Shown here one piece after another: positions 1 through 64,000 of a stretch of DNA of 64,000 nucleotides. The position numbers and the translations under genes were made by a program. The stretch's first letter is position 1. Each line of letters starts with the position of its first letter. The notes below the pieces were generated by a model that had not been told where the DNA came from, did no database searches, and was given only the letters and a program-made list of their open reading frames with translations. The stretch comes from Gemmatimonadales bacterium (GTDB lineage: Bacteria; Gemmatimonadota; Gemmatimonadetes; Longimicrobiales; Gaopeijiaceae), in the NCBI GenBank assembly GCA_007692665.1, contig REBP01000117.1, forward strand, positions 1 to 64,000, read 5' to 3'.

Positions 1-377
1 TGCCCCACGGCGAAGTCGCAGATGTCGATCATCTCCTGCACCTCGCCGAGCCCTTCCTGATGGATCTTCCCCATCTCCCAGGAGACGAGGCGGCCCAGGG
101 CGTCCTTGTGCTCCCGGAGCTCGTTTCCGATCTGCCGGACGATCTCGCCCCGCTCGGGCGCGGGGACCATGCGCCAGTGGCCGAACGCGGACTCCGCCGC
201 CTCCACGACCCGGTCGTACTCGGCACGGGTGGTGGCGGTGACGCCGGCAATGCGGGAGCCGTCCACCGGCGTGTGGCTCTCGATGACCTGGGCGTCGCCC
301 TCCTGGAAGAAGTCGACCCCGGTCGCGGTGCCGGGGTTCAGGTCGGAGAGGCCGAGGGATGCGAGAAGATCGGTCAT
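1..377 (-). CDS. Aldehyde dehydrogenase, ALDH7 (aminoadipate-semialdehyde / P6C dehydrogenase) family, N-terminal part
   Basis: The minus strand reads in frame from an ATG at 377 off the window start, giving about 125 residues. The N-terminal segment contains PAPERGEIVRQIGNELREHK followed by LVSWEMGKI and a GEVQEMIDICDFAVG stretch. This matches the N-terminal NAD-binding region of ALDH7/AmaB-type dehydrogenases, which oxidise alpha-aminoadipic semialdehyde (piperideine-6-carboxylate) in lysine breakdown. The catalytic Cys and Glu lie outside the window, so activity cannot be checked. It diverges from the amidohydrolase gene across about 150 bp. Confidence 0.8.
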   Translation of the reverse strand, partial: MTDLLASLGLSDLNPGTATGVDFFQEGDAQVIESHTPVDGSRIAGVTATTRAEYDRVVEAAESAFGHWRMVPAPERGEIVRQIGNELREHKDALGRLVSWEMGKIHQEGLGEVQEMIDICDFAVG

Positions 378-459
378 GGCAGGCGGAGTGGTGTTGGTGG
401 GAGCAGGGAGCGAGGGTTTCAACTGGTAAAGGTAGCACGTGGGCGGGTCGAGGGGACCT

Positions 460-487
460 TTGCATGATCCGCGAAGCGGAGTATGAT
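460..487 (+). promoter_or_regulatory. Candidate housekeeping promoter with palindrome in the spacer
   Basis: TTGCAT (460-465), a 16-base spacer and TATGAT (482-487) resemble a sigma70-type promoter 39 bp ahead of the amidohydrolase start. The spacer holds the inverted repeat TCCGC-GAA-GCGGA (468-480), a possible operator. This is pattern recognition only. Confidence 0.4.
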
Positions 488-525
488 CCGGTATCCTGAC
501 GTCCATTCAGTGGAGGAACCCCCGG

Positions 526-3500
526 ATGCCCATGCGAACGCCCCGCCCGTTCTCGTCCCTGCTCCCGCTTCTCGTCGCTCTGCTGGTGGTTCCCCTGGAG
601 GCGGTGTCGGCCCAGTCCACCTCCAGCGCCGCCGCCGCCGGCGCCCCCGGCGTGCGCGACGTGGAGGTCGTCGCGCTGGACCCCGAGTCCGACGAGGCGA
701 AGACGCTGGCCGAGGGGCTCCCCCTCCGCCCCGGGCGTCTCCTCCGCATGACGGTTTCCGAGGGCTCCTGGATGTCGGTGGACGTGAGCCCCGACGGGCA
801 GACGCTGGTGTTCGACCTGCTGGGGTCCATCTGGACGCTCCCCATCGAAGGGGGCGAGGCCACGCCGGTCACCCGCGGGATGGCCTTCGATGCCCAGCCC
901 CGCTTCTCGCCCGACGGCTCCCGCATCGTCTTCGTGTCGGACCGCACCGGGGGCGAGAATGTGTTCATGATCGCGAAGGACCTCTCGGATACCACCCAGG
1001 TCACGCGCGGTAACACGAACAGCTACCAGTCCCCGACCTTCACCCCCGACGGCCGCTACCTCGTCGTGACCCGCCAGGCCGGCGCCGGCCAGGGGAAGCT
1101 CCACCAGTACCACGTGGACGGGGGCACGGGCACGACCCTCATCTCCGAGCCCGCCAACCTCCGTACCACCGGCGCAGCCTTCAGCGCCGACGGCCGCACG
1201 ATCTGGTACGCCCAGCGCACCGGCGCCTGGCAGTACAATTCGGCGCTGGGCGACTACCAGCTTGCGACCTATGACCGCGAGACGGGCGATACCCGCACCG
1301 AGACGTCGCGTTACGGCGGCGCCTTCCGACCCACCCTCTCCCCCGACGGCCGCTGGCTCGTCTACGGCACGCGTCACGTTGCCGACACGGGCCTTCGCAT
1401 CCGCGACCTGGCCACCGCCGAGGAGCGCTGGCTCGCCTTCCCGGTGCAGCGCGACGACATGGAGTCCCGCGCCACCCGCGACGCCTACCCGGGCATGGCC
1501 TTCACCCCCGACTCCCGGTACCTGGTCGCCACCTACGGCGGCAAGCTCTGGCGCATTCCGGTGGACGGGGGCGAACCGGCCGAGATCCCCTTCACGGCGC
1601 GCGTGGAGCAGGCCATCGGCCCCGAGGTGGACTTCCAGTACCCCATCGAGGACACCGAAACCTTCACGGTGAAGCAGATCCGGGATGCGACGCCCTCGCC
1701 CGATGGCACGCGCCTGGCCTTCTCGGCGCTGGGGCGGATCCATGTACAGGAGGGCGAATCGGGTACCCCGCGCCGAATCACGAACCTGGAGGGGAACCAG
1801 CACGCCCCGGTGTGGACCCCCGACGGTCGCCATATCGTGTTCGTGAACTGGGACTTCGGCGAGGGCGGCCACCTCTGGCGGGTCCCGGTGGGGGGCGGCA
1901 CGCCGGTGCGGCTCACCACCGAGTCGGCGTTCTGGCAGCAGCCGGCGATCTCGGCCGACGGCGCCCGCATCGTGGCGATCCGCGGGCCGGCGAGCGCCTA
2001 CGTCGAGGCCATCACGCAGGGGGCCCCGGGCGGCGCCCGCGAAATGGTCTGGATCCCCGCCGGCGGCGGCGAGGCCACCTTCATCCGGCGGGCGCCCGGG
2101 GCGACGAGCCCCCACTTCGTCCGGGGGGAGACGGAGAGGATCTTCGCCTCCGGGAGCGGAGGCGCCCTCATCTCCTTCCGATGGGACGGCACCGACGAGC
2201 GCACGCACCTCAGGGTCACGGGACCCGGAGCGGTGGGAGGGACCGGTTCGCCGCCGGCCTCGCTCGTCCTCATGAGCCCGAACCGGGAGCGGGCGCTGGC
2301 CCAGGTGGGGCTCCAGCTCTACACGGTGCACGTCCCCGACGTGGGCGGCGACGGTCCCACCGTGAGCGTGGCGAACCCGGACGGTGCCGCCTTCCCGGTC
2401 CGGCGGCTCACCGACATCGGGGGGCAGTTCCCCACCTGGAGCGCCGACGGCTCGAAGGTCCACTGGTCCATCGGGAACGCCCACGTGGTCTACGACCTGG
2501 AGGCGGCCCGCGCCCACGAGGCAGCGGTGGAAGCGGAGGCGCCGGCCGACGACCCGTCCGACGCCCCCGCCGACCCGGACGACCCGGCCGACGAGCCGGA
2601 GGAAGCCGCGGAGCCCGCCCCCCGTGCGGATGACGCCTACCAGCCCCTGGAGTACCGGGTGCGGGTGGAGGCCGAACTCGACACGCCCCGGGGCGTGGTC
2701 CTCCTCTCCGGCGCGCGCATCATCACGATGCGGGGCGACGAGGTGCTGGAGCGGGGCGACCTCCTGGTCCGCGACAACCGGATCGCCGGGGTGGGCGCGG
2801 CGGGGAGCCTCGAGGTCCCCGAGGGGACCGAGGTCATCGACGTGTCGGGGCACACCATCGTTCCGGGCTTCATCGACACGCACGCGCATCTCCGGGCGCC
2901 CTTCAACATCCACCGCGACCAGCCCTGGTCCTACGCCGCCAACCTGGCCTACGGGGTGACCACCACCCGGGACCCCCAGACCGGCGCCACCGACGTGCTC
3001 ACCTACGAGGACATGGTGCGTGCCGGGCGAACGCTGGGACCGCGCATCTACTCCACCGGCCCCGGGGTCTTCTCGGGCGAGCGCATCCAGTCCCTCGACG
3101 ACGCACGGAGCGTGCTCCGCCGCTACGCCGAGTACTACGACACGAAGACGATCAAGATGTACGGGGCGGGGAACCGGGCCACCCGGCAGCACATCATCCA
3201 GGCGGCGCGGGAGCTCGAACTCATGCCCACCACCGAGGGGTCCCTGGACCTCATGCTGAACCTCACCATGGCCCTCGACGCCTACGCGGGGGTGGAGCAC
3301 AACCTGCCCGGCTTCCCCCTCTACGGCGACGTGGCCCAGCTCGTGGCCTCGTCCTGGATGGCCTACACGCCGACGATCCTCGTGACCTACGGCGGACCGT
3401 GGGCCGAGAACCATTTCTACGCCACCGAGGACGTCATCGGCGACGAGAAGCTCCTCCACTTCACCCCGTTCGAGGAGGTACAGCAGAAGGCACTCCGACG

Positions 3501-3969
3501 ACCGGGGCCCGGACCCGGGCAGTCGGGGTGGTTCCACCCGTCGGTGCACACCATGGACCTGGTCTCGGATTTCGTCGACCAGGTGGTGGAGGCCGGCGGG
3601 CGGGCCGGCGTGGGGAGCCACGGCCAGCTCCAGGGGCTCGGCTTCCACTGGGAGCTGTGGGCCACGGGGGCCGGTCGAATGACGCCGCACCGCGCCCTCA
3701 AGGTGGCCACCCTGCTCGGGGCCCGGTCGCTGGGACTGGAGGGGGACCTGGGCTCCATCGAGACCGGCAAGCTCGCCGACCTGGTGATCCTGTCGGGGAA
3801 CCCCCTCGACGACCTCCGGAGTACCAACACCATCCGATACGTCATGATGAACGGTCGCCTGCACGACGGCGACACGCTGAACGAGGTCTGGCCCTCGCCT
3901 CGCGAGGTGGGGCCGTTCTACTGGCAGACCGAGGGCCCGGCGCCCGCCCCTGCGGCCGGGATGCGCTGA
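526..3969 (+). CDS. Exported propeller-amidohydrolase (PD40/TolB repeats plus metal-dependent hydrolase)
   Basis: A protein of 1147 residues. It starts with a signal peptide (hydrophobic stretch LLPLLVALLVV, then AVSAQS) and probably acts in the periplasm or outside. Residues about 60-690 hold repeated PD40/WD40-like motifs (SPDGxxLVF, TPDGRYLV, SADGRTIWYA) that form a TolB-like beta-propeller. An acidic, Asp/Pro-rich linker (about 665-700) leads to an amidohydrolase domain with the metal site GFIDTHAHLRAP (about residue 780) and a late GSIETGKLADLVIL strand. Such fusions are usually annotated as amidohydrolase or imidazolonepropionase-like; the substrate is unknown. ATG at 526 has a second in-frame ATG at 532. 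GGAGGA lies upstream as ribosome binding site. Confidence 0.85.
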   Translation: MPMRTPRPFSSLLPLLVALLVVPLEAVSAQSTSSAAAAGAPGVRDVEVVALDPESDEAKTLAEGLPLRPGRLLRMTVSEGSWMSVDVSPDGQTLVFDLLGSIWTLPIEGGEATPVTRGMAFDAQPRFSPDGSRIVFVSDRTGGENVFMIAKDLSDTTQVTRGNTNSYQSPTFTPDGRYLVVTRQAGAGQGKLHQYHVDGGTGTTLISEPANLRTTGAAFSADGRTIWYAQRTGAWQYNSALGDYQLATYDRETGDTRTETSRYGGAFRPTLSPDGRWLVYGTRHVADTGLRIRDLATAEERWLAFPVQRDDMESRATRDAYPGMAFTPDSRYLVATYGGKLWRIPVDGGEPAEIPFTARVEQAIGPEVDFQYPIEDTETFTVKQIRDATPSPDGTRLAFSALGRIHVQEGESGTPRRITNLEGNQHAPVWTPDGRHIVFVNWDFGEGGHLWRVPVGGGTPVRLTTESAFWQQPAISADGARIVAIRGPASAYVEAITQGAPGGAREMVWIPAGGGEATFIRRAPGATSPHFVRGETERIFASGSGGALISFRWDGTDERTHLRVTGPGAVGGTGSPPASLVLMSPNRERALAQVGLQLYTVHVPDVGGDGPTVSVANPDGAAFPVRRLTDIGGQFPTWSADGSKVHWSIGNAHVVYDLEAARAHEAAVEAEAPADDPSDAPADPDDPADEPEEAAEPAPRADDAYQPLEYRVRVEAELDTPRGVVLLSGARIITMRGDEVLERGDLLVRDNRIAGVGAAGSLEVPEGTEVIDVSGHTIVPGFIDTHAHLRAPFNIHRDQPWSYAANLAYGVTTTRDPQTGATDVLTYEDMVRAGRTLGPRIYSTGPGVFSGERIQSLDDARSVLRRYAEYYDTKTIKMYGAGNRATRQHIIQAARELELMPTTEGSLDLMLNLTMALDAYAGVEHNLPGFPLYGDVAQLVASSWMAYTPTILVTYGGPWAENHFYATEDVIGDEKLLHFTPFEEVQQKALRRPGPGPGQSGWFHPSVHTMDLVSDFVDQVVEAGGRAGVGSHGQLQGLGFHWELWATGAGRMTPHRALKVATLLGARSLGLEGDLGSIETGKLADLVILSGNPLDDLRSTNTIRYVMMNGRLHDGDTLNEVWPSPREVGPFYWQTEGPAPAPAAGMR

Positions 3970-4015
3970 GGCTCCCGCCCGCCTACCCACTCTACATCCA
4001 TCCAGGACAACCCAC

Positions 4016-4324
4016 GTGCAGATCCAGATCAACACCGACAACAACATCGACGGAAACCAGGAAATGAAGGCCGCCGTGAAGGACACGGTGGAGCATCACC
4101 TCGGACGCTTCGGGGAGCGCATCACCCGGATCGAGGTGCACCTCACCGACGTGAACTCCAACAAGGGCGGCCGGGACATCCGGTGTGTCATGGAGGCGCG
4201 GATCGGCGGCATGCAGCCTGTTGCGGTGGACGAACTCGAGATGGACTGGGAAAAGGCCTCGAAGGGCGCCGCCGAGAAGCTCGTGCGGGCGCTGGACACC
4301 AGGCTGGGGAAGAAGGGGCGCTGA
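4016..4324 (+). CDS. RaiA/HPF-like ribosome-associated factor
   Basis: 102 residues from a GTG start. The pattern NxxMKxAVxDTVEHHLGRFGERITRIEVHL followed by GRDIRCVMEARIGG and a C-terminal helix with paired Lys/Arg fits the short ribosome hibernation/RaiA (S30EA, sigma54-modulation) fold, in which a beta-sheet and two helices bind the 30S decoding site. Length is normal for the short form (about 95-115 residues). It follows the amidohydrolase by 46 bp on the same strand and may be co-transcribed. An alternative is a generic RaiA-like stress protein with no ribosome role. Confidence 0.7.
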   Translation: MQIQINTDNNIDGNQEMKAAVKDTVEHHLGRFGERITRIEVHLTDVNSNKGGRDIRCVMEARIGGMQPVAVDELEMDWEKASKGAAEKLVRALDTRLGKKGR

Positions 4325-4326
4325 GG

Positions 4327-4740
4327 TTACGGAAGCCGCACGAAGATGGTGTCGGGGGTGACCGTCTGGCCGTGCACGGTCACCTCGTCGAGGGTCACGG
4401 TCGTCAGTTCCGCTCCGGTGCCGTCCCGCAACTCGAACACGAGGCAGATCCCGGGCCAGGGAAGACCCGGAGACACCACCAGCGGCATCCGCGAGAAGGA
4501 GCCGCTTTCGTCGACGGCAAGCTCCATCGCAAGACCCGTTTGGCGCTCTTCACAAAGGCCGGCGTATTCGACGCGCATCACCACGCGAAGCGACGACAGG
4601 TCCTCGGCGGTCCCAGGCGCCACGGTGCCCTGGATGTTTGCGTAGAGGGCGTGGCCCTCCGGGAGGTCGATCCCGGCGGGTGAACTGCACGCGCCAGCCA
4701 GGACTGCGGCGGCGATCAGGGCAGGGATGCGACCCTTCAT
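4327..4740 (-). CDS. Predicted lipoprotein, function unknown
   Basis: 137 residues starting MKGRIPALIAAAVLAGACSS, a type II signal peptide with lipobox LAGAC, so a lipid-anchored protein is expected. The mature part is short, acidic and looks beta-rich, with no catalytic motif I recognise. Its ATG overlaps the stop of the next upstream lipoprotein gene (ATGA, 4737-4740), so the two are translationally coupled and probably work together. It converges with the ribosome factor gene, leaving only 2 bp between stops. Confidence 0.7.
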   Translation of the reverse strand: MKGRIPALIAAAVLAGACSSPAGIDLPEGHALYANIQGTVAPGTAEDLSSLRVVMRVEYAGLCEERQTGLAMELAVDESGSFSRMPLVVSPGLPWPGICLVFELRDGTGAELTTVTLDEVTVHGQTVTPDTIFVRLP

Positions 4741-5330
4741 CCGGCGCCTTCCCCGTGGACGAGCTGCCGGGCGTTTCCGATCATCTGCGAGATCCAGGCT
4801 ACCAGCATGGCGGCGCGCGCCTCTCCGTAACCGTTCACCGTGGACATCTGGTCCAGGGCCCGCGCCGCTTCGATCGCCTCCGAGGCCCAGCCGAAGACCG
4901 GATCGTCGCCGTGGAGAAAGGGCACGTGGTCCAGGGCCCCGATGTAGGTTGTCAGGTTCCCGCTGGCAGGGTCCGGCTCCCGGGCCGCAAGAAGGCCCAG
5001 GGCCGACAGGGCGCGACGCACGTCGGAGGCGTGGGCCTCGTGCGTGACCTCGAGAAAGGCCGCCGGACCCTCCCCGGTATTGCGGGTGACCTTGACGCGC
5101 GCGCCCGGTCGATCGAGGGTGTCCACGGCGATGATCGCGACGGTGAGGCGGCGGTCGTCCTTGATTTCCGGTGTCACCAGCCGCGGATCGTCGCCTCGAA
5201 CCATGAACCCGTCCCCTGGCTCCAGAGAGCCGGAGGCCCTGCACCCGGTGGTGGCCAGGAGAGCCAGCAGCGCGATGGCCAGGCAGCGGCCCTGCCTCGC
5301 AGCGGTGGTTCGATTTCCAGTCATCGTCAT
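4737..5330 (-). CDS. Predicted lipoprotein, function unknown
   Basis: 197 residues. The start chosen is the ATG at 5330 because it opens directly into a type II signal peptide ending in the lipobox ATTGC; a second ATG two codons later is possible. The mature domain (LTVAIIAVDTLDRPGARVKV, then mixed helices) resembles no family I can name. It is the first gene of a two-lipoprotein operon and diverges from the alpha/beta hydrolase gene with only 34 bp between the start codons, so promoters must overlap or be very short. Confidence 0.7.
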   Translation of the reverse strand: MTMTGNRTTAARQGRCLAIALLALLATTGCRASGSLEPGDGFMVRGDDPRLVTPEIKDDRRLTVAIIAVDTLDRPGARVKVTRNTGEGPAAFLEVTHEAHASDVRRALSALGLLAAREPDPASGNLTTYIGALDHVPFLHGDDPVFGWASEAIEAARALDQMSTVNGYGEARAAMLVAWISQMIGNARQLVHGEGAG

Positions 5331-5364
5331 TCGTCCCGAGAAAGGATGCGAACAGGATGCGCCC

Positions 5365-6432
5365 ATGATCAGAGCTATCAGGTGGGCCGTGCAGGCGTCA
5401 AGCTGCCTCGGTCTCCTGCTCGTGGTGGCGGCCTGTTCCGAGGCCACGGCGCCGGAGGAACGACGGGTCGACCTGGACCGGCTCTTCGCCCCCGCCACCG
5501 AGTCGGAGGTGGCCGCGGTACGGGCCGAGTGGGCGGCTCGCACGTCGTTGGCCTCAGGCGTTCGCCAGGAGTCGTCGGGGCTCCTTTCCGTGGCGGGGGC
5601 CGCCGGGCGTTTCCAGGTCGTCTCCCACCTCGTGGACGGCCACCGGCACTACGGCGCCATCGTCACGCCGGTGGGGGCGGAGCCCCGCAGCCTTCCTGTG
5701 CTTGTCTTCGCCCACGGCGGCGATGACGGCGTATCGGCCGCGGAGCTGACCCTGTATTTCCTTGCCCTGGGCGATGCGGCGGCCTCCTTCGTGTGGGTGG
5801 TTCCCTCGTTCCGGTCGGAGCCTCTTCGATGGGGCCTGGAGACCTTCACGTCGGAGGGTGAGCCTTCCCCGTGGAATCGGGATGTGGATGACGCGCTTTC
5901 CCTCCTTTCGGTGGCGTTCGAGGAGGAACCTGCGGCGGACCCCGACCGAGTCGCGGTTCTCGGTCTGAGCCGGGGTGGAGGGGTGGGCCTCCTCATGGGC
6001 GCCAGGGATCCCCGTGTGAAGGCGGTGGTGAGCTTTTTCGGACCGACCGACTTCTTCGATCCCTGGATGCAGGGGATCGTCGGTGACGCGCTGCAGGGGC
6101 GCCCCCGTGATCTCCCCGGGCTGGACTGGCTCGACCGAAGCTATCTCCAGCCGCTGAGCCGGGGAGAGCTTTCCGTCGACGCCGTGCGCCGGGAGTTTGT
6201 TCGCCGCTCCGCCGTTCTCTTCGCCCCCTCCCTCCCCGCCGTCCAGATCCACCACGGAACGGCGGATCCCATCGTCGCCTTCAGCCAGGCAGAGCGCTTG
6301 GATGCGGTCATGCGGAGCCTGGGTCGCGGCGAGCCCGAGTACGAATTCTTCGCCTACCCCGGGGGAGGCCACATCCCCCTGACGCTGCCGGGGAGCATCG
6401 GGCGGACCGCCACCTTTCTCCTGGCGCAGTGA
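5365..6432 (+). CDS. Lipoprotein alpha/beta hydrolase (prolyl oligopeptidase/dienelactone-hydrolase-like)
   Basis: 355 residues. The start at ATG 5365 gives a signal peptide with lipobox LVVAAC. The hydrolase signature is clear: nucleophile elbow GLSRGGG (Ser near residue 200), acid in GTADPIVAF (Asp near 300) and His in GGGHIPL (near 335), in correct order for a catalytic triad. VFAHGG in the first third supplies an oxyanion-hole motif. The family includes acyl-peptidases and esterases; substrate cannot be assigned. It converges with the DyP operon 15 bp downstream. Confidence 0.8.
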   Translation: MIRAIRWAVQASSCLGLLLVVAACSEATAPEERRVDLDRLFAPATESEVAAVRAEWAARTSLASGVRQESSGLLSVAGAAGRFQVVSHLVDGHRHYGAIVTPVGAEPRSLPVLVFAHGGDDGVSAAELTLYFLALGDAAASFVWVVPSFRSEPLRWGLETFTSEGEPSPWNRDVDDALSLLSVAFEEEPAADPDRVAVLGLSRGGGVGLLMGARDPRVKAVVSFFGPTDFFDPWMQGIVGDALQGRPRDLPGLDWLDRSYLQPLSRGELSVDAVRREFVRRSAVLFAPSLPAVQIHHGTADPIVAFSQAERLDAVMRSLGRGEPEYEFFAYPGGGHIPLTLPGSIGRTATFLLAQ

Positions 6433-6446
6433 CCCCGCCGCCGTCT

Positions 6447-7967
6447 TCACTCCACGGAGGCGAGAACACGGGCGGCCGGAATGGAGGGGAGGAAGAAGTA
6501 GGCGCCGCCCGTCATCTGCACCAATGCGGGAACGGGTCGGGTCCGCCAGGCGCCGCGAGCGAGGGGCACCTCCATGCGGCTCTCCCCCATCCCGCTCCCG
6601 GCCGCCACCGGGTCGGCGCTCCCCCTCAGCCCGTTGAATCCCGGGTTGTTCATCCAGTGCTGCTGGATCAGCTCGAACTGGCGCTCGATGTCCGCGTTCA
6701 GCGCGATGAAGTGGAGCCCGCTCACGTCCCCTGCAGGGACCAGGTCCCCCGGCCCGTCCAGGCGCGCCGGATCGAAGGGCGTCCCGAAGATGCTTCCCTG
6801 CCGTCGAATCCGGTGTGCCTGGGACATGTTCATGCTCTGCTCCGGGGCGCACGGCCGGATCATGTCCCGGGGGTTGGCACGCCGGATGTGCGCGCCGAAG
6901 GGGCAGTGGCGACCTTCGGCATCCGCGTCGTGGAAGAGAAAGTCGTCCCGGGTGGCCAGGCCGGGGTCATCGGCGTCCGGAGAAAGGACCAGGGGGGCTC
7001 CCCCCGGCCACCGTCCCATGAACTTGGCCGCCAGCCACCGTGCCAGGGCCGGGGTGTCCGGGAGGGCTGCGGGCCCGGCGCCGGCGCCCCGCATGCGGGC
7101 CGCCTCGGCAAGAAGGAAGTGCCAGAAACCCCGCACGTCCTGCTCGAGGCGCCGGTAGACGAGATAGCTCCCGTGCCGGCCGAGGTCGCGCCACTTTCCG
7201 TGAGGATGGTGGGGGTTGGCGGAGAGGGGAAGGCGGCCCTCCGCGTCCTCCCCTGCAGGGAGCATGGGACCGGGTGCGATCTGACCGTAGTGATCCGGAT
7301 ACCCGAGGATGAAGTTGCCGGTGGGAAGCGCGCCTGGCGCACCCTCGCCCCGGATTCCCACCATCTGGGGCTGGGCGATCCCGTCACGGAATCCGAAAGG
7401 CTCCCGCCCGTCGGGACGCCGGTGGCCCCGCTGGAGTCCGTCCGGCACCAGCGCCACGGAACCTCCGGTGGCCGCGAGCCTCTCCACATGGTGGGCGACG
7501 AGCCCGTCGAGTCCCTCCGGGGACGCGGCGTGGACCAGGAGGCAGAGGTGCACCGGATCCGTGGAAGGCCCGCCGAAGTGCCACGCCTCGGGGGCGCTCG
7601 CCCCCACGTCGCCGAGGACCCGGGCTGCACGGGCCGGTTCCCCCATCCCCTCGCAGAAGGCTCGGGGAAAGGTGCAGAGCGCCGACCTGGAAAGCCCCAG
7701 CTCGCCAAGGCCGGAATGTGTGATGGCGACGTTGACCGCCTCGGAGGGGCGCCGCTTCGGCCCCCCCGGATCCGGTCGCCACCCCCGGGCCGAGGTGAGC
7801 TCCGGGAGGATCCCGGAAAGCCACCTTCGGGCCCCCCGGGCCCCGTCGATGGTCAGGAAAAGGTAGGCCGCATGGGGGAGATGTCCGTATCCGCTCGTGG
7901 CGAAGCCCTGGATCTCGGCCTTGGCCACCTCGGGGAGTCGCCCCTCTCGCCCGACGCTCCTATCCAT
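6447..7967 (-). CDS. DyP-type haem peroxidase
   Basis: 506 residues. The diagnostic GFRDGIAQP motif (GxxDG, near residue 192) carries the distal Asp. GAHIRRANPRD (near 358) carries the proximal His haem ligand, and IRRQGSIFGTPFD supplies the conserved distal Arg region. A near-C-terminal ERQFELIQQHWMNNPGF also fits. DyP enzymes use H2O2 to oxidise dyes, lignin phenolics or other bulky donors. No Tat or Sec signal is visible, so it is cytoplasmic unless packaged. Its start overlaps the end of the upstream partner gene by 8 bp, indicating one operon. Confidence 0.9.
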   Translation of the reverse strand: MDRSVGREGRLPEVAKAEIQGFATSGYGHLPHAAYLFLTIDGARGARRWLSGILPELTSARGWRPDPGGPKRRPSEAVNVAITHSGLGELGLSRSALCTFPRAFCEGMGEPARAARVLGDVGASAPEAWHFGGPSTDPVHLCLLVHAASPEGLDGLVAHHVERLAATGGSVALVPDGLQRGHRRPDGREPFGFRDGIAQPQMVGIRGEGAPGALPTGNFILGYPDHYGQIAPGPMLPAGEDAEGRLPLSANPHHPHGKWRDLGRHGSYLVYRRLEQDVRGFWHFLLAEAARMRGAGAGPAALPDTPALARWLAAKFMGRWPGGAPLVLSPDADDPGLATRDDFLFHDADAEGRHCPFGAHIRRANPRDMIRPCAPEQSMNMSQAHRIRRQGSIFGTPFDPARLDGPGDLVPAGDVSGLHFIALNADIERQFELIQQHWMNNPGFNGLRGSADPVAAGSGMGESRMEVPLARGAWRTRPVPALVQMTGGAYFFLPSIPAARVLASVE

Positions 7968-9270
7968 CTCGCCCCGCCTCCGCGAGCATCCGTCGGCGCC
8001 ACCCCGACGAGTCCGCGTGCGAGATCAGGTTCAGCACGGTCTCGCCGGGGTACCCGCTGTAGAAGACCTCCGCCTGGTACTGCCGGCACCGGAGGAAGCG
8101 CTTGAAGGCCGCCAGGTCGCGCGCGCCCCCCTCCGGGTATCCCGCGGATCCCGTCCAGATGGCGTCGAGCCCCGAGAGGATCATCTCGGCAAACTCCTCG
8201 ATGTACGCTTCCCACGACCCGTCGTAGTCGCTCACCATGAGAAGCCGCCGGCCTCCATCGATGATGGCCCAGCGAACGAAGTGGATGGTGCTGATCCCTG
8301 CCAGCGAGCCCGGTGGACTGAGCCGGCGGCTGTAGAACCCGATGAGCCCCATGACGGCTGCGACCCGACGCACGCGGTCGGGATCGTTCACGGTGACGAG
8401 GGTCAGCTGGTTCTGCGCCACCCTGTCCTCCCGCATCCGCTGGAGGCTCCACTCCCGGGTCGGGTCCACGACCTCGTCCTCGTCCGTCGCCGCCCGGCAC
8501 GGAGTGCAGCCGTCGAGCGTGAGCTCCGAGTAGGGGGTGGAGGGTGGAGTCATCCGGTTTCCCGCAAGTCGGTTGACCAGGCGGAGAAGGCGGATGCGGT
8601 CCATGTTGGCCGAGATCTCGAGCCCGGCCCGGAACGTGTTGCGCACCCCATGCCGCCCCAGCATGCGGAGCCCCTCCACCCCGGTCCTGGGAGCCCGAAC
8701 CAGCGCCGCCCCCAGACGGCCGAGCCGGGAGATGGCTCGGCGTCCAGGCCACCGTCGGGAGGCGGGTTCGGCGTCGTGGGGGATCTTCCCGTCGTGAACG
8801 GCCGCGTCGAAGGCATCCGCCTCCTGCGCGAGCCGCCGGATATCGGCCAGGGAGTGGTCCCTGAAGGCCATGTAGTACCCTTCCGTCTCCACCGCGTGGG
8901 CGAGCACCCACTCGGCAAATCCACCCGGGCCCGGGTATCCGGCGCAGCTCCCCCACAGGGCCCCGGGAATGCGGGTGGCTCGGTCGACTTCGGCCAGGTA
9001 CTCCCGGTGCGAGCCGTCGTGAACTGCGGCAAAGAGGAGCCTCTCCCGGTCCGGCCCCGCGTCGGGGTCGGGGATCACGACCAGGCGCGCGAAGTGCGTG
9101 GGTGTGGCACCGAAATCGATGAAGGGGACGTCCGGACGATCCCGAAGCCCTCGACCCTGGACATCGTCGCCGATCTCCACGAGCACCGACCGGAGAGCCG
9201 CCCCCTTTCCGGGCTCGAGGGGGAGAAGGGCCGTGAGGGACGCCGGCATGCTCGTGGTTCGGTCGGCCAT
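7960..9270 (-). CDS. Conserved partner of DyP peroxidase, internally duplicated, function unknown
   Basis: 436 residues from ATG 9270, chosen for the AAAGGGGGGG purine run upstream. I do not recognise a named family. Two similar halves are visible: HFARLVVI... RLLFAAVHDGS..Y..E....W....GYP..GG (from about residue 57) and HFVRWAII... RLLMVSDYDGS..Y..E....W....GYPEGG (from about residue 329). Each is preceded by a segment on a helix pattern (ALRSVL / VRRVAAV). The DyP fold is itself a double ferredoxin-like barrel, so this may be a related non-haem barrel. The GxxDG and HxxR haem motifs are absent. Overlap with the peroxidase gene implies joint function, perhaps as donor, scaffold or maturation protein (inference). 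Confidence 0.65.
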   Translation of the reverse strand: MADRTTSMPASLTALLPLEPGKGAALRSVLVEIGDDVQGRGLRDRPDVPFIDFGATPTHFARLVVIPDPDAGPDRERLLFAAVHDGSHREYLAEVDRATRIPGALWGSCAGYPGPGGFAEWVLAHAVETEGYYMAFRDHSLADIRRLAQEADAFDAAVHDGKIPHDAEPASRRWPGRRAISRLGRLGAALVRAPRTGVEGLRMLGRHGVRNTFRAGLEISANMDRIRLLRLVNRLAGNRMTPPSTPYSELTLDGCTPCRAATDEDEVVDPTREWSLQRMREDRVAQNQLTLVTVNDPDRVRRVAAVMGLIGFYSRRLSPPGSLAGISTIHFVRWAIIDGGRRLLMVSDYDGSWEAYIEEFAEMILSGLDAIWTGSAGYPEGGARDLAAFKRFLRCRQYQAEVFYSGYPGETVLNLISHADSSGWRRRMLAEAGRDG

Positions 9271-9393
9271 GGAATCCCCCCCTTTCCCTTCGGCTCCCTT
9301 CGGCGGTTCACACGTCGGTTCCCCTTGCATCCATTATGGCCATGTGGAGGGGCGGCGCGACAGGTTTTTCTTCGAGCCGGGCCCGAACCGGAG

Positions 9394-9421
9394 TCAAGCG
9401 CGACCGAGGGACAGCCGATAC
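9394..9421 (+). promoter_or_regulatory. Sigma28-like promoter ahead of the receiver-HPt / hybrid kinase operon
   Basis: TCAA (9394-9397), 16 bases, GCCGATAC (9414-9421). It shares its -35 and -10 with the flagellin, flgL and second-stator promoters in this window. Predicted transcript start is near 9428. Confidence 0.6.
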
Positions 9422-9531
9422 TCCCGAAGATGGCTGCCCGATGCGCGGCGACCCTGTCCCTGACCCCATGGAGCCTCCGGCCTCGCATGATCGCCCCGAC
9501 TTCTGCCTTCGACGGGACCTTCGGCTCCGCC

Positions 9532-10818
9532 ATGATTCTCCCGCCCGGTGCCGTGCGGCTTCTCCTGTTCGGGGAGCCCGGAACGAGTCGGGCGGCCTGT
9601 CTCGAGGGGCTCCGCACCCTGACGGTGGACGTCCAGGTGGCGGGACTCCGAACCCTGGCCCGCATGCTGCTCCGGGACGACGGCGCGTCATGGAGCGGGC
9701 TGGAGACGGGCTTGCTGGAGCCTCCTCACCTTGTGGCGGTGCTGGACGACGGAAGGGAACTCCTTCCGCCGCCCCCCGTCCAGCAGCGGGGCGGCGCCCT
9801 GTGGGTCCGGATTCGAGGCTTCGGCTCAGGGCCGCCTGCGAGTTCGTCGGGATGGGACCGGGTCCTCCGGGAACCGGTGAGCCAGCCAGCCTGGTCCCAA
9901 CTCCTGACCGACGCCCGGGGGGCGGGTCCCTTCCGGCGGCGGCCAGGGCCGTACCTGGCCGCTGACTTCCGGGGACCGGACCATGCGCCGGAGCCGCCGC
10001 CGGCAACCGGTTCCGGGGTGGGTCCCCTTCGGGTCCTCCTGGTCGAGGACGACCCGGTGGTGGCCGCCGTCACCCGGCACCACCTCGAGCGAGAGGGGGC
10101 CCTGGTGGATGTTGCCAGGGGACACGAATCCGCCATGGAGCGATTCATGAGCCGGGCGTGGGACCTGGTTCTCACCGACATTCGTCTGGGCCTGGACTCC
10201 GGCGTTCAGCTGGTGGCCGACATGCGACGGTTCGAGCGGGAAGAGGTGCGCGAGCGGACCCGGATCCTGGCATTTGGCGAGGCGCCGGAGGGGAGGGTGG
10301 CGGTGGCGGGAGGGGTGGCCGGCTTCGATGGCAGAGTGGGCAAGCCTCTCTGTGACCTCGAGCTCCGGGCCGAACTCCGACAGCTCCGCCCGGATCGCCG
10401 CCCCGATTCCGGGCACCCCCGGGATACGACCGAGACGCTGGAGGACCGCCGGGTGATCGAGGCGTCGCGCGGGCTCCTGATCGGTGAAGTCCCCCAGCTG
10501 GTAGCCCTTCTCCGGGCCGCTGCGGCTGACCGGCGCGATCGGGGAGACAATGTGCTCGCCGCCCTGGGCCACCGGCTTCGAGGGGCCTCGTCGGCGGTGG
10601 GGGAAGTGGGGTTGGCACAGGCGGCGAAGGCGCTGGAGAAGGCCCTCGTGAAGGGCCGTCCGGATCGTCCGGGGGCAGGTCGCCCGGGGGTGGATCCCGG
10701 GGCCGCCGTGGAGAGACTCATCACCGAACTCGAGCGGATGCGGACCGCCTCGGAGAGGGGGGGCGCTGCCGGCGCGTCCCGCCGCCGGTGGTCTTCCGCC
10801 GAGACGAGGCTCCCATGA
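9532..10818 (+). CDS. Response regulator with degenerate receiver, receiver and HPt domain
   Basis: 428 residues from ATG 9532. The start is uncertain: in-frame ATGs at 9430 and 9487 exist, but 9430 would be almost leaderless from the sigma28-like promoter. Residues 1 to about 150 look like a receiver that has lost its acidic pocket. A full receiver starts at about 163 (VLLVEDDPVVAAV), with phospho-acceptor in LVLTDIRLG (Asp near 216) and VGKPL (Lys near 272). The C-terminus has an HPt-like helix ALGHRLRGASSAVG (His near 347). Such proteins relay phosphate from hybrid kinases; the next gene, overlapping by ATGA, is one. Confidence 0.75.
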   Translation: MILPPGAVRLLLFGEPGTSRAACLEGLRTLTVDVQVAGLRTLARMLLRDDGASWSGLETGLLEPPHLVAVLDDGRELLPPPPVQQRGGALWVRIRGFGSGPPASSSGWDRVLREPVSQPAWSQLLTDARGAGPFRRRPGPYLAADFRGPDHAPEPPPATGSGVGPLRVLLVEDDPVVAAVTRHHLEREGALVDVARGHESAMERFMSRAWDLVLTDIRLGLDSGVQLVADMRRFEREEVRERTRILAFGEAPEGRVAVAGGVAGFDGRVGKPLCDLELRAELRQLRPDRRPDSGHPRDTTETLEDRRVIEASRGLLIGEVPQLVALLRAAAADRRDRGDNVLAALGHRLRGASSAVGEVGLAQAAKALEKALVKGRPDRPGAGRPGVDPGAAVERLITELERMRTASERGGAAGASRRRWSSAETRLP

Positions 10819-13199
10819 CCCCCCGGGTCCTGGTCGTGAACGACGACCCCGTTCAGCTCCACTGGATCTCCGAGACCCTCCGGGTTCACGGCAACCGGGT
10901 CACGGCGTTTCTGCGGTCGCTGGATGCAGTGGAATTTCTTCATGGCGCGGAGCCCCCGGACCTGGTCGTGGCCGATCTCCACATGCCCCAGCTGGATGGG
11001 TGGAAGCTCTGCCGGCTTCTCCGGGGCGAGGAGTTCCCGCAACTCGCGGACACCCCCATCCTGGTGGTTTCGGCCACCTTTTCGGGTGCGGATGCGGAGC
11101 AGGTTTCCAAGAGCCTCGGGGCCAACGGGTTCCTGCCCCTTCCATGCGCGGCAGATCGTCTGCTGCGCGAGGTGGGAGAACTCCTGGGCGATGGCCGGGC
11201 CCGGGACCTTCCCCTGCTGCTCCTTGCCGCCATGGCCGACCGCGAGGCAGATGGTGCCGCTCCGCCCCTCGTCTCCGGAGAGCTTTCCGGCTACCACCTG
11301 GAGGCGCCCTCCAACGGTGAAACGGTGCTCGACGCCCTGGATCGACTCGCCCCCGCGGTCGTCGTGCTGGTCTCGGGGCCGAGGCTGGAACCTGTGGTCG
11401 CCACCCTGGAGTCCATCAAGGACCGCTTCGACCCACCGGTGGTTCTGGTCGCTCGGGATCCAGCGGTGGCGGGAAGCCTGGAGTTGCTGCGCGCCGGCGC
11501 CGACGCCCTCCTTCCCCTTCCGCTCCATGCCGGTGAGCTCGGTGAACTGGTGGCCCGTGCCCGGCGGGAGCGGGCCCTCCTCCGCGTGGAAGATGTACTG
11601 GAGGCAAGGACCCGCGAACTCCGGATCTCGGAGCGGAAGATCCGGGGCCTCATGGCCTGCGTCCCCGACGGCATCCTGGCGCTTGACCGACACCTGCGCG
11701 TGACGGAGTTCAACAGTGCGGCGCGCCTCCTTCTTCCCGGCTGCGAGCTGCCGGGATTCCGTCTCGGCGATGTCGTCCACCCGGAGGACATGGAAGCGCT
11801 GGAGGAGGGGATCGGGATGGCGGTTCATGGAACGATGTCCGGTGTGGAAGTCCGGGTCCCGGGGCGGCGTCCGGGATCGGACGAGGCCTGCGACCGGATC
11901 CTCGAGGTCCGCGGCGCTCCCCACGGAGCAGGACCCGGGGAGGATGTCCTTCTCCTCTTCCGGGACGTGACGGAGGAGCGAAGGGAGGCCGAGAGGCAAC
12001 GGGCAATCGAGCGACGACTGGAACACACCCAGCGACTCGAAAGCCTCGGGGTCATGGCTGGCGGGATCGCCCACGACTTCAACAACCTCCTGGTGGCCAT
12101 TCTCGGGTACGCCGGCCTGGCCCGCATGAACGCTCCTCCTCACAGCGACCTGGAGGAATACCTCTGGCAGGTCGAGACTGCCGCCCGCCGGGCCTCGGAC
12201 CTCACGGAGCAGATCCTTACGTTCTCGGGCGCGGCACCCGTAGCCCTGATGTCCGTGGACCTCGGTGCCCTCGTGCGGGAAATGACCGGGCTGCTGAGGC
12301 CCGCCCTCCCCAGCCGCGCCGCGCTGGTGATCGAGGGGGACGCGGCGCCGGCTCCGATCCTGGGAGATGCCTCGCAGCTTCGCCAGGTGCTGATGAACCT
12401 GGTCATGAACGGGGCCGAGGCACTGGAAGGAGAGGGTGGGAGGGTGACGGTCCGGGTCCGGGCGGCGCTTCCGGGTGAGGCGGACAGCGTCCGGACGATC
12501 CATGGCCGCTCCGATGGGGCGGAATCCATGGTCTGCCTCGAGGTGGAGGATGAGGGAGCGGGAATGGAGGCTGCCACCCTGGACCGGATCTTCGAACCCT
12601 TCTTCACCACGAAGACCGACGGCAGGGGGCTGGGCCTGGCGGCGATGGCCGGGATCGTTCGCGCCCACAGCGGGTCGATCGCGGTCGAGTCGAGCCCCGG
12701 AGAGGGCACCCGGTTCCGGGTCTTCCTTCCCCGGGCGATGTCGGAGCAGAGCCTCGGGTACCCGGAGGTGCCCCTGTCCCGGTACGCGACCCGCACCCCC
12801 CTTGCGCGGGGGACTGTCCTGGTTGTGGATGACGAGATCTCGGTGCGGAACCTGGCCTCCGATGCCCTGCGCCAGGTGGGGCTTCAGACCCGGGACGCCG
12901 GGGACGGGATCGAGGCCCTTCGGATCCTGGAGGATTCACCGGATGTGTCTGCGATTCTCCTCGACCTCTCCATGCCCGGGATGGATGGAACGGCCTTCCT
13001 CGAGGCCCTGCGGTCCAGAGGGATTCGGGTGCCGGTGGTCCTTTCCAGCGGATACCGGCTCCAGGATGAACGCGTGAGGGGCGCCGCCGACCTCTTCCAC
13101 GCCTTTCTTCCCAAGCCCTACGGCCCCCATGACCTGCTGCGGAGCCTCCGCGACGCCGGCCACGAAGCCGAGCGTCGCCGGGCCCGCGGGATCCCCTGA
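10815..13199 (+). CDS. Cytosolic hybrid histidine kinase (REC-REC-like-PAS-HisKA-HATPase-REC)
   Basis: 794 residues from ATG 10815, which overlaps the previous stop. N-terminal receiver RVLVVNDDPVQ with Asp in VVADLHMPQ (near 54); a second receiver-like segment (about 130-255) without a clear acidic pocket; PAS domain (about 270-390); H-box [10 protein letters not shown] (His near 419); N-box LMNLVMNGAEAL; G-boxes DEGAGM and GRGLGLAAMAGIV; C-terminal receiver VLVVDDEISVRN with Asp in ILLDLSMPG (near 716) and Lys in LPKPY. No membrane segment is present, so input must be cytoplasmic or via the N-terminal receiver. Sigma28-type control of the operon suggests a role tied to motility. Confidence 0.85.
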   Translation: MTPRVLVVNDDPVQLHWISETLRVHGNRVTAFLRSLDAVEFLHGAEPPDLVVADLHMPQLDGWKLCRLLRGEEFPQLADTPILVVSATFSGADAEQVSKSLGANGFLPLPCAADRLLREVGELLGDGRARDLPLLLLAAMADREADGAAPPLVSGELSGYHLEAPSNGETVLDALDRLAPAVVVLVSGPRLEPVVATLESIKDRFDPPVVLVARDPAVAGSLELLRAGADALLPLPLHAGELGELVARARRERALLRVEDVLEARTRELRISERKIRGLMACVPDGILALDRHLRVTEFNSAARLLLPGCELPGFRLGDVVHPEDMEALEEGIGMAVHGTMSGVEVRVPGRRPGSDEACDRILEVRGAPHGAGPGEDVLLLFRDVTEERREAERQRAIERRLEHTQRLESLGVMAGGIAHDFNNLLVAILGYAGLARMNAPPHSDLEEYLWQVETAARRASDLTEQILTFSGAAPVALMSVDLGALVREMTGLLRPALPSRAALVIEGDAAPAPILGDASQLRQVLMNLVMNGAEALEGEGGRVTVRVRAALPGEADSVRTIHGRSDGAESMVCLEVEDEGAGMEAATLDRIFEPFFTTKTDGRGLGLAAMAGIVRAHSGSIAVESSPGEGTRFRVFLPRAMSEQSLGYPEVPLSRYATRTPLARGTVLVVDDEISVRNLASDALRQVGLQTRDAGDGIEALRILEDSPDVSAILLDLSMPGMDGTAFLEALRSRGIRVPVVLSSGYRLQDERVRGAADLFHAFLPKPYGPHDLLRSLRDAGHEAERRRARGIP

Positions 13200-13228
13200 C
13201 CGATCGGTGCCCTGACGATCGGGGTCAG
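13196..13228. terminator. Hairpin between convergent kinase genes
   Basis: CTGACCGATCG pairs with CGATCGGGGTCAG, with two unpaired G bases, across a 9-base loop. It covers the stop codons of both convergent genes and could work as a bidirectional terminator, although no T tract follows on either strand. Confidence 0.45.
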
Positions 13229-15960
13229 CCCGGTGTCCCCACCTGGGACTCGGCCTCTCGCGGGGCCTCGAGGGCCACCCTCACCGCCTGCACCAGCTCC
13301 AGCACCGTGAAGGGCTTTCCCACCATGGCAATGGGGCGTCCCGGGATCTCCAGGGGCTCCAGGTCATCCATCCCCCGGTACCCTGAAATGAAGAGAACCG
13401 GAAAGTCCTCGATGCGGCAACGGAGATACTGAGCCAGGTGGGCACCGCCCAGGCCGGGCATGACGAGGTCCGTGATGACCAGGTCATGCACCGGCAGGGG
13501 GCCGTCCGTCTGGAGGATGCGAATGGCGTCCTCCGCGGAGATGGCCTCGTCCACCGCGTAGCCATGGTCCTTCAGGATGCTGACGGTAACGCCGCGGACC
13601 AGGTCATGGTCTTCGACCAGGAGGATGCGCTCGTCCCCCCGCCAGGTGCGCCCGCCGGCCTCGTTCTTCCTGGACCGGGAGGCGGCGGGACGTTCCCCCT
13701 GGCCTTCCGGGCCGGACCCCGGGAGGCGGATCGTGAAGGTGGCTCCCTTGCCCACCTTGCTCGCCACTTCGATGCTGCCCCCGGCCCGGGTGACGATCCC
13801 GTAGACGGTGGAAAGACCCAGACCCGAGCCCTTGCCCTTTTCCTTGGTGGTGAAGAACGGCTCGAACATCCGCTCCCGCACCTCCGGAGGAATCCCCGGC
13901 CCGCTGTCCTTCACCTCGAGGCACAGCGCCTGCCGGTCCGAAGGGGTGCTCCCGGGCTCGGCCCGGGCCACGAGGTCGATGACGCCGCCCGCTCTCATGG
14001 CGTCCCGGGCATTGACGACCAGATTGACGAGGACCTGCTCCAGGTGGCTCTGGCTCATGGCCACCTCCGGAAGCGTGCCGAGAATGCGGGCCCGGAGCTG
14101 CACGTGCCCCGGCAGAAGTCTCCGGAGCAGCGACTCGGTTTCCTCCAGGACGGCGGCCACGTCCAGGGCCGATGGCAGCTCCGGAGATTCCTTCGAAAAG
14201 GTGAGAAGCTGCTGAACCAGTGCGCCGGCCCGGCTGCTGGCCTGCATCATCCCCTCCAGGTCCTCCCGGACGGGGTCGCCGGCGTCGAGCCGGGCCAGAA
14301 TCATGTGCACGTGGCCCTGGATGACGGTGAGCAGGTTGTTGAAGTCATGGGCGACCCCTCCGGCCAGATGCCCCACGGCGTCCAGCTTCTGGGCGCGATG
14401 AAACTGCTGCTCGAGGCTCCGGTCGGCCGTGATGTCGCGGCTCAGGGAGACAATGTGGGTGACGGCGCCTTCGGCGCTGCGAATGGGCGTGATCGTCCGG
14501 GCCTCGAGACGCTCCTCTCCCCGGCGGAACACCGTGCGCTCCCCACGAACAATCTCCCCTGCCAGAACCCGGTCCAGGAGCCTCCTCGCCGAACCGGTGA
14601 GCTCCTGGAAGGAGAGGGATGGGTCGTCGAAGAACCTTCCGTAGAGCGCAGTACTGTCCACTTCCACCATGGCTTCGAACGCGGGATTGGCGAAACGCAC
14701 CCTTCCCGACTGGTCGGCGATGCAGAGGGCGGCGTCGAGCTGAAGCAGTGCCTGAGAAAGCGTCCGTGAATCGGCAAGGGCGCCCAGCTGCTGCGAAAGG
14801 TCCCGGACGCTTCCCAGGACGCTCCGGCCTTCTGCACCTCCCGGATCATGAGGGGAGAGGGAGAGTTCGCCCATGAAGGCGCGACCTTCCCGGGTCCGGA
14901 ACCGCCGGGTTTCCGGGAGGGCCACGGGGTCCGGATCCCCTGGGGATCCCGGAAGGCGGAGCGGCGCGGAGGCGTCACCCCCCTCGAGGAGATCGGCGAG
15001 CCGCAGGTCCGCGGAGTCCGACTCCCCCTCGTCCGAAAGCGCGAACAAACGCCGGAAGGCGACGTTGGTGCGAAGCAGACGCCCATCGGAGGTGCTGGCG
15101 AAGATGGGGGAGGGGAGAGCATCGAACAGGTCGGCGAAGCGGTCCTGTGACGCCTCGAATTCGACGAGGGCGACCCGCCCGGCCAGGGCCGCACCCACAA
15201 GGTGACCGATCTGTTCGAGGACCCAGGCCCGTTCCTCGGACCCGGTCTCCCCGGCGGGGCAGCGGGCCAGGAGAACCCCGAGCGATCCCGAGCCGGAAGG
15301 ATCAGGATTCGCAAGCGAAATGGCTACGGGATCGGTGGGCCGGGGCGGAAGGGAGGGGGCACGGTCCACCGCATCCCGTTCCTCTTCCTCCATCGCGGGA
15401 GAGAGGTCCGTGCACGCGCCAAGCCGGATGCGCCTTCCCGGGGTCCGCAGTCGCCGGCGCAGGTCCGGGCTCAGGAGCGCACGGACCTCGGAGGCACGCA
15501 GGCATGTCTCGGTGGCGGACAGGGCGGCGTCCAGGATCTCGCTGGTCGATGCGGCCTTCTGCAGCCGCTGGCGCAGCTCCCGAAGCACCGCGCGGTCCCG
15601 GCCCCACCGTTCCGACTCGAGCTGGAGGTCGTCGATGCGGGCGTGCACCCGGAGGAGGTGAATCCCGACGACGAGGAGGCCGAGTGCGAGGGTCCCGGCC
15701 AGGAGGAGCCCCCCGCCCCAGCCGGAACTCGCGCGCCGATCGGCGTTTCGGCGGTCCGCCTGCTCGGTCGTTGCCAACGCGAGATGAAAGTCATGCTCCC
15801 GTACCCCGGTGCCCTCGGTCTCGACGGGGGTCCTGTCCGGCATCCAGTTCAGGGCCCCGACGCCCACTCCGCCCAGAACGATGCAGGCGAGGGCAACGAA
15901 CCTCCAGGGAACCCCTGCGGCGTGATTCCGCCGCGGGCTCCGTGGCGATGTTGGGTCCAT
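13225..15960 (-). CDS. Membrane hybrid histidine kinase (2 TM, GAF-like, PAS-PAS, HisKA, HATPase, REC)
   Basis: 911 residues. Two membrane helices (about 19-38 and 82-102) enclose a short periplasmic loop of about 45 residues, too small for a classical sensor domain. A GAF-like region (about 115-265) precedes two PAS domains (about 268-390 and 400-510). H-box [12 protein letters not shown] has His near 537; G-boxes DSGPGI and [15 protein letters not shown] follow. The C-terminal receiver reads [14 protein letters not shown], with phospho-acceptor in [10 protein letters not shown] (near 830). Convergent with the other hybrid kinase. The domain order is typical of single-gene phosphorelay sensors; the signal is unknown. 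It could supply phosphate to the stand-alone HPt or receivers in the island. Confidence 0.85.
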
Positions 15961-16069
15961 GAACGGCCGGGGCTGGGTCGGGCATTGAGAGGGGACGTGC
16001 CCGCAGGGGTTCCCGTTCGTCCGGGTACGGACACGGGGACAGGCAGCGGATCCGATCCTGCCCCATGGC

Positions 16070-16092
16070 CCCGCAATGTAGCAATGTGCGGG
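16070..16092. terminator. Possible hairpin downstream of flgL-fliW
   Basis: CCCGCA (16070-16075) pairs with TGCGGG (16087-16092) around an 11-base loop, 46 bp past the fliW stop and within the 177-bp gap before the membrane kinase. No T tract follows. On the minus strand the same stretch (TTGCGG, 16 bases, TACATT) also resembles a weak housekeeping promoter for that kinase. Confidence 0.25.
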
Positions 16093-16137
16093 TGTTCCGC
16101 AACGAGAGACGCAAAAGGATCGAAGACCGGTGCGGGA

Positions 16138-16572
16138 TCAGCCGATGGGGATCGGCGTCCGGACCCCCCACGGGGAATCCGGATGCACCGTCTGGCGGCC
16201 CAGCCCCCGGCCCTCGTTCAGCACAAGGAGCCCCTGCAGGTTGGCGGTGGGCTGGCCCTGCTGCTCCCGGGGGAGGGTCACGATGGCCAGGATGGTGAGA
16301 GCCGACACCTCGGAGGTGCCCAGGTGCCGGAGGACCCAGGGGGGGAGCACCATCCGAAAGGCGGGGAGGAAGCTGGCGGGGTCGATGGCGAGGAAGTCCG
16401 GACCCTGGCCGTCGCCACCCCGGAGACAGTACCGCCCCATTCCCAGCGACTGGAGTCGAAAGTCCCGATGCTCCGGAAAACCGTGGAGTCCGTTGGGAAA
16501 GAAGATGGGGGTGCCCTGGAGGGGCGCCGTCACGGGTGACGGGTCGGGAAGGGTGTGAGCGAGGGCGGTCAT
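16138..16572 (-). CDS. fliW: FliW, flagellin-binding assembly factor and CsrA antagonist
   Basis: 144 residues. The pattern TPIFFPNGLHGFPEHRDFRLQ near the N-terminus, FLAIDP in the middle and PTANLQGLLVLN near residue 110 is characteristic of FliW. FliW binds the flagellin C-terminus; when flagellin is secreted, freed FliW binds CsrA and relieves repression of flagellin translation (established in Bacillus and Campylobacter). Its ATG overlaps the flgL stop (ATGA), so it is coupled to flgL. csrA and a hairpin-bearing fliC leader are also in this window, which completes the circuit. Confidence 0.92.
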   Translation of the reverse strand: MTALAHTLPDPSPVTAPLQGTPIFFPNGLHGFPEHRDFRLQSLGMGRYCLRGGDGQGPDFLAIDPASFLPAFRMVLPPWVLRHLGTSEVSALTILAIVTLPREQQGQPTANLQGLLVLNEGRGLGRQTVHPDSPWGVRTPIPIG

Positions 16573-17447
16573 CGCAGGTAGTCCGTGAGGTTGACGCTCA
16601 TGATGCGCGACGTGGCAAGGAGGGCGGCCTGGTAGGCGGCCTGGCGGTTGGAGAGCCGGGAGATGGCCTCCTCGAAGTCCACGTCCTCCAGGTCGGAACG
16701 GTACTCCACCAGGTTCAGCTCGAGATCGGCAGACCGCGAGGCGGCCAGGTCCAGACGGTTCATCCGGCCTCCCAGCTCTCCCACCAGGACCTGCACCTGG
16801 TCGAAGGCCCGGGACAGCGTGACCTGCGCGCCCCGAATGGACTCGGGGTCGTTTGCATCCAGCGCCTGAGCCAGTTCCTCAAGCGCGGCCAGCGCTCCCG
16901 TGTCCCCGAAGATCTCCCGGGCGGAGCGATTGGGGACCAGGGTGCGGCCTGGGCCGATCTCCACCGGCGATGCCCCGGTGGGGAGGGGCGCGGCGGACGT
17001 GCTCCCGGCGGCGAAGGGGGGTGTGGTGGACTGGGCGCCTCCGAACAGGTAGCGTTCGCCCACGCGGGTGTTCCCGAGGTCCTGGACGAAGGCCATGAGT
17101 TCCCGGAGCTCCCGGGCGGCGGTTTCCCTGGTTGCGGCGCTGGCGGTGCTCCCCCCCTGCGAGAGAGCCAGCTCGCGGCCCCGTGTCAGGACATCGCCGA
17201 GCTGGGAAAGGACCACGTCTTCCATGGCCAGGAACGAATTCACCCGGGACATGTTGCGAAGGAACTGGTCGTTCGCCTGGAGTCCGGCGTTTGTCCGCAT
17301 GATGGACCGTGCCGCCGCCGGATCGTCGGAGGGTGCCGAAACACGACGCCCCGAGACGATTTCTCCGGTGGCCCGCTCCACTTCCCGCAGGTTGGACTGG
17401 ATCCCCTCCAGCGTCAACCTCTGCATGTTGATGTTCGGTACGCGCAC
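16569..17447 (-). CDS. flgL: FlgL, hook-filament junction protein
   Basis: 292 residues from a GTG start with GGAGG 9 bases upstream. The N-terminus MRVPNINMQRLTLEGIQSNL and the helix EIVSGRRVSAPSDDPAAARSI match the flagellin-like D0/D1 region of FlgL, and the C-terminus has the matching heptad helix. FlgL (HAP3) joins the FlgK ring to the filament and is exported by the flagellar type III system. Unlike most of the island it lies on the minus strand, separate from flgK, and has its own sigma28-like promoter. Length is normal for the family (about 290-320). Confidence 0.92.
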   Translation of the reverse strand: MRVPNINMQRLTLEGIQSNLREVERATGEIVSGRRVSAPSDDPAAARSIMRTNAGLQANDQFLRNMSRVNSFLAMEDVVLSQLGDVLTRGRELALSQGGSTASAATRETAARELRELMAFVQDLGNTRVGERYLFGGAQSTTPPFAAGSTSAAPLPTGASPVEIGPGRTLVPNRSAREIFGDTGALAALEELAQALDANDPESIRGAQVTLSRAFDQVQVLVGELGGRMNRLDLAASRSADLELNLVEYRSDLEDVDFEEAISRLSNRQAAYQAALLATSRIMSVNLTDYLR

Positions 17448-17529
17448 GGCGCTTGCCTCCGACAGGGTTCAGGGGGCCTCCCTCGTATTGCGTGCAGGAT
17501 CCGTGGCCCCGTACCTTCTCGTGCTTGCA

Positions 17530-17556
17530 GTATCGGAGGGGCACCGGGATTCTTGA
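17530..17556 (-). promoter_or_regulatory. Sigma28-like promoter of flgL-fliW
   Basis: On the minus strand TCAA (17556-17553), exactly 15 bases, then TCCGATAC (17537-17530). Both hexamer cores and the spacing are identical to the flagellin promoter at 50500-50526. Predicted leader is about 75 nt. Confidence 0.75.
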
Positions 17557-17623
17557 GTGCTCTCGCATCCCCCGCTCGGTGCCAGGCGTCTTCCCACCTC
17601 TCTCTCCCTCTCCCTGCAGGCCC

Positions 17624-19045
17624 ATGGCAACGATCCTCATCGTGGACGACGAGCCCACGCCCCTTCAGATCATGGAGGAACTTGTCCGGCAGGCGGGGCA
17701 TCGTCCCATCGCCGTGCGAAGCGTGGAGGCCGCGCTCACGGTGCTGGCCCGGGGAGGCGTGGACCTCGTCGTGTCGGACTACCGGATGCCCGGCACGACG
17801 GGACTCGAGTTCCTCGGGATTCTCGAGGACGAAGGCTTCAAGGTGGGGCTCATCATGGTCACGGGGTATGCGTCCATCGAGCATGCCGTCTCCGCCATCA
17901 AGGCCGGGGCCATCGATTACGTGACCAAGCCGGTGCGGGCGGCCCAGCTCGAACTCGCCATCGACCAGGCCCTGGAGTTCCTCCGACTCCGGGCCGAGAA
18001 CGCGCAGTTGCGAAAGGAGGTGGGGGAGCTCCGCAGCGGGAAGGAGATCGTGGGAGCCAGCGAATCCCTCAAGCGTGTCATGGAAACCATTCGGACCGTC
18101 GCTCCCGCGCGGGCCTCGGTCCTTCTCGAGGGGGAGTCGGGGACGGGGAAGGAGCTCCTTGCCAGGGCCCTTCACAACCTGAGTGATCGCGCCTCCGGCC
18201 CCTTCATTTCCATCAACTGCGCCGCGCTCCCCGAGACGCTGGTGGAAAGCGCCCTCTTCGGACACGAGAAGGGGGCCTTCACGGGAGCGGTGAAGACCGT
18301 GCATGGTGCCTTCGAGCGGGCCCACAGGGGGACACTCCTCCTGGACGAGGTGACCGAGATGCGGCAGGACCTCCAGGCCAAGCTCCTCCGCGTGCTTCAG
18401 GAACAGGAGTTCGAACGGGTGGGCGGGACCTCCACGATCCGGGTGGATGTGCGTGTGGTGGCCACGACGAATCGCACCCTCAGCGACGAGATCCGGGCGG
18501 GCCGTTTCCGGGAGGATCTCTACTACCGGCTGAGCGTCGTGCCCATTCGCGTGCCCCCACTTCGAGAGCGCAGGGAGGATATCCCCGCCCTCACTGCCCA
18601 CTTTGCACGTCGCGTCGCCATGGAGATGGGGAAGCCCCTCAGCGGGGTGTCACCCGAAGCGCTGGATCTCCTCCAGAACCACGACTGGCCGGGAAACGTC
18701 CGGGAGCTGTCGCATGCGGTGGAGCGGGCTGTGATCCTCTGCCGTGGCGAGATTCTGGATGCCGGGGCCTTCGACGCCGCCCGCTTCGGACTCAGCCTTC
18801 CGGAAGGTTCGCCCGGGGTCGGTCCGGGGGCGGGGGACAGGGAAGGGCAGACTCCGCCGACGAGGGAGCATGACTCCGCCTCGGGCCCGGATCCGGTGAT
18901 GCTCCGCACCCTCAACCTCGCCGAAGCCGAGACCGTCCTCATCGGGCGTGCCCTCGAGCGCACCGGCGACAACCGGACCCAGGCTGCGGATCTCCTGGGG
19001 ATCAACGTGCGCACCCTCCGCAGCAAGCTGAACCGGCCGGACTGA
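17624..19045 (+). CDS. NtrC-family sigma54 activator, probable master regulator of flagellar operons
   Basis: 473 residues. Receiver domain 1-120 (ILIVDDEPT, phospho-Asp in LVVSDYRMPG, Lys in VTKPV). AAA+ domain about 145-375 with Walker A GESGTGKE (near 168), sigma54-contacting GAFTGA (near 218), Walker B GTLLLDEV and arginine-finger region RFREDLYYRL. C-terminal Fis-type helix-turn-helix (ALERTGDNRTQAADLLGINVRTLRSKL). An NtrC-like regulator beside three operons with -24/-12 candidates matches the FlgR/FleR/FlbD role of switching on hook-basal-body genes. The cognate kinase is not adjacent; the hybrid kinases upstream are candidates. ATG at 17624 gives a canonical receiver start. Confidence 0.88.
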   Translation: MATILIVDDEPTPLQIMEELVRQAGHRPIAVRSVEAALTVLARGGVDLVVSDYRMPGTTGLEFLGILEDEGFKVGLIMVTGYASIEHAVSAIKAGAIDYVTKPVRAAQLELAIDQALEFLRLRAENAQLRKEVGELRSGKEIVGASESLKRVMETIRTVAPARASVLLEGESGTGKELLARALHNLSDRASGPFISINCAALPETLVESALFGHEKGAFTGAVKTVHGAFERAHRGTLLLDEVTEMRQDLQAKLLRVLQEQEFERVGGTSTIRVDVRVVATTNRTLSDEIRAGRFREDLYYRLSVVPIRVPPLRERREDIPALTAHFARRVAMEMGKPLSGVSPEALDLLQNHDWPGNVRELSHAVERAVILCRGEILDAGAFDAARFGLSLPEGSPGVGPGAGDREGQTPPTREHDSASGPDPVMLRTLNLAEAETVLIGRALERTGDNRTQAADLLGINVRTLRSKLNRPD

Positions 19046-19221
19046 ACCCCCCGGCCCGGCTCGGCCCCCGGAAGGGATCGCCGGGTTCACCTCGGGCGAT
19101 TCGTCCGGGTCGGTGGTTCCCCCCGCCCGCCCCGACGGTGCACCCGGCCTCGCGACGAGACTGCAGGGCGTTCCTGGAGGGCGTCGTAAAATCATCAGGG
19201 ACATTATCTTGCCGTTTCTTG

Positions 19222-19244
19222 CCCCGGGGTTTGTCCGGGGTTTT
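19222..19244 (+). terminator. Intrinsic terminator after the NtrC-type regulator
   Basis: CCCCGG (19222-19227), a 7-base loop, CCGGGG (19235-19240) and TTTT. It separates the regulator gene from the flgB promoter 18 bp further on. Confidence 0.7.
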
Positions 19245-19261
19245 CCGCGCTGTGCCGGAAG

Positions 19262-19277
19262 TGGAACGCCCCTTGCC
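19262..19277 (+). promoter_or_regulatory. Sigma54 (-24/-12) promoter of the flgB-flgE operon
   Basis: TGGAACGCCCCTTGCC has GG and GC separated by exactly 10 bases and matches TGGCACG-N4-TTGCA at nearly all fixed positions. It lies 48 bp ahead of flgB and behind a terminator, next to an NtrC-type activator gene. Confidence 0.8.
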
Positions 19278-19324
19278 AATGATGTGGGTCCGATCCATCA
19301 CCCACCCTGGCAGGAACGAGAAGC

Positions 19325-19639
19325 ATGCTGATCCGGCTCCTGGGAAAAGACACCGCCCCGCAGCAGCTGAAGCGGGGGCTCGACGAGACCACCGCCCAGC
19401 TCCGGGGGGTGGCTCACCGCGTGGCCAATGCCTCCACCCCCGGGGCCGGTGGCTTCGGTGACGCCCTGGCCCAGGCCGGGGGGGGTGCGGAGGCTGGCGC
19501 GCCGGGAGGACCCGACGGCGTCCCCACCCTCGAGGACGAGATGATCGCGCTGGCCGACGAGCAGCTTCGTTTCGAGGCTGCCAGCCGGATGCTCCAGAAG
19601 GTCTATCAGCAGGTACGCTCCGCGGTGGGTGGCCAGTGA
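19325..19639 (+). CDS. flgB: FlgB, proximal rod protein (short, divergent)
   Basis: 104 residues, shorter than usual (about 120-140). The N-terminal rod motif is degenerate (VAHRVANASTPGAGGFGDAL in place of ANNIANxNTPGY), but the C-terminal helix LEDEMIALADEQLRFEAASR is the typical FlgB signature. Its position directly ahead of flgC and fliE supports the call. FlgB forms the first rod segment next to FliE in the periplasm. GGAACGAGAAG upstream of ATG 19325 can act as ribosome binding site. First gene of the sigma54-driven operon. Confidence 0.8.
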   Translation: MLIRLLGKDTAPQQLKRGLDETTAQLRGVAHRVANASTPGAGGFGDALAQAGGGAEAGAPGGPDGVPTLEDEMIALADEQLRFEAASRMLQKVYQQVRSAVGGQ

Positions 19640-20175
19640 GCCCGGGTGGCGTGAGCGGCCCGGGCCCCGTCCGTGGGCTCCTGGTGGGGCTGGGCGCTCC
19701 GGCTTCCGGTCTCCGTGCACAGAAGGCCCGGATCGACACCATCGCCCTGAATCTGGCCAACGCCGGTACCACGGCGGCACCGGGAGCGGAGCCTTTTCGC
19801 CGGCAGGTGGTGGAGTTCGAGTCCCTTCCCGGTGGGCAGGGAGGGGCGAATCTGGCTGCTCCGTCCAGGGGCCTCCTCCCCCTGTCCGATACGCTGCAGC
19901 GCATCGAGTCCACCCTGGCGAACAGCCATCCGGCGCGAACGCCCGGGGGAGACGCCGGGGTGCGGGTGGCCGGGGTGGCCGAGGACCTCACGGAGGGCGT
20001 CCTGCTCTACGATCCCGGGCACCCGGATGCCGACCCCCAGGGATACGTGCGGCATGCCAACGTGGATGTTACCCGGGAAATGATCGACCTCCTGGAGGCC
20101 CGTCGGTTCTTCGAGGCCAACGCCTCGGTCTTCGAGGCCATGAAGTCCGTTCTTCGCCGCTCCATCGACATCTGA
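19636..20175 (+). CDS. flgC: FlgC, proximal rod protein
   Basis: 179 residues from GTG 19636, which overlaps the flgB stop (GTGA). A second GTG at 19651 could also start it. The segment ASGLRAQKARIDTIALNLAN is the rod-protein N-terminal helix. GYVRHANVDVTREMIDLLEARRFFEANASVFEAMK near the end is the highly conserved FlgC C-terminus. It is longer than many FlgC proteins (about 135-150) because of a Gly/Pro-rich N-terminal extension and a longer middle. Exported rod component lying between FlgB and FlgF. Confidence 0.88.
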   Translation: MSPGGVSGPGPVRGLLVGLGAPASGLRAQKARIDTIALNLANAGTTAAPGAEPFRRQVVEFESLPGGQGGANLAAPSRGLLPLSDTLQRIESTLANSHPARTPGGDAGVRVAGVAEDLTEGVLLYDPGHPDADPQGYVRHANVDVTREMIDLLEARRFFEANASVFEAMKSVLRRSIDI

Positions 20176-20191
20176 CGCGAGTGACCCGTCC

Positions 20192-20542
20192 ATGACGCTC
20201 ATACCCTCCGCCACTCCCCTCCGGCCCATTGCCGGGCCGGGCGCCATTGACCCCCGGGTCGGCTCCGGCTCTGCCGAGGCCGAGCGGACGCGCCTGGATC
20301 GACCGGCCGACGCCCCGGTGTCCCGATCCGAGCCGGCGCTCGGCCCGGGTTCCACGGCGGCGACTTCGGCCGCTCCGGCTCCCCGGGGAATGGATCCCGC
20401 GCTCTGGTCGCTCCTTACCACCGAGGAGCGGGCCCACTTTGCCCGAGCCCGCGAGCTGGGCCCCCTGACCTATGGCCGCATGAGCGGACCCGAGGCCACC
20501 CCGGCACCCATGCGGGGCATCCGCCTCGACGTGAGGGTCTGA
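20192..20542 (+). CDS. Uncharacterised protein encoded between flgC and fliE
   Basis: 116 residues from ATG 20192, 16 bp after flgC and 2 bp before fliE. The N-terminal 70 residues are low-complexity (Ala, Pro, Ser, Arg). The C-terminal 45 form a compact motif, LWSLLTTEERAHFARARELGPLTYG, ending in IRLDVRV. I do not recognise the family. No signal peptide or membrane helix. Its position suggests an export-apparatus, rod or chaperone accessory; a disordered N-terminus is also typical of proteins exported by the flagellar type III system (inference). Confidence 0.65.
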   Translation: MTLIPSATPLRPIAGPGAIDPRVGSGSAEAERTRLDRPADAPVSRSEPALGPGSTAATSAAPAPRGMDPALWSLLTTEERAHFARARELGPLTYGRMSGPEATPAPMRGIRLDVRV

Positions 20543-20544
20543 CC

Positions 20545-20868
20545 ATGGACGCCATCGGCGGAGGATCCATCGGGGCCCGGGCGGCCTGGGCCATGCAGCG
20601 TGCCATGCTCGGTGAGCCTGCCGGAGCAGCAGGGGCCGAGGCGGCGGGGACCGGCTTTGCCGACACGCTGAAGCAGATGCTTGGCGAGGTGTCGGAGCTC
20701 CAGGAAACCTCGCAGGACGCCATCCAGGCCTTCGTGAACGGGGAGCCGGTGGAGATCCACCAGGTGATGGCTGCCGTGGAGGAGGCCGGGATTGCGCTGG
20801 AACTCCTGATCGAGATGCGGAATCGCCTGACCGAGGCGTACCGGACCGTCATCCAGATGCAGAACTGA
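20545..20868 (+). CDS. fliE: FliE, MS-ring/rod junction protein
   Basis: 107 residues. The conserved FliE pattern is visible: FADTLKQMLGEVSELQETSQDAIQAFVNGEPVEIHQVMAAVEEAGIALELLIEMRNRLTEAY, i.e. an alternating helix then the EIHQVM loop and the final helix joining the rod. Length is standard. FliE is the first rod-type substrate to be exported and links the MS ring to FlgB. The order flgB-flgC-(orf)-fliE-fliF is the usual one. Confidence 0.93.
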   Translation: MDAIGGGSIGARAAWAMQRAMLGEPAGAAGAEAAGTGFADTLKQMLGEVSELQETSQDAIQAFVNGEPVEIHQVMAAVEEAGIALELLIEMRNRLTEAYRTVIQMQN

Positions 20869-20881
20869 GGGGCGGGCGGTC

Positions 20882-22390
20882 ATGCTTCGTGAACTCGTGC
20901 AGCAGATGGATCGTTCCGGCGGCGACCGTCGCCTTCCCCTTCTTGCCGTCGGCGTGGGCACGGTGGCGACGGTCCTCCTGCTGGCATGGTGGGCCACGCG
21001 CCCGGAATGGGTGGTGCTGGCCCAGGGCGGAAGCCCCGACGAGATCGGGCAGATCGCCGAGAGCCTGGCTGACGAGGGCGTCCCCTACCGCCTGGAGGGC
21101 AGGGGCACCGGGCTGACTGTCCAGGAGGGCGACATGGCCCGGGCCCGGGTGGCCCTGGCCCGGGGGGGACTCCCTGCACAGGGACGACCCGGATTCGAAC
21201 TCTTCGACCAGCCCACGTGGGGGATGACCGACTTCACGCAGCGGATCCACTACCGGAGAGCGCTCGAGGGAGAGCTCGAGCGCACCATCACGCGGATGAG
21301 GGGCGTGGAGTCGGCGCAGGTGCACCTGGGGCTGCAGGAGTCCGCCGTCCTTCGCCGTACCGGTCGGGCGGCCGAAGCCTCCGTGGTGGTCAGGCTCCAC
21401 GGCGGCATCCCGGCGAACCGGGAGCTGGCGGCCGGCATCGCCTCGCTGGTGGCCGGGAGCGTGGACGGCCTGGAGTCATCGCGGGTGCGCATCCTGGACG
21501 ACAGCGGCCGGCTCCTCACGGAGTCCGACGACGGTTCCGGATGGGACCCTTCCAGCGACCGGAACTTCCGGGTGCGTCTCGAGGTGGAGCGGCACCTCGA
21601 GAAGAAGGCGGAGGATCTCCTGGTGGCGGTGGTGGGGGAGGGGAACCTGTCCGTCCGCGTGGCGGCGGAACTGGACTTCGACCGGGTCGAACGGACAACG
21701 CGGTCGGTGGACCCGGACCAGCAGGTCGCCCTCGTGGAGGAACGGGCCGAAATCACACCGGGGACGCCGGAGCAGGGCGCGGCCCAGCTGACCTCGAGTA
21801 CGACCTACGAGCCCACCCGCAGCGTGGAGAGCTTTGCCCGCTCGGGGGCCCGCATCCAGCGTCTGAACGTTGCCGTGCTGGTGGGGCACCACGTGACCAC
21901 CGACGCGGCCGGCGCGGTGGCACAGGCTCCACGGTCCGCCGATGACCTGGCCCGGATCGAGGCCCTCGTGGCCCAGGCCGTCGGCCTTCTTCCCGACCGG
22001 GGCGATGGCATCACGGTTACCAACCTTCCCTTTCTCGGAATGGATGTCGGGCCTCCGGCCCCGATGGCTTCCCCGGGCGTCCTGGAGTGGGCCGAGCGCC
22101 TTCAGCGTCCGATCGTCGCGCTCCTGGCCCTCCTGCTGGCCTCGGGGCTGGGACTGGCGCTCATCCGCGGCATGTCGGGCGCCGCCCCGGTGGACCCGGC
22201 TCGGCTCGAGGCGGATGCCACCGCCGGGGCCCTCGGCTCCGGTGCACCGGGGGAGGACGAGCGAGTTCCGGCCGCGCTGGGTGTCTCCCCCGGGGCCATG
22301 GCTCCCCGACCTGCGGCGGCAGCGCCCGTGAGGGTCGAGGACCCCGAGCTTACCGCTCGCCTCGTGCGCTCCTGGATGAGGGAGGGGTAG
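20882..22390 (+). CDS. fliF: FliF, MS-ring protein
   Basis: 502 residues. An N-terminal membrane helix (about 19-36) is followed by the ring-building motifs: LARGGLPAQGRPGFELFDQ and WGMTDFTQRIHYRRALEGELERTI. A second membrane helix lies at about 400-420. The C-terminal tail VRVEDPELTARLVRSWMREG is the FliG-binding segment, so the protein is complete. FliF forms the inner-membrane MS ring housing the export gate. It is followed after 1 bp by fliG, as usual. Confidence 0.95.
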   Translation: MLRELVQQMDRSGGDRRLPLLAVGVGTVATVLLLAWWATRPEWVVLAQGGSPDEIGQIAESLADEGVPYRLEGRGTGLTVQEGDMARARVALARGGLPAQGRPGFELFDQPTWGMTDFTQRIHYRRALEGELERTITRMRGVESAQVHLGLQESAVLRRTGRAAEASVVVRLHGGIPANRELAAGIASLVAGSVDGLESSRVRILDDSGRLLTESDDGSGWDPSSDRNFRVRLEVERHLEKKAEDLLVAVVGEGNLSVRVAAELDFDRVERTTRSVDPDQQVALVEERAEITPGTPEQGAAQLTSSTTYEPTRSVESFARSGARIQRLNVAVLVGHHVTTDAAGAVAQAPRSADDLARIEALVAQAVGLLPDRGDGITVTNLPFLGMDVGPPAPMASPGVLEWAERLQRPIVALLALLLASGLGLALIRGMSGAAPVDPARLEADATAGALGSGAPGEDERVPAALGVSPGAMAPRPAAAAPVRVEDPELTARLVRSWMREG

Positions 22391-22391
22391 G

Positions 22392-23429
22392 ATGGGCACG
22401 GCACTGACGCTGCAGCGTCCGGCAGGCACCGCGGAGCTTTCCGGTGCCCGAAAGGTGGCGATTCTCCTCATGGCGCTCGGGGAAGAGGCGTCTTCCGAAA
22501 TCACGCGCACCCTCCCTCCGGAGGATGTGGAGGCCATCTCCTTCGAGATCGCCCGCCTCGACCGGGTGGACCCCGCAGTCATGGAGGCCGTCCTCAAGGA
22601 ATGGAAGGAGACGGAGACCGCAGCGCAGTTCGTGGCCGAAGGCGGACAGGAGTATGCCCGCCGGATTCTCGTGAAGGCGTTTGGCGAGCAGAAGGCCAAC
22701 CAGATCCTGAAGCGGATCGAGGCCCAGATCTCCGAAACCCTGACGCTGGCTCCCCTCCAGAAGGCCGACCCTCGCCAGGTGGCGGCGGTGCTCCGCCAGG
22801 AGCATCCGCAGACGGTGGCGCTGGCCCTGGCTCACCTCCCCGCGCGCCAGACGGCGGGTGTCCTGAAGGAAATGTCCCCGGAGCTGGGTACCCAGGTCCT
22901 CTTCCGCATGGCCCGCATGGAGAAGGTCCTTCCGGACGTGCTCCAGCTGGTGGAGCGTGTCCTGGGGTCCGGAACGCAGATCTCCTTCACCGGCAACAGC
23001 ATGAGCAGCGGAGGTCCGGAGGCGGTGGCCGGGATCCTCAACGAACTCGCGAGCGGGCTCGACAGGGACCTCCTGGACCGGATGGCCGGGATGGACGCCG
23101 AACTCTCCGGGAGCATCAGGGATCTCATGTTCGTCTTCGAAGACGTGATCCGCCTCGATGAGCAGGCCATGACCCGGCTACTCCGCGAGGTGGATACCCG
23201 GGAAATGGCGCTGGCCCTGAAGGTCGTGTCCGACCCGCTCAGGGAGAAGATGCTGGCAGCGATGACCGGCCGGGCCCGGGACGCCCTGCTGGAGGAAATG
23301 GAGTTCCTGGGACCGGTGCGCGTGCGGGACGTGGAGGAGGCACAGGGCCGTGTGGTGGCCATCGTGCGCCAGCTGGAAGATGACGGCGAGATCACCCTGG
23401 CAGGAGCCGCCGATGTCCTGGTGGGGTGA
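22392..23429 (+). CDS. fliG: FliG, motor switch/rotor protein
   Basis: 345 residues, standard length. The middle domain has the EHPQT motif (RQEHPQTVALALAHL). The C-terminal torque helix region FEDVIRLDEQAMTRLLREVD keeps the acidic and Arg residues that interact with the stator MotA loop, and ALKVVSDPLREKML and GPVRVRDVEEAQ follow as expected. FliG binds FliF at its N-terminus and FliM through the middle domain. With two stator sets in the island it must accept either. Its 3' end overlaps fliH by 17 bp. Confidence 0.96.
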   Translation: MGTALTLQRPAGTAELSGARKVAILLMALGEEASSEITRTLPPEDVEAISFEIARLDRVDPAVMEAVLKEWKETETAAQFVAEGGQEYARRILVKAFGEQKANQILKRIEAQISETLTLAPLQKADPRQVAAVLRQEHPQTVALALAHLPARQTAGVLKEMSPELGTQVLFRMARMEKVLPDVLQLVERVLGSGTQISFTGNSMSSGGPEAVAGILNELASGLDRDLLDRMAGMDAELSGSIRDLMFVFEDVIRLDEQAMTRLLREVDTREMALALKVVSDPLREKMLAAMTGRARDALLEEMEFLGPVRVRDVEEAQGRVVAIVRQLEDDGEITLAGAADVLVG

Positions 23430-24054
23430 AGTTGCGGAGGGCCGCGTGATCCGGCAGCCGGGTGCCCTTGAGAGCTGGGCGTGGGAGGAATTCCAGGCTC
23501 CACCCGAGCCCGTTTCGGCTCCCGAGCCCGTCTGTCCCGAAGTCCAGCGCGAGTCCGACCTGCGTCAGGCCTTCGAGGAGGGGCGTGCCACCGGGGAGGC
23601 CGCCACGCGGGACGCGCTGGCGGAGGAGTACGCCGGAACCATGGAAACCATGCGCCGGGCCCTCGGGGAGCTGGAGTCGCTGGCGCAGGCCCGCGAGTCC
23701 GCGGCCGAGGAGCGGGTCCTCGCCCTTTCCCTGGCGGTGGCGCGGGTCCTCCTGGACCGGGAGCTCCGGTCTGATCCGGGCGAAGTGACCCAGATGGTGC
23801 GCCGAGCCCTGGCCCACTTTCCCGCCGAATCTCCCCTCCGCGTGCGGCTGCATCCCGAGGACCTGACTGCGCTGGCCATGCCGGCGGCGGGAGAATCCGA
23901 GCCCCCCACCATGGGGCGCCGGGGCGGTCTCCAGTGGGAGGCCGACACGGAGCTGGAACGGGGCGACGTGGTCGTGGAGTCGCCGGAGAGGATCCTGGAC
24001 GGGCGGGTGATCCCCTGCCTCGAACGGATCTGGGAGGAGATCGCACATGTCTGA
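23413..24054 (+). CDS. fliH: FliH, export ATPase regulator
   Basis: 213 residues. The start chosen, ATG 23413 inside the end of fliG, gives a typical Pro/Glu-rich N-terminus (PPEPVSAPEPV) for FliH. A long charged helix (EGRATGEAATRDALAEEYAG) is followed by a VATPase-E-like C-terminal domain with LALSLAVARVLLDRELR and LRVRLHPEDL. FliH forms a dimer that holds the FliI ATPase inactive and tethers it to FliN. Position between fliG and fliI is conserved. Confidence 0.85.
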   Translation: MSWWGEVAEGRVIRQPGALESWAWEEFQAPPEPVSAPEPVCPEVQRESDLRQAFEEGRATGEAATRDALAEEYAGTMETMRRALGELESLAQARESAAEERVLALSLAVARVLLDRELRSDPGEVTQMVRRALAHFPAESPLRVRLHPEDLTALAMPAAGESEPPTMGRRGGLQWEADTELERGDVVVESPERILDGRVIPCLERIWEEIAHV

Positions 24055-25372
24055 TACCATGGCACTGGCCCGCATGGAGGGGATCTCCAGGTTCCGGTTT
24101 CACGGCCGGATCACCCGGGTGGTGGGCCTCGTGGTGGAGGCCGTCGGCGTGGAGGGGGCCGTGGGAGATCTCTGTCGTATTCACCCCGGCCGGAAGGGCG
24201 AGACGGTCCTGGCCGAGATCGTGGGTTTCAAGGCCGATCATGTGCTCCTCATGCCCCTGGGGTCCGTGGAGGGCATTCGTCCCGGGGCCGGCGTGGAGCG
24301 CCAGGAGCGGACCTCGGGAGTCGCCTTCGGCGCGGGCCTCCTCGGGCGCGTCCTGGACGGGATGGGTCGGCCCATGGACGGAAAGGGGCCCATCGGACCC
24401 TCCCGCATGGTGCCCCTGGCCGGGGAGCCCCCCAACCCGCTGACCCGCCGGCCGATTCGGAAGATCCTCTCCACCGGGGTCCGGGTCCTGGACGGTTTCC
24501 TGACCATGGGGCGCGGCCAGCGCATGGGGATCTTTGCCGGGAGCGGCGTGGGGAAGAGCACGCTTCTGGGGATGATCGCCCGGCAGGCTTCGGCCGACGT
24601 GAACGTCATTGCGCTCCTCGGGGAGCGCGGCCGCGAGGTTCGGGATTTCATCGAGGGGAGCCTCGGCGAAGAGGGGCTGGCCCGTTCCGTTGTCGTGGTG
24701 GCCACCGGCGACCAGCCGGCCCTGATCCGGGCCCGCGGCGCACTGGTGGCCACCGCGCTGGCCGAGGCCTTCCGGGACGAGGGGAAGGAGGTCCTCCTCA
24801 TGGTGGACTCCGTGACCCGCGTGGCCATGGCCTGGCGCGAGATGGGGCTGGCCGTGGGTGAGCCGCCGACGACCCGGGGGTATCCGCCCTCGGTCTTCGC
24901 CCAGCTCCCCCGGCTCCTGGAGCGGGCGGGCAACGCGGAGGTGGGCGGAATCACGGGGATCTATACCGTGCTGGTGGAAGGTGATGATTTCCAGGAGCCG
25001 GTGGCTGATCATGTTCGCTCGGTGGTGGACGGGCACGTGGTCCTCACCCGGAAGCTGGCCGCAGCGGGACACTATCCCGCCGTGGATGTCCTTCAGAGCG
25101 CCAGCCGGGTTCGGGACCAGATCGTGAGTCGCGAGGTGATCCGGGCGTCCAACCGCCTGGAGGAGCTGCTGGCGCTCTACCAGGAAAAGGAGGACCTCAT
25201 CGCCGTGGGTGCCTACGAGGCCGGTGCCGATCCCCACCTCGACCGGGCCATCCAGTTCCGGAAGCCGCTTCAGCAGCTCCTGCGTCAGGAGGTGGAAGAG
25301 GCCACGTCGGTCAACGACATGTTCCGGGCCATCGTGGAGATCGACCGGGCCGCCGGCGGAGGTGAGGAATGA
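24047..25372 (+). CDS. fliI: FliI, flagellar export ATPase
   Basis: 441 residues. Walker A GIFAGSGVGKST (near residue 165), Walker B VLLMVDSVTR, and the F1-beta-like segment PPTTRGYPPSVFAQLPRLLERAG are all intact. The FliI-type sequence GITGIYTVLVEGDDFQEPVAD separates it from true F1 subunits. It energises unfolding and delivery of substrates to the FlhA/FlhB gate. Start ATG 24047 overlaps fliH by 8 bp; the 3' end overlaps fliJ by 4 bp. Confidence 0.96.
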   Translation: MSDTMALARMEGISRFRFHGRITRVVGLVVEAVGVEGAVGDLCRIHPGRKGETVLAEIVGFKADHVLLMPLGSVEGIRPGAGVERQERTSGVAFGAGLLGRVLDGMGRPMDGKGPIGPSRMVPLAGEPPNPLTRRPIRKILSTGVRVLDGFLTMGRGQRMGIFAGSGVGKSTLLGMIARQASADVNVIALLGERGREVRDFIEGSLGEEGLARSVVVVATGDQPALIRARGALVATALAEAFRDEGKEVLLMVDSVTRVAMAWREMGLAVGEPPTTRGYPPSVFAQLPRLLERAGNAEVGGITGIYTVLVEGDDFQEPVADHVRSVVDGHVVLTRKLAAAGHYPAVDVLQSASRVRDQIVSREVIRASNRLEELLALYQEKEDLIAVGAYEAGADPHLDRAIQFRKPLQQLLRQEVEEATSVNDMFRAIVEIDRAAGGGEE

Positions 25373-25827
25373 AGGCCTTCAGCTTCCGCCTCGATTCCGT
25401 TCTGAGTGATCGGGTACGTCGCGAGGAGCTCCAGGCCCAGGCGCTCGCCCGGGTCCGCCACCAGGCCGGCGAGGCCCGTCGCCACCGCGAGGAGCTGGAA
25501 ACCCTTCTCGAGAACGAGCGCTCGGCCCAGAGCCAGGTGGGGGGCGCGCGACCGGCAGGCCACCTGCGAAACACGCTGGCGGTCATGGAGCAGATCCGGC
25601 AGCGGATCGAGGCCCTGGCCACCCGGGAGATGGAGATCGACCGGGATCTGCGGGCGCAGGTGGTGGCCTACCGCTCCGCCTTCCAGGACCGGGAGGCACT
25701 GTCCCGGCTTCGGAACCGGCAGCAGGAGAACTGGACTGCCGAGGGGTGCCGCCGGGAGCAGGCCGACCTGGACGAGGCCGCCCGCACCCTCTTTCACCGG
25801 GCCCGCTCCGGGGGAGGAGAGACATGA
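25369..25827 (+). CDS. fliJ: FliJ, export chaperone-like coiled coil
   Basis: 152 residues, predicted to be almost entirely helical. The N-terminus KAFSFRLDSVLSDRVRREEL is the typical FliJ opening, and continuous charged heptads follow (ELETLLENERSA, RQRIEALATREMEIDRDL). FliJ stirs the FliI hexamer like the F1 gamma subunit and couples it to FlhA. It overlaps fliI (ATGA) and the following fliK-like gene (ATGA). Length is normal (about 145-155). Confidence 0.88.
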   Translation: MKAFSFRLDSVLSDRVRREELQAQALARVRHQAGEARRHREELETLLENERSAQSQVGGARPAGHLRNTLAVMEQIRQRIEALATREMEIDRDLRAQVVAYRSAFQDREALSRLRNRQQENWTAEGCRREQADLDEAARTLFHRARSGGGET

Positions 25828-27374
25828 ACCTGATCCCCGTGACCGGGATCGGTTCGGTCGTCGGCCCTGGAGACACGGGCGGAGGCAGGCCGGATCCCCG
25901 GGCGCCATTGTCGGACTTCTTTCTGCGGTTCCTCGCTGCCCTGTCCGCTCCGGAGGAACCGGTGGGTCCCGGCGAAGGATGGGAGCCCATGGGTGCGCCG
26001 GAACCGGCCCGCCCTGCGGACCCGGAGCATCCTGCGGCCGGGGCCCTCGGTGCACTCGTTCCCGCCGGCGAGGCCACGTCCCCGGTGAGGGCAGCCGCCT
26101 CTCCGCGTCCCCCCCTTGAACGGCTGGAGGGCGTGCATCCGGAGCTGGTGGCCAGGGTGGAACGGGTAGCCGACAGGATGTGGAACGAGTTCGGTCACCG
26201 GGTCGAGGTGGTGGAAGGACATCGAACCCAGGCCCGGCAGGAACAGCTCTACGCCCAGGGGCGCACGACGCCCGGCCCCCAGGTGACCTGGACCCGGAAC
26301 TCGGCCCATACCCGGGGCGAGGCGGTGGATGTCCGGATCGATGGAGGCTGGGACAACACCCGGGCCTTCGAGAGGCTCCAGCAGGTCGCCCGGGAAGAGG
26401 GGATTCGTACCCTCGGAATGAAGGATGCAGGACACCTGGAGCTCCCCCGGGGAGCGGCCGGGGGAGTCGCGCCGGGTGCCGGGTGGCATCCCGTGTCCAC
26501 CCCGGAGGGCGCCGCCCCCGAGATGAACGGGGCGCCCCTGCTTCGGCCCGGCGTGGCCCAGGTCGCCCAGGTCGCGCAGGTCGCCCGTGTCGCTCGCCCC
26601 GGCCACGTCCAGGAGAAAGCCCGCGTGACGGGAGCCGGGGAGCCTCGGACGGTGGCCTCCGCGGCCCGGGTTGCCGCCTTCCGGGAACTCGCCGGACGCA
26701 CCCCGGACGGCACTGGGGGCGAAGCCGGCGAGACGGAGGACGAAGGGGTGCGGCTGACCGGAGCCTCGGTCCCCTTCATCGAGTTCGCATCCGCCGGAGG
26801 CGAAACCGGCAGGTCCTCCATGTCCGAGCTGGCCTCCCAGATCCTGGGTGCAGCCGCTCGCAACGGGGCCGGGATCCCCCAGGTCATGGGGGCGGGTGGA
26901 GCAGCCGGCCTCGTGCCGGGCGCAGGCACCCTCCTCCGGGCGGAGCAGATTCGGGCGCTCCAGGCGGCGGCGGGTCCCGCGTCCAACCTCTCGCTGGAGC
27001 TGACGAACGTGGACGGAGCGGGAACAGATCTCCACCTGGGGATGCGGGGTCGGGATGTCACCGCCCGGATCGACGCGGTGGACCCCCTCCAGGCTCGGGC
27101 CATGCGCCTGAGGCTCGGGGAGTTGCGATCCACGCTGGCGGAGCGCGGCCTGGAGGCCGAGCGCCTGGGCGTCCGACTGCTCCAGGCCGAACCCCTCCAG
27201 CCCGTGCGGGAGGGCGAGCGTGGAAGCGAAGCGGGCTCCCGGTCGGGGGGCGAGGGCTGGCACGAGGAGCGGGGTCGGGGACGAGAGCAGGACGACGGAT
27301 CCGGTCGGGGTGGAACGCACCCCGGCGACGGCGGATTCGGGGAACTCTACGAAGGGAGACCGCATGATCAGTGA
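25824..27374 (+). CDS. fliK: FliK-type hook-length protein with embedded M15-like peptidoglycan peptidase domain
   Basis: 516 residues from ATG 25824 (overlapping the fliJ stop). The C-terminal part (about 390-455: SNLSLELTNVDG..., LQARAMRLRLGELRSTLAERGL) matches the FliK C-terminal (Flg_hook) domain that switches FlhB specificity. Unexpectedly, residues about 98-206 form an M15/VanY-type endopeptidase: LERLEGVHPELVARVERV, then EGHRTQARQEQLYAQGRTTPG, zinc ligands in NSAHTRGEAVDV (His162, Asp169) and DAGHLEL (His204). These match phage-endolysin L-Ala-D-Glu peptidases. The rest is Ala/Pro/Gly-rich and likely disordered, as in other FliK rulers. The position fliJ-X-flgD is the normal fliK slot. 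A role in opening peptidoglycan for the rod or hook is inference. Confidence 0.8.
   Translation: MNLIPVTGIGSVVGPGDTGGGRPDPRAPLSDFFLRFLAALSAPEEPVGPGEGWEPMGAPEPARPADPEHPAAGALGALVPAGEATSPVRAAASPRPPLERLEGVHPELVARVERVADRMWNEFGHRVEVVEGHRTQARQEQLYAQGRTTPGPQVTWTRNSAHTRGEAVDVRIDGGWDNTRAFERLQQVAREEGIRTLGMKDAGHLELPRGAAGGVAPGAGWHPVSTPEGAAPEMNGAPLLRPGVAQVAQVAQVARVARPGHVQEKARVTGAGEPRTVASAARVAAFRELAGRTPDGTGGEAGETEDEGVRLTGASVPFIEFASAGGETGRSSMSELASQILGAAARNGAGIPQVMGAGGAAGLVPGAGTLLRAEQIRALQAAAGPASNLSLELTNVDGAGTDLHLGMRGRDVTARIDAVDPLQARAMRLRLGELRSTLAERGLEAERLGVRLLQAEPLQPVREGERGSEAGSRSGGEGWHEERGRGREQDDGSGRGGTHPGDGGFGELYEGRPHDQ
26556..26591 (+). repeat. Four 9-bp tandem repeats in the fliK ruler region
   Basis: Units GCCCAGGTC, GCCCAGGTC, GCGCAGGTC, GCCCGTGTC encode AQVAQVAQVARV. 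The repeat lies in the disordered linker between the peptidase and hook domains, where copy-number change would alter ruler length without a frameshift. Confidence 0.7.
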
Positions 27375-28068
27375 ACTTGGTGGCGCACCGGGCGTGGGGG
27401 CGCGGAAACCTGCCGCCTCCCTCGCGGGAGCGTCCGCGGGACCGGGTGGGGCCATGGGGCGCGATGAATTTCTCCAGCTCCTGGTGGCCCAGCTGCGGAA
27501 CCAGGATCCGCTCGAGCCCATGAAGGGGGAGGAATTCGCCGCCCAGCTGGCCCAGTTCGCCCAGGTGGAGCAGCTCACATCGCTGAACGCCCACGCCGAG
27601 GCTCAGCTCGAAGCGACCTATCTCCTGGCCACGGCCCAGAACAACTCCGCGGCCCTGAATGCCATCGGCCGGGAGATCCTGGCGGCGGGCAACGGCGTCA
27701 CCGTTCCGGAGGATGGACCCGTCCATGTCACCGTGGGCGTCGGCGGCGCCGGCGGCATGGGCACGCTGATCCTCTACGACAGCGCCGGCCGCGAAGTGGC
27801 CCGGGAAGAGCTCGGCTATCTCCCCGCCGGGCGCCGCGACATCCTGGCGGAGGGGACCGTGACCGATCTCCCGCCGGGGAACTACACCTACGCCGTCCTC
27901 GTGGAAGGGGAAAACGGCAACGCAGTGGAAACCCGAACCTTTACCCGGGCCATGGTGGATGGCATCCGCTACGGGAAGGACGGACCCGTCCTGATGGCCG
28001 CAGGCGCCGAGATCCCGCTGGGATCCGTCGTCGAGATCCTGAATCCCCGCGACCGCGACCGCGACTGA
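27364..28068 (+). CDS. flgD: FlgD, hook cap / hook scaffolding protein
   Basis: 234 residues from ATG 27364, overlapping fliK by 11 bp. The N-terminal motif MGRDEFLQLLVAQLRNQDPLEPM...EFAAQLAQFAQVEQL is the universal FlgD signature. The C-terminal half has the Ig-like/tudor region (DSAGREVAREEL, LPPGNYTYAVLVEG) and ends in VVEILNP. FlgD caps the growing hook and is later replaced by FlgK. It sits between fliK and flgE as usual. Confidence 0.95.
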   Translation: MISELGGAPGVGARKPAASLAGASAGPGGAMGRDEFLQLLVAQLRNQDPLEPMKGEEFAAQLAQFAQVEQLTSLNAHAEAQLEATYLLATAQNNSAALNAIGREILAAGNGVTVPEDGPVHVTVGVGGAGGMGTLILYDSAGREVAREELGYLPAGRRDILAEGTVTDLPPGNYTYAVLVEGENGNAVETRTFTRAMVDGIRYGKDGPVLMAAGAEIPLGSVVEILNPRDRDRD

Positions 28069-28135
28069 CGACACCGCGTCGCCATCCCGCCTGCGCCCTC
28101 GCACTCAACTCACGAATCACAACGAGGATACGATC

Positions 28136-29389
28136 ATGATGCGTTCCATCTTCTCCGGGGTCTCGGGACTCCGGAATCACCAGACCCGAATGGATGTCAT
28201 CGGCAACAACATCGCCAACGTGAACACGGTGGGCTTCAAGGCCAGCCGGGTCACCTTCAAGGAGGGCTTCGCCCAGATCCTCCAGGGTGCCAGCCGGCCC
28301 CCGGGCGATACCGCCGACGTGAGTGGCGGCACCAACCCGGTGCAGGTTGGGCTGGGAATGAACATCGGCTCCATCGACCTGCTCTTCACCCAGGGGAGCC
28401 TCGAGTCCACGGGGGTGAACACCGACCTCGCCATCCAGGGGGATTCCTTCTTCGTGGTATCGGACGGAGCCCAGCGCTTCTACACCCGGGCCGGGAACTT
28501 CCAGCTGGATGCAAACGGCCGGATGGTGGCCGCGACCAACGGATTCGTCGTTCAGGGCCGCCTGGCCAACGACCAGGGTGTCCTCACCGACACGATCCAG
28601 GACGTCGTCCTCCCCTTTGGCCAGAAGTCGCCGGCGCGAGCCACCACGTCGGCCAGCTTTGCCGGCAACCTGAACGCAGAGGCGGCCGCGGGGACCACCC
28701 GGGAGACGACCGTCACGGTGTACGACGGCATGGGAGTGGCCTACCCGGTGACCATTTCCTTCTCGAAGACCGCGGCGAATCCTCCGGCCTGGGACTTCGA
28801 GCTCTCGGTGGAGGGAGGGAGCGTCGTGTCCGGGGCCACCGGGACGCTGACGTTCGACAACGAGGGGCGGCTCGCCGCCATCCCTGGCGCGCCCTTTGTC
28901 TTCACGCCGGACAGTGGGGCGCAGAATCTCTCCATCGACCTGAACTTCGGTCAGCCCGGCGGGCTCGCCGGCATCACCCAGTTCGCCGCCTCCTCCACCG
29001 CGGTGGTTCGGGAGCAGGACGGGTTCACCATGGGCGACCTGGAGCGCTTCTCCATCGACGGCTCCGGGACCGTCTTCGGGGCCTTCACCAACGGCGTCAC
29101 CCTGATGCTGGGGCAGATCGCGCTGGCGGACTTCAACAACCCGGCGGGGCTCATTCGCGTGGGAGACAACCAGTACGCCGTGTCTCCGAACTCCGGTCAG
29201 GCGGTCCTCGGGTATGCCGGCGAAGGGAGCCAGTCTTCCATCACCGCGGGGGCGCTGGAAATGTCCAACGTCGACCTGGCCCAGGAGTTCACCAATCTCA
29301 TCACGACCCAGCGGGGCTTCCAGTCCAACGCCCGGGTGATCTCCACCTCCGACGAGATGCTCCAGGAAGTGGTGACGCTCAAGCGGTAA
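28136..29389 (+). CDS. flgE: FlgE, hook protein
   Basis: 417 residues. N-terminus FSGVSGLRNHQTRMDVIGNNIANVNTVGFKASRVTF is the canonical hook motif. The C-terminus SNVDLAQEFTNLITTQRGFQSNARVISTSDEMLQEVVTLKR matches too. The middle (STGVNTDLAIQGDSFFVV, YTRAGNFQLDANG) forms the D1/Dc domains. Last gene of the first sigma54 operon; an intrinsic terminator follows 187 bp downstream. Start at ATG 28136, preceded by AACGAGGA. Confidence 0.96.
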   Translation: MMRSIFSGVSGLRNHQTRMDVIGNNIANVNTVGFKASRVTFKEGFAQILQGASRPPGDTADVSGGTNPVQVGLGMNIGSIDLLFTQGSLESTGVNTDLAIQGDSFFVVSDGAQRFYTRAGNFQLDANGRMVAATNGFVVQGRLANDQGVLTDTIQDVVLPFGQKSPARATTSASFAGNLNAEAAAGTTRETTVTVYDGMGVAYPVTISFSKTAANPPAWDFELSVEGGSVVSGATGTLTFDNEGRLAAIPGAPFVFTPDSGAQNLSIDLNFGQPGGLAGITQFAASSTAVVREQDGFTMGDLERFSIDGSGTVFGAFTNGVTLMLGQIALADFNNPAGLIRVGDNQYAVSPNSGQAVLGYAGEGSQSSITAGALEMSNVDLAQEFTNLITTQRGFQSNARVISTSDEMLQEVVTLKR

Positions 29390-29576
29390 CCGGGTGACCG
29401 GGGGAGGCAGGAAGCACGGCGGGTGGAGGGGACGGTGTTCTCTCCACTCGCCGTCCTGCGTTCAGGCCGGGTGTTTCGCCCGGGAAGGGCCCGGCGGTTT
29501 CGCCCGGGGCTCCCCGGCGCGCGGGAGAGAAAAGGGGGCCCCCACCGGGTCCGGGCGCGAAAGCAGACTGCATAAG

Positions 29577-29605
29577 CTCAACGTGGACATGACGTTGAGT
29601 TTTTT
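29577..29605 (+). terminator. Intrinsic terminator of the flgB-flgE operon
   Basis: Perfect 8-bp stem CTCAACGT / ACGTTGAG with a 7-base loop, followed by six T. One of the few AT-rich spots in the region, and a clear rho-independent terminator. Confidence 0.88.
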
Positions 29606-29625
29606 CGCGAGCGGTGGGCAGGAGG

Positions 29626-29641
29626 TGGTATGGAGTATGCC
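29626..29641 (+). promoter_or_regulatory. Candidate sigma54 promoter of the fliL-flhG operon
   Basis: TGGTATGGAGTATGCC has GG and GC at the required 10-base spacing and keeps most fixed positions, with mismatches at the C of CAC and the first T of TTGC. It sits 21 bases past the terminator and 94 bp ahead of fliL. Confidence 0.5.
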
Positions 29642-29734
29642 TTCAGAGGGGGTGAACCGGCCGACGGCGACGGTCCCACGGACCCGCCCCGCCCCGCGCC
29701 TCCGCCTCCGACCTGAACCCGGCCCACGGCTCCC

Positions 29735-30241
29735 ATGTCCGACGAACTCCCAGAATCCACGCCACCGAAACGCAGAAACGGTCCCGGGCTCCTTCCCATG
29801 CTCCTGCTGGCCCTCCTGGCCGGAGGATCCGCGGGCGGCGGGGCCGGGTGGTTTGCCGCGGATCTCCGGGGAGCCGCTCCGGGACAGACCGCAGGGGACC
29901 GGGGTCCGACCGGCGACCACGAATCTGCCGTGGAGCCGGCGTGGGAGCTCTTCAGCCTCGACAATCTCGTGGTGAATCCCGCCGGCACCCAGGGACGCCG
30001 CTTCCTCGTCGTGAGCCTTGCCGTGGAGGTGGAGCCGGACTCGGCCCTTCCCCGGGTGGCCGCGGCCGAGGCCCGGATCCGGGACGGCATCCTTCGGGCC
30101 CTCGGGGCCAGGACCGTGGAGGAACTCGCCGATCCGGATCGCCGAAGCGAGCTGGAGGCTCTCGTCCGCGCTGCCGTGGTGAGCGTCGCCGACGACCGGA
30201 GCGTGGGCCGGGTCTACTTCTCGCAGTTCGTGCTCCAGTAA
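29735..30241 (+). CDS. fliL: FliL, stator-associated membrane protein
   Basis: 168 residues. A Pro-rich cytoplasmic start leads to one membrane helix (LLPMLLLALLAGGSAGGGAG, about 19-38). The periplasmic domain has the FliL pattern FSLDNLVVNPAGTQGRRFLVVSLAVEVE and the late helix RAAVVSVADDRSVGRVYFSQFVLQ. FliL rings surround stators and enhance torque. First gene of the second operon. No strong ribosome binding site is visible ahead of ATG 29735. Confidence 0.9.
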   Translation: MSDELPESTPPKRRNGPGLLPMLLLALLAGGSAGGGAGWFAADLRGAAPGQTAGDRGPTGDHESAVEPAWELFSLDNLVVNPAGTQGRRFLVVSLAVEVEPDSALPRVAAAEARIRDGILRALGARTVEELADPDRRSELEALVRAAVVSVADDRSVGRVYFSQFVLQ

Positions 30242-30244
30242 GCC

Positions 30245-31231
30245 ATGGACATGGCCCCCGATTCCCGGTCCGGCAGCAGGAACGACGCCCCCTCCAGCGC
30301 CGGGGGGGGCGAGGTCCGGCTCTACGACTTCCAGCGTCCTTCGCGCATCTCCAGGGACCAGCTCCGTTCGCTCCACGCCATCCACGGCATGGTCACGAAG
30401 GGGATGGAGGGGTGGTTTGCCGGGCGGGTCCCGGACTCCATCACGGTAGAACTGGAAAGGGTGGAGCCCCGGACATTCGGGGAGTTCATCCTGGCGCTGC
30501 CTGCCCCGTGTGCCTCCTACGTTCTCGGCCTTGGCCCGGTCTCCGAGGCTCCGGCGGTGGTGGAGGTGGGGCGCGACCTTGCCTTCTTCCTGGTGGACCG
30601 GTTCCTGGGGGGCTCGGGGGCACCGGAGTCGCCCGAGCGCTCCCTCACCGTGGTGGAGCGCGCCATCGTGCAGCTCATGGTGGACCGCATCGCCTTCCAC
30701 GTTCGGGATGCCTGGAGCGATCACGTGCCCATGGAGCCGAGCGTCACCGGGTTCGAATCCGTTCCCGAAATGCTCCAGTTCATGAGCCCGGAAGACCCGG
30801 TCCTGGTGGCGCACCTGAAGGTCGAGGGCGAGGGACTGTCTTCCGTCCTGCTCCTCTGCCTCCCCTTTCCGGCGCTGGAGAAGTTCTTCGCCGGGGGGAA
30901 CCATCGCCGCCTCAGCGCGTCCCGGGGAACGGAGACGGAGCGCCGGGAGGATCGGGTCCGCATGTCGGATCATGTCCGACGCGCCGGCCTCCCGGTGTCG
31001 GCCCGATTCCCCGCCTTCGAGGTCCCCCTGGGGCTTCTCGCCGACCTGAAGGAAGGCGCGATCCTCGCCACCGGCTTCAGCCCCGACACCGAACTCGAGG
31101 TCCGCATCGCGGGGCTCGACCGGTATCGCGGTCAGGCCGGACGACGGGGCAAGCACCGCGCCATCTCCATTGCCGGCGCCACTTCCTCCGACGCGCCTTC
31201 CGCCGTCGACTCGCACTTCACGAACGGGTAA
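30245..31231 (+). CDS. fliM: FliM, motor switch protein without the CheY-binding N-terminus
   Basis: 328 residues. VRLYDFQRPSRISRDQLRSLHAIHG is the standard start of the FliM middle domain. FLGGSG and the segment LTVVERAIVQLMVDRI fit the core, and the C-terminus has a SpoA domain (LPVSARFPAFEVPLGLLADL). What is missing is the N-terminal LSQxEIDxLL peptide that binds phosphorylated CheY; here the first 24 residues are Ser/Asp/Gly-rich with no such motif. No upstream start could supply it, because the fliL stop is 3 bp away. FliM forms the C ring with FliN and FliG. Confidence 0.92.
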   Translation: MDMAPDSRSGSRNDAPSSAGGGEVRLYDFQRPSRISRDQLRSLHAIHGMVTKGMEGWFAGRVPDSITVELERVEPRTFGEFILALPAPCASYVLGLGPVSEAPAVVEVGRDLAFFLVDRFLGGSGAPESPERSLTVVERAIVQLMVDRIAFHVRDAWSDHVPMEPSVTGFESVPEMLQFMSPEDPVLVAHLKVEGEGLSSVLLLCLPFPALEKFFAGGNHRRLSASRGTETERREDRVRMSDHVRRAGLPVSARFPAFEVPLGLLADLKEGAILATGFSPDTELEVRIAGLDRYRGQAGRRGKHRAISIAGATSSDAPSAVDSHFTNG

Positions 31232-31235
31232 CCTC

Positions 31236-31616
31236 ATGAACAACGACGACAACGACGCCATCATGGCCGCCGGCGGTCAGGAGACTCCCGCCTCCTTCGA
31301 GGAGCTTCCGGACCCGGTGCGCGGGGCGCAGGCCCCGGCAGAGCCCCCTGCCGGCGGTGGGCTTTCCCTCCTGTACGATCTTCCCCTCCCGGTCTCGGTG
31401 GAACTGGGTCGTGCCCGTCTTCCCGTCCAGGAGATCCTGGGACTGGGGCGAGGCTCCGTGATCCAGCTCGACCGCCTTGCGGGCGAGCCCGTGGACCTCT
31501 TCGTGGGCGACCGCAAGTTCGCCCAGGGAGAGGTCGTGGTCATGGGAGAGCAGTTCGCGATCCGCATCACCCGCATCCTGGCATCGGGGACCGCCCTGGC
31601 CGGGGCGACGCACTGA
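31236..31616 (+). CDS. fliN: FliN, C-ring switch protein
   Basis: 126 residues from ATG 31236. The SpoA domain is clear: YDLPLPVSVELGRARLPVQEILGLGRGSVIQLDRLAGEPVDLFVGDRKFAQGEVVVMGEQFAIRIT. The N-terminal 45 residues are acidic and Pro-rich. FliN forms the base of the C ring and docks FliH. The stop overlaps the fliOP start (TGATG). Confidence 0.93.
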   Translation: MNNDDNDAIMAAGGQETPASFEELPDPVRGAQAPAEPPAGGGLSLLYDLPLPVSVELGRARLPVQEILGLGRGSVIQLDRLAGEPVDLFVGDRKFAQGEVVVMGEQFAIRITRILASGTALAGATH

Positions 31617-32836
31617 TGGACTCGCTCTTCTCGGTCTTCTCGGCCACCCTCCTGGTGGTGGGGGCGATCCTGGTCCTGGCCCGCCTGGTCCGCGGCCGCA
31701 TCCCCCAGGGTGCGGTTTCCGGGCAGCGCGGCGCCGGCTCCGCCGGGGTCGACCTCCGCATGGTCCGCCGCATCGGGATCGGGCCACGGCAGGGTGTGGC
31801 CGTGGTGGAGGCCGACGGCCGTCGACTCCTCCTTTCCTGCGGTGAAGGCGGGGTTCGTCTTCTCCAGGATCTGGGGGCTCCCGGCGCCCCGCCGGGCGCT
31901 CCTGACGCAGGCGTGGCAGAGGGGAAGGATGCGGAGTCGGCACCCGTGCGGTGGCCTCGACAGGCACCCCCCTTCGGCGGCGGGTTCACCATGCCCGCGG
32001 CCCTGTCGAGGTGGGTGCGCCGGGCCCTCCCCCTGGCCGGCGTGATTCTGGCGCTGGGGCTGGCTCCGGCTCTCGCGCCGGATGGCGGCCCCCTGGCGCT
32101 GGCAGCCCAGCAGGGGGATGCAGCCGGCGGCGCCGAATCGACGGGCGCATCGGGGTCGCTCCCCGAGATGGACCTCCGGCTGGGAAGCCGGGGCGACGAG
32201 GGAGGGCTTCAGGTCACCGGTCCGGTGGGGGCCGTGCTCCTCATCGGGTTCATGACCCTGATCCCCACCCTCCTCCTCCTCATGACCAGCTTCACCCGCA
32301 TCCTCATCGTCCTGCACCTGCTGAAGCAGGCGCTCGGGGCCCAGGCGGCGCCCCCGGCCCACGTGCTCACCTCCCTGGCGCTCCTCCTGACCCTGTTCGT
32401 CATGGCACCCACGCTGTCGCAGGCCAACCGCGAGGCCGTGGGCCCCTGGATGCAGGGAGAGATGGACGAGATCCAGATGCTCCAGACCGCCTCGGTCCCC
32501 TTTCGCGAGTTCATGATGGCCACGGCCCGGGACGAGGACCTGGCGCTCTTCATCGACCTCTGGGGCGAGCCGGTGGGCGAGGACCTGGACGAGCTCCCGC
32601 TGGTGGTGGTGACCTCGGCCTTCGTCACCAGCGAGCTGCGCGCCGCCTTCCAGATGGGGTTCGCACTCTTCCTCCCCTTCGTGGTCATCGACCTGGTGGT
32701 GGCCTCGGTGCTCATGAGCATGGGGATGTTCATGCTCCCGCCCCTCATGGTCTCCCTCCCCTTCAAGCTCCTCCTCTTCGTCCTGGTGGACGGATGGGGG
32801 CTCGTGGTGGGCAGTCTCGTCCAGAGCTTCCGCTGA
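31616..32836 (+). CDS. fliP: FliO-FliP fusion, export gate
   Basis: One open frame of 406 residues covers two normally separate genes. Residues 1 to about 110 are FliO-like: a single membrane helix (LFSVFSATLLVVGAILVLA) then IGIGPRQGVAVVEADGRRLLL and GVRLLQDLG. After a Pro/Gly linker, Met126 begins a signal-peptide-like stretch (RRALPLAGVILALGLAPA) and the full FliP: LIGFMTLIPTLLLLMTSFTRI, LFVMAPTL, and FLPFVVIDLVVASVLMSMGM. FliO is the assembly chaperone for the FliP/FliR gate. No stop codon separates them. Internal initiation at the ATG at 31991 could also produce a free FliP. Confidence 0.88.
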   Translation: MDSLFSVFSATLLVVGAILVLARLVRGRIPQGAVSGQRGAGSAGVDLRMVRRIGIGPRQGVAVVEADGRRLLLSCGEGGVRLLQDLGAPGAPPGAPDAGVAEGKDAESAPVRWPRQAPPFGGGFTMPAALSRWVRRALPLAGVILALGLAPALAPDGGPLALAAQQGDAAGGAESTGASGSLPEMDLRLGSRGDEGGLQVTGPVGAVLLIGFMTLIPTLLLLMTSFTRILIVLHLLKQALGAQAAPPAHVLTSLALLLTLFVMAPTLSQANREAVGPWMQGEMDEIQMLQTASVPFREFMMATARDEDLALFIDLWGEPVGEDLDELPLVVVTSAFVTSELRAAFQMGFALFLPFVVIDLVVASVLMSMGMFMLPPLMVSLPFKLLLFVLVDGWGLVVGSLVQSFR

Positions 32837-32854
32837 CCTCGGGCGACCCCGACC

Positions 32855-33124
32855 ATGTCCCATACCCTCGTCCTCGACCTGGCCCGCGAAGCTCTCTGGG
32901 TGGCCCTCCTCATGGCCGGCCCCCTGCTGATGGTGGCCCTCCTGGTGGGCCTGTTCGTCAGCATCCTGCAGGCGGTGACCTCGGTGCAGGAGCAGACGCT
33001 GGCCTTCGTGCCCAAGCTCTTCGCCATCGGCATCGCGTTTCTCCTCCTCCTCCCCTGGATGATCCAGCGGATGATGCAGTACACGACGGAGGTCTTCCAG
33101 GGCCTTCCGGGGTTCGCCGGATGA
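32855..33124 (+). CDS. fliQ: FliQ, export gate subunit
   Basis: 89 residues with two membrane hairpin helices. The pattern LAREALWVALLMAGPLLMVALLVGLFVSILQAVTSVQEQTLAFVPKL is the standard FliQ sequence. Four copies join FliP and FliR in the helical gate. The ATG follows fliOP by 18 bp; the stop overlaps fliR. Confidence 0.95.
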   Translation: MSHTLVLDLAREALWVALLMAGPLLMVALLVGLFVSILQAVTSVQEQTLAFVPKLFAIGIAFLLLLPWMIQRMMQYTTEVFQGLPGFAG

Positions 33125-33912
33125 TCCTCGACGCCTTTCTCTCTCCCGGCGGGACGAGTGCTGCGGCCCTCCTCCTGTTCCGGATCACGGGGCTGCTGGC
33201 CGTGGCGCCCATGTTCTCGGCGCGCTTTCTCCCCCTCCAGCTGAAGGCGGCCTTCACCGTGCTGCTGGTCATGCTCCTCCTTCCCGCGGGGCTGGCCGCC
33301 GGCGGAGCCGACGTGGCGGTGACCCCCGAGGCCATGATGGGGGAGCTGGTGGTGGGCTTCACCCTGGGGTTCGCCGCCGGAATCCTGGTCCATGCCGCCG
33401 AGGTGGCCGGGGACTTCATTGCCGTCCAGACCGGTCTGTCGGGCGCCAATCTCCTCGACCCCCTCTCCCAGACCCAGATGCCGGTACTGGGGCAGTTCAT
33501 GGGGCTCGCCGCCCTGACCACCTTCCTGGCCGTGGGCGGCCACCGCGTGGTGCTGGAGAGCGCGGCCCTCTCCATGCAGGTGATCCCCCCGGGGGCCGGG
33601 ATTCACCCCGACGGGATCCTCCCGCTGGTGGAGACCGGAAGCATGCTCTTTTCCCTCGGGCTCCGCATGGCGGCCCCGGTGATCGCCGCGGTGACCATCG
33701 GGAACGTGGCGCTGGGCGTCCTGGCCCGGACCGTCCCGCAGATGAACGTCCTCATGACCGCGTTTCCCCTCCAGATCGGGATCGGCCTCCTGGTCCTCTC
33801 GGTCTCCATTCCCCTCATGGGTGGGCTCTTCACCGCGTGGCCCACCCAGCTCCGGGAGCTGGGTGACGGCCTGCTCATCCAGATGGCTCCGGACCCGGGA
33901 GGCCCGCGATGA
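33121..33912 (+). CDS. fliR: FliR, export gate subunit
   Basis: 263 residues from ATG 33121, overlapping the fliQ stop (ATGA). Multiple membrane segments with FliR landmarks: LLLFRITGLLAVAPMFSARF, ELVVGFTLGFAAGILVHAAEVAGDFIAVQTGLS, and VPQMNVLMTAFPLQIGIGLL. FliR completes the FliPQR gate and contacts FlhB. Size is normal. Here it is separate from flhB, unlike the FliR-FlhB fusion of some clostridia. Confidence 0.95.
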   Translation: MILDAFLSPGGTSAAALLLFRITGLLAVAPMFSARFLPLQLKAAFTVLLVMLLLPAGLAAGGADVAVTPEAMMGELVVGFTLGFAAGILVHAAEVAGDFIAVQTGLSGANLLDPLSQTQMPVLGQFMGLAALTTFLAVGGHRVVLESAALSMQVIPPGAGIHPDGILPLVETGSMLFSLGLRMAAPVIAAVTIGNVALGVLARTVPQMNVLMTAFPLQIGIGLLVLSVSIPLMGGLFTAWPTQLRELGDGLLIQMAPDPGGPR

Positions 33913-35003
33913 GCGACGAAAGCCCCCACGACAAGCCCCACGCGCCGACGCCCAAGCGGATCGACGACGCGAAGCAGAAGGGGCAGGTCCCGAAGAGCAC
34001 CGAACTGAATGCGGCCGTCCTCCTGCTGGCTTCGGCGCTGGTGGTGGCGGTTGCCGGTGTCCCCATCTCCCGGGGTCTGCTGGAGATCTACGGCGAGACG
34101 CTGGCCCGGGCCACGGCGCCCCCCGAAGGGGCCCGGGCCACGGCCGTCTGGCTCCAGTCGCTGGGGTGGAAGGTGCTGGGGATCCTGACGCCGGTCATGC
34201 TCTTCGTGCTGGTGATGGCCCTGCTGGTGGCCGGGGCCCAGGGGCGGGGGAGCCTGTCGGTGGACCCCATCACTCCAAAGCTCGAGAAGCTCGATCCCAT
34301 CAAGAAGGCGAAGCAGATCTGGGGGTGGCAGGCGGTCATGGAACTGGGGAAGTCCCTGGTCAAGATGATCATCGTCGGCGTGGCGGTGACCGGGGTCCTC
34401 TACGTGTCCCGGAACCGGATTCCCGAGCTGGTCCAGGTGTCGCCGCTGGCCCTTCTGGAGCTCATTCGCGGGTCGGCGCTCCGCATGCTCCTCTTCGCCG
34501 GGGGCGCCTACATCTTCCTGGCACTGGCGGACTACGCCTTCCAGGTGTGGCAGCACGAGCGGGGACTCCGCATGTCGCAGGAGGAACTCAAGCGCGAGAA
34601 CAAGGAAAGCGACGGAGACCCCCACGTGCGGGCCCGCCGGCTCTCCATGGGGCGCTCGCTGGCGCGCCGCCGGATGATGCTCTCGGTCTCCGATGCCGAC
34701 GTGGTCCTGGTGAACCCGGTCCACGTGGCGGTGGCCCTCAAGTGGGATCCGGAGGTGGCACCCGCCCCCATCGTCCTCGCCATGGGGACCCGGAAGCTGG
34801 CCCTCCTGATCCGGGAAAGAGCCCGGGATGCCGGGGTCCCCATCGTGGAGAACCCCCCGCTGGCCCGGGCCCTCCTGGCGGCCGGAAAGGTGGGGCACCC
34901 CGTCCCCGTGGAATTCTACGTCCTGGTGGCCGAAGTGCTGGCCTTCGTGTTCCGTGAGCGCGCCCGCAAGGGCAAGCCCTGGGCCGGGAGCAGGGTGGCA
35001 TGA
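33909..35003 (+). CDS. flhB: FlhB, export substrate-specificity switch (NPVH variant)
   Basis: 364 residues. The N-terminus PHDKPHAPTPKRIDDAKQKGQVPKS is typical, and four membrane segments follow. The cytoplasmic part carries the autocleavage site as NPVH, with Asn at residue 269, the same number as in Salmonella FlhB, instead of the nearly invariant NPTH. The neighbouring AKG is AMG. The C-terminus VPIVENPPLARALLAAGKVGHPVPVEFYVLVAEVLAFVFRERAR is otherwise standard. FlhB works with FliK to switch export from hook to filament proteins. Overlaps fliR and flhA by 4 bp each. Confidence 0.94.
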   Translation: MSDESPHDKPHAPTPKRIDDAKQKGQVPKSTELNAAVLLLASALVVAVAGVPISRGLLEIYGETLARATAPPEGARATAVWLQSLGWKVLGILTPVMLFVLVMALLVAGAQGRGSLSVDPITPKLEKLDPIKKAKQIWGWQAVMELGKSLVKMIIVGVAVTGVLYVSRNRIPELVQVSPLALLELIRGSALRMLLFAGGAYIFLALADYAFQVWQHERGLRMSQEELKRENKESDGDPHVRARRLSMGRSLARRRMMLSVSDADVVLVNPVHVAVALKWDPEVAPAPIVLAMGTRKLALLIRERARDAGVPIVENPPLARALLAAGKVGHPVPVEFYVLVAEVLAFVFRERARKGKPWAGSRVA

Positions 35004-37117
35004 GCACACCCGGTGGCGGTACCCCGTCTTCTCGGGGCAGCGTGCTGACCTTTCTCGACCGCTTTCCGGGCAAGGGCGAGGTCCTGGTGGTGGTGGGCGT
35101 CGTGTTCGTGGTGGGACTCCTGGTCCTTCCCCTCCCCTCGTTCCTCCTGGACCTCCTGCTCGCCCTCAGCATCGCCTTCTCCCTCCTCGTGCTCCTCACG
35201 GCGCTGAACGCGGAGCGGGCACTGGACTTCTCGGCCTTTCCGTCGCTCCTCCTCCTGCTGACCCTGTACCGCCTGGCGCTGAACGTGAGCTCCACCCGGC
35301 TGATCCTGGGGGAGGGCGATGCCGGGCGCGTCATCGAGGCCTTCGGGGAGTTCGTCATCGGCGGGAACTACGTTGTTGGCGTGGTCATCTTCCTGATCCT
35401 GGTGGGGATCAACTTCATCGTCATCACGAAGGGGTCGGGGCGCGTGGCCGAGGTGGCGGCCCGCTTCACCCTGGACGCCATGCCCGGCCGCCAGATGAGC
35501 ATCGACGGCGACCTGAGCGCCGGTCTCATCGACGAGGACGAGGCCCGCCGCCGCCGGGACGAGATCTCCCGGGAGGCGGACTTCTACGGCGCCATGGACG
35601 GGGCGGCCAAGTTCGTCCGGGGCGATGCCATTGCCGGCATCCTCATCACGGGAATCAACATCGTGGGGGGGATCTTCATCGGGGTGGTCCAGCGCGGGAT
35701 GCCCATGTCCCGGGCCATGTCCGAATACGTGATCCTCACCGTGGGCGACGGCCTCGTGACCCAGATCCCGGCGCTGGTGGTCGCCACCGCCGCCGGGATC
35801 ATGGTGACCTCGTCCTCCGGTGGAGAGCGGGTGGGCGCGGCGCTGGTGTCCCAGCTCGGCAGCCGCGCCAAGCCCCTCTGGATTGCCGCCGCCTTCCTCG
35901 CCTCGCTGGCGCTCATCCCCGGCCTTCCCGCCATCCCGTTCATTGCCCTGGCCATCATGGCGGGGATCGCCGCCCACTACGCCCCCGGGGCTCCCGGGCA
36001 GCTGGCCCTGGCGGGGGGCGGTGTGCTGGAGGGAGGCGCAGCGGAGACCGCGGCGCCCGCGGAGCGCACGCCGGTGCAGGAACTGCTCCAGATCGACCCC
36101 GTGGAACTGGAGATCGGGTACGCCCTGATCCCCCTGGTGGACCAGGAGCAGGGTGGCGACCTCCTGGAGCGGATCCGGCTCCTCCGCAGGCAGGCTGCAA
36201 TGGAACTGGGTGTCCTCGTCCCCCCCATTCGCATCCGGGACGACGTGCGGCTCGATGCGCCGGAGTACGTGATCCGCATTCGCGGCACCGAGGTGGCCCG
36301 GGGCTCGCTGCGTCCTCGACGCCTGCTGGCGCTGGACACCGGCCAGGTCCTGGGGGAGGTCGACGGCGAGGAAATCGTGGACCCCTCCTTCGGCCTCCCG
36401 GGCCGCTGGATTCACGAAGGGGACCGCGTCGACGCAGAGGCCGCCGGCTGGACCGTGGTGGAAGCCGGCACCGTCCTCTCGACTCACCTCATGGAGGTTC
36501 TCAAGGGGCACGCCGCCGAGCTCCTCGGGCGCCAGGATGTTCAGGAACTGGTGGATACCCTCAAAGAGAGCTACCCGGCGCTGGTGGACGAGGTGGTCCC
36601 GGCCCGGGTCAGCGTGGGCACCCTTCACCGGGTCCTGCAGCGCCTGCTCCGGGAGCAGGTCCCCATCCGGGACATGGTCACGATTCTCGAGACCCTTGCC
36701 GACGTGAGCGACCGTTCCAAGGACCCGGAAGTGCTGACGGAGCAGGTTCGCCGCGCCCTGGGTCCCGTCATTGCCGACACCCACGCCGACCCCGATGGCA
36801 CGATCCGGGGCATCACCATCGGCCCTCGGCTGGAAGTCGCCCTCACCCGTCTGTTCTCGCCGCGACCCGGCGAAGGCAACGACGTGGTGGAGCCTGGCGC
36901 CATGACCCGGGCGCTGACCCGGCTGGACCAGCTGGCCCGGGAGCACGCCCGCGAGGGCCGGTCCCGCCCCCTCATCACCTCTCCGACCATGCGGGTGGGG
37001 ATCCGCCGCCTCCTGGAGCCGGTTCTCCCCGGCATCCCCGTCCTTTCCCTGGGAGAACTCCCTCCGCAGGTGAACCTTGAAACCGTTGCAACCTGGGACC
37101 TGACCGATGACCGTTGA
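35000..37117 (+). CDS. flhA: FlhA, major export gate component
   Basis: 705 residues, normal length. Eight membrane helices in the first half, with the FHIPEP-type loop RQMSIDGDLSAGLIDEDEARRRRDEISREADFYGAMDGAAKFVRGDAIAGI intact. The cytoplasmic half has PVELEIGYALIPLVD and VPIRDMVTILETLADVS. FlhA forms the nonameric ring that docks chaperone-substrate complexes. Overlaps flhB (ATGA) and flhF by 11 bp. Confidence 0.96.
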   Translation: MSTPGGGTPSSRGSVLTFLDRFPGKGEVLVVVGVVFVVGLLVLPLPSFLLDLLLALSIAFSLLVLLTALNAERALDFSAFPSLLLLLTLYRLALNVSSTRLILGEGDAGRVIEAFGEFVIGGNYVVGVVIFLILVGINFIVITKGSGRVAEVAARFTLDAMPGRQMSIDGDLSAGLIDEDEARRRRDEISREADFYGAMDGAAKFVRGDAIAGILITGINIVGGIFIGVVQRGMPMSRAMSEYVILTVGDGLVTQIPALVVATAAGIMVTSSSGGERVGAALVSQLGSRAKPLWIAAAFLASLALIPGLPAIPFIALAIMAGIAAHYAPGAPGQLALAGGGVLEGGAAETAAPAERTPVQELLQIDPVELEIGYALIPLVDQEQGGDLLERIRLLRRQAAMELGVLVPPIRIRDDVRLDAPEYVIRIRGTEVARGSLRPRRLLALDTGQVLGEVDGEEIVDPSFGLPGRWIHEGDRVDAEAAGWTVVEAGTVLSTHLMEVLKGHAAELLGRQDVQELVDTLKESYPALVDEVVPARVSVGTLHRVLQRLLREQVPIRDMVTILETLADVSDRSKDPEVLTEQVRRALGPVIADTHADPDGTIRGITIGPRLEVALTRLFSPRPGEGNDVVEPGAMTRALTRLDQLAREHAREGRSRPLITSPTMRVGIRRLLEPVLPGIPVLSLGELPPQVNLETVATWDLTDDR

Positions 37118-37961
37118 GCGCTTTGCCGGCCCCGATCTCCCTTCCGTGATGCTGAAGGTGCACCGGGCCATGGGCCCCGATGCCATGGTCCTCCGGAGTG
37201 GCCCCTCCGAATCCGGCGGGGTCGAGGTCCTGGTGGCCGATCCCGACGAAGTGGAGGCGCTTCGACGTCAGATCGAGGCCGAGCCGGCGGTCCTGGAGCT
37301 CCGGGAACTCCACCGCGCCCGACCGCCCATCGTGGCCTTCGTCGGCGCTGCCGGGTCCGGAAAGACCACGGTCATGATGAAGCTGGCGGTGCATCGCCGG
37401 GCCTACGGGGGGCGGAAGGTGGGGATCCTTTCGCTGGACACGTGGAGCGTCGGCGGCGTGGAGGAGATCCGCATGTATGCCGAGGTCGCGGGATTCCCCC
37501 TGGAGGTGGTCCACCACCCCGACGAGGTCGAGGGGGCCATCCGCCGCCTGGGAGCGTGCGAGGTCATTCTCGTGGACACCCCCGGACGCCTGGAAGGGGA
37601 CGGGGCCGGGCTGCCGGAGTGGATCGCGACCCTCCAGGCCGTGGACCCGGACGAGGTCCACTGGGTCTGCCCGGTGGGGCTCCGACCCGCCGTGGTTCGG
37701 GACATCCACCGGAAGGTGGAGCCCTGCCGTCCGACCCATGTCCTTCTTTCCCGCCTGGACGAGGCATCCCGGGACGGCGGATCCCTGGAAGTGGCCCGGG
37801 CTGCCTGCCTGCCCGCACGGTGGGTGAGCGAGGGCGCCGAGGTCCCCGGCCCCATCAGGCCGGCCCTTCCGGGGCTCATGGCATCGCTGAACCTCCCGTC
37901 CCACGCCGACGCCGGAACGTGGGACGCCGGGGCAGGCAGGACGCTCCGGAACGCAGGATGA
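37107..37961 (+). CDS. flhF: FlhF, SRP-type GTPase (short, altered G motifs)
   Basis: 284 residues, clearly shorter than most FlhF (about 360-450). A compact B-domain (MTVERFAGPDLPSVMLKVHRAMGPDAMVL, GGVEVLVAD) joins directly to the NG GTPase. G1 is intact (GAAGSGKTT, 80-88). The G2 loop is DTWSVGGVEEIRMYAE where DTYRxGAVEQL is usual, G3 is DTPGR rather than DTAGR, and G4 is SRLDE where TKLDE is expected. FlhF normally selects the pole and number of flagella. The changed G4 suggests weaker or altered GTP specificity (inference). Overlaps flhG by 4 bp. Confidence 0.87.
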   Translation: MTVERFAGPDLPSVMLKVHRAMGPDAMVLRSGPSESGGVEVLVADPDEVEALRRQIEAEPAVLELRELHRARPPIVAFVGAAGSGKTTVMMKLAVHRRAYGGRKVGILSLDTWSVGGVEEIRMYAEVAGFPLEVVHHPDEVEGAIRRLGACEVILVDTPGRLEGDGAGLPEWIATLQAVDPDEVHWVCPVGLRPAVVRDIHRKVEPCRPTHVLLSRLDEASRDGGSLEVARAACLPARWVSEGAEVPGPIRPALPGLMASLNLPSHADAGTWDAGAGRTLRNAG

Positions 37962-38908
37962 GCGGCTCGCTGGAGGGGCTCAGGAGCTGGGTGCGGGGAA
38001 GCGGAGACGCCCCCGCCCTCAGGTCGCGGGCCGGGGTCACGCTGCTCGCCGGCGGCAAGGGCGGGGTGGGGACCTCCACCCTCGCGGCCCTCCTGGGGGC
38101 CCGAATCGCCCACCGCGGCTCCCGGACGCTCCTGGTGGAGCTGGCTCCCGGAGGGCTCCACCTGCTCCTGGGGATCGGAGGCGAAGTGGCGGGGCTCTCC
38201 GAGCTGGCCACGCCCGGCGTTTCGGCGGAATCCCTGGTCCGCCCCGTGGCCGAGCGTCTGGATCTCCTCCCGGCGGGCCCCCCGGCGGTGGACGGGCTGG
38301 GGACCGCTCACCTCTCCCTCCTGCTCCGAAAGGTGGTGGAGCTCTTCGCAAACTACGACCGGGTGGTCGTGGATGCCGGCTCCAGGGCCGACCTGGTGAT
38401 TCCTGCCGGGCTGGCGGGGGCGGCGGAGCTCTGGGTGGTTACCCAGCAGGACCGGGTCGCCGCAGCCGGGGCCTACGCGCTGCTCAAGGTCGCCAGCCAC
38501 CGCCTCCCGGGACTTCCGGTTCGCCTGCTGGTCAACCGCGCGACTCCCGGGGAGGCCCGCAGCGTGGCGGGCTCGGTGGCAGATGCAGCGGCCACCTTCC
38601 TGGGCCTGGAGGTCGGACCGGAGCTGGCGGTACCCGTCGACGGGAGCCTTCCCGGTCACACGCTGGCGGGGCACTCCCTGGCGGAGCGCGCCTCGAGCCC
38701 CGTGGCTCGGACCCTTGCCGACGCGGTGCTGCCTCTTCCCGACGTCCTCGGCCGCGGGACCCCCGGGGAGGCCGCCGGATCCCGCCCGGAAGGATCGCCC
38801 TACCGGGACCCGGATGCCTCGTCCGGGCTGGTCGGCACCGGGGGCCTCCGCCCGGTGTCCACAACGCCCCGCCCGGCGCTTCGCATCCATCATAAAGCGC
38901 TTTCCTGA
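37958..38908 (+). CDS. flhG: FlhG/FleN, MinD-like ATPase with altered P-loop
   Basis: 316 residues from ATG 37958. The deviant Walker A reads GGKGGVGTST: the signature Lys (34) remains, but the usual GK(T/S) lysine is Thr39, as seen in CpaE/TadZ-type proteins. The next strand is LLVELAPGGLHLLLGI where FlhG normally has a DxDxG motif. VVVDAGSRADL supplies a Walker B-like Asp. The tail of about 60 residues is Pro/Ser-rich. FlhG limits flagellar number by acting on FlhF and, in some bacteria, on the master regulator. Last gene of the second operon. Confidence 0.82.
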   Translation: MSGSLEGLRSWVRGSGDAPALRSRAGVTLLAGGKGGVGTSTLAALLGARIAHRGSRTLLVELAPGGLHLLLGIGGEVAGLSELATPGVSAESLVRPVAERLDLLPAGPPAVDGLGTAHLSLLLRKVVELFANYDRVVVDAGSRADLVIPAGLAGAAELWVVTQQDRVAAAGAYALLKVASHRLPGLPVRLLVNRATPGEARSVAGSVADAAATFLGLEVGPELAVPVDGSLPGHTLAGHSLAERASSPVARTLADAVLPLPDVLGRGTPGEAAGSRPEGSPYRDPDASSGLVGTGGLRPVSTTPRPALRIHHKALS

Positions 38909-38945
38909 AACATTTTACGTGCTGCACCCCCAGGCCTCGCCGGGG

Positions 38946-38961
38946 TGGTACGGCTCCTGCT
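38946..38961 (+). promoter_or_regulatory. Sigma54 (-24/-12) promoter of the fliA-csrA operon
   Basis: TGGTACGGCTCCTGCT matches TGG(C/T)AC(A/G)-N4-TTGC(A/T) with a single mismatch and the exact 10-base GG-GC spacing. It lies 18 bp ahead of the fliA ATG, between the flhG stop and fliA. Confidence 0.8.
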
Positions 38962-38979
38962 AGACGGAAGAGTCAGACG

Positions 38980-39837
38980 ATGGCACACCATGGACTGGAG
39001 AGCGACCGGATGGAGCAGATGGCAAGGATTCAGAGGGAGGGGACCGGCGAACTGCTGGCCCGATCCGAACGGGACCGACTCCTGCTGGAGCACCTTCCGC
39101 TGGTCCACCACGTGGCCCGGCAGATGCTTCGTCGGCGGAATCTCGACCTGGAACTGGACGATCTGGTGAGTGCCGGGACACTGGGTCTCATGGAGGCGCT
39201 GGAAAAGTTCGACGCCTCCCGGGGTCTGGCGGTGAGTACCTTTGCAACCCCGCGCATCCAGGGTGCCATCCTGGACGAGCTTCGCCGCCGGGACCCTCTC
39301 GGTCGGACCTCGCGGCGCCGTGTGCGGGAGATCGCCGAGGCTCGGGAGTCCCTCGCACAGGAGCTGGGCCGCGCCCCCGAGGACCGGGACGTGGCCCGGC
39401 GACTGGGGGTCCCGGCGGAGCAGATCGCCACCTGGGAGCGCGATGCCCTGGGCGCCGAAACCGTGCCGCTGGACCGTCCCGTGGTCGGGTCCGCCTCCAC
39501 GGCGGGAGCCCGGGGTGGGAGCGGAGGCGGCAGGGCGCTGGCCAGTGAGTCGGTCGCCGATGACTCGATTCTCCCGGCCGAACTCCTGCTGGAGCGCCGG
39601 GAGCAGGCCCGGATCCTCGGGGAGGAGCTCTCCAGCCTCCCGGAGCGGGAACGGCTGGTCCTCACACTCTACTATTTCGAGGAGCTCAAGCTCCACGAGA
39701 TCGCCACGGTCCTGGGGGTCACGGAATCCCGGATCTCCCAGATTCGCACCAAGGCGACCCGGACGCTTCGCGACCGGATGCAGCCCCGCCTGGGCCTGGG
39801 GCCGGAGCTGGGACGGAAGCCGGAGGTGGCAGGATGA
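38980..39837 (+). CDS. fliA: FliA, sigma28
   Basis: 285 residues. Region 2 is clear (HLPLVHHVARQMLRRR, LDDLVSAGTLGLMEALEKFD, STFATPRIQGAILDELRRRD). Region 3 has ELGRAPEDRDVARRLG, and region 4 has ERERLVLTLYYFEELKLHEIATVLGVTESRISQIRTKA. A Gly/Ala-rich linker of about 30 residues between regions 3 and 4 lengthens it slightly. It directs late flagellar promoters, six of which are visible here, and is held by FlgM. Start ATG 38980; ATG 39010 is an alternative. Its own expression appears sigma54-dependent. Confidence 0.95.
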   Translation: MAHHGLESDRMEQMARIQREGTGELLARSERDRLLLEHLPLVHHVARQMLRRRNLDLELDDLVSAGTLGLMEALEKFDASRGLAVSTFATPRIQGAILDELRRRDPLGRTSRRRVREIAEARESLAQELGRAPEDRDVARRLGVPAEQIATWERDALGAETVPLDRPVVGSASTAGARGGSGGGRALASESVADDSILPAELLLERREQARILGEELSSLPERERLVLTLYYFEELKLHEIATVLGVTESRISQIRTKATRTLRDRMQPRLGLGPELGRKPEVAG

Positions 39838-40139
39838 TGCCCTCGATGCTGCGGGAACTTGCGGGGGGTGAAGGTGCGATCCTCCTGGCCGCCGGCGCCG
39901 TGGTGGCCGCCGTCCTCATGGGTCTTGCCTGGAGCCTGGTTCGCCGGATTCTTCCCTCCTCGAAACCCCGGGAGGCCGAACCGGGCGAGGCCCCGGCCGG
40001 CGGATCCTTTGCCCACACCCTTTCCGCTTCCGCCTCGGATCTCCCCGACGGGGAACTCTGCCGGGTGGCTGGCATTCCCCGGAATCTTCTCCCCCTGCTC
40101 CGGGCCCGGCCCGCCCAGGGCACGGAGTCCACCGCATGA
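39834..40139 (+). CDS. Small single-span membrane protein between fliA and flgF, unknown function
   Basis: 101 residues. ATG 39834 overlaps the fliA stop. One strong membrane helix (GAILLAAGAVVAAVLMGLAWSL, about 14-35) is followed by a basic stop-transfer segment and a cytoplasmic tail ending in a helix, DLPDGELCRVAGIPRNLLPLLRARP. The tail helix resembles the C-terminus of small coupling proteins sometimes found with fliA, but I cannot name a family. The overlap on both sides (flgF starts at 40136) argues that it is a real gene. Confidence 0.65.
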   Translation: MMPSMLRELAGGEGAILLAAGAVVAAVLMGLAWSLVRRILPSSKPREAEPGEAPAGGSFAHTLSASASDLPDGELCRVAGIPRNLLPLLRARPAQGTESTA

Positions 40140-40840
40140 GCAACCCTCGCGTTCTCGCCTCAACGGCTGGGGCCCTCCGGGTCCTGGAACTGCGCCAGCA
40201 GGTCGCGGCGCACAACCTGGCCAACGTTTCCTCCCCCGGCTTCAAGGCCGACCGCGTCTTTGCGCGGGCGGATGTCGAGGGGGGGGCGCCGGTTGCAGAC
40301 CGAGGCCGGAACGAGGCGGACGGCCCTCTGGTGGTCACGAATCGACCCCTGGACCTGGCCCTCGAAGGCGACGGCTTCCTGGTGGTGACCACGCCGGAGG
40401 GGCAGCGCCTCACCCGTGGCGGGAGCCTGGGAATCGATCCCGACGGCGGCCTGGTGGACGCCTCCGGGCACCCGGTGATGGGGGTGGACGGCGAGAACAT
40501 CGTCCTCCCTCCGGGAGAACTGGTGGTGTCCCGGACCGGAGACCTCCAGGTGGAGGGGATCGCGGCCGGTCGCCTGCTGCTGGTGCGGGTGGAGGGCGCG
40601 GAGGGCCTCCTCATGGCCGGGGCCGGCGGTCTCCGCATTCCCCCGGAAGGTCTGGAACTCCAGGAGGCCCTGGGGATCCGCGTCCACCAGGGGGCTCTGG
40701 AGGACAGCAACGTGAACCCCGTGCTGGCCATGACCGACATGATCGAGATCCAGCGCTCCTATGCCTCCCTCCAGCGTTCCGTGCACGTGCTGGACGGGGT
40801 GATGGACCGCGTCGCCAACTCCCTGGGTCGCCTCACCTGA
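40136..40840 (+). CDS. flgF: FlgF, proximal rod protein
   Basis: 234 residues. N-terminal rod motif LELRQQVAAHNLANVSSPGFKADRV; middle RPLDLALEGDGFLVV; C-terminus GALEDSNVNPVLAMTDMIEIQRSYASLQRSVHVLDGVMDR. It precedes flgG as usual, and the smaller size points to FlgF rather than FlgG. Exported rod subunit between FlgC and FlgG. Confidence 0.92.
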   Translation: MSNPRVLASTAGALRVLELRQQVAAHNLANVSSPGFKADRVFARADVEGGAPVADRGRNEADGPLVVTNRPLDLALEGDGFLVVTTPEGQRLTRGGSLGIDPDGGLVDASGHPVMGVDGENIVLPPGELVVSRTGDLQVEGIAAGRLLLVRVEGAEGLLMAGAGGLRIPPEGLELQEALGIRVHQGALEDSNVNPVLAMTDMIEIQRSYASLQRSVHVLDGVMDRVANSLGRLT

Positions 40841-40879
40841 TTCGGCGCCACCTGACTCCCCCCAACCGGAAACCATACC

Positions 40880-41668
40880 ATGGATCCAGCCCTTCGCGCA
40901 GCCGCCACCGGAATGATGGCGCAGCAGACCCGGGTCGAGGTGATCTCCAACAACCTCGCCAACGTCAATACCACCGCCTTCAAGCGCTCCCGAGCGCAGT
41001 TCGAGGACCTCCTGTACCAGACGGTGCAGCACGCGCAGCCCGTGGGCGAGGAAGGCGCCGGGGTTCTCTCCGCCATCCAGGTGGGGCGGGGCACCCGGCT
41101 GTCGTCGGTGCAGCGCATCGGTGCCCAGGGGCCCCTTCAGCCCACGGGTCGATCGCTGGACCTGGCCATCGAGGGAGACGGTTTCCTCCAGGTGCGGACG
41201 CCGGCCGGTGACCTGGCCTATACCCGCGACGGAAACCTCACCATTTCGGATCGCGGAGTCCTCGTCAGCCAGAACGGGTATCCGGTGATGCCCGATGTCA
41301 CCATCCCCATCGATGCTTCCGAAATCATCATCACCCGGAACGGGGTGGTGGCGGCGACGGTGCCGGGGTCGGTGGAGGCCGTGGAACTGGGCCGCATCGA
41401 GCTGGTCCGATTCACGAATCCCGCCGGGCTGCGTGCACTGGGCGAAAACCTTCTGGCCGAGTCATCGGCCTCGGGGCATCCCATTTCGGGCTTCCCGCAG
41501 GAGGACGGCTTCGGACGGCTCATCCAGGGCTCGCTGGAAGGAAGCAACGTGGAGGTCGTCCAGGAGATGGTCGAGATGATCACCGCCCTGCGCGCCTACG
41601 AGATCAACTCCAAGGCCATCAAGACCGCCGAGCAGATGGGCGAGATGGCGAACAACCTGATTCGCTGA
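40880..41668 (+). CDS. flgG: FlgG, distal rod protein
   Basis: 262 residues, the standard length. MDPALRAAATGMMAQQTRVEVISNNLANVNTTAFKRSRAQFEDLLYQ and the C-terminal GSLEGSNVEVVQEMVEMITALRAYEINSKAIKTAEQMGEMANNL are textbook FlgG. It forms the rigid distal rod that crosses the P and L rings. Stop overlaps flgA by 1 bp. Confidence 0.96.
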   Translation: MDPALRAAATGMMAQQTRVEVISNNLANVNTTAFKRSRAQFEDLLYQTVQHAQPVGEEGAGVLSAIQVGRGTRLSSVQRIGAQGPLQPTGRSLDLAIEGDGFLQVRTPAGDLAYTRDGNLTISDRGVLVSQNGYPVMPDVTIPIDASEIIITRNGVVAATVPGSVEAVELGRIELVRFTNPAGLRALGENLLAESSASGHPISGFPQEDGFGRLIQGSLEGSNVEVVQEMVEMITALRAYEINSKAIKTAEQMGEMANNLIR

Positions 41669-42408
41669 TGCCCCTCCTTCTTCTTCTGGCTGTGGCCCTG
41701 GCCACCCCGCCGGCCGGCCCGGGCCCCGTTTCGCCGGACACGGCGGCAGGCGCCGACCCCCGCATCCCCGCCGCTGTGGTGGAAGGGGTTCGCGGGCAGA
41801 TCGCCGAGGCGTGGGGGGTGGACCCGGGGCAGGTGGTGCTCCGCTGGACCCCCTCGGGCCGGGGCCGGATGGCCGACCCGCCCCCGGAGGCCTTCCGGGT
41901 CCTGGGGACGGGGGCCGGCGGCCAGTGGGTGGTGGAACTCCGCTCGGGCGCGGGAATCCAGCGTGTCTCGCTCCGGGCCGGCGTGGAGGTACCCGTCTGG
42001 GTGGCGGCCCGGGAACTCACCCGGGATCACCTGCTTTCCGCCGACGACCTGGTCCGGGGAACCGGTCAGTTCTGGGGTCCGCCCCCTCCCACTGCGGGGC
42101 CACCGGATGCCGGGACCGGCGCACCTCCCGGCCTGGACGCCCCGCCCCATGTGGGGTGGAGGGTCCAGCGCCGGATCGAGTCCGGAGAGCCGGTGGGGCC
42201 TCCTGCCGTCACGCCCCCCAGCCTGTTCCAGGCCGGGGATGCCGTGGGGGTGTGGGTGCAGCGAGGACAGGTATCGGTGGAAATCGTCGGCGAGGCACGC
42301 AGTGCAGGGCTCCAGGGCAGGGAAGCGCGAGTGCGCCTTCCCTCCGGCCGGGTGGTAACGGGGACCGTTGTCTCCGCCACCCGCATCACCCTCAGGGAAG
42401 GATCGTGA
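41668..42408 (+). CDS. flgA: FlgA, P-ring assembly chaperone
   Basis: 246 residues with a short Sec signal (LLLLLAVALATPPAG). The C-terminal SAF domain is visible: VPVWVAARELTRDHLLSADDL, VGWRVQRRIESGEPVGPPAVTPPSLFQAGDAVGVWVQRGQVSVEIVGEA, GREARVRLPSGRVVTGTVVSATRI. FlgA helps FlgI polymerise in the periplasm and is not part of the final structure. It sits between flgG and flgH, a common order outside enterobacteria. Confidence 0.9.
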   Translation: MPLLLLLAVALATPPAGPGPVSPDTAAGADPRIPAAVVEGVRGQIAEAWGVDPGQVVLRWTPSGRGRMADPPPEAFRVLGTGAGGQWVVELRSGAGIQRVSLRAGVEVPVWVAARELTRDHLLSADDLVRGTGQFWGPPPPTAGPPDAGTGAPPGLDAPPHVGWRVQRRIESGEPVGPPAVTPPSLFQAGDAVGVWVQRGQVSVEIVGEARSAGLQGREARVRLPSGRVVTGTVVSATRITLREGS

Positions 42409-42409
42409 C

Positions 42410-43102
42410 ATGATGGAACGCAAGGCATCGGGCAACGGATCGGGGGCCTCCGGCACCGCGGTCCGCGCGGCAGCCTCCCTCGCCGTCTGCGGGGCGCTCC
42501 TGCTCCTGCCCGGACTTCTCCCGCCTGCCCTGGCGCCTCTCGGGGGCGCGGTGCTCCAGGGACAGCAGCCCGCAGCACAGTCCCCCCCCCCGACCCGGGA
42601 CGCGGCGGTTCGCACCTCCTGGACATCGGACCGCCACCACCTCGAGATCGGGGACATCATTTCGATCCGCGTGGACGAGGCGACGCTCGCCACGGCGAAC
42701 GTCGTGGATACCCGTTCGCTGAACCGGAGCCGGGATCTTGCTCTCCAGGGGGGTGCTGCGGGGCAGGGTGGCGCTGCGGGGGCCACCAGTCGCGCCGACC
42801 TCTCGGATCGGGTACGGGGAGAGTCCACGCGGCGGGAACGGTTCTCCACCGAGGTATCGGCCCGGGTGGTGGAGCATGGTCCGGCGGGCGTGGTGCGCGT
42901 GGAAGGGGAGAAGAGAGTCCGGATCGATGGGCACGAGCAGGTCATCGCCATATCCGGCTGGCTCCGAAGCGCCGACATCTCGGGTTTCAACACGGTGGAG
43001 TCCTGGCGGCTGGCGGATGCCGAGATCCGCTACAGGGCTGCGGGAGACATGCGCAGGGCGCGTGGGGTGTGGGGCCGGCTGCTGGGATGGTTCTGGCCAT
43101 GA
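42410..43102 (+). CDS. flgH: FlgH, L-ring protein without a standard lipobox
   Basis: 230 residues from ATG 42410 (ATGATG, 1 bp after flgA). The family core is present: HHLEIGDIISIRVDE, GESTRRERFSTEVSARVVE, GVVRVEGEKRVRIDGHEQVIAISGWLRSADIS and NTVESWRLADAEIRY. FlgH is usually an outer-membrane lipoprotein, but here the signal region AAASLAVCGALLLLPGLLPPALA has only LAVC inside its hydrophobic core, not a proper L-x-(G/A/S)-C box. Signal peptidase I cleavage near ALA looks more likely. Overlaps flgI (ATGA). Confidence 0.9.
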   Translation: MMERKASGNGSGASGTAVRAAASLAVCGALLLLPGLLPPALAPLGGAVLQGQQPAAQSPPPTRDAAVRTSWTSDRHHLEIGDIISIRVDEATLATANVVDTRSLNRSRDLALQGGAAGQGGAAGATSRADLSDRVRGESTRRERFSTEVSARVVEHGPAGVVRVEGEKRVRIDGHEQVIAISGWLRSADISGFNTVESWRLADAEIRYRAAGDMRRARGVWGRLLGWFWP

Positions 43103-44265
43103 GTCCGAGCCTCCGAAACCATGCTTGCGGTGCGCCTTCCGGGCCCACGGCCGGCAGCGCCCTTCACCGGACCCTTCCCCTGGTCGCATGGGCCGCCCTG
43201 GTCCTCCTTCCGGCCATCCTGTTCCCCGGAACGCTTCGGGGCCAGGGCCAGGGGCAGGGCCAGGGGCAGGGCCCGGTGGTCACGGTGGGCGACCTGACCC
43301 TCGTCGAATCCGAGGTCCCCCTCCGTCTCATGGGGTACGGCCTCGTCGTGGGACTCGACGGAACCGGCGACCGGATCCTGGGCGGGGCCTCCGGAGGGGG
43401 CTTCACCGTGCGCTCCGTCGCCAACCTCCTCCGACGCTTCGATGTCGAGGTCCCGGAAGAGGTCCTTCGTACCCGGAACGTGGCCGCAGTGCTGGTCACC
43501 GCCGAGGCCTCCCCCTGGCTCCGCCCCGGAGGGCGTTTCACCGTGCAGGTTTCGTCCCTTGGCGACGCCACTTCCCTCCGGGGAGGGGTGCTCTGGGCCA
43601 CCCCCCTGGTGGCGGATCCCGGTGGGCCGGCCCTGGCGGCGGCCCAGGGCCCTGTCTCGGTCGCATCCACTACAGGTTCTCGCTTCGCCGGCCGATACTC
43701 GGGAGAGACCTCCGCCCAGATCCCCGATGGAGGGGTGGTGGAGGTGGAGTCCTCGAGAACCGGAGCCATGGAAGCCATGCGACTGCTCCTGCGTCAACCC
43801 GATCTGGGAAGCGCCGAACGCATTGCCGAGGCGGTGAATGCTGCCTTCGGCGACGGCGTTGCCGCCGTGGAGGACCCCGGCAGCGTACGGATCCTGGCGG
43901 TCGGGGGCGAAGCGCCCAGCCTCCACGAGCTCCGAAGCCTTGAAGTGATCCGCAACCGGCGCCCCAGCATCCTCGTGGATTCTCGCAGCGGCACGGTGGT
44001 GGCCGGGGGCGGGATCCGCATCGGCGAGGCGGTGATCAGCCACGAGGGGATCACCCTGACGGTGATGCCTGAAGGGGCAGCCGGAGTCGCCGGTGCCGGG
44101 GCGGATCTCGGCGCACCGGGCGAGCTGCGACTGGTGGAGGGCGCCTCCGTCCAGGAGGTGGCCTCGGCCCTTCACGCCGTCGGGGCCAGTGCCAGGGACA
44201 TCGCAGCGATCCTCCGGGGTCTCCGGGAGATCGGCGCTCTCCAGGCCGAGGTCGTGGTCCGATGA
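43099..44265 (+). CDS. flgI: FlgI, P-ring protein
   Basis: 388 residues from ATG 43099. A signal peptide (LPLVAWAALVLLPAILF) ends near GTLRGQG, followed by a Gly-Gln repeat. FlgI landmarks: LMGYGLVVGLDGTGDR, NVAAVLVTAEASPWLRPGGRFTVQVSSLGDATSLRGG, RPSILVDSRSGTVVAGGGIRIGEAVISHEGITLTV and the C-terminal VQEVASALHAVGASARDIAAILRGLREIGALQAEVVV. It forms the peptidoglycan-layer bushing. Somewhat longer than average because of the N-terminal extension. Confidence 0.95.
   Translation: MSPSLRNHACGAPSGPTAGSALHRTLPLVAWAALVLLPAILFPGTLRGQGQGQGQGQGPVVTVGDLTLVESEVPLRLMGYGLVVGLDGTGDRILGGASGGGFTVRSVANLLRRFDVEVPEEVLRTRNVAAVLVTAEASPWLRPGGRFTVQVSSLGDATSLRGGVLWATPLVADPGGPALAAAQGPVSVASTTGSRFAGRYSGETSAQIPDGGVVEVESSRTGAMEAMRLLLRQPDLGSAERIAEAVNAAFGDGVAAVEDPGSVRILAVGGEAPSLHELRSLEVIRNRRPSILVDSRSGTVVAGGGIRIGEAVISHEGITLTVMPEGAAGVAGAGADLGAPGELRLVEGASVQEVASALHAVGASARDIAAILRGLREIGALQAEVVVR
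43240..43272 (+). repeat. Short Gly-Gln tandem repeat at the mature FlgI N-terminus
   Basis: GGCCAG and GGGCAG hexamers alternate over about 33 bp and encode a GQGQGQGQGQ run just after the predicted signal peptide. In-frame copy-number variation is possible. Confidence 0.7.
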
Positions 44266-44696
44266 CGGGGCCCGGTGGGATTCGTGGTCCCGGCGGCTTC
44301 GGCGCCCTTCGCAGCGGACAGATCCAGGGCGACGAAGCCCGGCTCCGGGCTTCGTCGAGCCTTCTGGAATCCGAGTTCATGACGACCCTCTTCCGGGCCA
44401 TGCGGGACACCGTCCCCCAGGAATCCCCGGGGGCAGACGGGGCCCAGGACATCTTCTGGTCCATGCTGGAGCGGGAGGTGGCGGACCAGGCGGCCATGGG
44501 CGGCGGGTACGGGCTGGGCGATGCAATCCACCGCGCGCTGTCACCGGGTGCGGAGGGTGGCGTCGAAGCGCCCCCACCCCCCACCCGCGAGGGGATCGCC
44601 CCACCGAACGACGCAAGCGCCGGACCTCCGGCCCTCCACCCGGTCCTCTCCGGGCGCATGAACCTTCATCCCTTCGGGGAAAGCGAGCTCGGATGA
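44262..44696 (+). CDS. flgJ: FlgJ-type rod-binding protein without muramidase domain
   Basis: 144 residues, overlapping flgI (ATGA). The N-terminal rod-binding domain is clear: ASSLLESEFMTTLFRAMRDTVPQ, IFWSMLEREVADQAAMGGGYGLGDAI. The glucosaminidase domain of proteobacterial FlgJ (about 150 further residues) is absent; only a disordered Pro/Ala-rich tail of 55 residues follows. Single-domain FlgJ needs a separate peptidoglycan hydrolase for rod penetration. The M15-type domain in this island's FliK is an obvious candidate (inference). Confidence 0.88.
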   Translation: MTGPGGIRGPGGFGALRSGQIQGDEARLRASSSLLESEFMTTLFRAMRDTVPQESPGADGAQDIFWSMLEREVADQAAMGGGYGLGDAIHRALSPGAEGGVEAPPPPTREGIAPPNDASAGPPALHPVLSGRMNLHPFGESELG

Positions 44697-45244
44697 ACCA
44701 CGGAGGCGAAGTGTGCCTGCTGACCTCCTACCCGGTCCGGCTCGGAGGACCGGAGGGAGAGCGCTGGATGATCCGGCTGGCCGAGTGCATCCGGATCGAG
44801 AACTCGCTCCTCCAGCGACTGGAGGCTGTTCTCCTCGCGCAGCGGGCGGCGGTGGAGTCGGACCACCTGCTGGCGGTGGAGGACGGCACTCATGCCACCC
44901 GGAAGATTCTCCGGACGCTGGCCGAAGCACGGCGCCACCGTGCCTCGGTGCTGCAGGTGGGAACCGGCGACCCCGCGATCGCGCTGGATGACGTGGCGTC
45001 CATGGGCGTTGAACTCTCGGACGTGGTCCAGGACGAGCGGGCTCGCCTGCGGGAGACCGCCCGCCGCGTCCATCTGACCCTGGCGCTGAACCGGGTTCTG
45101 CTGGGCGAGGCGGCCCGCGCCAGTGATCGTGCCGCCCGAACCCTCCTGGGCTCGACGCCAAGCGTGACCTTCGCACCTCCCGGGCAGGTGCCTGCCTCGG
45201 GAGCCAGCGTGGATGGCGGGCGCCACCTGAATCGGACGGTCTGA
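44693..45244 (+). CDS. flgN: FlgN-like export chaperone for FlgK/FlgL
   Basis: 183 residues from ATG 44693 (overlapping the flgJ stop); ATG 44768 is a possible shorter start. The helical pattern LAECIRIENSLLQRLEAVLLAQRAAVESDHLLAVEDGTHATRKILRTLAEARRHRASVLQV, then a second long helix pair, matches FlgN loosely. Placement directly before flgK is the usual place for flgN. Sequence similarity in this family is weak, so the call rests partly on context. Confidence 0.75.
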   Translation: MNHGGEVCLLTSYPVRLGGPEGERWMIRLAECIRIENSLLQRLEAVLLAQRAAVESDHLLAVEDGTHATRKILRTLAEARRHRASVLQVGTGDPAIALDDVASMGVELSDVVQDERARLRETARRVHLTLALNRVLLGEAARASDRAARTLLGSTPSVTFAPPGQVPASGASVDGGRHLNRTV

Positions 45245-45245
45245 C

Positions 45246-46655
45246 ATGTCCTCCATCGGTCGCATCATCTCCACGGCGAGCAACGCCCTTCAGGCCAACC
45301 AGGCGGCGCTCAGCGTCACCGGGCAGAACGTCGCCAACGCCAGCACCGAGGGGTACTCCCGACAGCGCGCGCTCATGGTGGAGTCTCCGGTAACCCGGCT
45401 CGCCCAGGGGAGCTTCGGGGGTGGCGTCATGGTCCAGGGGGTCGAGCGGATGCGTGACATCCTCCTGGACGCTGCCTTCCGCACCGAGTCGTCGAAATCG
45501 GAGGGGTTCCGGAGCCATGCCGATCTGATGCGCAGGGTGGAGGGGGCCATGGGAGAGCCGGGAGATGCCGGGATCTCCGCCGCCCTGGACCGCTTCTACT
45601 CGGCCTGGAGCGAGCTGGCGACCGCGCCCGAGAGCGAGGCGGCCCGGTCCGGCTTGCGCCAGGTCACGGAGGCCCTCACGTTTCGCATGAACGAGGTGTC
45701 GTCCGGCATCGAGCGCCTCCGCCTCGATGGATTCGAGCGACTGGAGCAGGGCGTCGGGCGGGTCCAGGCCCTGGTGGCCGATGTGGTGGCGATCAACCGC
45801 AGCATCGTCACCGCCGAAGCCTCGGGGGTCCAGGCACCGGATCTTCGGGATTCCCGGGACCGGGCGCTGGACGAACTGGCCCGGCTCCTTCCCATCCAGG
45901 TGCAGCAGAACGCAGACGGCACGGTCCGGGTCAATCTGGGCGGGATCGGGATCGTCGATGGCCAGAAGATCCCGGAATTCGGGCTCGACGCCACCGGTGG
46001 ACAATTCCGGCTCATGGTGGGCTCGCGCAGCATCGCTCTCTCAAGCTCCGAGGGGCAACTCGGTGGCATCATGCAGGCAGTCAACCACGACATCCCCGCC
46101 CTCCGGGCCGGGCTGGACGCCATGGCCAACGCCCTGGTGGAGTCCGTCAATTCCCTGCACCGAACCGGAACCAATCCCCTGGGGCAGGAGGGAGTGGACT
46201 TCTTCCATGTGCCGCTCGACGGCGCCGGCGACCCGCTCCCGGTTTCCGCGGCCGGGATCCGCCTTTCCGATGCCGTCCTGGCATCGGCCCTGGCCATCGC
46301 TGCCGGCCCCGGCTCCGGCGAGGTGGACAACGAGTTCCAGCCCGGGGTCAACAGCCTGGCGCTCTCACTCGCCGGACTTCGGGATCAGCCACTGGCCGCC
46401 CTCGGTGGCCAGAGTGTCTCCAGCCGGTTCGGGCAGATCGTGGGCGAGGCTGCCAACGCGACCCGCCGCTCCAGGGACGGAACCGAGGTCCACCGCATTC
46501 TCGCGCAGCAGGCGGACCATCGCCGGGCCGAGGTTTCCGGGGTCTCGCTGGACGAGGAGATGGTCAAGCTCATCCAGTTCCAGGCCGCCTATTCCGCAGC
46601 GGCCCGAGTCCTTTCCGCGGCCGACGAGATGCTCCAGACGCTTCTCCAGATCTGA
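45246..46655 (+). CDS. flgK: FlgK, hook-filament junction protein
   Basis: 469 residues. N-terminus SSIGRIISTASNALQANQAALSVTGQNVANASTEGYSRQRALM is the standard FlgK start. LDRFYSAWSELATAPESEAAR and the C-terminal GVSLDEEMVKLIQFQAAYSAAARVLSAADEMLQTLLQI confirm it. FlgK (HAP1) caps the hook and joins FlgL. It belongs to the sigma54 operon, while its partner flgL is under a sigma28-like promoter. Confidence 0.95.
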   Translation: MSSIGRIISTASNALQANQAALSVTGQNVANASTEGYSRQRALMVESPVTRLAQGSFGGGVMVQGVERMRDILLDAAFRTESSKSEGFRSHADLMRRVEGAMGEPGDAGISAALDRFYSAWSELATAPESEAARSGLRQVTEALTFRMNEVSSGIERLRLDGFERLEQGVGRVQALVADVVAINRSIVTAEASGVQAPDLRDSRDRALDELARLLPIQVQQNADGTVRVNLGGIGIVDGQKIPEFGLDATGGQFRLMVGSRSIALSSSEGQLGGIMQAVNHDIPALRAGLDAMANALVESVNSLHRTGTNPLGQEGVDFFHVPLDGAGDPLPVSAAGIRLSDAVLASALAIAAGPGSGEVDNEFQPGVNSLALSLAGLRDQPLAALGGQSVSSRFGQIVGEAANATRRSRDGTEVHRILAQQADHRRAEVSGVSLDEEMVKLIQFQAAYSAAARVLSAADEMLQTLLQI

Positions 46656-46661
46656 CCGGCC

Positions 46662-46928
46662 GTGCTGATCCTGACGCGGAAGGTGGGGGAGTCCATCGTC
46701 CTCGACGGCGGCATCAGGATCACGATCGTCCAGAACGATGCGGGCGGGGTTCGGCTTGGAATCGAGGCGCCCCCGGAAGTGGGGATCTTCCGCGAGGAAC
46801 TCCTGGAGCGCATGGCCCTGGAAAACCGCCGAGCGTCGGCGAGCCCCGACCAGCTTCTGGAGTTCGTCCGCCGCCTGGGCCCGAACCCGCATCCCGTGCC
46901 AGGCACTTCCTCCGACCCGGGGGACTGA
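46662..46928 (+). CDS. csrA: CsrA, translational regulator
   Basis: 88 residues from GTG 46662. MLILTRKVGESIVLDGGIRITIVQNDAGGVRLGIEAPPEVGIFREEL is the classic CsrA core. A C-terminal extension of about 25 residues is rich in Pro and Ser. CsrA dimers bind GGA motifs in hairpin loops, often covering ribosome binding sites. Coupled with fliW and flagellin in this window it probably forms the FliW-CsrA-flagellin feedback. Conserved position after flgK/flgL. Confidence 0.95.
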   Translation: MLILTRKVGESIVLDGGIRITIVQNDAGGVRLGIEAPPEVGIFREELLERMALENRRASASPDQLLEFVRRLGPNPHPVPGTSSDPGD

Positions 46929-46971
46929 ACCCCGGGTCTGGACTGAGGTCCCTGGTCGGCCCGGCCAGACT

Positions 46972-47613
46972 TCACCCGGCGGGGTGGTCGCCCCCGGGGG
47001 CCGTCGCCGGCAGGGGCGGCAGCGGGATGCGAAGGGGCGGAGCGTCCCCGGGGGGGCGTACCTCGAGGACGGGCTCCGCTCCAGGGTCCATTCGAAGCAG
47101 GAGAACCCCGGGCCCGGCCGCGGACACGCTTCCGAGTCCCGCTCCCCCCTGCCGGAGAAGGGTTCGCTGTGCCTGTTCCGCGGCCACGAGGAGGATGCCG
47201 CGAAGATCCGAGGCCTTCATCCGTACGGGAGGGACGGGCTTGCAGCCGGCCTCCTCCCCGAGGGCGTGATCTCCACGGTGACCGCTCACCAGCTGCCACG
47301 ACTCCCCGACACACCCGAGAAGTTCCAGGGCGTCGTCGAGGAGGTCGACGGGGTCCAGGAGTTCTGCCGACTCGGTGGCGGGGGGGACGACCAGCTGCAG
47401 GTGCCGAGCCAGGACTTCGAGCGCCTCGGCCTCGTCCGCGAGAGGGGGGCCGAGATCCAGTGCTCCGGCGTCCCTCCGGTGCCCGGCAGCCGCCAGTTCG
47501 GCCAGCCCACGAGCCACCGAGGCCCGACCATTCAGGGCGTGGACCAGTTCCCGCAGGCAGTGATACCGAAGCTGGGTGGGAGTCAGGGGAAGCGCGACGG
47601 CATCATCGGGCAT
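46972..47613 (-). CDS. Degenerate histidine-kinase-like protein, possible phosphotransferase
   Basis: 213 residues from ATG 47613. The first helix (LTPTQLRYHCLRELVHALNG) resembles an H-box, with His25 followed by Ala-Leu-Asn, and a second helix completes a dimerisation-type hairpin. DPVDLLDDALELL and LRGILLVAAEQAQRTLL then occupy the places of the kinase core and N-box, but the Asn and the glycine-rich ATP lid are missing. This architecture recalls ChpT/Spo0B-type phosphotransferases. It is the only minus-strand gene between csrA and motA and its start is next to the motA promoter. Function is inference; it could also be a pseudokinase. Confidence 0.5.
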   Translation of the reverse strand: MPDDAVALPLTPTQLRYHCLRELVHALNGRASVARGLAELAAAGHRRDAGALDLGPPLADEAEALEVLARHLQLVVPPATESAELLDPVDLLDDALELLGCVGESWQLVSGHRGDHALGEEAGCKPVPPVRMKASDLRGILLVAAEQAQRTLLRQGGAGLGSVSAAGPGVLLLRMDPGAEPVLEVRPPGDAPPLRIPLPPLPATAPGGDHPAG

Positions 47614-47624
47614 GGGCTCTGCCC

Positions 47625-47651
47625 TCCAGTTTCCCGAAGGCATGCCGATAC
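47625..47651 (+). promoter_or_regulatory. Sigma28-like promoter of motAB
   Basis: TCCAGTTT (47625-47632) and GCCGATAC (47644-47651) fit the enterobacterial TAAAGTTT-N11-GCCGATAA consensus closely, with 15 bases between TCCA and the -10. The leader to motA is about 40 nt. Confidence 0.6.
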
Positions 47652-47696
47652 TTGAGACATCCCGCGCCCGCCCCGTACCCGGGCGTCCCCCTTCGC

Positions 47697-48614
47697 ATGA
47701 CCCGAACCGGGAAGGCATGCTTCGTGTTTGTCGTCGTCGGCTTCGTCATTGTCTTTGGCAGCATTGTGGTCGGGTACCTCATGCACGGGGGCAACCTGCT
47801 GGTTCTCATGCAGGTCAGCGAATTCGTGATCATCGGGGGCGCCGGGCTCGGGGCCGTCTTCGTGGCCGAGCGTCCCGCGGTAGTCCGTGGCATGCTCCGC
47901 GGGACCCTGGGGCTGCTGCGCCCCTCTCGATACTCCCCGGCAGCCTATGCCGAACTCCTGCAGGTGCTCTTCGAACTCCTCTACGTGGCCCGAAAGGACG
48001 GCCTCACCGGAGTGGAGCCCCACGTGGAAGATCCTGAATCCTCCAGCATTCTGCAAAAATACCCTTCGTTCGCCCAGAACCGCCATGCGGTGGCGTTTCT
48101 GTGCGATACGCTGAAGGTGCTTCTGACCGGCACTGTCGAGGACCATCACCTGAGCGAGATCCTGGAACTGGACCTCGAGCGGCATCACGAGGAGGCGAAC
48201 ACCGTGCCGGAAGCCATGCAGACGGTGGCCGATGCCATGCCCGCCTTCGGAATCGTCGCCGCCGTCCTGGGCGTGATCATCACGATGGGAAAGATTGGAG
48301 GTGCCCCGGAGATCGTGGGCAAGAGCGTCGCTGCCGCCCTGGTGGGAACCTTCCTGGGAATCCTTCTGGGCTACGGGCTCTTCGGACCCCTGGCTCGAGC
48401 GATGGCGACCCGTGTGCGGGAGGAGGAGCAGTACATGGCCTGCATCCGCACGGCACTCCTCTCCTTTTCCCGAGGGGATTCACCCATCACCTCGGTGGAG
48501 TTCGCGCGTCGGAATATCGAGCCCGAATCGCGGCCCTCCTTCGCGGAACTGGAAGCCCTGACCCGTCGGCGCCCCCTGGCCGAGGGGACCGGCCCCAAGC
48601 GGGTGGCGGCATGA
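47697..48614 (+). CDS. motA: MotA, stator subunit (first set)
   Basis: 305 residues, the long E. coli-like type. Four membrane segments, with the conserved TM3-TM4 prolines in MPAFGIVAAVLGVIITMG and the segment LVGTFLGILLGYGLFGPLA. The cytoplasmic loop includes LFELLYVARKDGLTGVEPHVEDPE. GKACFVFVVVGFVIVFGSIVVGYLMHGGNLLVLMQVSEFVIIGGAGLGA is typical of the N-terminus. With MotB it conducts ions to turn the rotor through FliG. Start ATG 47697; the stop overlaps motB. Confidence 0.93.
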   Translation: MTRTGKACFVFVVVGFVIVFGSIVVGYLMHGGNLLVLMQVSEFVIIGGAGLGAVFVAERPAVVRGMLRGTLGLLRPSRYSPAAYAELLQVLFELLYVARKDGLTGVEPHVEDPESSSILQKYPSFAQNRHAVAFLCDTLKVLLTGTVEDHHLSEILELDLERHHEEANTVPEAMQTVADAMPAFGIVAAVLGVIITMGKIGGAPEIVGKSVAAALVGTFLGILLGYGLFGPLARAMATRVREEEQYMACIRTALLSFSRGDSPITSVEFARRNIEPESRPSFAELEALTRRRPLAEGTGPKRVAA

Positions 48615-49498
48615 CCCGCGCCCGGGACACCGCGGGAGAAGGCAGGGGTTCGACCTCCGCCCGAGGCGGTGGCGGAAGTCGCCCGATCATCGTGGTCCGG
48701 AAACGAAGGAGGCCCCACAGCGGACACCATGGGGGATCATGGAAGGTCGCCTACGCCGACTTCGTCACGGCGATGATGGCCTTCTTCCTGGTCATGTGGA
48801 TCATGGGAATGGATCAGGACGCCCGGGACCTGGTCCAGGGGTACTTCAACAATCCCCTGGGCATGAGCCCCGGGAACCCGACGGGCCTGAATCCGCTGAC
48901 CTCGGGGCAGGGCATGCAGCTCCAGGGGTCAGGCACCCCTGCCTTCGGTGCCCTGGCCGAGCGAGCACAGTTCGAGTCCGTGGCCATGAATCTGCGACGC
49001 AGCTTCCAGGCATCCGGACTGGCTGACCTGGGGGTCGAACTGGAGGTCATCGTGTCAACGGACGGGTTGCGGATGGAAATCATGGAGGCCGGCCAGGAGG
49101 AGATCTTCTTCGGAACGGGCGACGCGAAGGTCCGGCCGGTCCTGATTTCCGTTCTGGGGCTCGTCGCCGCGGAGATTCGCCGGCTCTCCCACGAGATCGT
49201 GGTGGAGGGGCACACCGATGCCCGACCCTACGTGGGCGAGGGTCCCTACGGGAACTGGGAACTCTCGGTGGACCGGGCCAATGCGGCTCGCAGGGCCATG
49301 GAGAGCGACGGGCTGGGCGGGTCCCGGATCTCGGAAGTCCGAGGCCATGCCGATCGAGCTCTTCGAGTCGCCGGCGACGGCCTCGCTCCTCAGAACCGGA
49401 GGGTGAGTCTCTTCGTGCCTGCCCTGGCCGGGGCGGTGCCTCTGTGGGAGCCCGCCGCCCGCGAGGGAGAACAGGAGCGGGGGAGGGACGGACCATGA
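48611..49498 (+). CDS. motB: MotB, stator subunit (first set)
   Basis: 295 residues. A basic N-terminus and one membrane helix, WKVAYADFVTAMMAFFLVMW, carrying the ion-binding Asp50. The plug region and an OmpA-like peptidoglycan-binding domain (VVEGHTDARPY...NWELSVDRANAARRAM) follow. The YADFVTAMMAFF pattern is that of proton-type MotB proteins. ATG 48611 overlaps the motA stop; the stop overlaps the next receiver gene (ATGA). Confidence 0.93.
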   Translation: MTRARDTAGEGRGSTSARGGGGSRPIIVVRKRRRPHSGHHGGSWKVAYADFVTAMMAFFLVMWIMGMDQDARDLVQGYFNNPLGMSPGNPTGLNPLTSGQGMQLQGSGTPAFGALAERAQFESVAMNLRRSFQASGLADLGVELEVIVSTDGLRMEIMEAGQEEIFFGTGDAKVRPVLISVLGLVAAEIRRLSHEIVVEGHTDARPYVGEGPYGNWELSVDRANAARRAMESDGLGGSRISEVRGHADRALRVAGDGLAPQNRRVSLFVPALAGAVPLWEPAAREGEQERGRDGP

Positions 49499-50025
49499 CG
49501 CACTCCCTGACCGACAGACTGCAAGAGTTCCGTGCAAATCAAGAGAGAGCGAGCACGCCTCCCGCCCTGCCTCTCGTCCTCGTCGTGGACGACCTGCCCG
49601 TCGTGCAAACGCTCGTCGGGCGCTACCTGGCGCACCTGGGATTCGACATGGTGCCGGCGGGAGACGCCGATCAGGCTGTCCAGATCCTTCGTTCGCGGGA
49701 CGTCTCCCACGTCATTCTGGACGTTCATTTCCCCGGGGGAACCGAGGCGGTCTACGCCGAAATCCAGTCCAGGAACGACGAGCTGTGGCGGAGGACGGCC
49801 TTCATGACCGGGGGGTTCGTCGACCGTGCCAGGGAAGCCTTCGTGAGGAATACGGGATGCGCGGTCATCTTCAAGCCCTTCGAACTGGATCAACTGCGTC
49901 ACTTCCTCCTGCCTCCACCCGGCGCCAATTCGGACGAGGAGCCGCCTCGGGTCCAGGCTCAGCCGGCGCCAACCGGGAGGCAGCCCCGCCCGGCCATGTC
50001 CACCATGTCCACCAGACGCGGGTAG
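49495..50025 (+). CDS. Stand-alone response-regulator receiver coupled to motAB
   Basis: 176 residues from ATG 49495, overlapping the motB stop. Receiver motifs: VLVVDDLPVVQ, phospho-acceptor in VILDVHFPGG, FMTGG and FKPFELDQL. The Thr and Lys are present, so phosphorylation is plausible. A basic, Pro-rich tail of about 30 residues follows. No output domain. Translation coupling to motB suggests a stator-directed role, but that is inference. Its 3' end overlaps a convergent receiver gene by 67 bp. Confidence 0.72.
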   Translation: MTHSLTDRLQEFRANQERASTPPALPLVLVVDDLPVVQTLVGRYLAHLGFDMVPAGDADQAVQILRSRDVSHVILDVHFPGGTEAVYAEIQSRNDELWRRTAFMTGGFVDRAREAFVRNTGCAVIFKPFELDQLRHFLLPPPGANSDEEPPRVQAQPAPTGRQPRPAMSTMSTRRG

Positions 50026-50471
50026 GAAAAGGGCTTTCGCACCCGGATCACTCCCTTGTCCGCGAAAGGGGTGGCGCGGTCGTCCATGCTCCCGCTCACC
50101 AGAAGGATCGTGCCCGTGAAGTCGGGCCGGCCAAGGAGCGCCCGAACCACCGATTCGCCCCCTCCGGGCATCTTCCAGTCCACCAGGGCCACATCCGGCA
50201 GGGCCGTGTTCATCAAGGCGAGCGCCTCGTCGGCCGAGGCGGCCAGCTCCACCTGGTATCCCTTCGTCTCCAGCATCATGGCCAGGGTGCGTCGGATGAC
50301 GGGCTCGTCATCGGCCACGAGGACCCGGATCGGGCGGTCGGGGCACGGGCGGTTGGGTGCGGACTCCGGCGAATCGGACACGACGAACCTTGATGGAGGG
50401 TTGGCGGGCAGCCCCCCCGGAGGGGATGGCATGTCCGTGTCGTCACCGAGACTTGGCAAGGTCGGTGCCAT
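49959..50471 (-). CDS. Stand-alone response-regulator receiver
   Basis: 170 residues from ATG 50471; a later start at the Met near residue 14 is possible. The first 45 residues are Pro/Ser-rich. Receiver: VLVADDEPVIRRTLAMMLETKGY, phospho-acceptor in VALVDWKMPGG, LLVSGSMDD and VRKPF. No output domain. It diverges from fliC and shares 67 bp at its 3' end with the receiver gene on the other strand. Either end could be mis-set, but both stop codons follow good receiver folds. Confidence 0.68.
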   Translation of the reverse strand: MAPTLPSLGDDTDMPSPPGGLPANPPSRFVVSDSPESAPNRPCPDRPIRVLVADDEPVIRRTLAMMLETKGYQVELAASADEALALMNTALPDVALVDWKMPGGGESVVRALLGRPDFTGTILLVSGSMDDRATPFADKGVIRVRKPFSYPRLVDMVDMAGRGCLPVGAG

Positions 50472-50499
50472 GCGCCGGCCCCACCCTCCGATTCGGCGC

Positions 50500-50526
50500 T
50501 CAAGCTTCGGAAAGGGCGTCCGATAC
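50500..50526 (+). promoter_or_regulatory. Sigma28-like promoter of fliC
   Basis: TCAA (50500-50503), 15 bases, TCCGATAC (50519-50526). Identical core elements and spacing to the flgL promoter. The predicted leader of about 80 nt contains the CsrA-type hairpin and a strong ribosome binding site. Confidence 0.8.
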
Positions 50527-50563
50527 CTTGATGCAGAGGGCCGGTTGGGGCCGGTCCACTGAA

Positions 50564-50605
50564 GGAGCACGGATGCTCCACGACAGCACACTCTACGGAA
50601 GGAGG
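50564..50605 (+). promoter_or_regulatory. Probable CsrA-binding region in the fliC leader, with ribosome binding site
   Basis: GGAGCA (50564-50569) pairs perfectly with TGCTCC (50574-50579) and presents CGGA in the loop, the form CsrA prefers. A second GGA cluster lies in the Shine-Dalgarno region GGAAGGAGG (50597-50605), 8 bases before the ATG. Two sites, one upstream hairpin and one at the ribosome site, resemble the Bacillus hag leader. Confidence 0.65.
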
Positions 50606-50613
50606 AACCCCAA

Positions 50614-51450
50614 ATGTCTCGCATCAACACGAACGTCACCTCGCTGAACGCACAGCGGAACATCAGCCAGACCAACCAGGCCTTTGGCCGCACCGTGGGC
50701 CGGCTTTCGTCCGGCTTCCGGATCAACCGGGCGGCCGACGACGCCGCAGGACTCGGAATCGCGAACAAGCTCCGTTCTGACATCCGGGCCCTGAAGCAGG
50801 CTTCGTCCAACGCCACCCAGGCGAACTCGCTGCTCCAGGTGGCCGAAGGCGCCACGAACCAGATTTCCAACATCGTCGACCGCATGAAGGAGCTGGCCTC
50901 CCAGTCCGCCTCCGACTCGGTGAACAACGACGGCCGGGCTCTCATTCAGGCCGAGTTCTCGCAGCTCCAGGACGAGATCACCCGCATCGTCGACACCACC
51001 AAGTTCCAGGGCACGGAGCTGCTGAGCGGCGGAACGGGAGATCCCCTCCAGTTCATGGTGAGCGTGTCGGGGAACGCGGCAGGTGACGGGCAGGACTTCA
51101 TTTCGCTGGACGTGCAGGACCTGACGCTCACGGCGCTGGGCCTCGACGCTTCCTCCCTGGCCAGCCGGGACGACGCCGTGGAAGCCATCGGCGCCCTGGA
51201 CGAAGCCATCGGGAAGATCTCCGCCGCGCTCGGAGACATCGGTGCGGCGCAGAACCGCCTCGACTTTGCCCAGGCCAACGTGGCCACCACCATCGAGAAC
51301 TTCTCCGCGGCGGAGTCCGTGATCCGGGATGCGGACTTTGCGGCCGAGGCGTCTGAATTCGCCCGCCTGCAGATCCTGCAGCAGTCGCAGATCGCCATGC
51401 TGGCCCAGGCCAACGCAGCCCCGCAGGGTGTGCTGCAGCTCATCGGGTAA
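50614..51450 (+). CDS. fliC: FliC, flagellin (short)
   Basis: 278 residues. N-terminus MSRINTNVTSLNAQRNISQT and GRLSSGFRINRAADDAAGLGIANKL are typical D0/D1, and the C-terminus has DFAAEASEFARLQILQQSQIAMLAQANAAPQGVLQLIG. The variable D2/D3 region is essentially absent, so this is a minimal flagellin like Bacillus Hag. Single flagellin gene in the window. Expression is likely sigma28-dependent, with CsrA/FliW translational control. Confidence 0.96.
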   Translation: MSRINTNVTSLNAQRNISQTNQAFGRTVGRLSSGFRINRAADDAAGLGIANKLRSDIRALKQASSNATQANSLLQVAEGATNQISNIVDRMKELASQSASDSVNNDGRALIQAEFSQLQDEITRIVDTTKFQGTELLSGGTGDPLQFMVSVSGNAAGDGQDFISLDVQDLTLTALGLDASSLASRDDAVEAIGALDEAIGKISAALGDIGAAQNRLDFAQANVATTIENFSAAESVIRDADFAAEASEFARLQILQQSQIAMLAQANAAPQGVLQLIG

Positions 51451-51467
51451 CGCGGGACTCGTTTTTC

Positions 51468-51519
51468 GGAAGGGCAACGCTCCGGGTCGGGAATTCCCGG
51501 CTCGGAGCGTCGGCCTTCC
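51468..51519 (+). terminator. Long hairpin between fliC and fliD
   Basis: A 26+26-base inverted repeat centred on GAATTC has only two mismatches and two G-T pairs. It lies 18 bp after the fliC stop. No T tract follows, so it may be a partial terminator or an mRNA-stabilising end that keeps flagellin message above fliD message. Confidence 0.6.
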
Positions 51520-51537
51520 CAACCCTGAGGACACACC

Positions 51538-53460
51538 ATGTCGGCACCACTCACCTCCATCGGCGGCCTGGCGTCGGGGATCGACTTCCCGGCCCTCACC
51601 GACGCCATCATGACGTCCCGCGCCGCCCCCATCCGGAAGCTGGAGGGGAGGATCGAGGCGAATCAGGCTCGTTCCGAGGCCTACCTTTCGCTGGAGGCCC
51701 GCCTCATGGGGCTCAAGGCCGCCGCGGGCGAGCTGGACCGGGCAAGGTCGCTGGTGGGGATGCGTGGCCAGGTGGAGCCCGGTGCCGGCTTCAGTGTCTC
51801 GGCCGGAGCCTCGGCGACGGCAGGAGCCTTCGACGTCACGGTCCTGGAGCTGGCTCGCCCCGAGCGGCTCGGCGGCGGGACCTTCGGCAGCAGAAGCACG
51901 GGTCTCGGGCTCGATGGCACCCTCTCCTTCGGGGGCGTGCCCATGGAGGTTTCGGCGGGGGATTCCCTGGATGCGGTGGTGGCCCGGATCAATGGACTGC
52001 AGGGGACCGGGGTCCGGGCCTCGGTGATCACGCTGGGCCCCGGTGCACACAGGCTCGTGCTCTCCAGCCAGACCGAAGGGGCGCAGGGGATCGACATGGA
52101 GGACCCGGACCAGCTTCTGGCAGGTCTGGGGGTGCTCGATGCCGGCGGGAACCGGGTGGAGGTTCTCCAGGCCGGCTCCGACGCCCGGATCCGGGTAGAC
52201 GGCGTCGAAGTCACGCGGTCCTCCAACGTCATGAGCGACGTGGTGGACGGACTCACCTTCACCCTGACGGAGGCCCGACCGGAGAACGTGTCCCGGCTCA
52301 CGGTGAACCGGGACACGGCGGCCCTCGGCGAGGCGGTGGAGGCCTTCGTGGAAGCCTACAATTCCGCGACCGGCTTCATCCGGTCCCAGACCCGGTCCTC
52401 CGCGGCCGAGCGGGCCCCGCTGGCCGGGGATTCCGTGATGCGGGCGCTGGGTAGCGGTCTCCAGTCGGCCATGCTGGGTCTCGCGGGTGATTCGACGCTC
52501 GGCGGGCCGGCCCGGCTGGCCGATATCGGGGTGACCCTCCAGCTGGATGGCTCGTTCTCGGTCGATGCCACCCGCCTCGCCGCTGCCATCGCCTCCGATG
52601 CCGAGGGGGTCGCCCGCCTCTTCACCACGCGCTCGGCTTCGTCGGACCCGGCCGTGGAATTCATCCGCACCAGTCCCGAAACCGAGGCCGGAAGCTACAC
52701 CGTGGAGATCACGGCGGCAGCCTCGGCAGCCTCGGTACAGGGGACCCCGGTCGGAGGCCCCATCGTGGGCGTGGGTGCCGGCGATTCACTGACGGTGCGC
52801 AGTGTCTCGGGGGCGACCTCGGTGGAGATCATGCTGGAGGAGGGGGAGGACCTGGCGACGCTGTCGGACCGGGTCACACTGGCCCTTGTGGGTGCGGGGC
52901 TCGAGATCGAGGCGGTGGTGGAGGGCGGCGCCCTGGTGCTCCGCCATGCCTTTTCGGGCTCCGGTAACGGGTTCCAGCTCGAGACCGGCGGGAATGCCGG
53001 AGCCCTCCTTGGGCTCGCGGCCGGGACGTTCCACGGGACCAACGTGCAGGGCACCGTGAATGGCCAGGCGGCCAGGGGAACGGGGGAGGTCCTCCAGGTC
53101 ACGGGCGAGGGTCCGGCGCGTGGGCTCTTTCTTCGGATCAGGGAAATGCCGGCGGGGGGATCGGCCGAGGTGGAGCTCTCCCGGGGCGTGGGTTCGGCGG
53201 TGGAGCGCCTCACCGCACTGGCTACGGGCTCGGGGAACAGCGGGATGCCTGCCACCCGGGACCGACTCGCCGACACCTCGACGAAGCTCCGGCGACGCGC
53301 CGAGGACATCCAGGCCCGCCTGGATCTGCAGCGGGCTCAGCTCCTCAAGCGATTTGCCGCGGTGGAAGAGGCCATTTCCAGGGCGCAGAGCCAGGGGACC
53401 TACCTGAGCTCCCAGCTCGACCAGATCAGCAATTTCCAGTACGGCCCGCGGCGGCGCTGA
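51538..53460 (+). CDS. fliD: FliD, filament cap (long)
   Basis: 640 residues, larger than the usual 450-520. N-terminus LTSIGGLASGIDFPALTDAIM and the C-terminal helix LDLQRAQLLKRFAAVEEAISRAQSQGTYLSSQLDQI are standard FliD. The middle has flagellin-hook IN-like segments (IRVDGVEVTRSSNVMSDVVDGLTFTLTEARPEN). The additional length is in a second beta-rich repeat unit (about 380-580). It caps the filament and folds flagellin. Preceded by GAGGACACACC. Confidence 0.93.
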   Translation: MSAPLTSIGGLASGIDFPALTDAIMTSRAAPIRKLEGRIEANQARSEAYLSLEARLMGLKAAAGELDRARSLVGMRGQVEPGAGFSVSAGASATAGAFDVTVLELARPERLGGGTFGSRSTGLGLDGTLSFGGVPMEVSAGDSLDAVVARINGLQGTGVRASVITLGPGAHRLVLSSQTEGAQGIDMEDPDQLLAGLGVLDAGGNRVEVLQAGSDARIRVDGVEVTRSSNVMSDVVDGLTFTLTEARPENVSRLTVNRDTAALGEAVEAFVEAYNSATGFIRSQTRSSAAERAPLAGDSVMRALGSGLQSAMLGLAGDSTLGGPARLADIGVTLQLDGSFSVDATRLAAAIASDAEGVARLFTTRSASSDPAVEFIRTSPETEAGSYTVEITAAASAASVQGTPVGGPIVGVGAGDSLTVRSVSGATSVEIMLEEGEDLATLSDRVTLALVGAGLEIEAVVEGGALVLRHAFSGSGNGFQLETGGNAGALLGLAAGTFHGTNVQGTVNGQAARGTGEVLQVTGEGPARGLFLRIREMPAGGSAEVELSRGVGSAVERLTALATGSGNSGMPATRDRLADTSTKLRRRAEDIQARLDLQRAQLLKRFAAVEEAISRAQSQGTYLSSQLDQISNFQYGPRRR

Positions 53461-53490
53461 TCCCGCCCGGTCCCCAGGCAGGAACGAACC

Positions 53491-53916
53491 ATGACGTACG
53501 GAAGAAGAAGCACGGACCGTGGAGGCCCGTACCGTTCCAACGACGTACTGACCCGAACCCCCGGGGCGCTGGTGGTCATGCTGTACCACCGCCTCCTCGT
53601 GGAGCTGCGTCGGGCCGACCATCAGATCAGCGCCGGGGATTTCGAGGGCAAGGCGGCGAGCCTGGAGCGGGCTTCCGACATCGTCTTCGAACTGCTGGGC
53701 TCGCTGAATCACGAGGCGGGTGGGGAGCTGGCTGGTCGCCTGTCGGCCCTGTACACCTACTTCATTCGCGAAATCCAGGAGGTGAATCGCTCCCTGGATC
53801 GAGCCAGGCTGGCACATCTGGTCGAGGTGATCGGTCCCCTCCACGCGTCCTGGTCCCAGGCGGCGGCCGCGACCGTCACCGGTGCCGTGCCCACCCCGGA
53901 TGCAGAGACCCGCTAA
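53491..53916 (+). CDS. fliS: FliS, flagellin export chaperone
   Basis: 141 residues. The pattern YRSNDVLTRTPGALVVMLYHRLLVELRRADHQISAGDFEGKAASLERASDIVFELLGSL..EAGGELAGRLSALYTYFIREI is typical FliS, allowing for the usual Y-x-x-N-x-V start. It wraps the flagellin C-terminus until export and competes there with FliW. The stop codon overlaps the -35 of the flgM promoter. Confidence 0.94.
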   Translation: MTYGRRSTDRGGPYRSNDVLTRTPGALVVMLYHRLLVELRRADHQISAGDFEGKAASLERASDIVFELLGSLNHEAGGELAGRLSALYTYFIREIQEVNRSLDRARLAHLVEVIGPLHASWSQAAAATVTGAVPTPDAETR

Positions 53917-53941
53917 AGCTTCCGCCGTCAGCTGCCGATAC
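53914..53941 (+). promoter_or_regulatory. Sigma28-like promoter of the flgM-cheY-cheZ-c-di-GMP operon
   Basis: TAAAGCTT (53914-53921) and GCCGATAC (53934-53941), 16 bases between TAAA and the -10. It is the closest of the six to the enterobacterial consensus. Confidence 0.75.
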
Positions 53942-53997
53942 TCTTCTCCAGAAGCCTTGAAGAGTCCCAGGGAACCTCGAAACGAAGGACCCAGACC

Positions 53998-54315
53998 ATG
54001 AGCATGCAACCCATCTCCGGCGACATCCTGAAGGGCGTTGGTGCCCGTCGAACCGAAGAGTCCCGGGGGGCCGGCCCCCGTGTCCCTCTCACAAGTCCTG
54101 TCCAGAGGGCGGAACGAGCCGATCGAGTCGAGATCTCGCAGGAAGGGCGCGCCCAGGCCATGAAGGCGGCCCGCGGCGAGGGCGGGGTTTCGCCCCTCGG
54201 GTCGGAGCGACTGGACAACATTCGGGCCCGCATCGACGACGGGACCTATGACCAACCCGAGGTGCTGGAACAGGTGGCGCGAAAGCTCCTGAGCTCCGGC
54301 GACCTCGGCCTTTGA
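53998..54315 (+). CDS. flgM: FlgM, anti-sigma28
   Basis: 105 residues. The disordered N-terminal half precedes RADRVEISQEGRAQAMKAAR and the C-terminal sigma-binding helices RLDNIRARIDDGTYDQPEVLEQVARKLL, which match FlgM. FlgM binds FliA until the hook is finished, then leaves through the export channel. Having its own sigma28-like promoter gives negative feedback. First gene of a five-gene run that continues with cheY. Confidence 0.92.
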   Translation: MSMQPISGDILKGVGARRTEESRGAGPRVPLTSPVQRAERADRVEISQEGRAQAMKAARGEGGVSPLGSERLDNIRARIDDGTYDQPEVLEQVARKLLSSGDLGL

Positions 54316-54342
54316 TGACCTGAGCCCGAAGCGGAGGGGATC

Positions 54343-54720
54343 GTGAGGTTTCTCGTGGTGGATGACTCGGCGGCCATACGTCGGATCGTGGTGAACTCCC
54401 TGCAGCGCATCGGCTATTCCGACATCGTGGAAGCCGCCGACGGTGCAGAGGGGCTGGCGCTTCTGGACCCCTCCATCGATTTCGTCATCACGGACTGGAA
54501 CATGCCCGTCATGGGCGGGCTGGACATGGTGAGGGCCATTCGGGCCCAGCCCGGCCGGAGTGCGCTCCCCATTCTCATGGTCACCTCCCGGAGCGTCCGG
54601 GAGGACATCCTGCAGGCAGCCCAGGCCGGCGTGAACAACTACCTGGTCAAGCCCTTCACCCCCCAGGTTCTGAAGGACAGGATCGACGAGGTCCTCCTGA
54701 AGCTGAAGGGCGCCGCTTGA
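54343..54720 (+). CDS. cheY: CheY, chemotaxis response regulator
   Basis: 125 residues from GTG 54343 with GGAGGGG upstream. MRFLVVDDSAAIRRIV, phospho-acceptor Asp51 in VITDWNMPVMGG, Thr81 in LMVTS and Lys103 in LVKPF are all in place. DWNMP and the AAQAGVNNYLVKPF stretch make it closer to CheY than to generic receivers. The gene lies next to cheZ, but no cheA, cheW or receptor gene is in the window. Confidence 0.88.
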   Translation: MRFLVVDDSAAIRRIVVNSLQRIGYSDIVEAADGAEGLALLDPSIDFVITDWNMPVMGGLDMVRAIRAQPGRSALPILMVTSRSVREDILQAAQAGVNNYLVKPFTPQVLKDRIDEVLLKLKGAA

Positions 54721-55355
54721 ACCCCGGTGTCGTGGCTCCCACCCGGGACGAGGTGCTGGCCGACACCCGGGAAACGCTCCGCGCCGTGGCCCGGGCCCTG
54801 GACTTCATGGCCCCCGTGTCCGGCGAGGTTTCGGCGCCGGGGATCGCCAACCCGATGCAGCACATGACCCGCCTCCTGGCCGAGTCCTGCAGCGAGCTGG
54901 CCGAGATCCTCGAAGGTCTCCGCCAGACGCGGGACCTCATTCGTGGCGCCGAGATGGACCACCTGCAGAACTCCACTGCGGCCCTGCAGGACGCGACACC
55001 CCGGTCGGAACTCGCCACCACCGGCATGCTCGCCGGCATCGAGCGCTGTCAGGCCCTGCTGGACCGGCTGGCCCCAGCCGCATCTCCCGAGGTCCTCCCG
55101 GCTGCACCGGGTGGAGACCCCAGGGAGGCACTCCGGGACGAACTGCACCAGATCATGCAGCATCTGCAGTTCGAGGACGTCACGGCGCAGCGGATCGGCC
55201 ACGCGACCGGAGTGCTCGCGGAAGTGGGGACCCGGCTCGGTCACCTCGTGGGCATGCTGGACAGTTGCGGAATTTCCGCCCCCGTCCGTGACCCGATGGC
55301 GACGACCCAGGGTGCGGCGTCGCCCCAGGCGCTGGCCGACGACATCTTCTCCTGA
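54717..55355 (+). CDS. cheZ: CheZ-like CheY-P phosphatase
   Basis: 212 residues if started at TTG 54717, which overlaps the cheY stop (TTGA); GTG 54732 is an alternative. A long helical hairpin contains IMQHLQFEDVTAQRI, with the D-x-x-x-Q catalytic pair (Asp154 and Gln158) of CheZ (FQDLTGQ in E. coli). A linker and the C-terminal peptide ALADDIFS resemble the CheY-binding tail of CheZ. It should speed CheY-P decay. Adjacent to cheY as in gamma-proteobacteria. Confidence 0.82.
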   Translation: MNPGVVAPTRDEVLADTRETLRAVARALDFMAPVSGEVSAPGIANPMQHMTRLLAESCSELAEILEGLRQTRDLIRGAEMDHLQNSTAALQDATPRSELATTGMLAGIERCQALLDRLAPAASPEVLPAAPGGDPREALRDELHQIMQHLQFEDVTAQRIGHATGVLAEVGTRLGHLVGMLDSCGISAPVRDPMATTQGAASPQALADDIFS

Positions 55356-55363
55356 CGGGATCA

Positions 55364-57028
55364 ATGGCCATGGAACCCCAGCCTTCCGCGCCGGCAGAAC
55401 TCCTGGATCGGATCTTCTCCTCGAAAAGCCTTCCCTCGGCGCCTGCGGTTGCCATTCGCCTCCTGGAGCTGGCGGACGATCCGGACTCCGAGGTCAGGGC
55501 CATGGCCGCGGTCCTGGCCATGGATCCGGTTCTGGCGGCCCGTGTGCTGCGGGCATCGAACTCCGCCTACTTCGGGTCCCGGGTCGAGATCCGCTCGCTG
55601 GAAGACGCCATTCCACTTCTGGGTCGGGCTGCCGTCACCTCCCTGGCGCTCAGCTTCTCCCTCTCGGACAAGGCCATGCGGGTGGGTCCGCTGGCGCACC
55701 ACTACCGTCGATTCTGGCTTCGGTGCGCCGTGCAGGCTTCCGCAGCGGAGACCCTGTCGCGCTTCGGAATCCAGGCGCCCGCCGGCGAGCTCTTCATGCA
55801 GGGGCTTCTCCTGGACCTCGGGCAGCTGGCCCTGCTCAAGACACTGGGCGCCGAATACGGCCGGATCCTGGACGAGGCCTCGCGCGGCGAGGCCGGGGGC
55901 GAACGCCTTGTGGCGCTGGAGCGGGAGCGACTTGGACTTACCCATGCCCTGGTCGGAGCCGCCTGGATCGCCCGCTGGGGGCTGCCGCACCGCATTCATG
56001 TCCTGGTCGAGCACCATCATGCACCCGCCGGATCGGTCCCGGAGTCGCTGGAGGCGGACGGGATTCTCGCCGCCATGCGGATCGCCTCGGTGGTGGGAGA
56101 CTGCTTCCTTCGGCTGTCTCCCACAACGTCGCTCACCTCGCTGGCCAGCCACCTCCAGGATCGCCTTCGGCTCCCCGATGACCAGGTCCTGCAGTTTCTC
56201 CTTGCCGCAGACCACCGTGTCACGGAGGCGGTGACGCTCCTGTCCGCGGATGCGAAGGACCGCATGACGGCGGTGGAACTCATGGCAGAGGCGGCCGAAC
56301 ACTGGTCATCCATGGCATTGCAGCAGGGGCTCGGCCAGGACGGAAGCAGGGCGACGCGGGAGCTGGTTCAGGAGAACGACGAACTCCGTCGACAGGTCTT
56401 CCTCGACCCCCTGACCCGACTGTACAACCGTCGATTCGTGGACGAGATGCTCCGTCAGGACATCGACACTACCCCCCGGGGCGGGGGTGGGGTGGCCCTC
56501 CTCTTTCTCGACCTGGACCGCTTCAAGTCGGTCAACGACACCCACGGACACGTGGTCGGTGACCGAATCCTGATCGAGGTGGCCCATACCCTTCAGCGCG
56601 GGGTCCGGGGCGACGACCTTGTGGCGCGATACGGCGGGGAGGAATTCGTGATCCTGGTGCGGAACCCGTCGGTCCAGGGACTCGTGGGGCTGGCCAGTCG
56701 GCTCCGCGAGGCCGTGGAATCCCTCGACGTGCAGCACAACGGATCCCCCGTTCCGGTGACGCTCAGTGTGGGGGGTGCCATGTCCGCCGCCACCCCGTCC
56801 GCGACCCCTGATATCGAGGCGCTGGTGGTGCGGGCAGACCAGGCGATGTATGCCTCGAAGCATCGGGGGCGAAACCGGATCACGATCCGCACCCCCGAAG
56901 GCAGCATCCTGGTGGGTCCCGAGGAGATCCTTCAGGAGGCAGGGCGGGAGACCGGCACGGAGCGTCCCGTCCTCACGAAGGGAGGCGCAGGCCGCCCCGG
57001 CGGGCTGAGGAACCGGACCCCGTGGTAG
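55364..57028 (+). CDS. HDOD-GGDEF diguanylate cyclase
   Basis: 554 residues. HDOD domain about 10-290 (LPSAPAVAIRLLELADDPDSEV, SNSAYFGSR, SLEDAIPLLGRAAVTSL). A GGDEF domain begins near 335 (DPLTRLYNRRFVDEML). The active site is GGEEF (near 424), preceded by an RxxD inhibitory site (RGDDLVARYGGEEF), so an active, product-inhibited cyclase is expected. LFLDLDRFKSVNDTHGHVVGD is intact. It sits 8 bp after cheZ in the flgM operon, probably under sigma28 control. No membrane segment. Confidence 0.88.
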   Translation: MAMEPQPSAPAELLDRIFSSKSLPSAPAVAIRLLELADDPDSEVRAMAAVLAMDPVLAARVLRASNSAYFGSRVEIRSLEDAIPLLGRAAVTSLALSFSLSDKAMRVGPLAHHYRRFWLRCAVQASAAETLSRFGIQAPAGELFMQGLLLDLGQLALLKTLGAEYGRILDEASRGEAGGERLVALERERLGLTHALVGAAWIARWGLPHRIHVLVEHHHAPAGSVPESLEADGILAAMRIASVVGDCFLRLSPTTSLTSLASHLQDRLRLPDDQVLQFLLAADHRVTEAVTLLSADAKDRMTAVELMAEAAEHWSSMALQQGLGQDGSRATRELVQENDELRRQVFLDPLTRLYNRRFVDEMLRQDIDTTPRGGGGVALLFLDLDRFKSVNDTHGHVVGDRILIEVAHTLQRGVRGDDLVARYGGEEFVILVRNPSVQGLVGLASRLREAVESLDVQHNGSPVPVTLSVGGAMSAATPSATPDIEALVVRADQAMYASKHRGRNRITIRTPEGSILVGPEEILQEAGRETGTERPVLTKGGAGRPGGLRNRTPW

Positions 57029-57050
57029 CGGCCTCCCCTCCGATTCCGGC

Positions 57051-58352
57051 GTGACGAAGGCGATGTCATGCCCCCTGGTTTCCCTTTCCCGGCCCCTCAG
57101 CGTGCCCCCACCGCCCCCCCCTTCGCCCGGCGCCCCGAACCTCTTCCTGGCCAGACAGCCGATTCTGGACGCCCATGGGCGCCTCCACGGCTACGAACTT
57201 CTCTTTCGATCCGGTCCGGAGAATGCCTTTGGCACCTGCGACCCCGATGCCGCTTCGCACCAGACCATCGGCGCCGGGGTGATGGGATTCGGGCTGGACA
57301 GCCTCGTGGGGGAGTCGCTGGCCTTCATCAATGCCACCCGGGACGTCCTCGTGTCGGGCGTTGTCAGGTCGCTCCCCGAGGAGCGGGTTGTCATCGAGAT
57401 TCTCGAGACGGTGCCTCCGGATGACGAGGTCGTGGCGGCGTGCCGCGATCTCTGGGAGGACGGGTATCGCTTCGCCATGGACGACTGGGAGGGACCGGGC
57501 GACCGCGATGCCCTCCTCCCGTTCTGTCACATGGTGAAGCTCGACGTCCTGGATGCGGATTCGGACCGGCTCGTCGAGCTCGCCGGCTGGGGGCTGGGGT
57601 CGGGGATGCCCTTCGTTGCCGAGCGGGTGGAGACCCGGGCCATGCACCGCGAGGTCACGGGCCTGGGCTTCACCTTCTTCCAGGGCTACTACTTCTGCGA
57701 ACCCGAAATGGTGCAGGGGCGTCAGCTGGAGGCGAACCAGGTTTCCCGGCTCCGGCTCCTGCAGCTCATGAGTGACCCGGATCTGGACTTCGACCAGGTG
57801 GAAGACGTCATCCGCCAGGACGTGGCCCTTCCCGTCACCCTGCTGCGATACCTGAACTCGGCCGCGTTCGGGTGGCGGCACGAGGTGGAATCAATTGGCC
57901 ACGGGCTCCGGATCATGGGAGAGGTCAACCTTCGCCGATGGGCCCTCATGGCCACCCTCATGGGCCTGGGGGAGGGTCACCCGGCGGAACTCATCAACCT
58001 CTCCCTGATGCGCGCGCACTTCTGCGAGGCCATCGCCGTCAGGGCCTGGGCCGGTGCCCGGTCCCTCGACGCCTTTCTCGTGGGATTGCTGGCCAACCTG
58101 GACGCCCTCCTGGGTCACTCCATGGAGGGGATATCCGGATCCATGTCGCTCCCCGAGGATGTGGCTTCTGCCCTCCTGGCCCGGACCGGGCCTCTTTCCG
58201 ATCTGCTGGCATACGCCCGGGCCTTCGAGCTGGGGGACTGGGAGGCGGTGTCAAGGCTGGGATCGGAAATGGGCGTCCGGGGCGAAGAGGTTCCTGCCCT
58301 CTACGCCGAAGCCGCCGTCCGGGGACGGAAGATTCTTCAGTCCGGCAGCTGA
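57051..58352 (+). CDS. EAL-HDOD protein (YuxH/CdgJ type)
   Basis: 433 residues from GTG 57051; ATG 57063 could also start it. The N-terminal EAL domain has YELLFR (ELL in place of EAL), Asn in FIN, Glu in EILET, DDWEG in place of DDFGxG, Lys in MVKLDV, ERVET and FFQGYYF. Metal-binding residues are therefore mostly kept while loop motifs differ. A HDOD domain follows (VALPVTLLRYLNSAAFGW, SIGHGLRIMGEVNLRRWALM). Vibrio CdgJ has this layout and affects motility. It follows the cyclase by 22 bp. Activity as phosphodiesterase is uncertain. Confidence 0.85.
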   Translation: MTKAMSCPLVSLSRPLSVPPPPPPSPGAPNLFLARQPILDAHGRLHGYELLFRSGPENAFGTCDPDAASHQTIGAGVMGFGLDSLVGESLAFINATRDVLVSGVVRSLPEERVVIEILETVPPDDEVVAACRDLWEDGYRFAMDDWEGPGDRDALLPFCHMVKLDVLDADSDRLVELAGWGLGSGMPFVAERVETRAMHREVTGLGFTFFQGYYFCEPEMVQGRQLEANQVSRLRLLQLMSDPDLDFDQVEDVIRQDVALPVTLLRYLNSAAFGWRHEVESIGHGLRIMGEVNLRRWALMATLMGLGEGHPAELINLSLMRAHFCEAIAVRAWAGARSLDAFLVGLLANLDALLGHSMEGISGSMSLPEDVASALLARTGPLSDLLAYARAFELGDWEAVSRLGSEMGVRGEEVPALYAEAAVRGRKILQSGS

Positions 58353-58392
58353 TCCCCCGGCGGTCAGGGCAGGGCTCGACGGGGGCGGGGCG

Positions 58393-59319
58393 CTACCGGT
58401 CCACCGGATCCGACCAGAGCCCCGCCAGGTCCCGACCCTCCCGGGTCCAGCGCCGGATGGTTGCCAGAATCGCATCCCGGTTGAAGAGAATCTCCACCCG
58501 TCGATTGATGGCCCGGGATCCGGGTGAATCGTTGGGGACCACCGGCTGATACTCCCCGAAGCCCTCCACTCGAAGGGTCGTGGGATCATGGCCCTTGTCC
58601 ACAAGTTCCCGGGCCACCCCCGCCGCGCGGGCCGCCGAGAGCTCCCAGTTGGAAAGGAACTGCATGGTCTGGATCGGGACGTCGTCCGTGTGTCCCGAGA
58701 CGACTGCCGGCACTTCCAGCGACGAGGTGATCTCGCCCAGCACGTTCAGCACCCAGCGGTATTCCTCGGTGAGCACCGCCGAGCCGGATGGGAAGAGGGC
58801 AGAGGAGAGGATGCGGAGCCGTACGCCGTCCTCGGCCCGGATCACGGACACCATGTGCTGGAGGTCGTGCTCCTCCACGAGTCGCTCCAGCTGCCGGGCG
58901 ATCTGTTCCAGGTAGGCGTCGGTGAGGGCCAGGAGGCGGGATTCGTCCAGGACCATGTCCACCGGGTCGTCCTCTCCCGACCCCCGGGTGGCCGGGCTTC
59001 CGCCGAGCGGGAGGGGCACCAGCGAGGAGGGCGGCGAACTGGGGGTGGGAGGCGGGAGCAGCGCCGCGCTCTGGAAGGCGTCCGTGAGCGAGACCTTGGC
59101 GTCGTTGAACCGCTCCATCTTGAGTTCCGACATGCTGTACATGAGCACGAAGAAGGTCAGCAGGAGGCTCATGAGATCCCCGAAGGTGGTGGTCCAGGCC
59201 GGCGCACCCTCTTCCTGCAGCCCGTCATCGCCGGTGGCGAGGCCGGGGCCGTCCGGTACCGGGGCCGGCGCCTCCCCCTTTTCGCTCCCGGTTGCCGGGT
59301 CCGATCCTGATCCGGCCAT
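58393..59319 (-). CDS. motB: MotB/PomB-like stator subunit (second set)
   Basis: 308 residues from ATG 59319, overlapping the motA stop by 1 base (TGATG). The membrane helix AWTTTFGDLMSLLLTFFVLMYSMSEL contains Asp48. The GDLMSLLLTFFVLMYSMSE form is typical of PomB/MotS-type stators and differs from the first MotB. The OmpA-like domain (VVSGHTDDVPI...NWELSAARAAGVARELV) is complete, with a Pro/Ser linker of about 40 residues between. Ion choice cannot be settled from this motif alone. Confidence 0.92.
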   Translation of the reverse strand: MAGSGSDPATGSEKGEAPAPVPDGPGLATGDDGLQEEGAPAWTTTFGDLMSLLLTFFVLMYSMSELKMERFNDAKVSLTDAFQSAALLPPPTPSSPPSSLVPLPLGGSPATRGSGEDDPVDMVLDESRLLALTDAYLEQIARQLERLVEEHDLQHMVSVIRAEDGVRLRILSSALFPSGSAVLTEEYRWVLNVLGEITSSLEVPAVVSGHTDDVPIQTMQFLSNWELSAARAAGVARELVDKGHDPTTLRVEGFGEYQPVVPNDSPGSRAINRRVEILFNRDAILATIRRWTREGRDLAGLWSDPVDR

Positions 59320-60098
59320 CAGGCGGCCGCCTTCAGAGGCTTGTCGGCCGCCGCCTCGTGTTCCACAAGGAACGCCTGCATCTTCTCGCGGAGAATCGCG
59401 CCGGCGTCCCCCCGGTGCACGGCTTCCAGCCCCACCAGCGTGAGCTGGATCTGGACCACTTCGATGTGAATGCGTCGGTCCAGCTTGGTGACCATGGGAA
59501 GGAAGAGGACATTGGCGGCCACGGCCCCGTAGAAGGTCGTGAGGAGCGCCACCGCCATGGCGGGCCCGATGGACGAGGGGTCGTCCAGGTTGGCCAGCAT
59601 CTGCACCAGTCCGATGAGCGTGCCCACCATGCCGAACGCCGGGGCGTACTTGCCCATCTCGTTGAAGATCTTCTGTCCCGCGCGGTGGTGCTTCTCCATG
59701 TGAACCTGTTCCGTCTGGAGAATCTGCCGGATCGTGGAGGCGTCGGTCCCGTCGGCGATGAGCATGAGCCCCTTTCGGAGGGGCCCGGTGGGGGCGTCGT
59801 CCGCAATCTTCTCGAGCCCCAGGTAGCCGTCTCTCTTGAGCACCTTCATGGAGGATTCGATGAACTCCATGATGGCCGTCATCTCGTTGCCGGGGTCGTT
59901 GAAGACCCGACGCGAGACCGAGGTGATCTGCTTCAGCTCGTGGGTGGGAAAGGCAATGCTGATGGCGCCGAGGGTGCCCCCGACGACGATGAGCATTCCC
60001 TGGATATTGATGAACATCATCAGGTTTCCGCCCAGGAGGATCGCGCCCAGCACCAGCGCAGACCCTGCCAGGACTCCGAAGATCGACGCCTTGTCCAT
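59319..60098 (-). CDS. motA: MotA/PomA-like stator subunit (second set)
   Basis: 259 residues, the short PomA/MotP type, with four membrane segments. MDKASIFGVLAGSALVLGAILLGGN, MLIVVGGTLGAISIAFPTHELKQI, YAPAFGMVGTLIGLVQMLANLDDPSSIGPAMAVALLTTFYGAVAANVLFLPMVTKL are all standard. GAGGAGGTG lies just upstream of the ATG. It faces the flgM operon convergently and has its own sigma28-like promoter. It differs from the 305-residue MotA at 47.7 kb. Confidence 0.93.
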   Translation of the reverse strand: MDKASIFGVLAGSALVLGAILLGGNLMMFINIQGMLIVVGGTLGAISIAFPTHELKQITSVSRRVFNDPGNEMTAIMEFIESSMKVLKRDGYLGLEKIADDAPTGPLRKGLMLIADGTDASTIRQILQTEQVHMEKHHRAGQKIFNEMGKYAPAFGMVGTLIGLVQMLANLDDPSSIGPAMAVALLTTFYGAVAANVLFLPMVTKLDRRIHIEVVQIQLTLVGLEAVHRGDAGAILREKMQAFLVEHEAAADKPLKAAA

Positions 60099-60182
60099 CC
60101 CGACCCCACCTCCTCATGCTGACCGTTCTCCTCGTGGCTACGCGGCCGGCACCTGCTGCCGAACCGCTGCCTTCTCGAAGAA

Positions 60183-60210
60183 GTATCGGGCAGGCCGGGC
60201 GTGGCCTTGA
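60183..60210 (-). promoter_or_regulatory. Sigma28-like promoter of the second stator operon
   Basis: On the minus strand TCAA (60210-60207), 16 bases, CCCGATAC (60190-60183). The leader is about 79 nt and ends in a strong GAGGAGGTG site. Confidence 0.6.
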
Positions 60211-60265
60211 GGGCGGGAGGGGAAACCGGAGCAGCGGAGTGCCGCGCCCAGCCACCGGGGTGGCG

Positions 60266-61222
60266 CTAGTGCGTTCCCTCCGGCATGGACATGCCGGTGA
60301 GCCACGCCGTGACGGCCAGGACCAGGGCGGCGGCGGCGACCTCCAGCCACGCGCGTCGCCGCGTCGCCGCCGCACCCGAGGGGGTATCCAGGGTGGGCAG
60401 ACCCCTGCGCCAGTTCCAGGCGCCCATGGCCATGACACTTCCGGCCACCCCCACCTTCAGAAGCAGGACGCGGCCGTAGGGGGAGCCCCACAGGTTTTCC
60501 CACGCCATGACGTGCTGGGTGGCCAGGATGAACCCGGCAAACACGAGAATGCCCACCGATACCATGGCCACCGGGGAGAAGGCCCGGAGCTGCGCGGCGA
60601 GGGTCGGACCCCTGCCCACCCAGAGGATCAGCGCCAGGGAGCCAATCCAGGCCCCCCCGGCCAGGGTGTGGGCACCGTCCAGCGCCACCGCCAGCGGCAC
60701 GCTGGCAGGCACGGACATGGCATGGCTCGAGAGCGCCACCGTGGCCACCAGGGCCACGACCCCCGTGTTCAGAAGTCGCCACCGCCGGGGGAGGGGAGAG
60801 GGCGGCTCCGGACTCCCCCACTCCACGCGGGCCGGGACGGACACCGCACCACGGCGGGCCGTCAGGGCAAAGCCGGCAGCCAGGAGGCCCAGGAGCCCGC
60901 CCTGGACCATCCAGACGGTGCCCCAGAACGTCTCGTACACGAGGAACGCCAGGTCCTCGGAGAGCGGAGCGAACGGGTCCCGGAAGCCAAGGAGCTGGAC
61001 GTAGAGCCGAAGCCCCCATACCACGAGCAGGAGCAGCGAGGCAGCGGCGGCGACGGCTGCCACGCGGGGCTCCAGCCCACCCACCTGATCCGGCCCGTCG
61101 GCGTCAAGCCGGGCCGCGGCTCCCGGGGCGATGAGCGTGCGCCAGGTGGCGACGCCCCCGAGGAGGAGGACACCGCCATAGAGGAGCCACCGGGTGAGGG
61201 GCGGCGCCAGGAGCTCGATCAC
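60266..61222 (-). CDS. copD: CopD-family copper-transport membrane protein
   Basis: 318 residues from GTG 61222, overlapping the copC stop (GTGA). Eight or nine hydrophobic segments are visible. PLTRWLLYGGVLLLGGVATWR at the start and LDGAHTLAGGAWIGSLALIL (His in a helix) plus ATQHVMAWENLWGSPYGRVLLLKVGVAGSVMAMGAWNWRR near the end are typical of CopD. CopD works with CopC to take copper from the periplasm across the inner membrane. The coupled copC gene supports the call. Confidence 0.88.
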   Translation of the reverse strand: MIELLAPPLTRWLLYGGVLLLGGVATWRTLIAPGAAARLDADGPDQVGGLEPRVAAVAAAASLLLLVVWGLRLYVQLLGFRDPFAPLSEDLAFLVYETFWGTVWMVQGGLLGLLAAGFALTARRGAVSVPARVEWGSPEPPSPLPRRWRLLNTGVVALVATVALSSHAMSVPASVPLAVALDGAHTLAGGAWIGSLALILWVGRGPTLAAQLRAFSPVAMVSVGILVFAGFILATQHVMAWENLWGSPYGRVLLLKVGVAGSVMAMGAWNWRRGLPTLDTPSGAAATRRRAWLEVAAAALVLAVTAWLTGMSMPEGTH

Positions 61223-61623
61223 TCCCGGTCGGTGCTCCCGACACTGAAGTCGAAGTCGCCACGCTGGGTGTGCCCGTCCTGGGCGATCACGCGCCACATC
61301 ACCGTGTAGCTGCCCGCCGGAAGGGTGGATTCGGGTCGGATGAACACCTGCCTCGCATCCTCCGGATCGGCGGCGGCGCTCGAAGTGGCCACCAGTTCCT
61401 CGGAGGCGTTCACCAGGCGCACGGTGGTCCCCCGCATCTGGGGGGGCTCCGAAAAGACCAGGCGGATCTCGGCGGGGGCGGTGCCCACGACGGTATCGGC
61501 CTGGGGCGACGATGACAGCAGTCTCAGGTGCGGCGCGGATCCTTCGGCGGCAGGCGCGAGCCAGGCGCCGCCGAGGAAGACGAGAACCAGGAGAAGGGCT
61601 GGGGTCGCACGGGAAATGGTCAT
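61219..61623 (-). CDS. copC: CopC, periplasmic copper-binding protein
   Basis: 134 residues with a signal peptide (ALLLVLVFLGGAWLAPAAEG). The mature N-terminus SAPHLRLLSSSPQADTVVG has the copper-ligand His, and AQDGHTQRGDFDFSVG near the end is the conserved Cu(II) motif with Asp and His. LVFSEPPQM and SYTVMWRVI complete the immunoglobulin-like CopC fold. ATG 61623 was chosen to open the signal peptide. Coupled to copD. Confidence 0.9.
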   Translation of the reverse strand: MTISRATPALLLVLVFLGGAWLAPAAEGSAPHLRLLSSSPQADTVVGTAPAEIRLVFSEPPQMRGTTVRLVNASEELVATSSAAADPEDARQVFIRPESTLPAGSYTVMWRVIAQDGHTQRGDFDFSVGSTDRE

Positions 61624-61658
61624 GTCAGTTCCTACCTCGGATGCACCGCGATGGGTCC

Positions 61659-62222
61659 TCATGCGTCGTCTGCGTCGTCGAGGAGCGCCTGCACGCGCTC
61701 CAGCACGGTGGTGGCCATGGGGTCGAACTCCCCGATCCACCGGTGGGCGATGACCCCGTCCCGGCCGATGAGAAAGGTTTCCGGCACCCCCATGGTCCGG
61801 AACCGGTTCATGACCCGCTGATCTGGATCGAGCAGGATCGTGAAGGTGACGTCCAGTTCGTCCACGAAGGAGGCCACGTCCCCCCGGGCCGAACTCCGGT
61901 CCACGCTGGCCCCGACGACCTGGAGCCCCTCCCCGTCGAAGTGGCGGTGGAGGGCCTCGAGCCCTGGCATCTCGCGGATGCAGGGGGCGCACCAGGTGGC
62001 CCAGATGTTCAGCATGACCACCTGGCCCTCGAGATCGCCCAGGGCCACGACGGTCCCGTCCAGCGTCTCTCCCTCCCAGGCGGGGGCGGGGTTCCCCGGC
62101 ACCGGTGGGAGCACCCGTTCGCGCGGCTCGCCGTCGCCGCCGCAGGCGACGAACGCGGGAAGGAGGAGGATCCAGGCCGCCGGCACGAGCATCCGGGACA
62201 GTTGCTTCGGGGGTCGTTTCAT
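61659..62222 (-). CDS. TlpA/ResA-like thiol-disulfide lipoprotein
   Basis: 187 residues from ATG 62222. The type II signal ends in LPAFVAC, giving a membrane-anchored lipoprotein. The thioredoxin domain has VVMLNIWATWCAPCIREMPGL with the CAPC active site, the cis-Pro region GVPETFLIGRDG, and the family helix EALHRHFDGEGLQVVGASVD. Such proteins reduce periplasmic disulfides, often for cytochrome c or copper centre assembly. It lies 35 bp ahead of copC, so a link to copper handling is likely (inference). Confidence 0.87.
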   Translation of the reverse strand: MKRPPKQLSRMLVPAAWILLLPAFVACGGDGEPRERVLPPVPGNPAPAWEGETLDGTVVALGDLEGQVVMLNIWATWCAPCIREMPGLEALHRHFDGEGLQVVGASVDRSSARGDVASFVDELDVTFTILLDPDQRVMNRFRTMGVPETFLIGRDGVIAHRWIGEFDPMATTVLERVQALLDDADDA

Positions 62223-62343
62223 GGGTGCCAACCTTCCGTGAGGCGTGCAGGGCGGAGCCGCTGGAGACCGCCTGGAACCATCAATGAACCTCTGCATTTC
62301 TTCGGGGTGAACAACTTCCCTCCCCCGCATCTCCTTCCCTCCG

Positions 62344-62739
62344 GTGACCCCCCGCATGATCGCTGTTCTGCTCCTGGTACTCACGATTCTCTTTCCCCTG
62401 ATCCTCTACTTCGTGCTCAAGGCCATCGCCTGGGTCGATTTCCGAAAGAGAACCCTCCCGGCTCTGGCAGGCCAGTTGAACGACGTCACCAGGCGGCACG
62501 AGGCCTTCGTGACGGGCACGGTCGCGCCCACGAACCCCGAGCTGGCGGCCGAGTGGCTTCGGAAGGCCGCCGAGCAGAAACTCATACTTACCGAAGCCTC
62601 GAACGTCGGCGCGGGAGCCTACCTCCTCCGGCGTCCCGGGCTGGAAGTGACGCTGGAGAAGCTGGTCCACTCTGCCTCGGATCTCTACGCCTCCCGCGCC
62701 AGGGCAGCCGCCGACCCCCCGCCCCCGTCGGCCCACTAG
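62344..62739 (+). CDS. Small membrane protein, unknown function
   Basis: 131 residues from GTG 62344; an in-frame ATG at 62356 may be the true start, and neither has a clear ribosome binding site. One N-terminal membrane helix (AVLLLVLTILFPLILYFVL), then a basic segment and an amphipathic domain (DVTRRHEAFVTGTVAPTNPELAAEWLRKAAEQKL). I do not recognise the family. The only plus-strand gene on this flank; its end overlaps the convergent sialidase-like gene by 4 bp. Confidence 0.6.
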   Translation: MTPRMIAVLLLVLTILFPLILYFVLKAIAWVDFRKRTLPALAGQLNDVTRRHEAFVTGTVAPTNPELAAEWLRKAAEQKLILTEASNVGAGAYLLRRPGLEVTLEKLVHSASDLYASRARAAADPPPPSAH

Positions 62740-64000
62740 CCGTCCAGCCTGGCCAGGCGGAGCCGCTGCAGGCCCGAACGGCTTTCCGTCCAGGCCACCA
62801 CGATCCCACCGTCCGGGAGGAGCGCGAGCTGGGGATGTGTACCCCCTTCCGAGTCCGGAACCTCGACCTGGAAGGCGACGCTGCCCTCTTCGTCGATGAC
62901 GCCCAGGAGGATGTGGCGGCGCCCCTCCGCATCCACGTTGTAAGCCACGATGGTGTGTCCGTTGTCCCGTGCCACCACGGCGGGGTGTGCGATGCCAACC
63001 GACGCCCCCGCCACGACGGCAACCGGGGCGCCGAACCCGGCTTCACCCCGGGCCCTCCGGGCAAAATACACTCCCATGCGCCCTTCTGCCCCCGTGTACC
63101 ACGCGGCGTGCACGGTCCCGGCGACGTCCACGTCCAGCGCAGGGCCCGAATGGGGGCAGCCCGGAAAGACCCAGCCGTCGTCGTGAATCCGGGCTGGCGC
63201 ACCCTCGGCGGCAGCCGACGCGGCGGCCTCCGGGAAGACGGTGGCGACGACAGGATCCCGGACGTTCCCGCCCAGATGCTGCCGCCACCCGCCGAGAATC
63301 TCCCCGTTCGCGCCCTGCGTCAGCGCAACCCGGCAGCAGGGGCAGATTCCTCCGTCGATGCGGCGGTTTCCGGACTCCCAGCTGGCACCCCCGTCTTGGC
63401 TCACGGCAGCGTAGACCGCGGCGTCGCCGTCGTGGAGGTCGTCATTGTCGGCAAAGGCCTCCGGGGTGCGGGCGGCCACCTCGGCATCGAGACCCGTGGC
63501 GACCCCGCGCTCGATGCGCCGCGCGTCCCGCTCGCGGCCGTCCAGCCAGGCCACGACCAGCGTCGAATCCCCGAGCCAGGTGGCCCCGTGAAAGGTGTTG
63601 CCCCGGGGGGGGAGCGTCGCGGGGGAGAGGGGATCCTGCAGGTTCCGGGCGGCGGACCAGGTCGCGCCCCCGTCGGTGGAGCGGCTGAACCGGAGGTCAC
63701 TGGCGGCGAAACGCCGTCCTTCCGCCACGATCCGGTTGTTCCAGAAGACCGCCACCCCGCCGGGGCCGGCCACGAGGCGCGGCGCCCCCTCGGCATGGGG
63801 GTACAGGTCCCCGTCCACGTCGTTGACCCTAACGGGGGCCGAGAAGGTCGCGCCCCCGTCGCCGGAGCGGGCCATGTAGAGGTTCCATGACGCGTCCTCA
63901 CCTGCGCCGTCGGCGGCACCCCAGGCGAGGAGCAGGTCGCCAGTGACCGGATCCACCGCCAGCGACGGGTCGGCGGACTGGGTGGCCTCGCCGGGAACGC
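62736..64000 (-). CDS. BNR-repeat / sialidase-like exported protein, C-terminal part
   Basis: An open frame of at least 421 residues runs off the window end, so the N-terminus is missing. Several Asp-box repeats (SGDGGATF, STDGGATW, SQDGGASW) and propeller strands (DPSLAVDPVTGDLLLAW) show a six-bladed BNR fold. The segment DGGICPCCR contains a CPCC motif, which could bind metal. True sialidase residues (Arg triad) are not evident, so enzymatic activity is unproven. Neighbouring copC, copD and the TlpA-like gene on the same strand hint at a copper context (inference). Confidence 0.75.
   Translation of the reverse strand, partial: VPGEATQSADPSLAVDPVTGDLLLAWGAADGAGEDASWNLYMARSGDGGATFSAPVRVNDVDGDLYPHAEGAPRLVAGPGGVAVFWNNRIVAEGRRFAASDLRFSRSTDGGATWSAARNLQDPLSPATLPPRGNTFHGATWLGDSTLVVAWLDGRERDARRIERGVATGLDAEVAARTPEAFADNDDLHDGDAAVYAAVSQDGGASWESGNRRIDGGICPCCRVALTQGANGEILGGWRQHLGGNVRDPVVATVFPEAAASAAAEGAPARIHDDGWVFPGCPHSGPALDVDVAGTVHAAWYTGAEGRMGVYFARRARGEAGFGAPVAVVAGASVGIAHPAVVARDNGHTIVAYNVDAEGRRHILLGVIDEEGSVAFQVEVPDSEGGTHPQLALLPDGGIVVAWTESRSGLQRLRLARLDG

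Follow-up and report, generated by a model that had tools for sequence, protein, structure and literature searches.

A candidate two-site CsrA operator in the flagellin leader of a Gemmatimonadales bacterium and its conservation across Gemmatimonadota

Two hairpins in the fliC leader

The leader of fliC in this Gemmatimonadales genome is very probably a two-site CsrA operator that serves a FliW-CsrA-flagellin feedback circuit, as its sequence and the analogy with studied systems indicate. The window, a 64,000-nucleotide stretch of contig REBP01000117.1, encodes a 278-residue flagellin (fliC, 50614..51450, plus strand; Flagellin_N 1.6e-39, Flagellin_C 7.7e-23). The initial annotation had pointed to a perfect 6-bp stem with a CGGA loop in the leader and to a second GGA cluster in the Shine-Dalgarno sequence, and both are present. 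The upstream hairpin (50564–50579, plus strand) has the form GGAGCA[CGGA]TGCTCC, with the arms GGAGCA (50564–50569) and TGCTCC (50574–50579) joined by a perfect 6-bp Watson-Crick stem and the CGGA loop at 50570–50573. It presents the A-N-GGA motif at the loop and is designated candidate CsrA site 1 on the basis of sequence, fold and comparison.

Shuffling the 117-nt leader produced an ANGGA-loop hairpin of five or more Watson-Crick pairs in 0.085% of trials. Four such hairpins occur on the two strands of the 64-kb window compared to 1.4 expected, and only 50564–50579 is located directly upstream of a start codon. The remaining three (16839, 23300 and 56257, all plus strand) lie within or antisense to genes and are about as many as chance would give. 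The minimum free energy structure of RNA 50530–50640 retains the upstream hairpin with a modest overall z-score of −1.46. The site matches the E. coli SELEX consensus RUACARGGAUGU at 8 of 12 letters and has the core CA-N-GGAUG. An intrinsic terminator was considered for this hairpin and rejected because the stem is followed by ACGACAGCAC, without a U run, and an Rfam scan of the window returned no family above its gathering score. Another stable hairpin, GGGCCGGT[TGGG]GCCGGTCC (50537–50556), lies 5′ of the CsrA-type hairpin in the leader. Its loop has no GGA, and it occupies the place where some relatives carry a second CsrA-type hairpin.

The Shine-Dalgarno cluster GGAAGGAGGA spans 50597–50606 and contains the Shine-Dalgarno sequence GGAGGA (50601–50606, plus strand), with 7 nt between it and the fliC ATG at 50614. 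The predicted fold places a GGA of this cluster inside the loop of a weaker hairpin, CTCT[ACGGAA]GGAG (50591–50604, plus strand), whose 3′ arm holds part of the Shine-Dalgarno sequence. This hairpin is candidate CsrA site 2, again from sequence, fold and comparison.

Sequence and comparison also point to a σ28-type promoter for fliC (50500–50525, plus strand) that consists of a −35 element TCAA (50500–50503), a 15-nt spacer and a −10 element TCCGATA (50519–50525). Transcription is predicted to start at approximately 50532, and both hairpins would therefore be within the fliC mRNA. Strong σ28-like sites (score of at least 14 of 17) were found in 62 of 110 Gemmatimonadota flagellin leaders compared to 1.65 expected from shuffles. 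Across the phylum, the hairpin lies a median of 37 nt downstream of the −10 element, with values clustered at 36–38 nt. A transcription start downstream of 50579, which the initial annotation had named as the observation that would speak against its proposal, is thus unlikely.

Conservation and covariation of the leader in Gemmatimonadota

Flagellin genes were sought in 395 Gemmatimonadota genomes and found in 101; their upstream regions, pooled with those from an initial flagellin search, made up a set of 110 leaders. A hairpin was scored if it was upstream of the start codon, carried GGA in the loop and had four or more pairs in addition to the closing pair. The upstream hairpin was detected in 104 of the 110 leaders; dinucleotide shuffles gave a mean of 3.06 and a maximum of 7 in 100. 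The leaders share ancestry, and these counts are therefore not independent events. The spacing from the hairpin GGA to the start codon is mostly 30–42 nt. The comparison of leaders in related genomes that the initial annotation had proposed shows an invariant ANGGA loop over a covarying stem: GGA and the A at −2 are present in all 62 unique hairpins, and the A was not demanded by the search. The base opposite this A is T in 28, C in 20, A in 13 and G in 1 of the 62. Because the opposite base varies, the A is conserved for itself and not for pairing.

The stems take diverse forms that include GAGC/GCTC, AGGC/GCCT, GGGA/TCCC, GGGC/GCCC and GCGC/GCGC, among others. Six of the seven pairs of the upstream stem change on both sides, and the covariation score of 0.543 exceeds both the 0.202 of shuffles and the maximum of 0.158 obtained by sliding. 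By pair counting, both sides had changed in 92 cells; shuffles gave 26.8, and sliding gave no more than 10. The stem is kept by pairing and the loop is kept by sequence, a pattern characteristic of CsrA recognition.

The motif A.GGAR is close to the start codon in 102 of the 110 leaders. Sequence conservation of A.GGAG alone proves nothing because A.GGAG is the Shine-Dalgarno sequence itself, and the second hairpin was evaluated by pairing. The register was fixed and the 3′ arms were swapped between leaders for 68 unique cases with 2000 shuffles. A stem of at least three in-register pairs was found in 34 of the 68 (7.9 expected, maximum 17 in the 2000 shuffles), and at least four pairs were found in 22 (3.2 expected, maximum 10). 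A looser test, which had found at least four pairs in 54 of the 110 leaders compared to 29 expected, is superseded by the fixed-register result. All four pairs of the Shine-Dalgarno helix change on both sides, and the covariation score for the two helices together is 0.489 compared to 0.201. On these sequence comparisons, the Shine-Dalgarno hairpin is the weaker element of the two because it is short (3–5 pairs) and absent from some members of the phylum, with fewer than three in-register pairs in half of the unique leaders. It covaries, and does so less than the upstream hairpin.

A covariance model, R1, was trained on 37 leaders. Its sole match at E ≤ 1 in the source genome is 50563–50609, the fliC leader; the search for further CsrA targets consisted of this model. 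In 59 relatives, the best match in each genome with a clear fliC is just upstream of that gene, and R1 recovers the leaders of three genomes left out of training (G003, G005 and G019). Genomes without a flagellin match gave only weak hits, with E of about 0.02 or higher. A search with the flagellin of the window found one near relative, a Gemmatimonadales metagenome-assembled genome, and otherwise distant Alphaproteobacteria; R1 returned nothing convincing at the alphaproteobacterial flagellin loci (best E 0.73). One genome, G274, has flagellin and lacks csrA and fliW, and R1 finds no such leader hairpin there; this is a single case, and the flagellin may be foreign.

Five leaders of the f1 family (L006, L008, L009, L039 and L052, from G005, G019, G003, G223 and G306) have two consecutive ANGGA hairpins upstream of the Shine-Dalgarno sequence. 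By sequence, each of these leaders may carry three CsrA sites.

csrA and fliW in the flagellar island and in the phylum

The initial annotation had placed csrA and fliW in the same island as fliC, and both are there. The island contains flgL-fliW, fliF, fliG, fliI, flgE, fliR, flhB, flhA, flhF, a sigma factor gene, flgG, flgA, flgI, flgK-csrA, fliC, fliD, fliS and flgM. The sigma factor (38980..39837, plus strand) belongs to the sigma-70 family, has regions 2, 3 and 4 and is probably FliA (σ28), judging from its position. The flagellin export chaperone gene fliS (53491..53916, plus strand) and the anti-σ28 factor gene flgM (53998..54315, plus strand) follow fliC. The host was also taken to be a likely diderm, and this is borne out: Gemmatimonadota is a diderm phylum, and the P-ring gene flgI fits such a host.

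Each regulator is encoded by a single copy in the genome. csrA (46662..46928, plus strand; PF02599 3.7e-20) is directly downstream of flgK (45246..46655, plus strand), and fliW (16138..16572, minus strand; 144 residues; PF02623 5.1e-19) overlaps the end of flgL (16569..17447, minus strand) by 4 bp. Each regulator thus follows one of the two hook-filament junction genes. Some 30 kb separates them, on opposite strands, and fliC lies 34 kb from fliW, likewise on the other strand. The CsrA protein has a conserved RNA-binding core, aligns with solved CsrA proteins and scores 69.4 against NCBIfam TIGR00202, just below the cut-off of 70.1. It has 88 residues compared to 61 in E. coli, and 12 further copies from the phylum range from 74 to 95 residues. 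A longer CsrA C terminus is usual in FliW-bearing species (PMC7366521), and by analogy the extension is a putative FliW docking region. FliW matches the solved FliW structures 2aj7 and 5dmb, the latter an entry that also contains CsrA, and is divergent in this genome (68.6 bits compared to about 80–125 in most relatives).

Among the 395 Gemmatimonadota genomes, 101 have flagellin, 97 have fliW, 102 have csrA and 95 have all three. csrA is present in 98 of the 101 genomes with a flagellin match and in 4 of the 294 without (table 98, 3, 4, 290), and the corresponding numbers for fliW are 96 of 101 and 1 of 294. Because the genomes are related, Fisher probabilities for these tables overstate the evidence; the pattern extends over 40 genera with flagellin and holds irrespective of them. 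Draft assemblies account for many of the exceptions, and in two the only flagellin hits are distant. In G130, a draft assembly, the leader and fliW are present and csrA was not found. This absence is likely an assembly gap, because the assembly is a draft and its genus mates have csrA. Three genomes (G123, G185 and G066) have csrA without detected flagellin or fliW and could be cases of recent flagella loss or assembly gaps.

Two receiver-domain genes just upstream of fliC (49444–50025, plus strand, and 49959–50470, minus strand) overlap at their ends, and the second is divergent from fliC. A σ54 activator with a receiver domain (17453–19042) is at the island edge and suggests a σ54 tier above σ28.

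The proposed circuit, alternative readings and known systems

The RNA elements, the genes and their co-occurrence are established by the data above; the binding and regulatory steps that follow are carried over from B. subtilis and C. jejuni. The fliC gene would be transcribed from the σ28 promoter with a start near 50532. A CsrA dimer would bind the strong upstream hairpin (50564–50579) through its ANGGA loop and bridge to the weak hairpin over the Shine-Dalgarno sequence (50591–50604), which would exclude ribosomes. FliW would inhibit CsrA via the CsrA C-terminal extension. Cytoplasmic flagellin that awaits export would hold FliW and leave CsrA to repress; after completion of the hook, flagellin would be exported, FliW would be freed, CsrA would release the message and flagellin would be made. 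CsrA binding, repression, FliW antagonism and the flagellin-FliW contact are all proposed by analogy with studied homologues. The initial annotation had read a complete FliW-CsrA-flagellin loop from this one locus. Leader conservation, Shine-Dalgarno covariation and the near confinement of csrA and fliW to flagellated genomes strongly support that reading at the level of sequence.

Three other explanations were weighed. A chance inverted repeat near the Shine-Dalgarno sequence could be entertained for the leader considered alone, since GGA is common near start codons and the folding z-score is only −1.46. Such a hairpin occurs in 0.085% of shuffled leaders, however, and 104 of 110 related leaders have it with covariation, so the comparison already refutes chance and leaves it virtually no weight. 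It is very unlikely that the hairpin is instead a structural mRNA element unrelated to CsrA, for example one that stabilizes the 5′ end or serves as a ribosome standby site. Standing about 30 nt from the predicted 5′ end, a stable stem could shield the message, and the ribosome requires the Shine-Dalgarno GGA anyway, but a structural role would not fix the A-N-GGA loop, which is invariant while the stem sequence varies freely, and csrA accompanies flagellin in 98 of 101 genomes.

The third explanation retains CsrA and changes its purpose: the flagellin mRNA would act mainly as a CsrA sponge, or CsrA and the leader would bring the mRNA to the cell pole, and fliC repression would be secondary. 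The C. jejuni flaA mRNA is reported to antagonize CsrA and to be directed to the pole through the CsrA-FliW network (PMC4894983), and the additional upstream ANGGA hairpin in several f1-family leaders would raise CsrA binding capacity. The second site over the Shine-Dalgarno sequence in nearly all leaders fits repression, and the near absence of csrA from non-flagellated genomes indicates few other mRNAs for a sponge to protect. This explanation is accordingly improbable, if less so than the structural one, and translational repression by CsrA remains the preferred reading.

The closest known leader is that of C. jejuni flaA, whose layout is nearer than that of B. subtilis hag. CsrA binding to two ANGGA stem-loops was demonstrated for flaA (Dugar et al. 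2016, PMC4894983). The flaA 5′ UTR is likewise from a diderm and has its second ANGGA stem-loop over the ribosome-binding site; compensatory changes are found in the leader among relatives, fliW is not adjacent to csrA, and non-flagellated relatives are without csrA and fliW (PMC4894983). At 45 nt, the C. jejuni leader is shorter, and its second codon holds a third GGA (PMC4894983), whereas the fliC leader is about 82 nt and GC-rich, with a longer upstream stem and a second codon without GGA. B. subtilis hag is regulated by CsrA-FliW (Yakhnin 2007, Mukherjee 2011, as summarized in PMC7652899 and PMC6529632), and its leader also has two CsrA sites, one of them over the Shine-Dalgarno sequence. 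In that system, FliW antagonizes CsrA and flagellin sequesters FliW. B. subtilis is a monoderm with, as outlined in these sources, adjacent and translationally coupled fliW and csrA; here fliW follows flgL and csrA follows flgK, 30 kb apart on opposite strands. Gammaproteobacterial CsrA targets share the RNA motif, with GGA both in the loops of hairpins and across the Shine-Dalgarno sequence, but the antagonists there are the CsrB/C sRNAs and FliW is absent, whereas here CsrA is linked to flagella and occurs together with FliW.

The initial annotation had seen a hag-like arrangement in a likely diderm. The layout is confirmed, and its novelty is less than that implied, given that the arrangement is already documented in the diderm C. 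jejuni flaA (PMC4894983). The FliW-CsrA-flagellin circuit itself is already known, including in a diderm, as is the joint presence of fliW and csrA over many phyla (PMC4682653). What is new is the leader motif across the phylum, its covariation and, inside a single phylum, the almost strict link between csrA and flagella. A literature search, largely without subscription papers, found no paper treating CsrA in Gemmatimonadota, and neither the phylum-wide extent of the leader nor the restriction of csrA nearly to flagellated genomes was found in the papers searched. A circuit so far known mainly from Firmicutes and Campylobacter is extended to a deep and little-studied phylum of diderms, in which the RNA target is conserved down to single bases.

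It is quite possible, as a tentative reading, that Gemmatimonadota CsrA is a dedicated flagellar regulator rather than a global one, that it acts mainly or solely on the flagellin leader and comes and goes with flagella in evolution, and that several lineages reinforced this leader by adding another CsrA hairpin upstream. That csrA is confined almost wholly to flagellated genomes of the phylum lends quantitative support to the idea that CsrA first served flagellin control and took on its global role later. The phylum also offers a simple test case, with one regulator, one antagonist and one evident target, and has cultured flagellated members (Gemmatimonas).

The f11 genomes (leaders L104, L111, L114, L132 and L161) have four flagellin paralogues each. 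Leaders of their MPGLSINTN-type flagellins have a very short hairpin or none, and the sister leaders keep the full hairpin, a difference that may reflect paralogue-specific control. Of the tandem flagellins in G320 (L106 and L115), one has a leader without the upstream hairpin and the other retains a 3-bp remnant.
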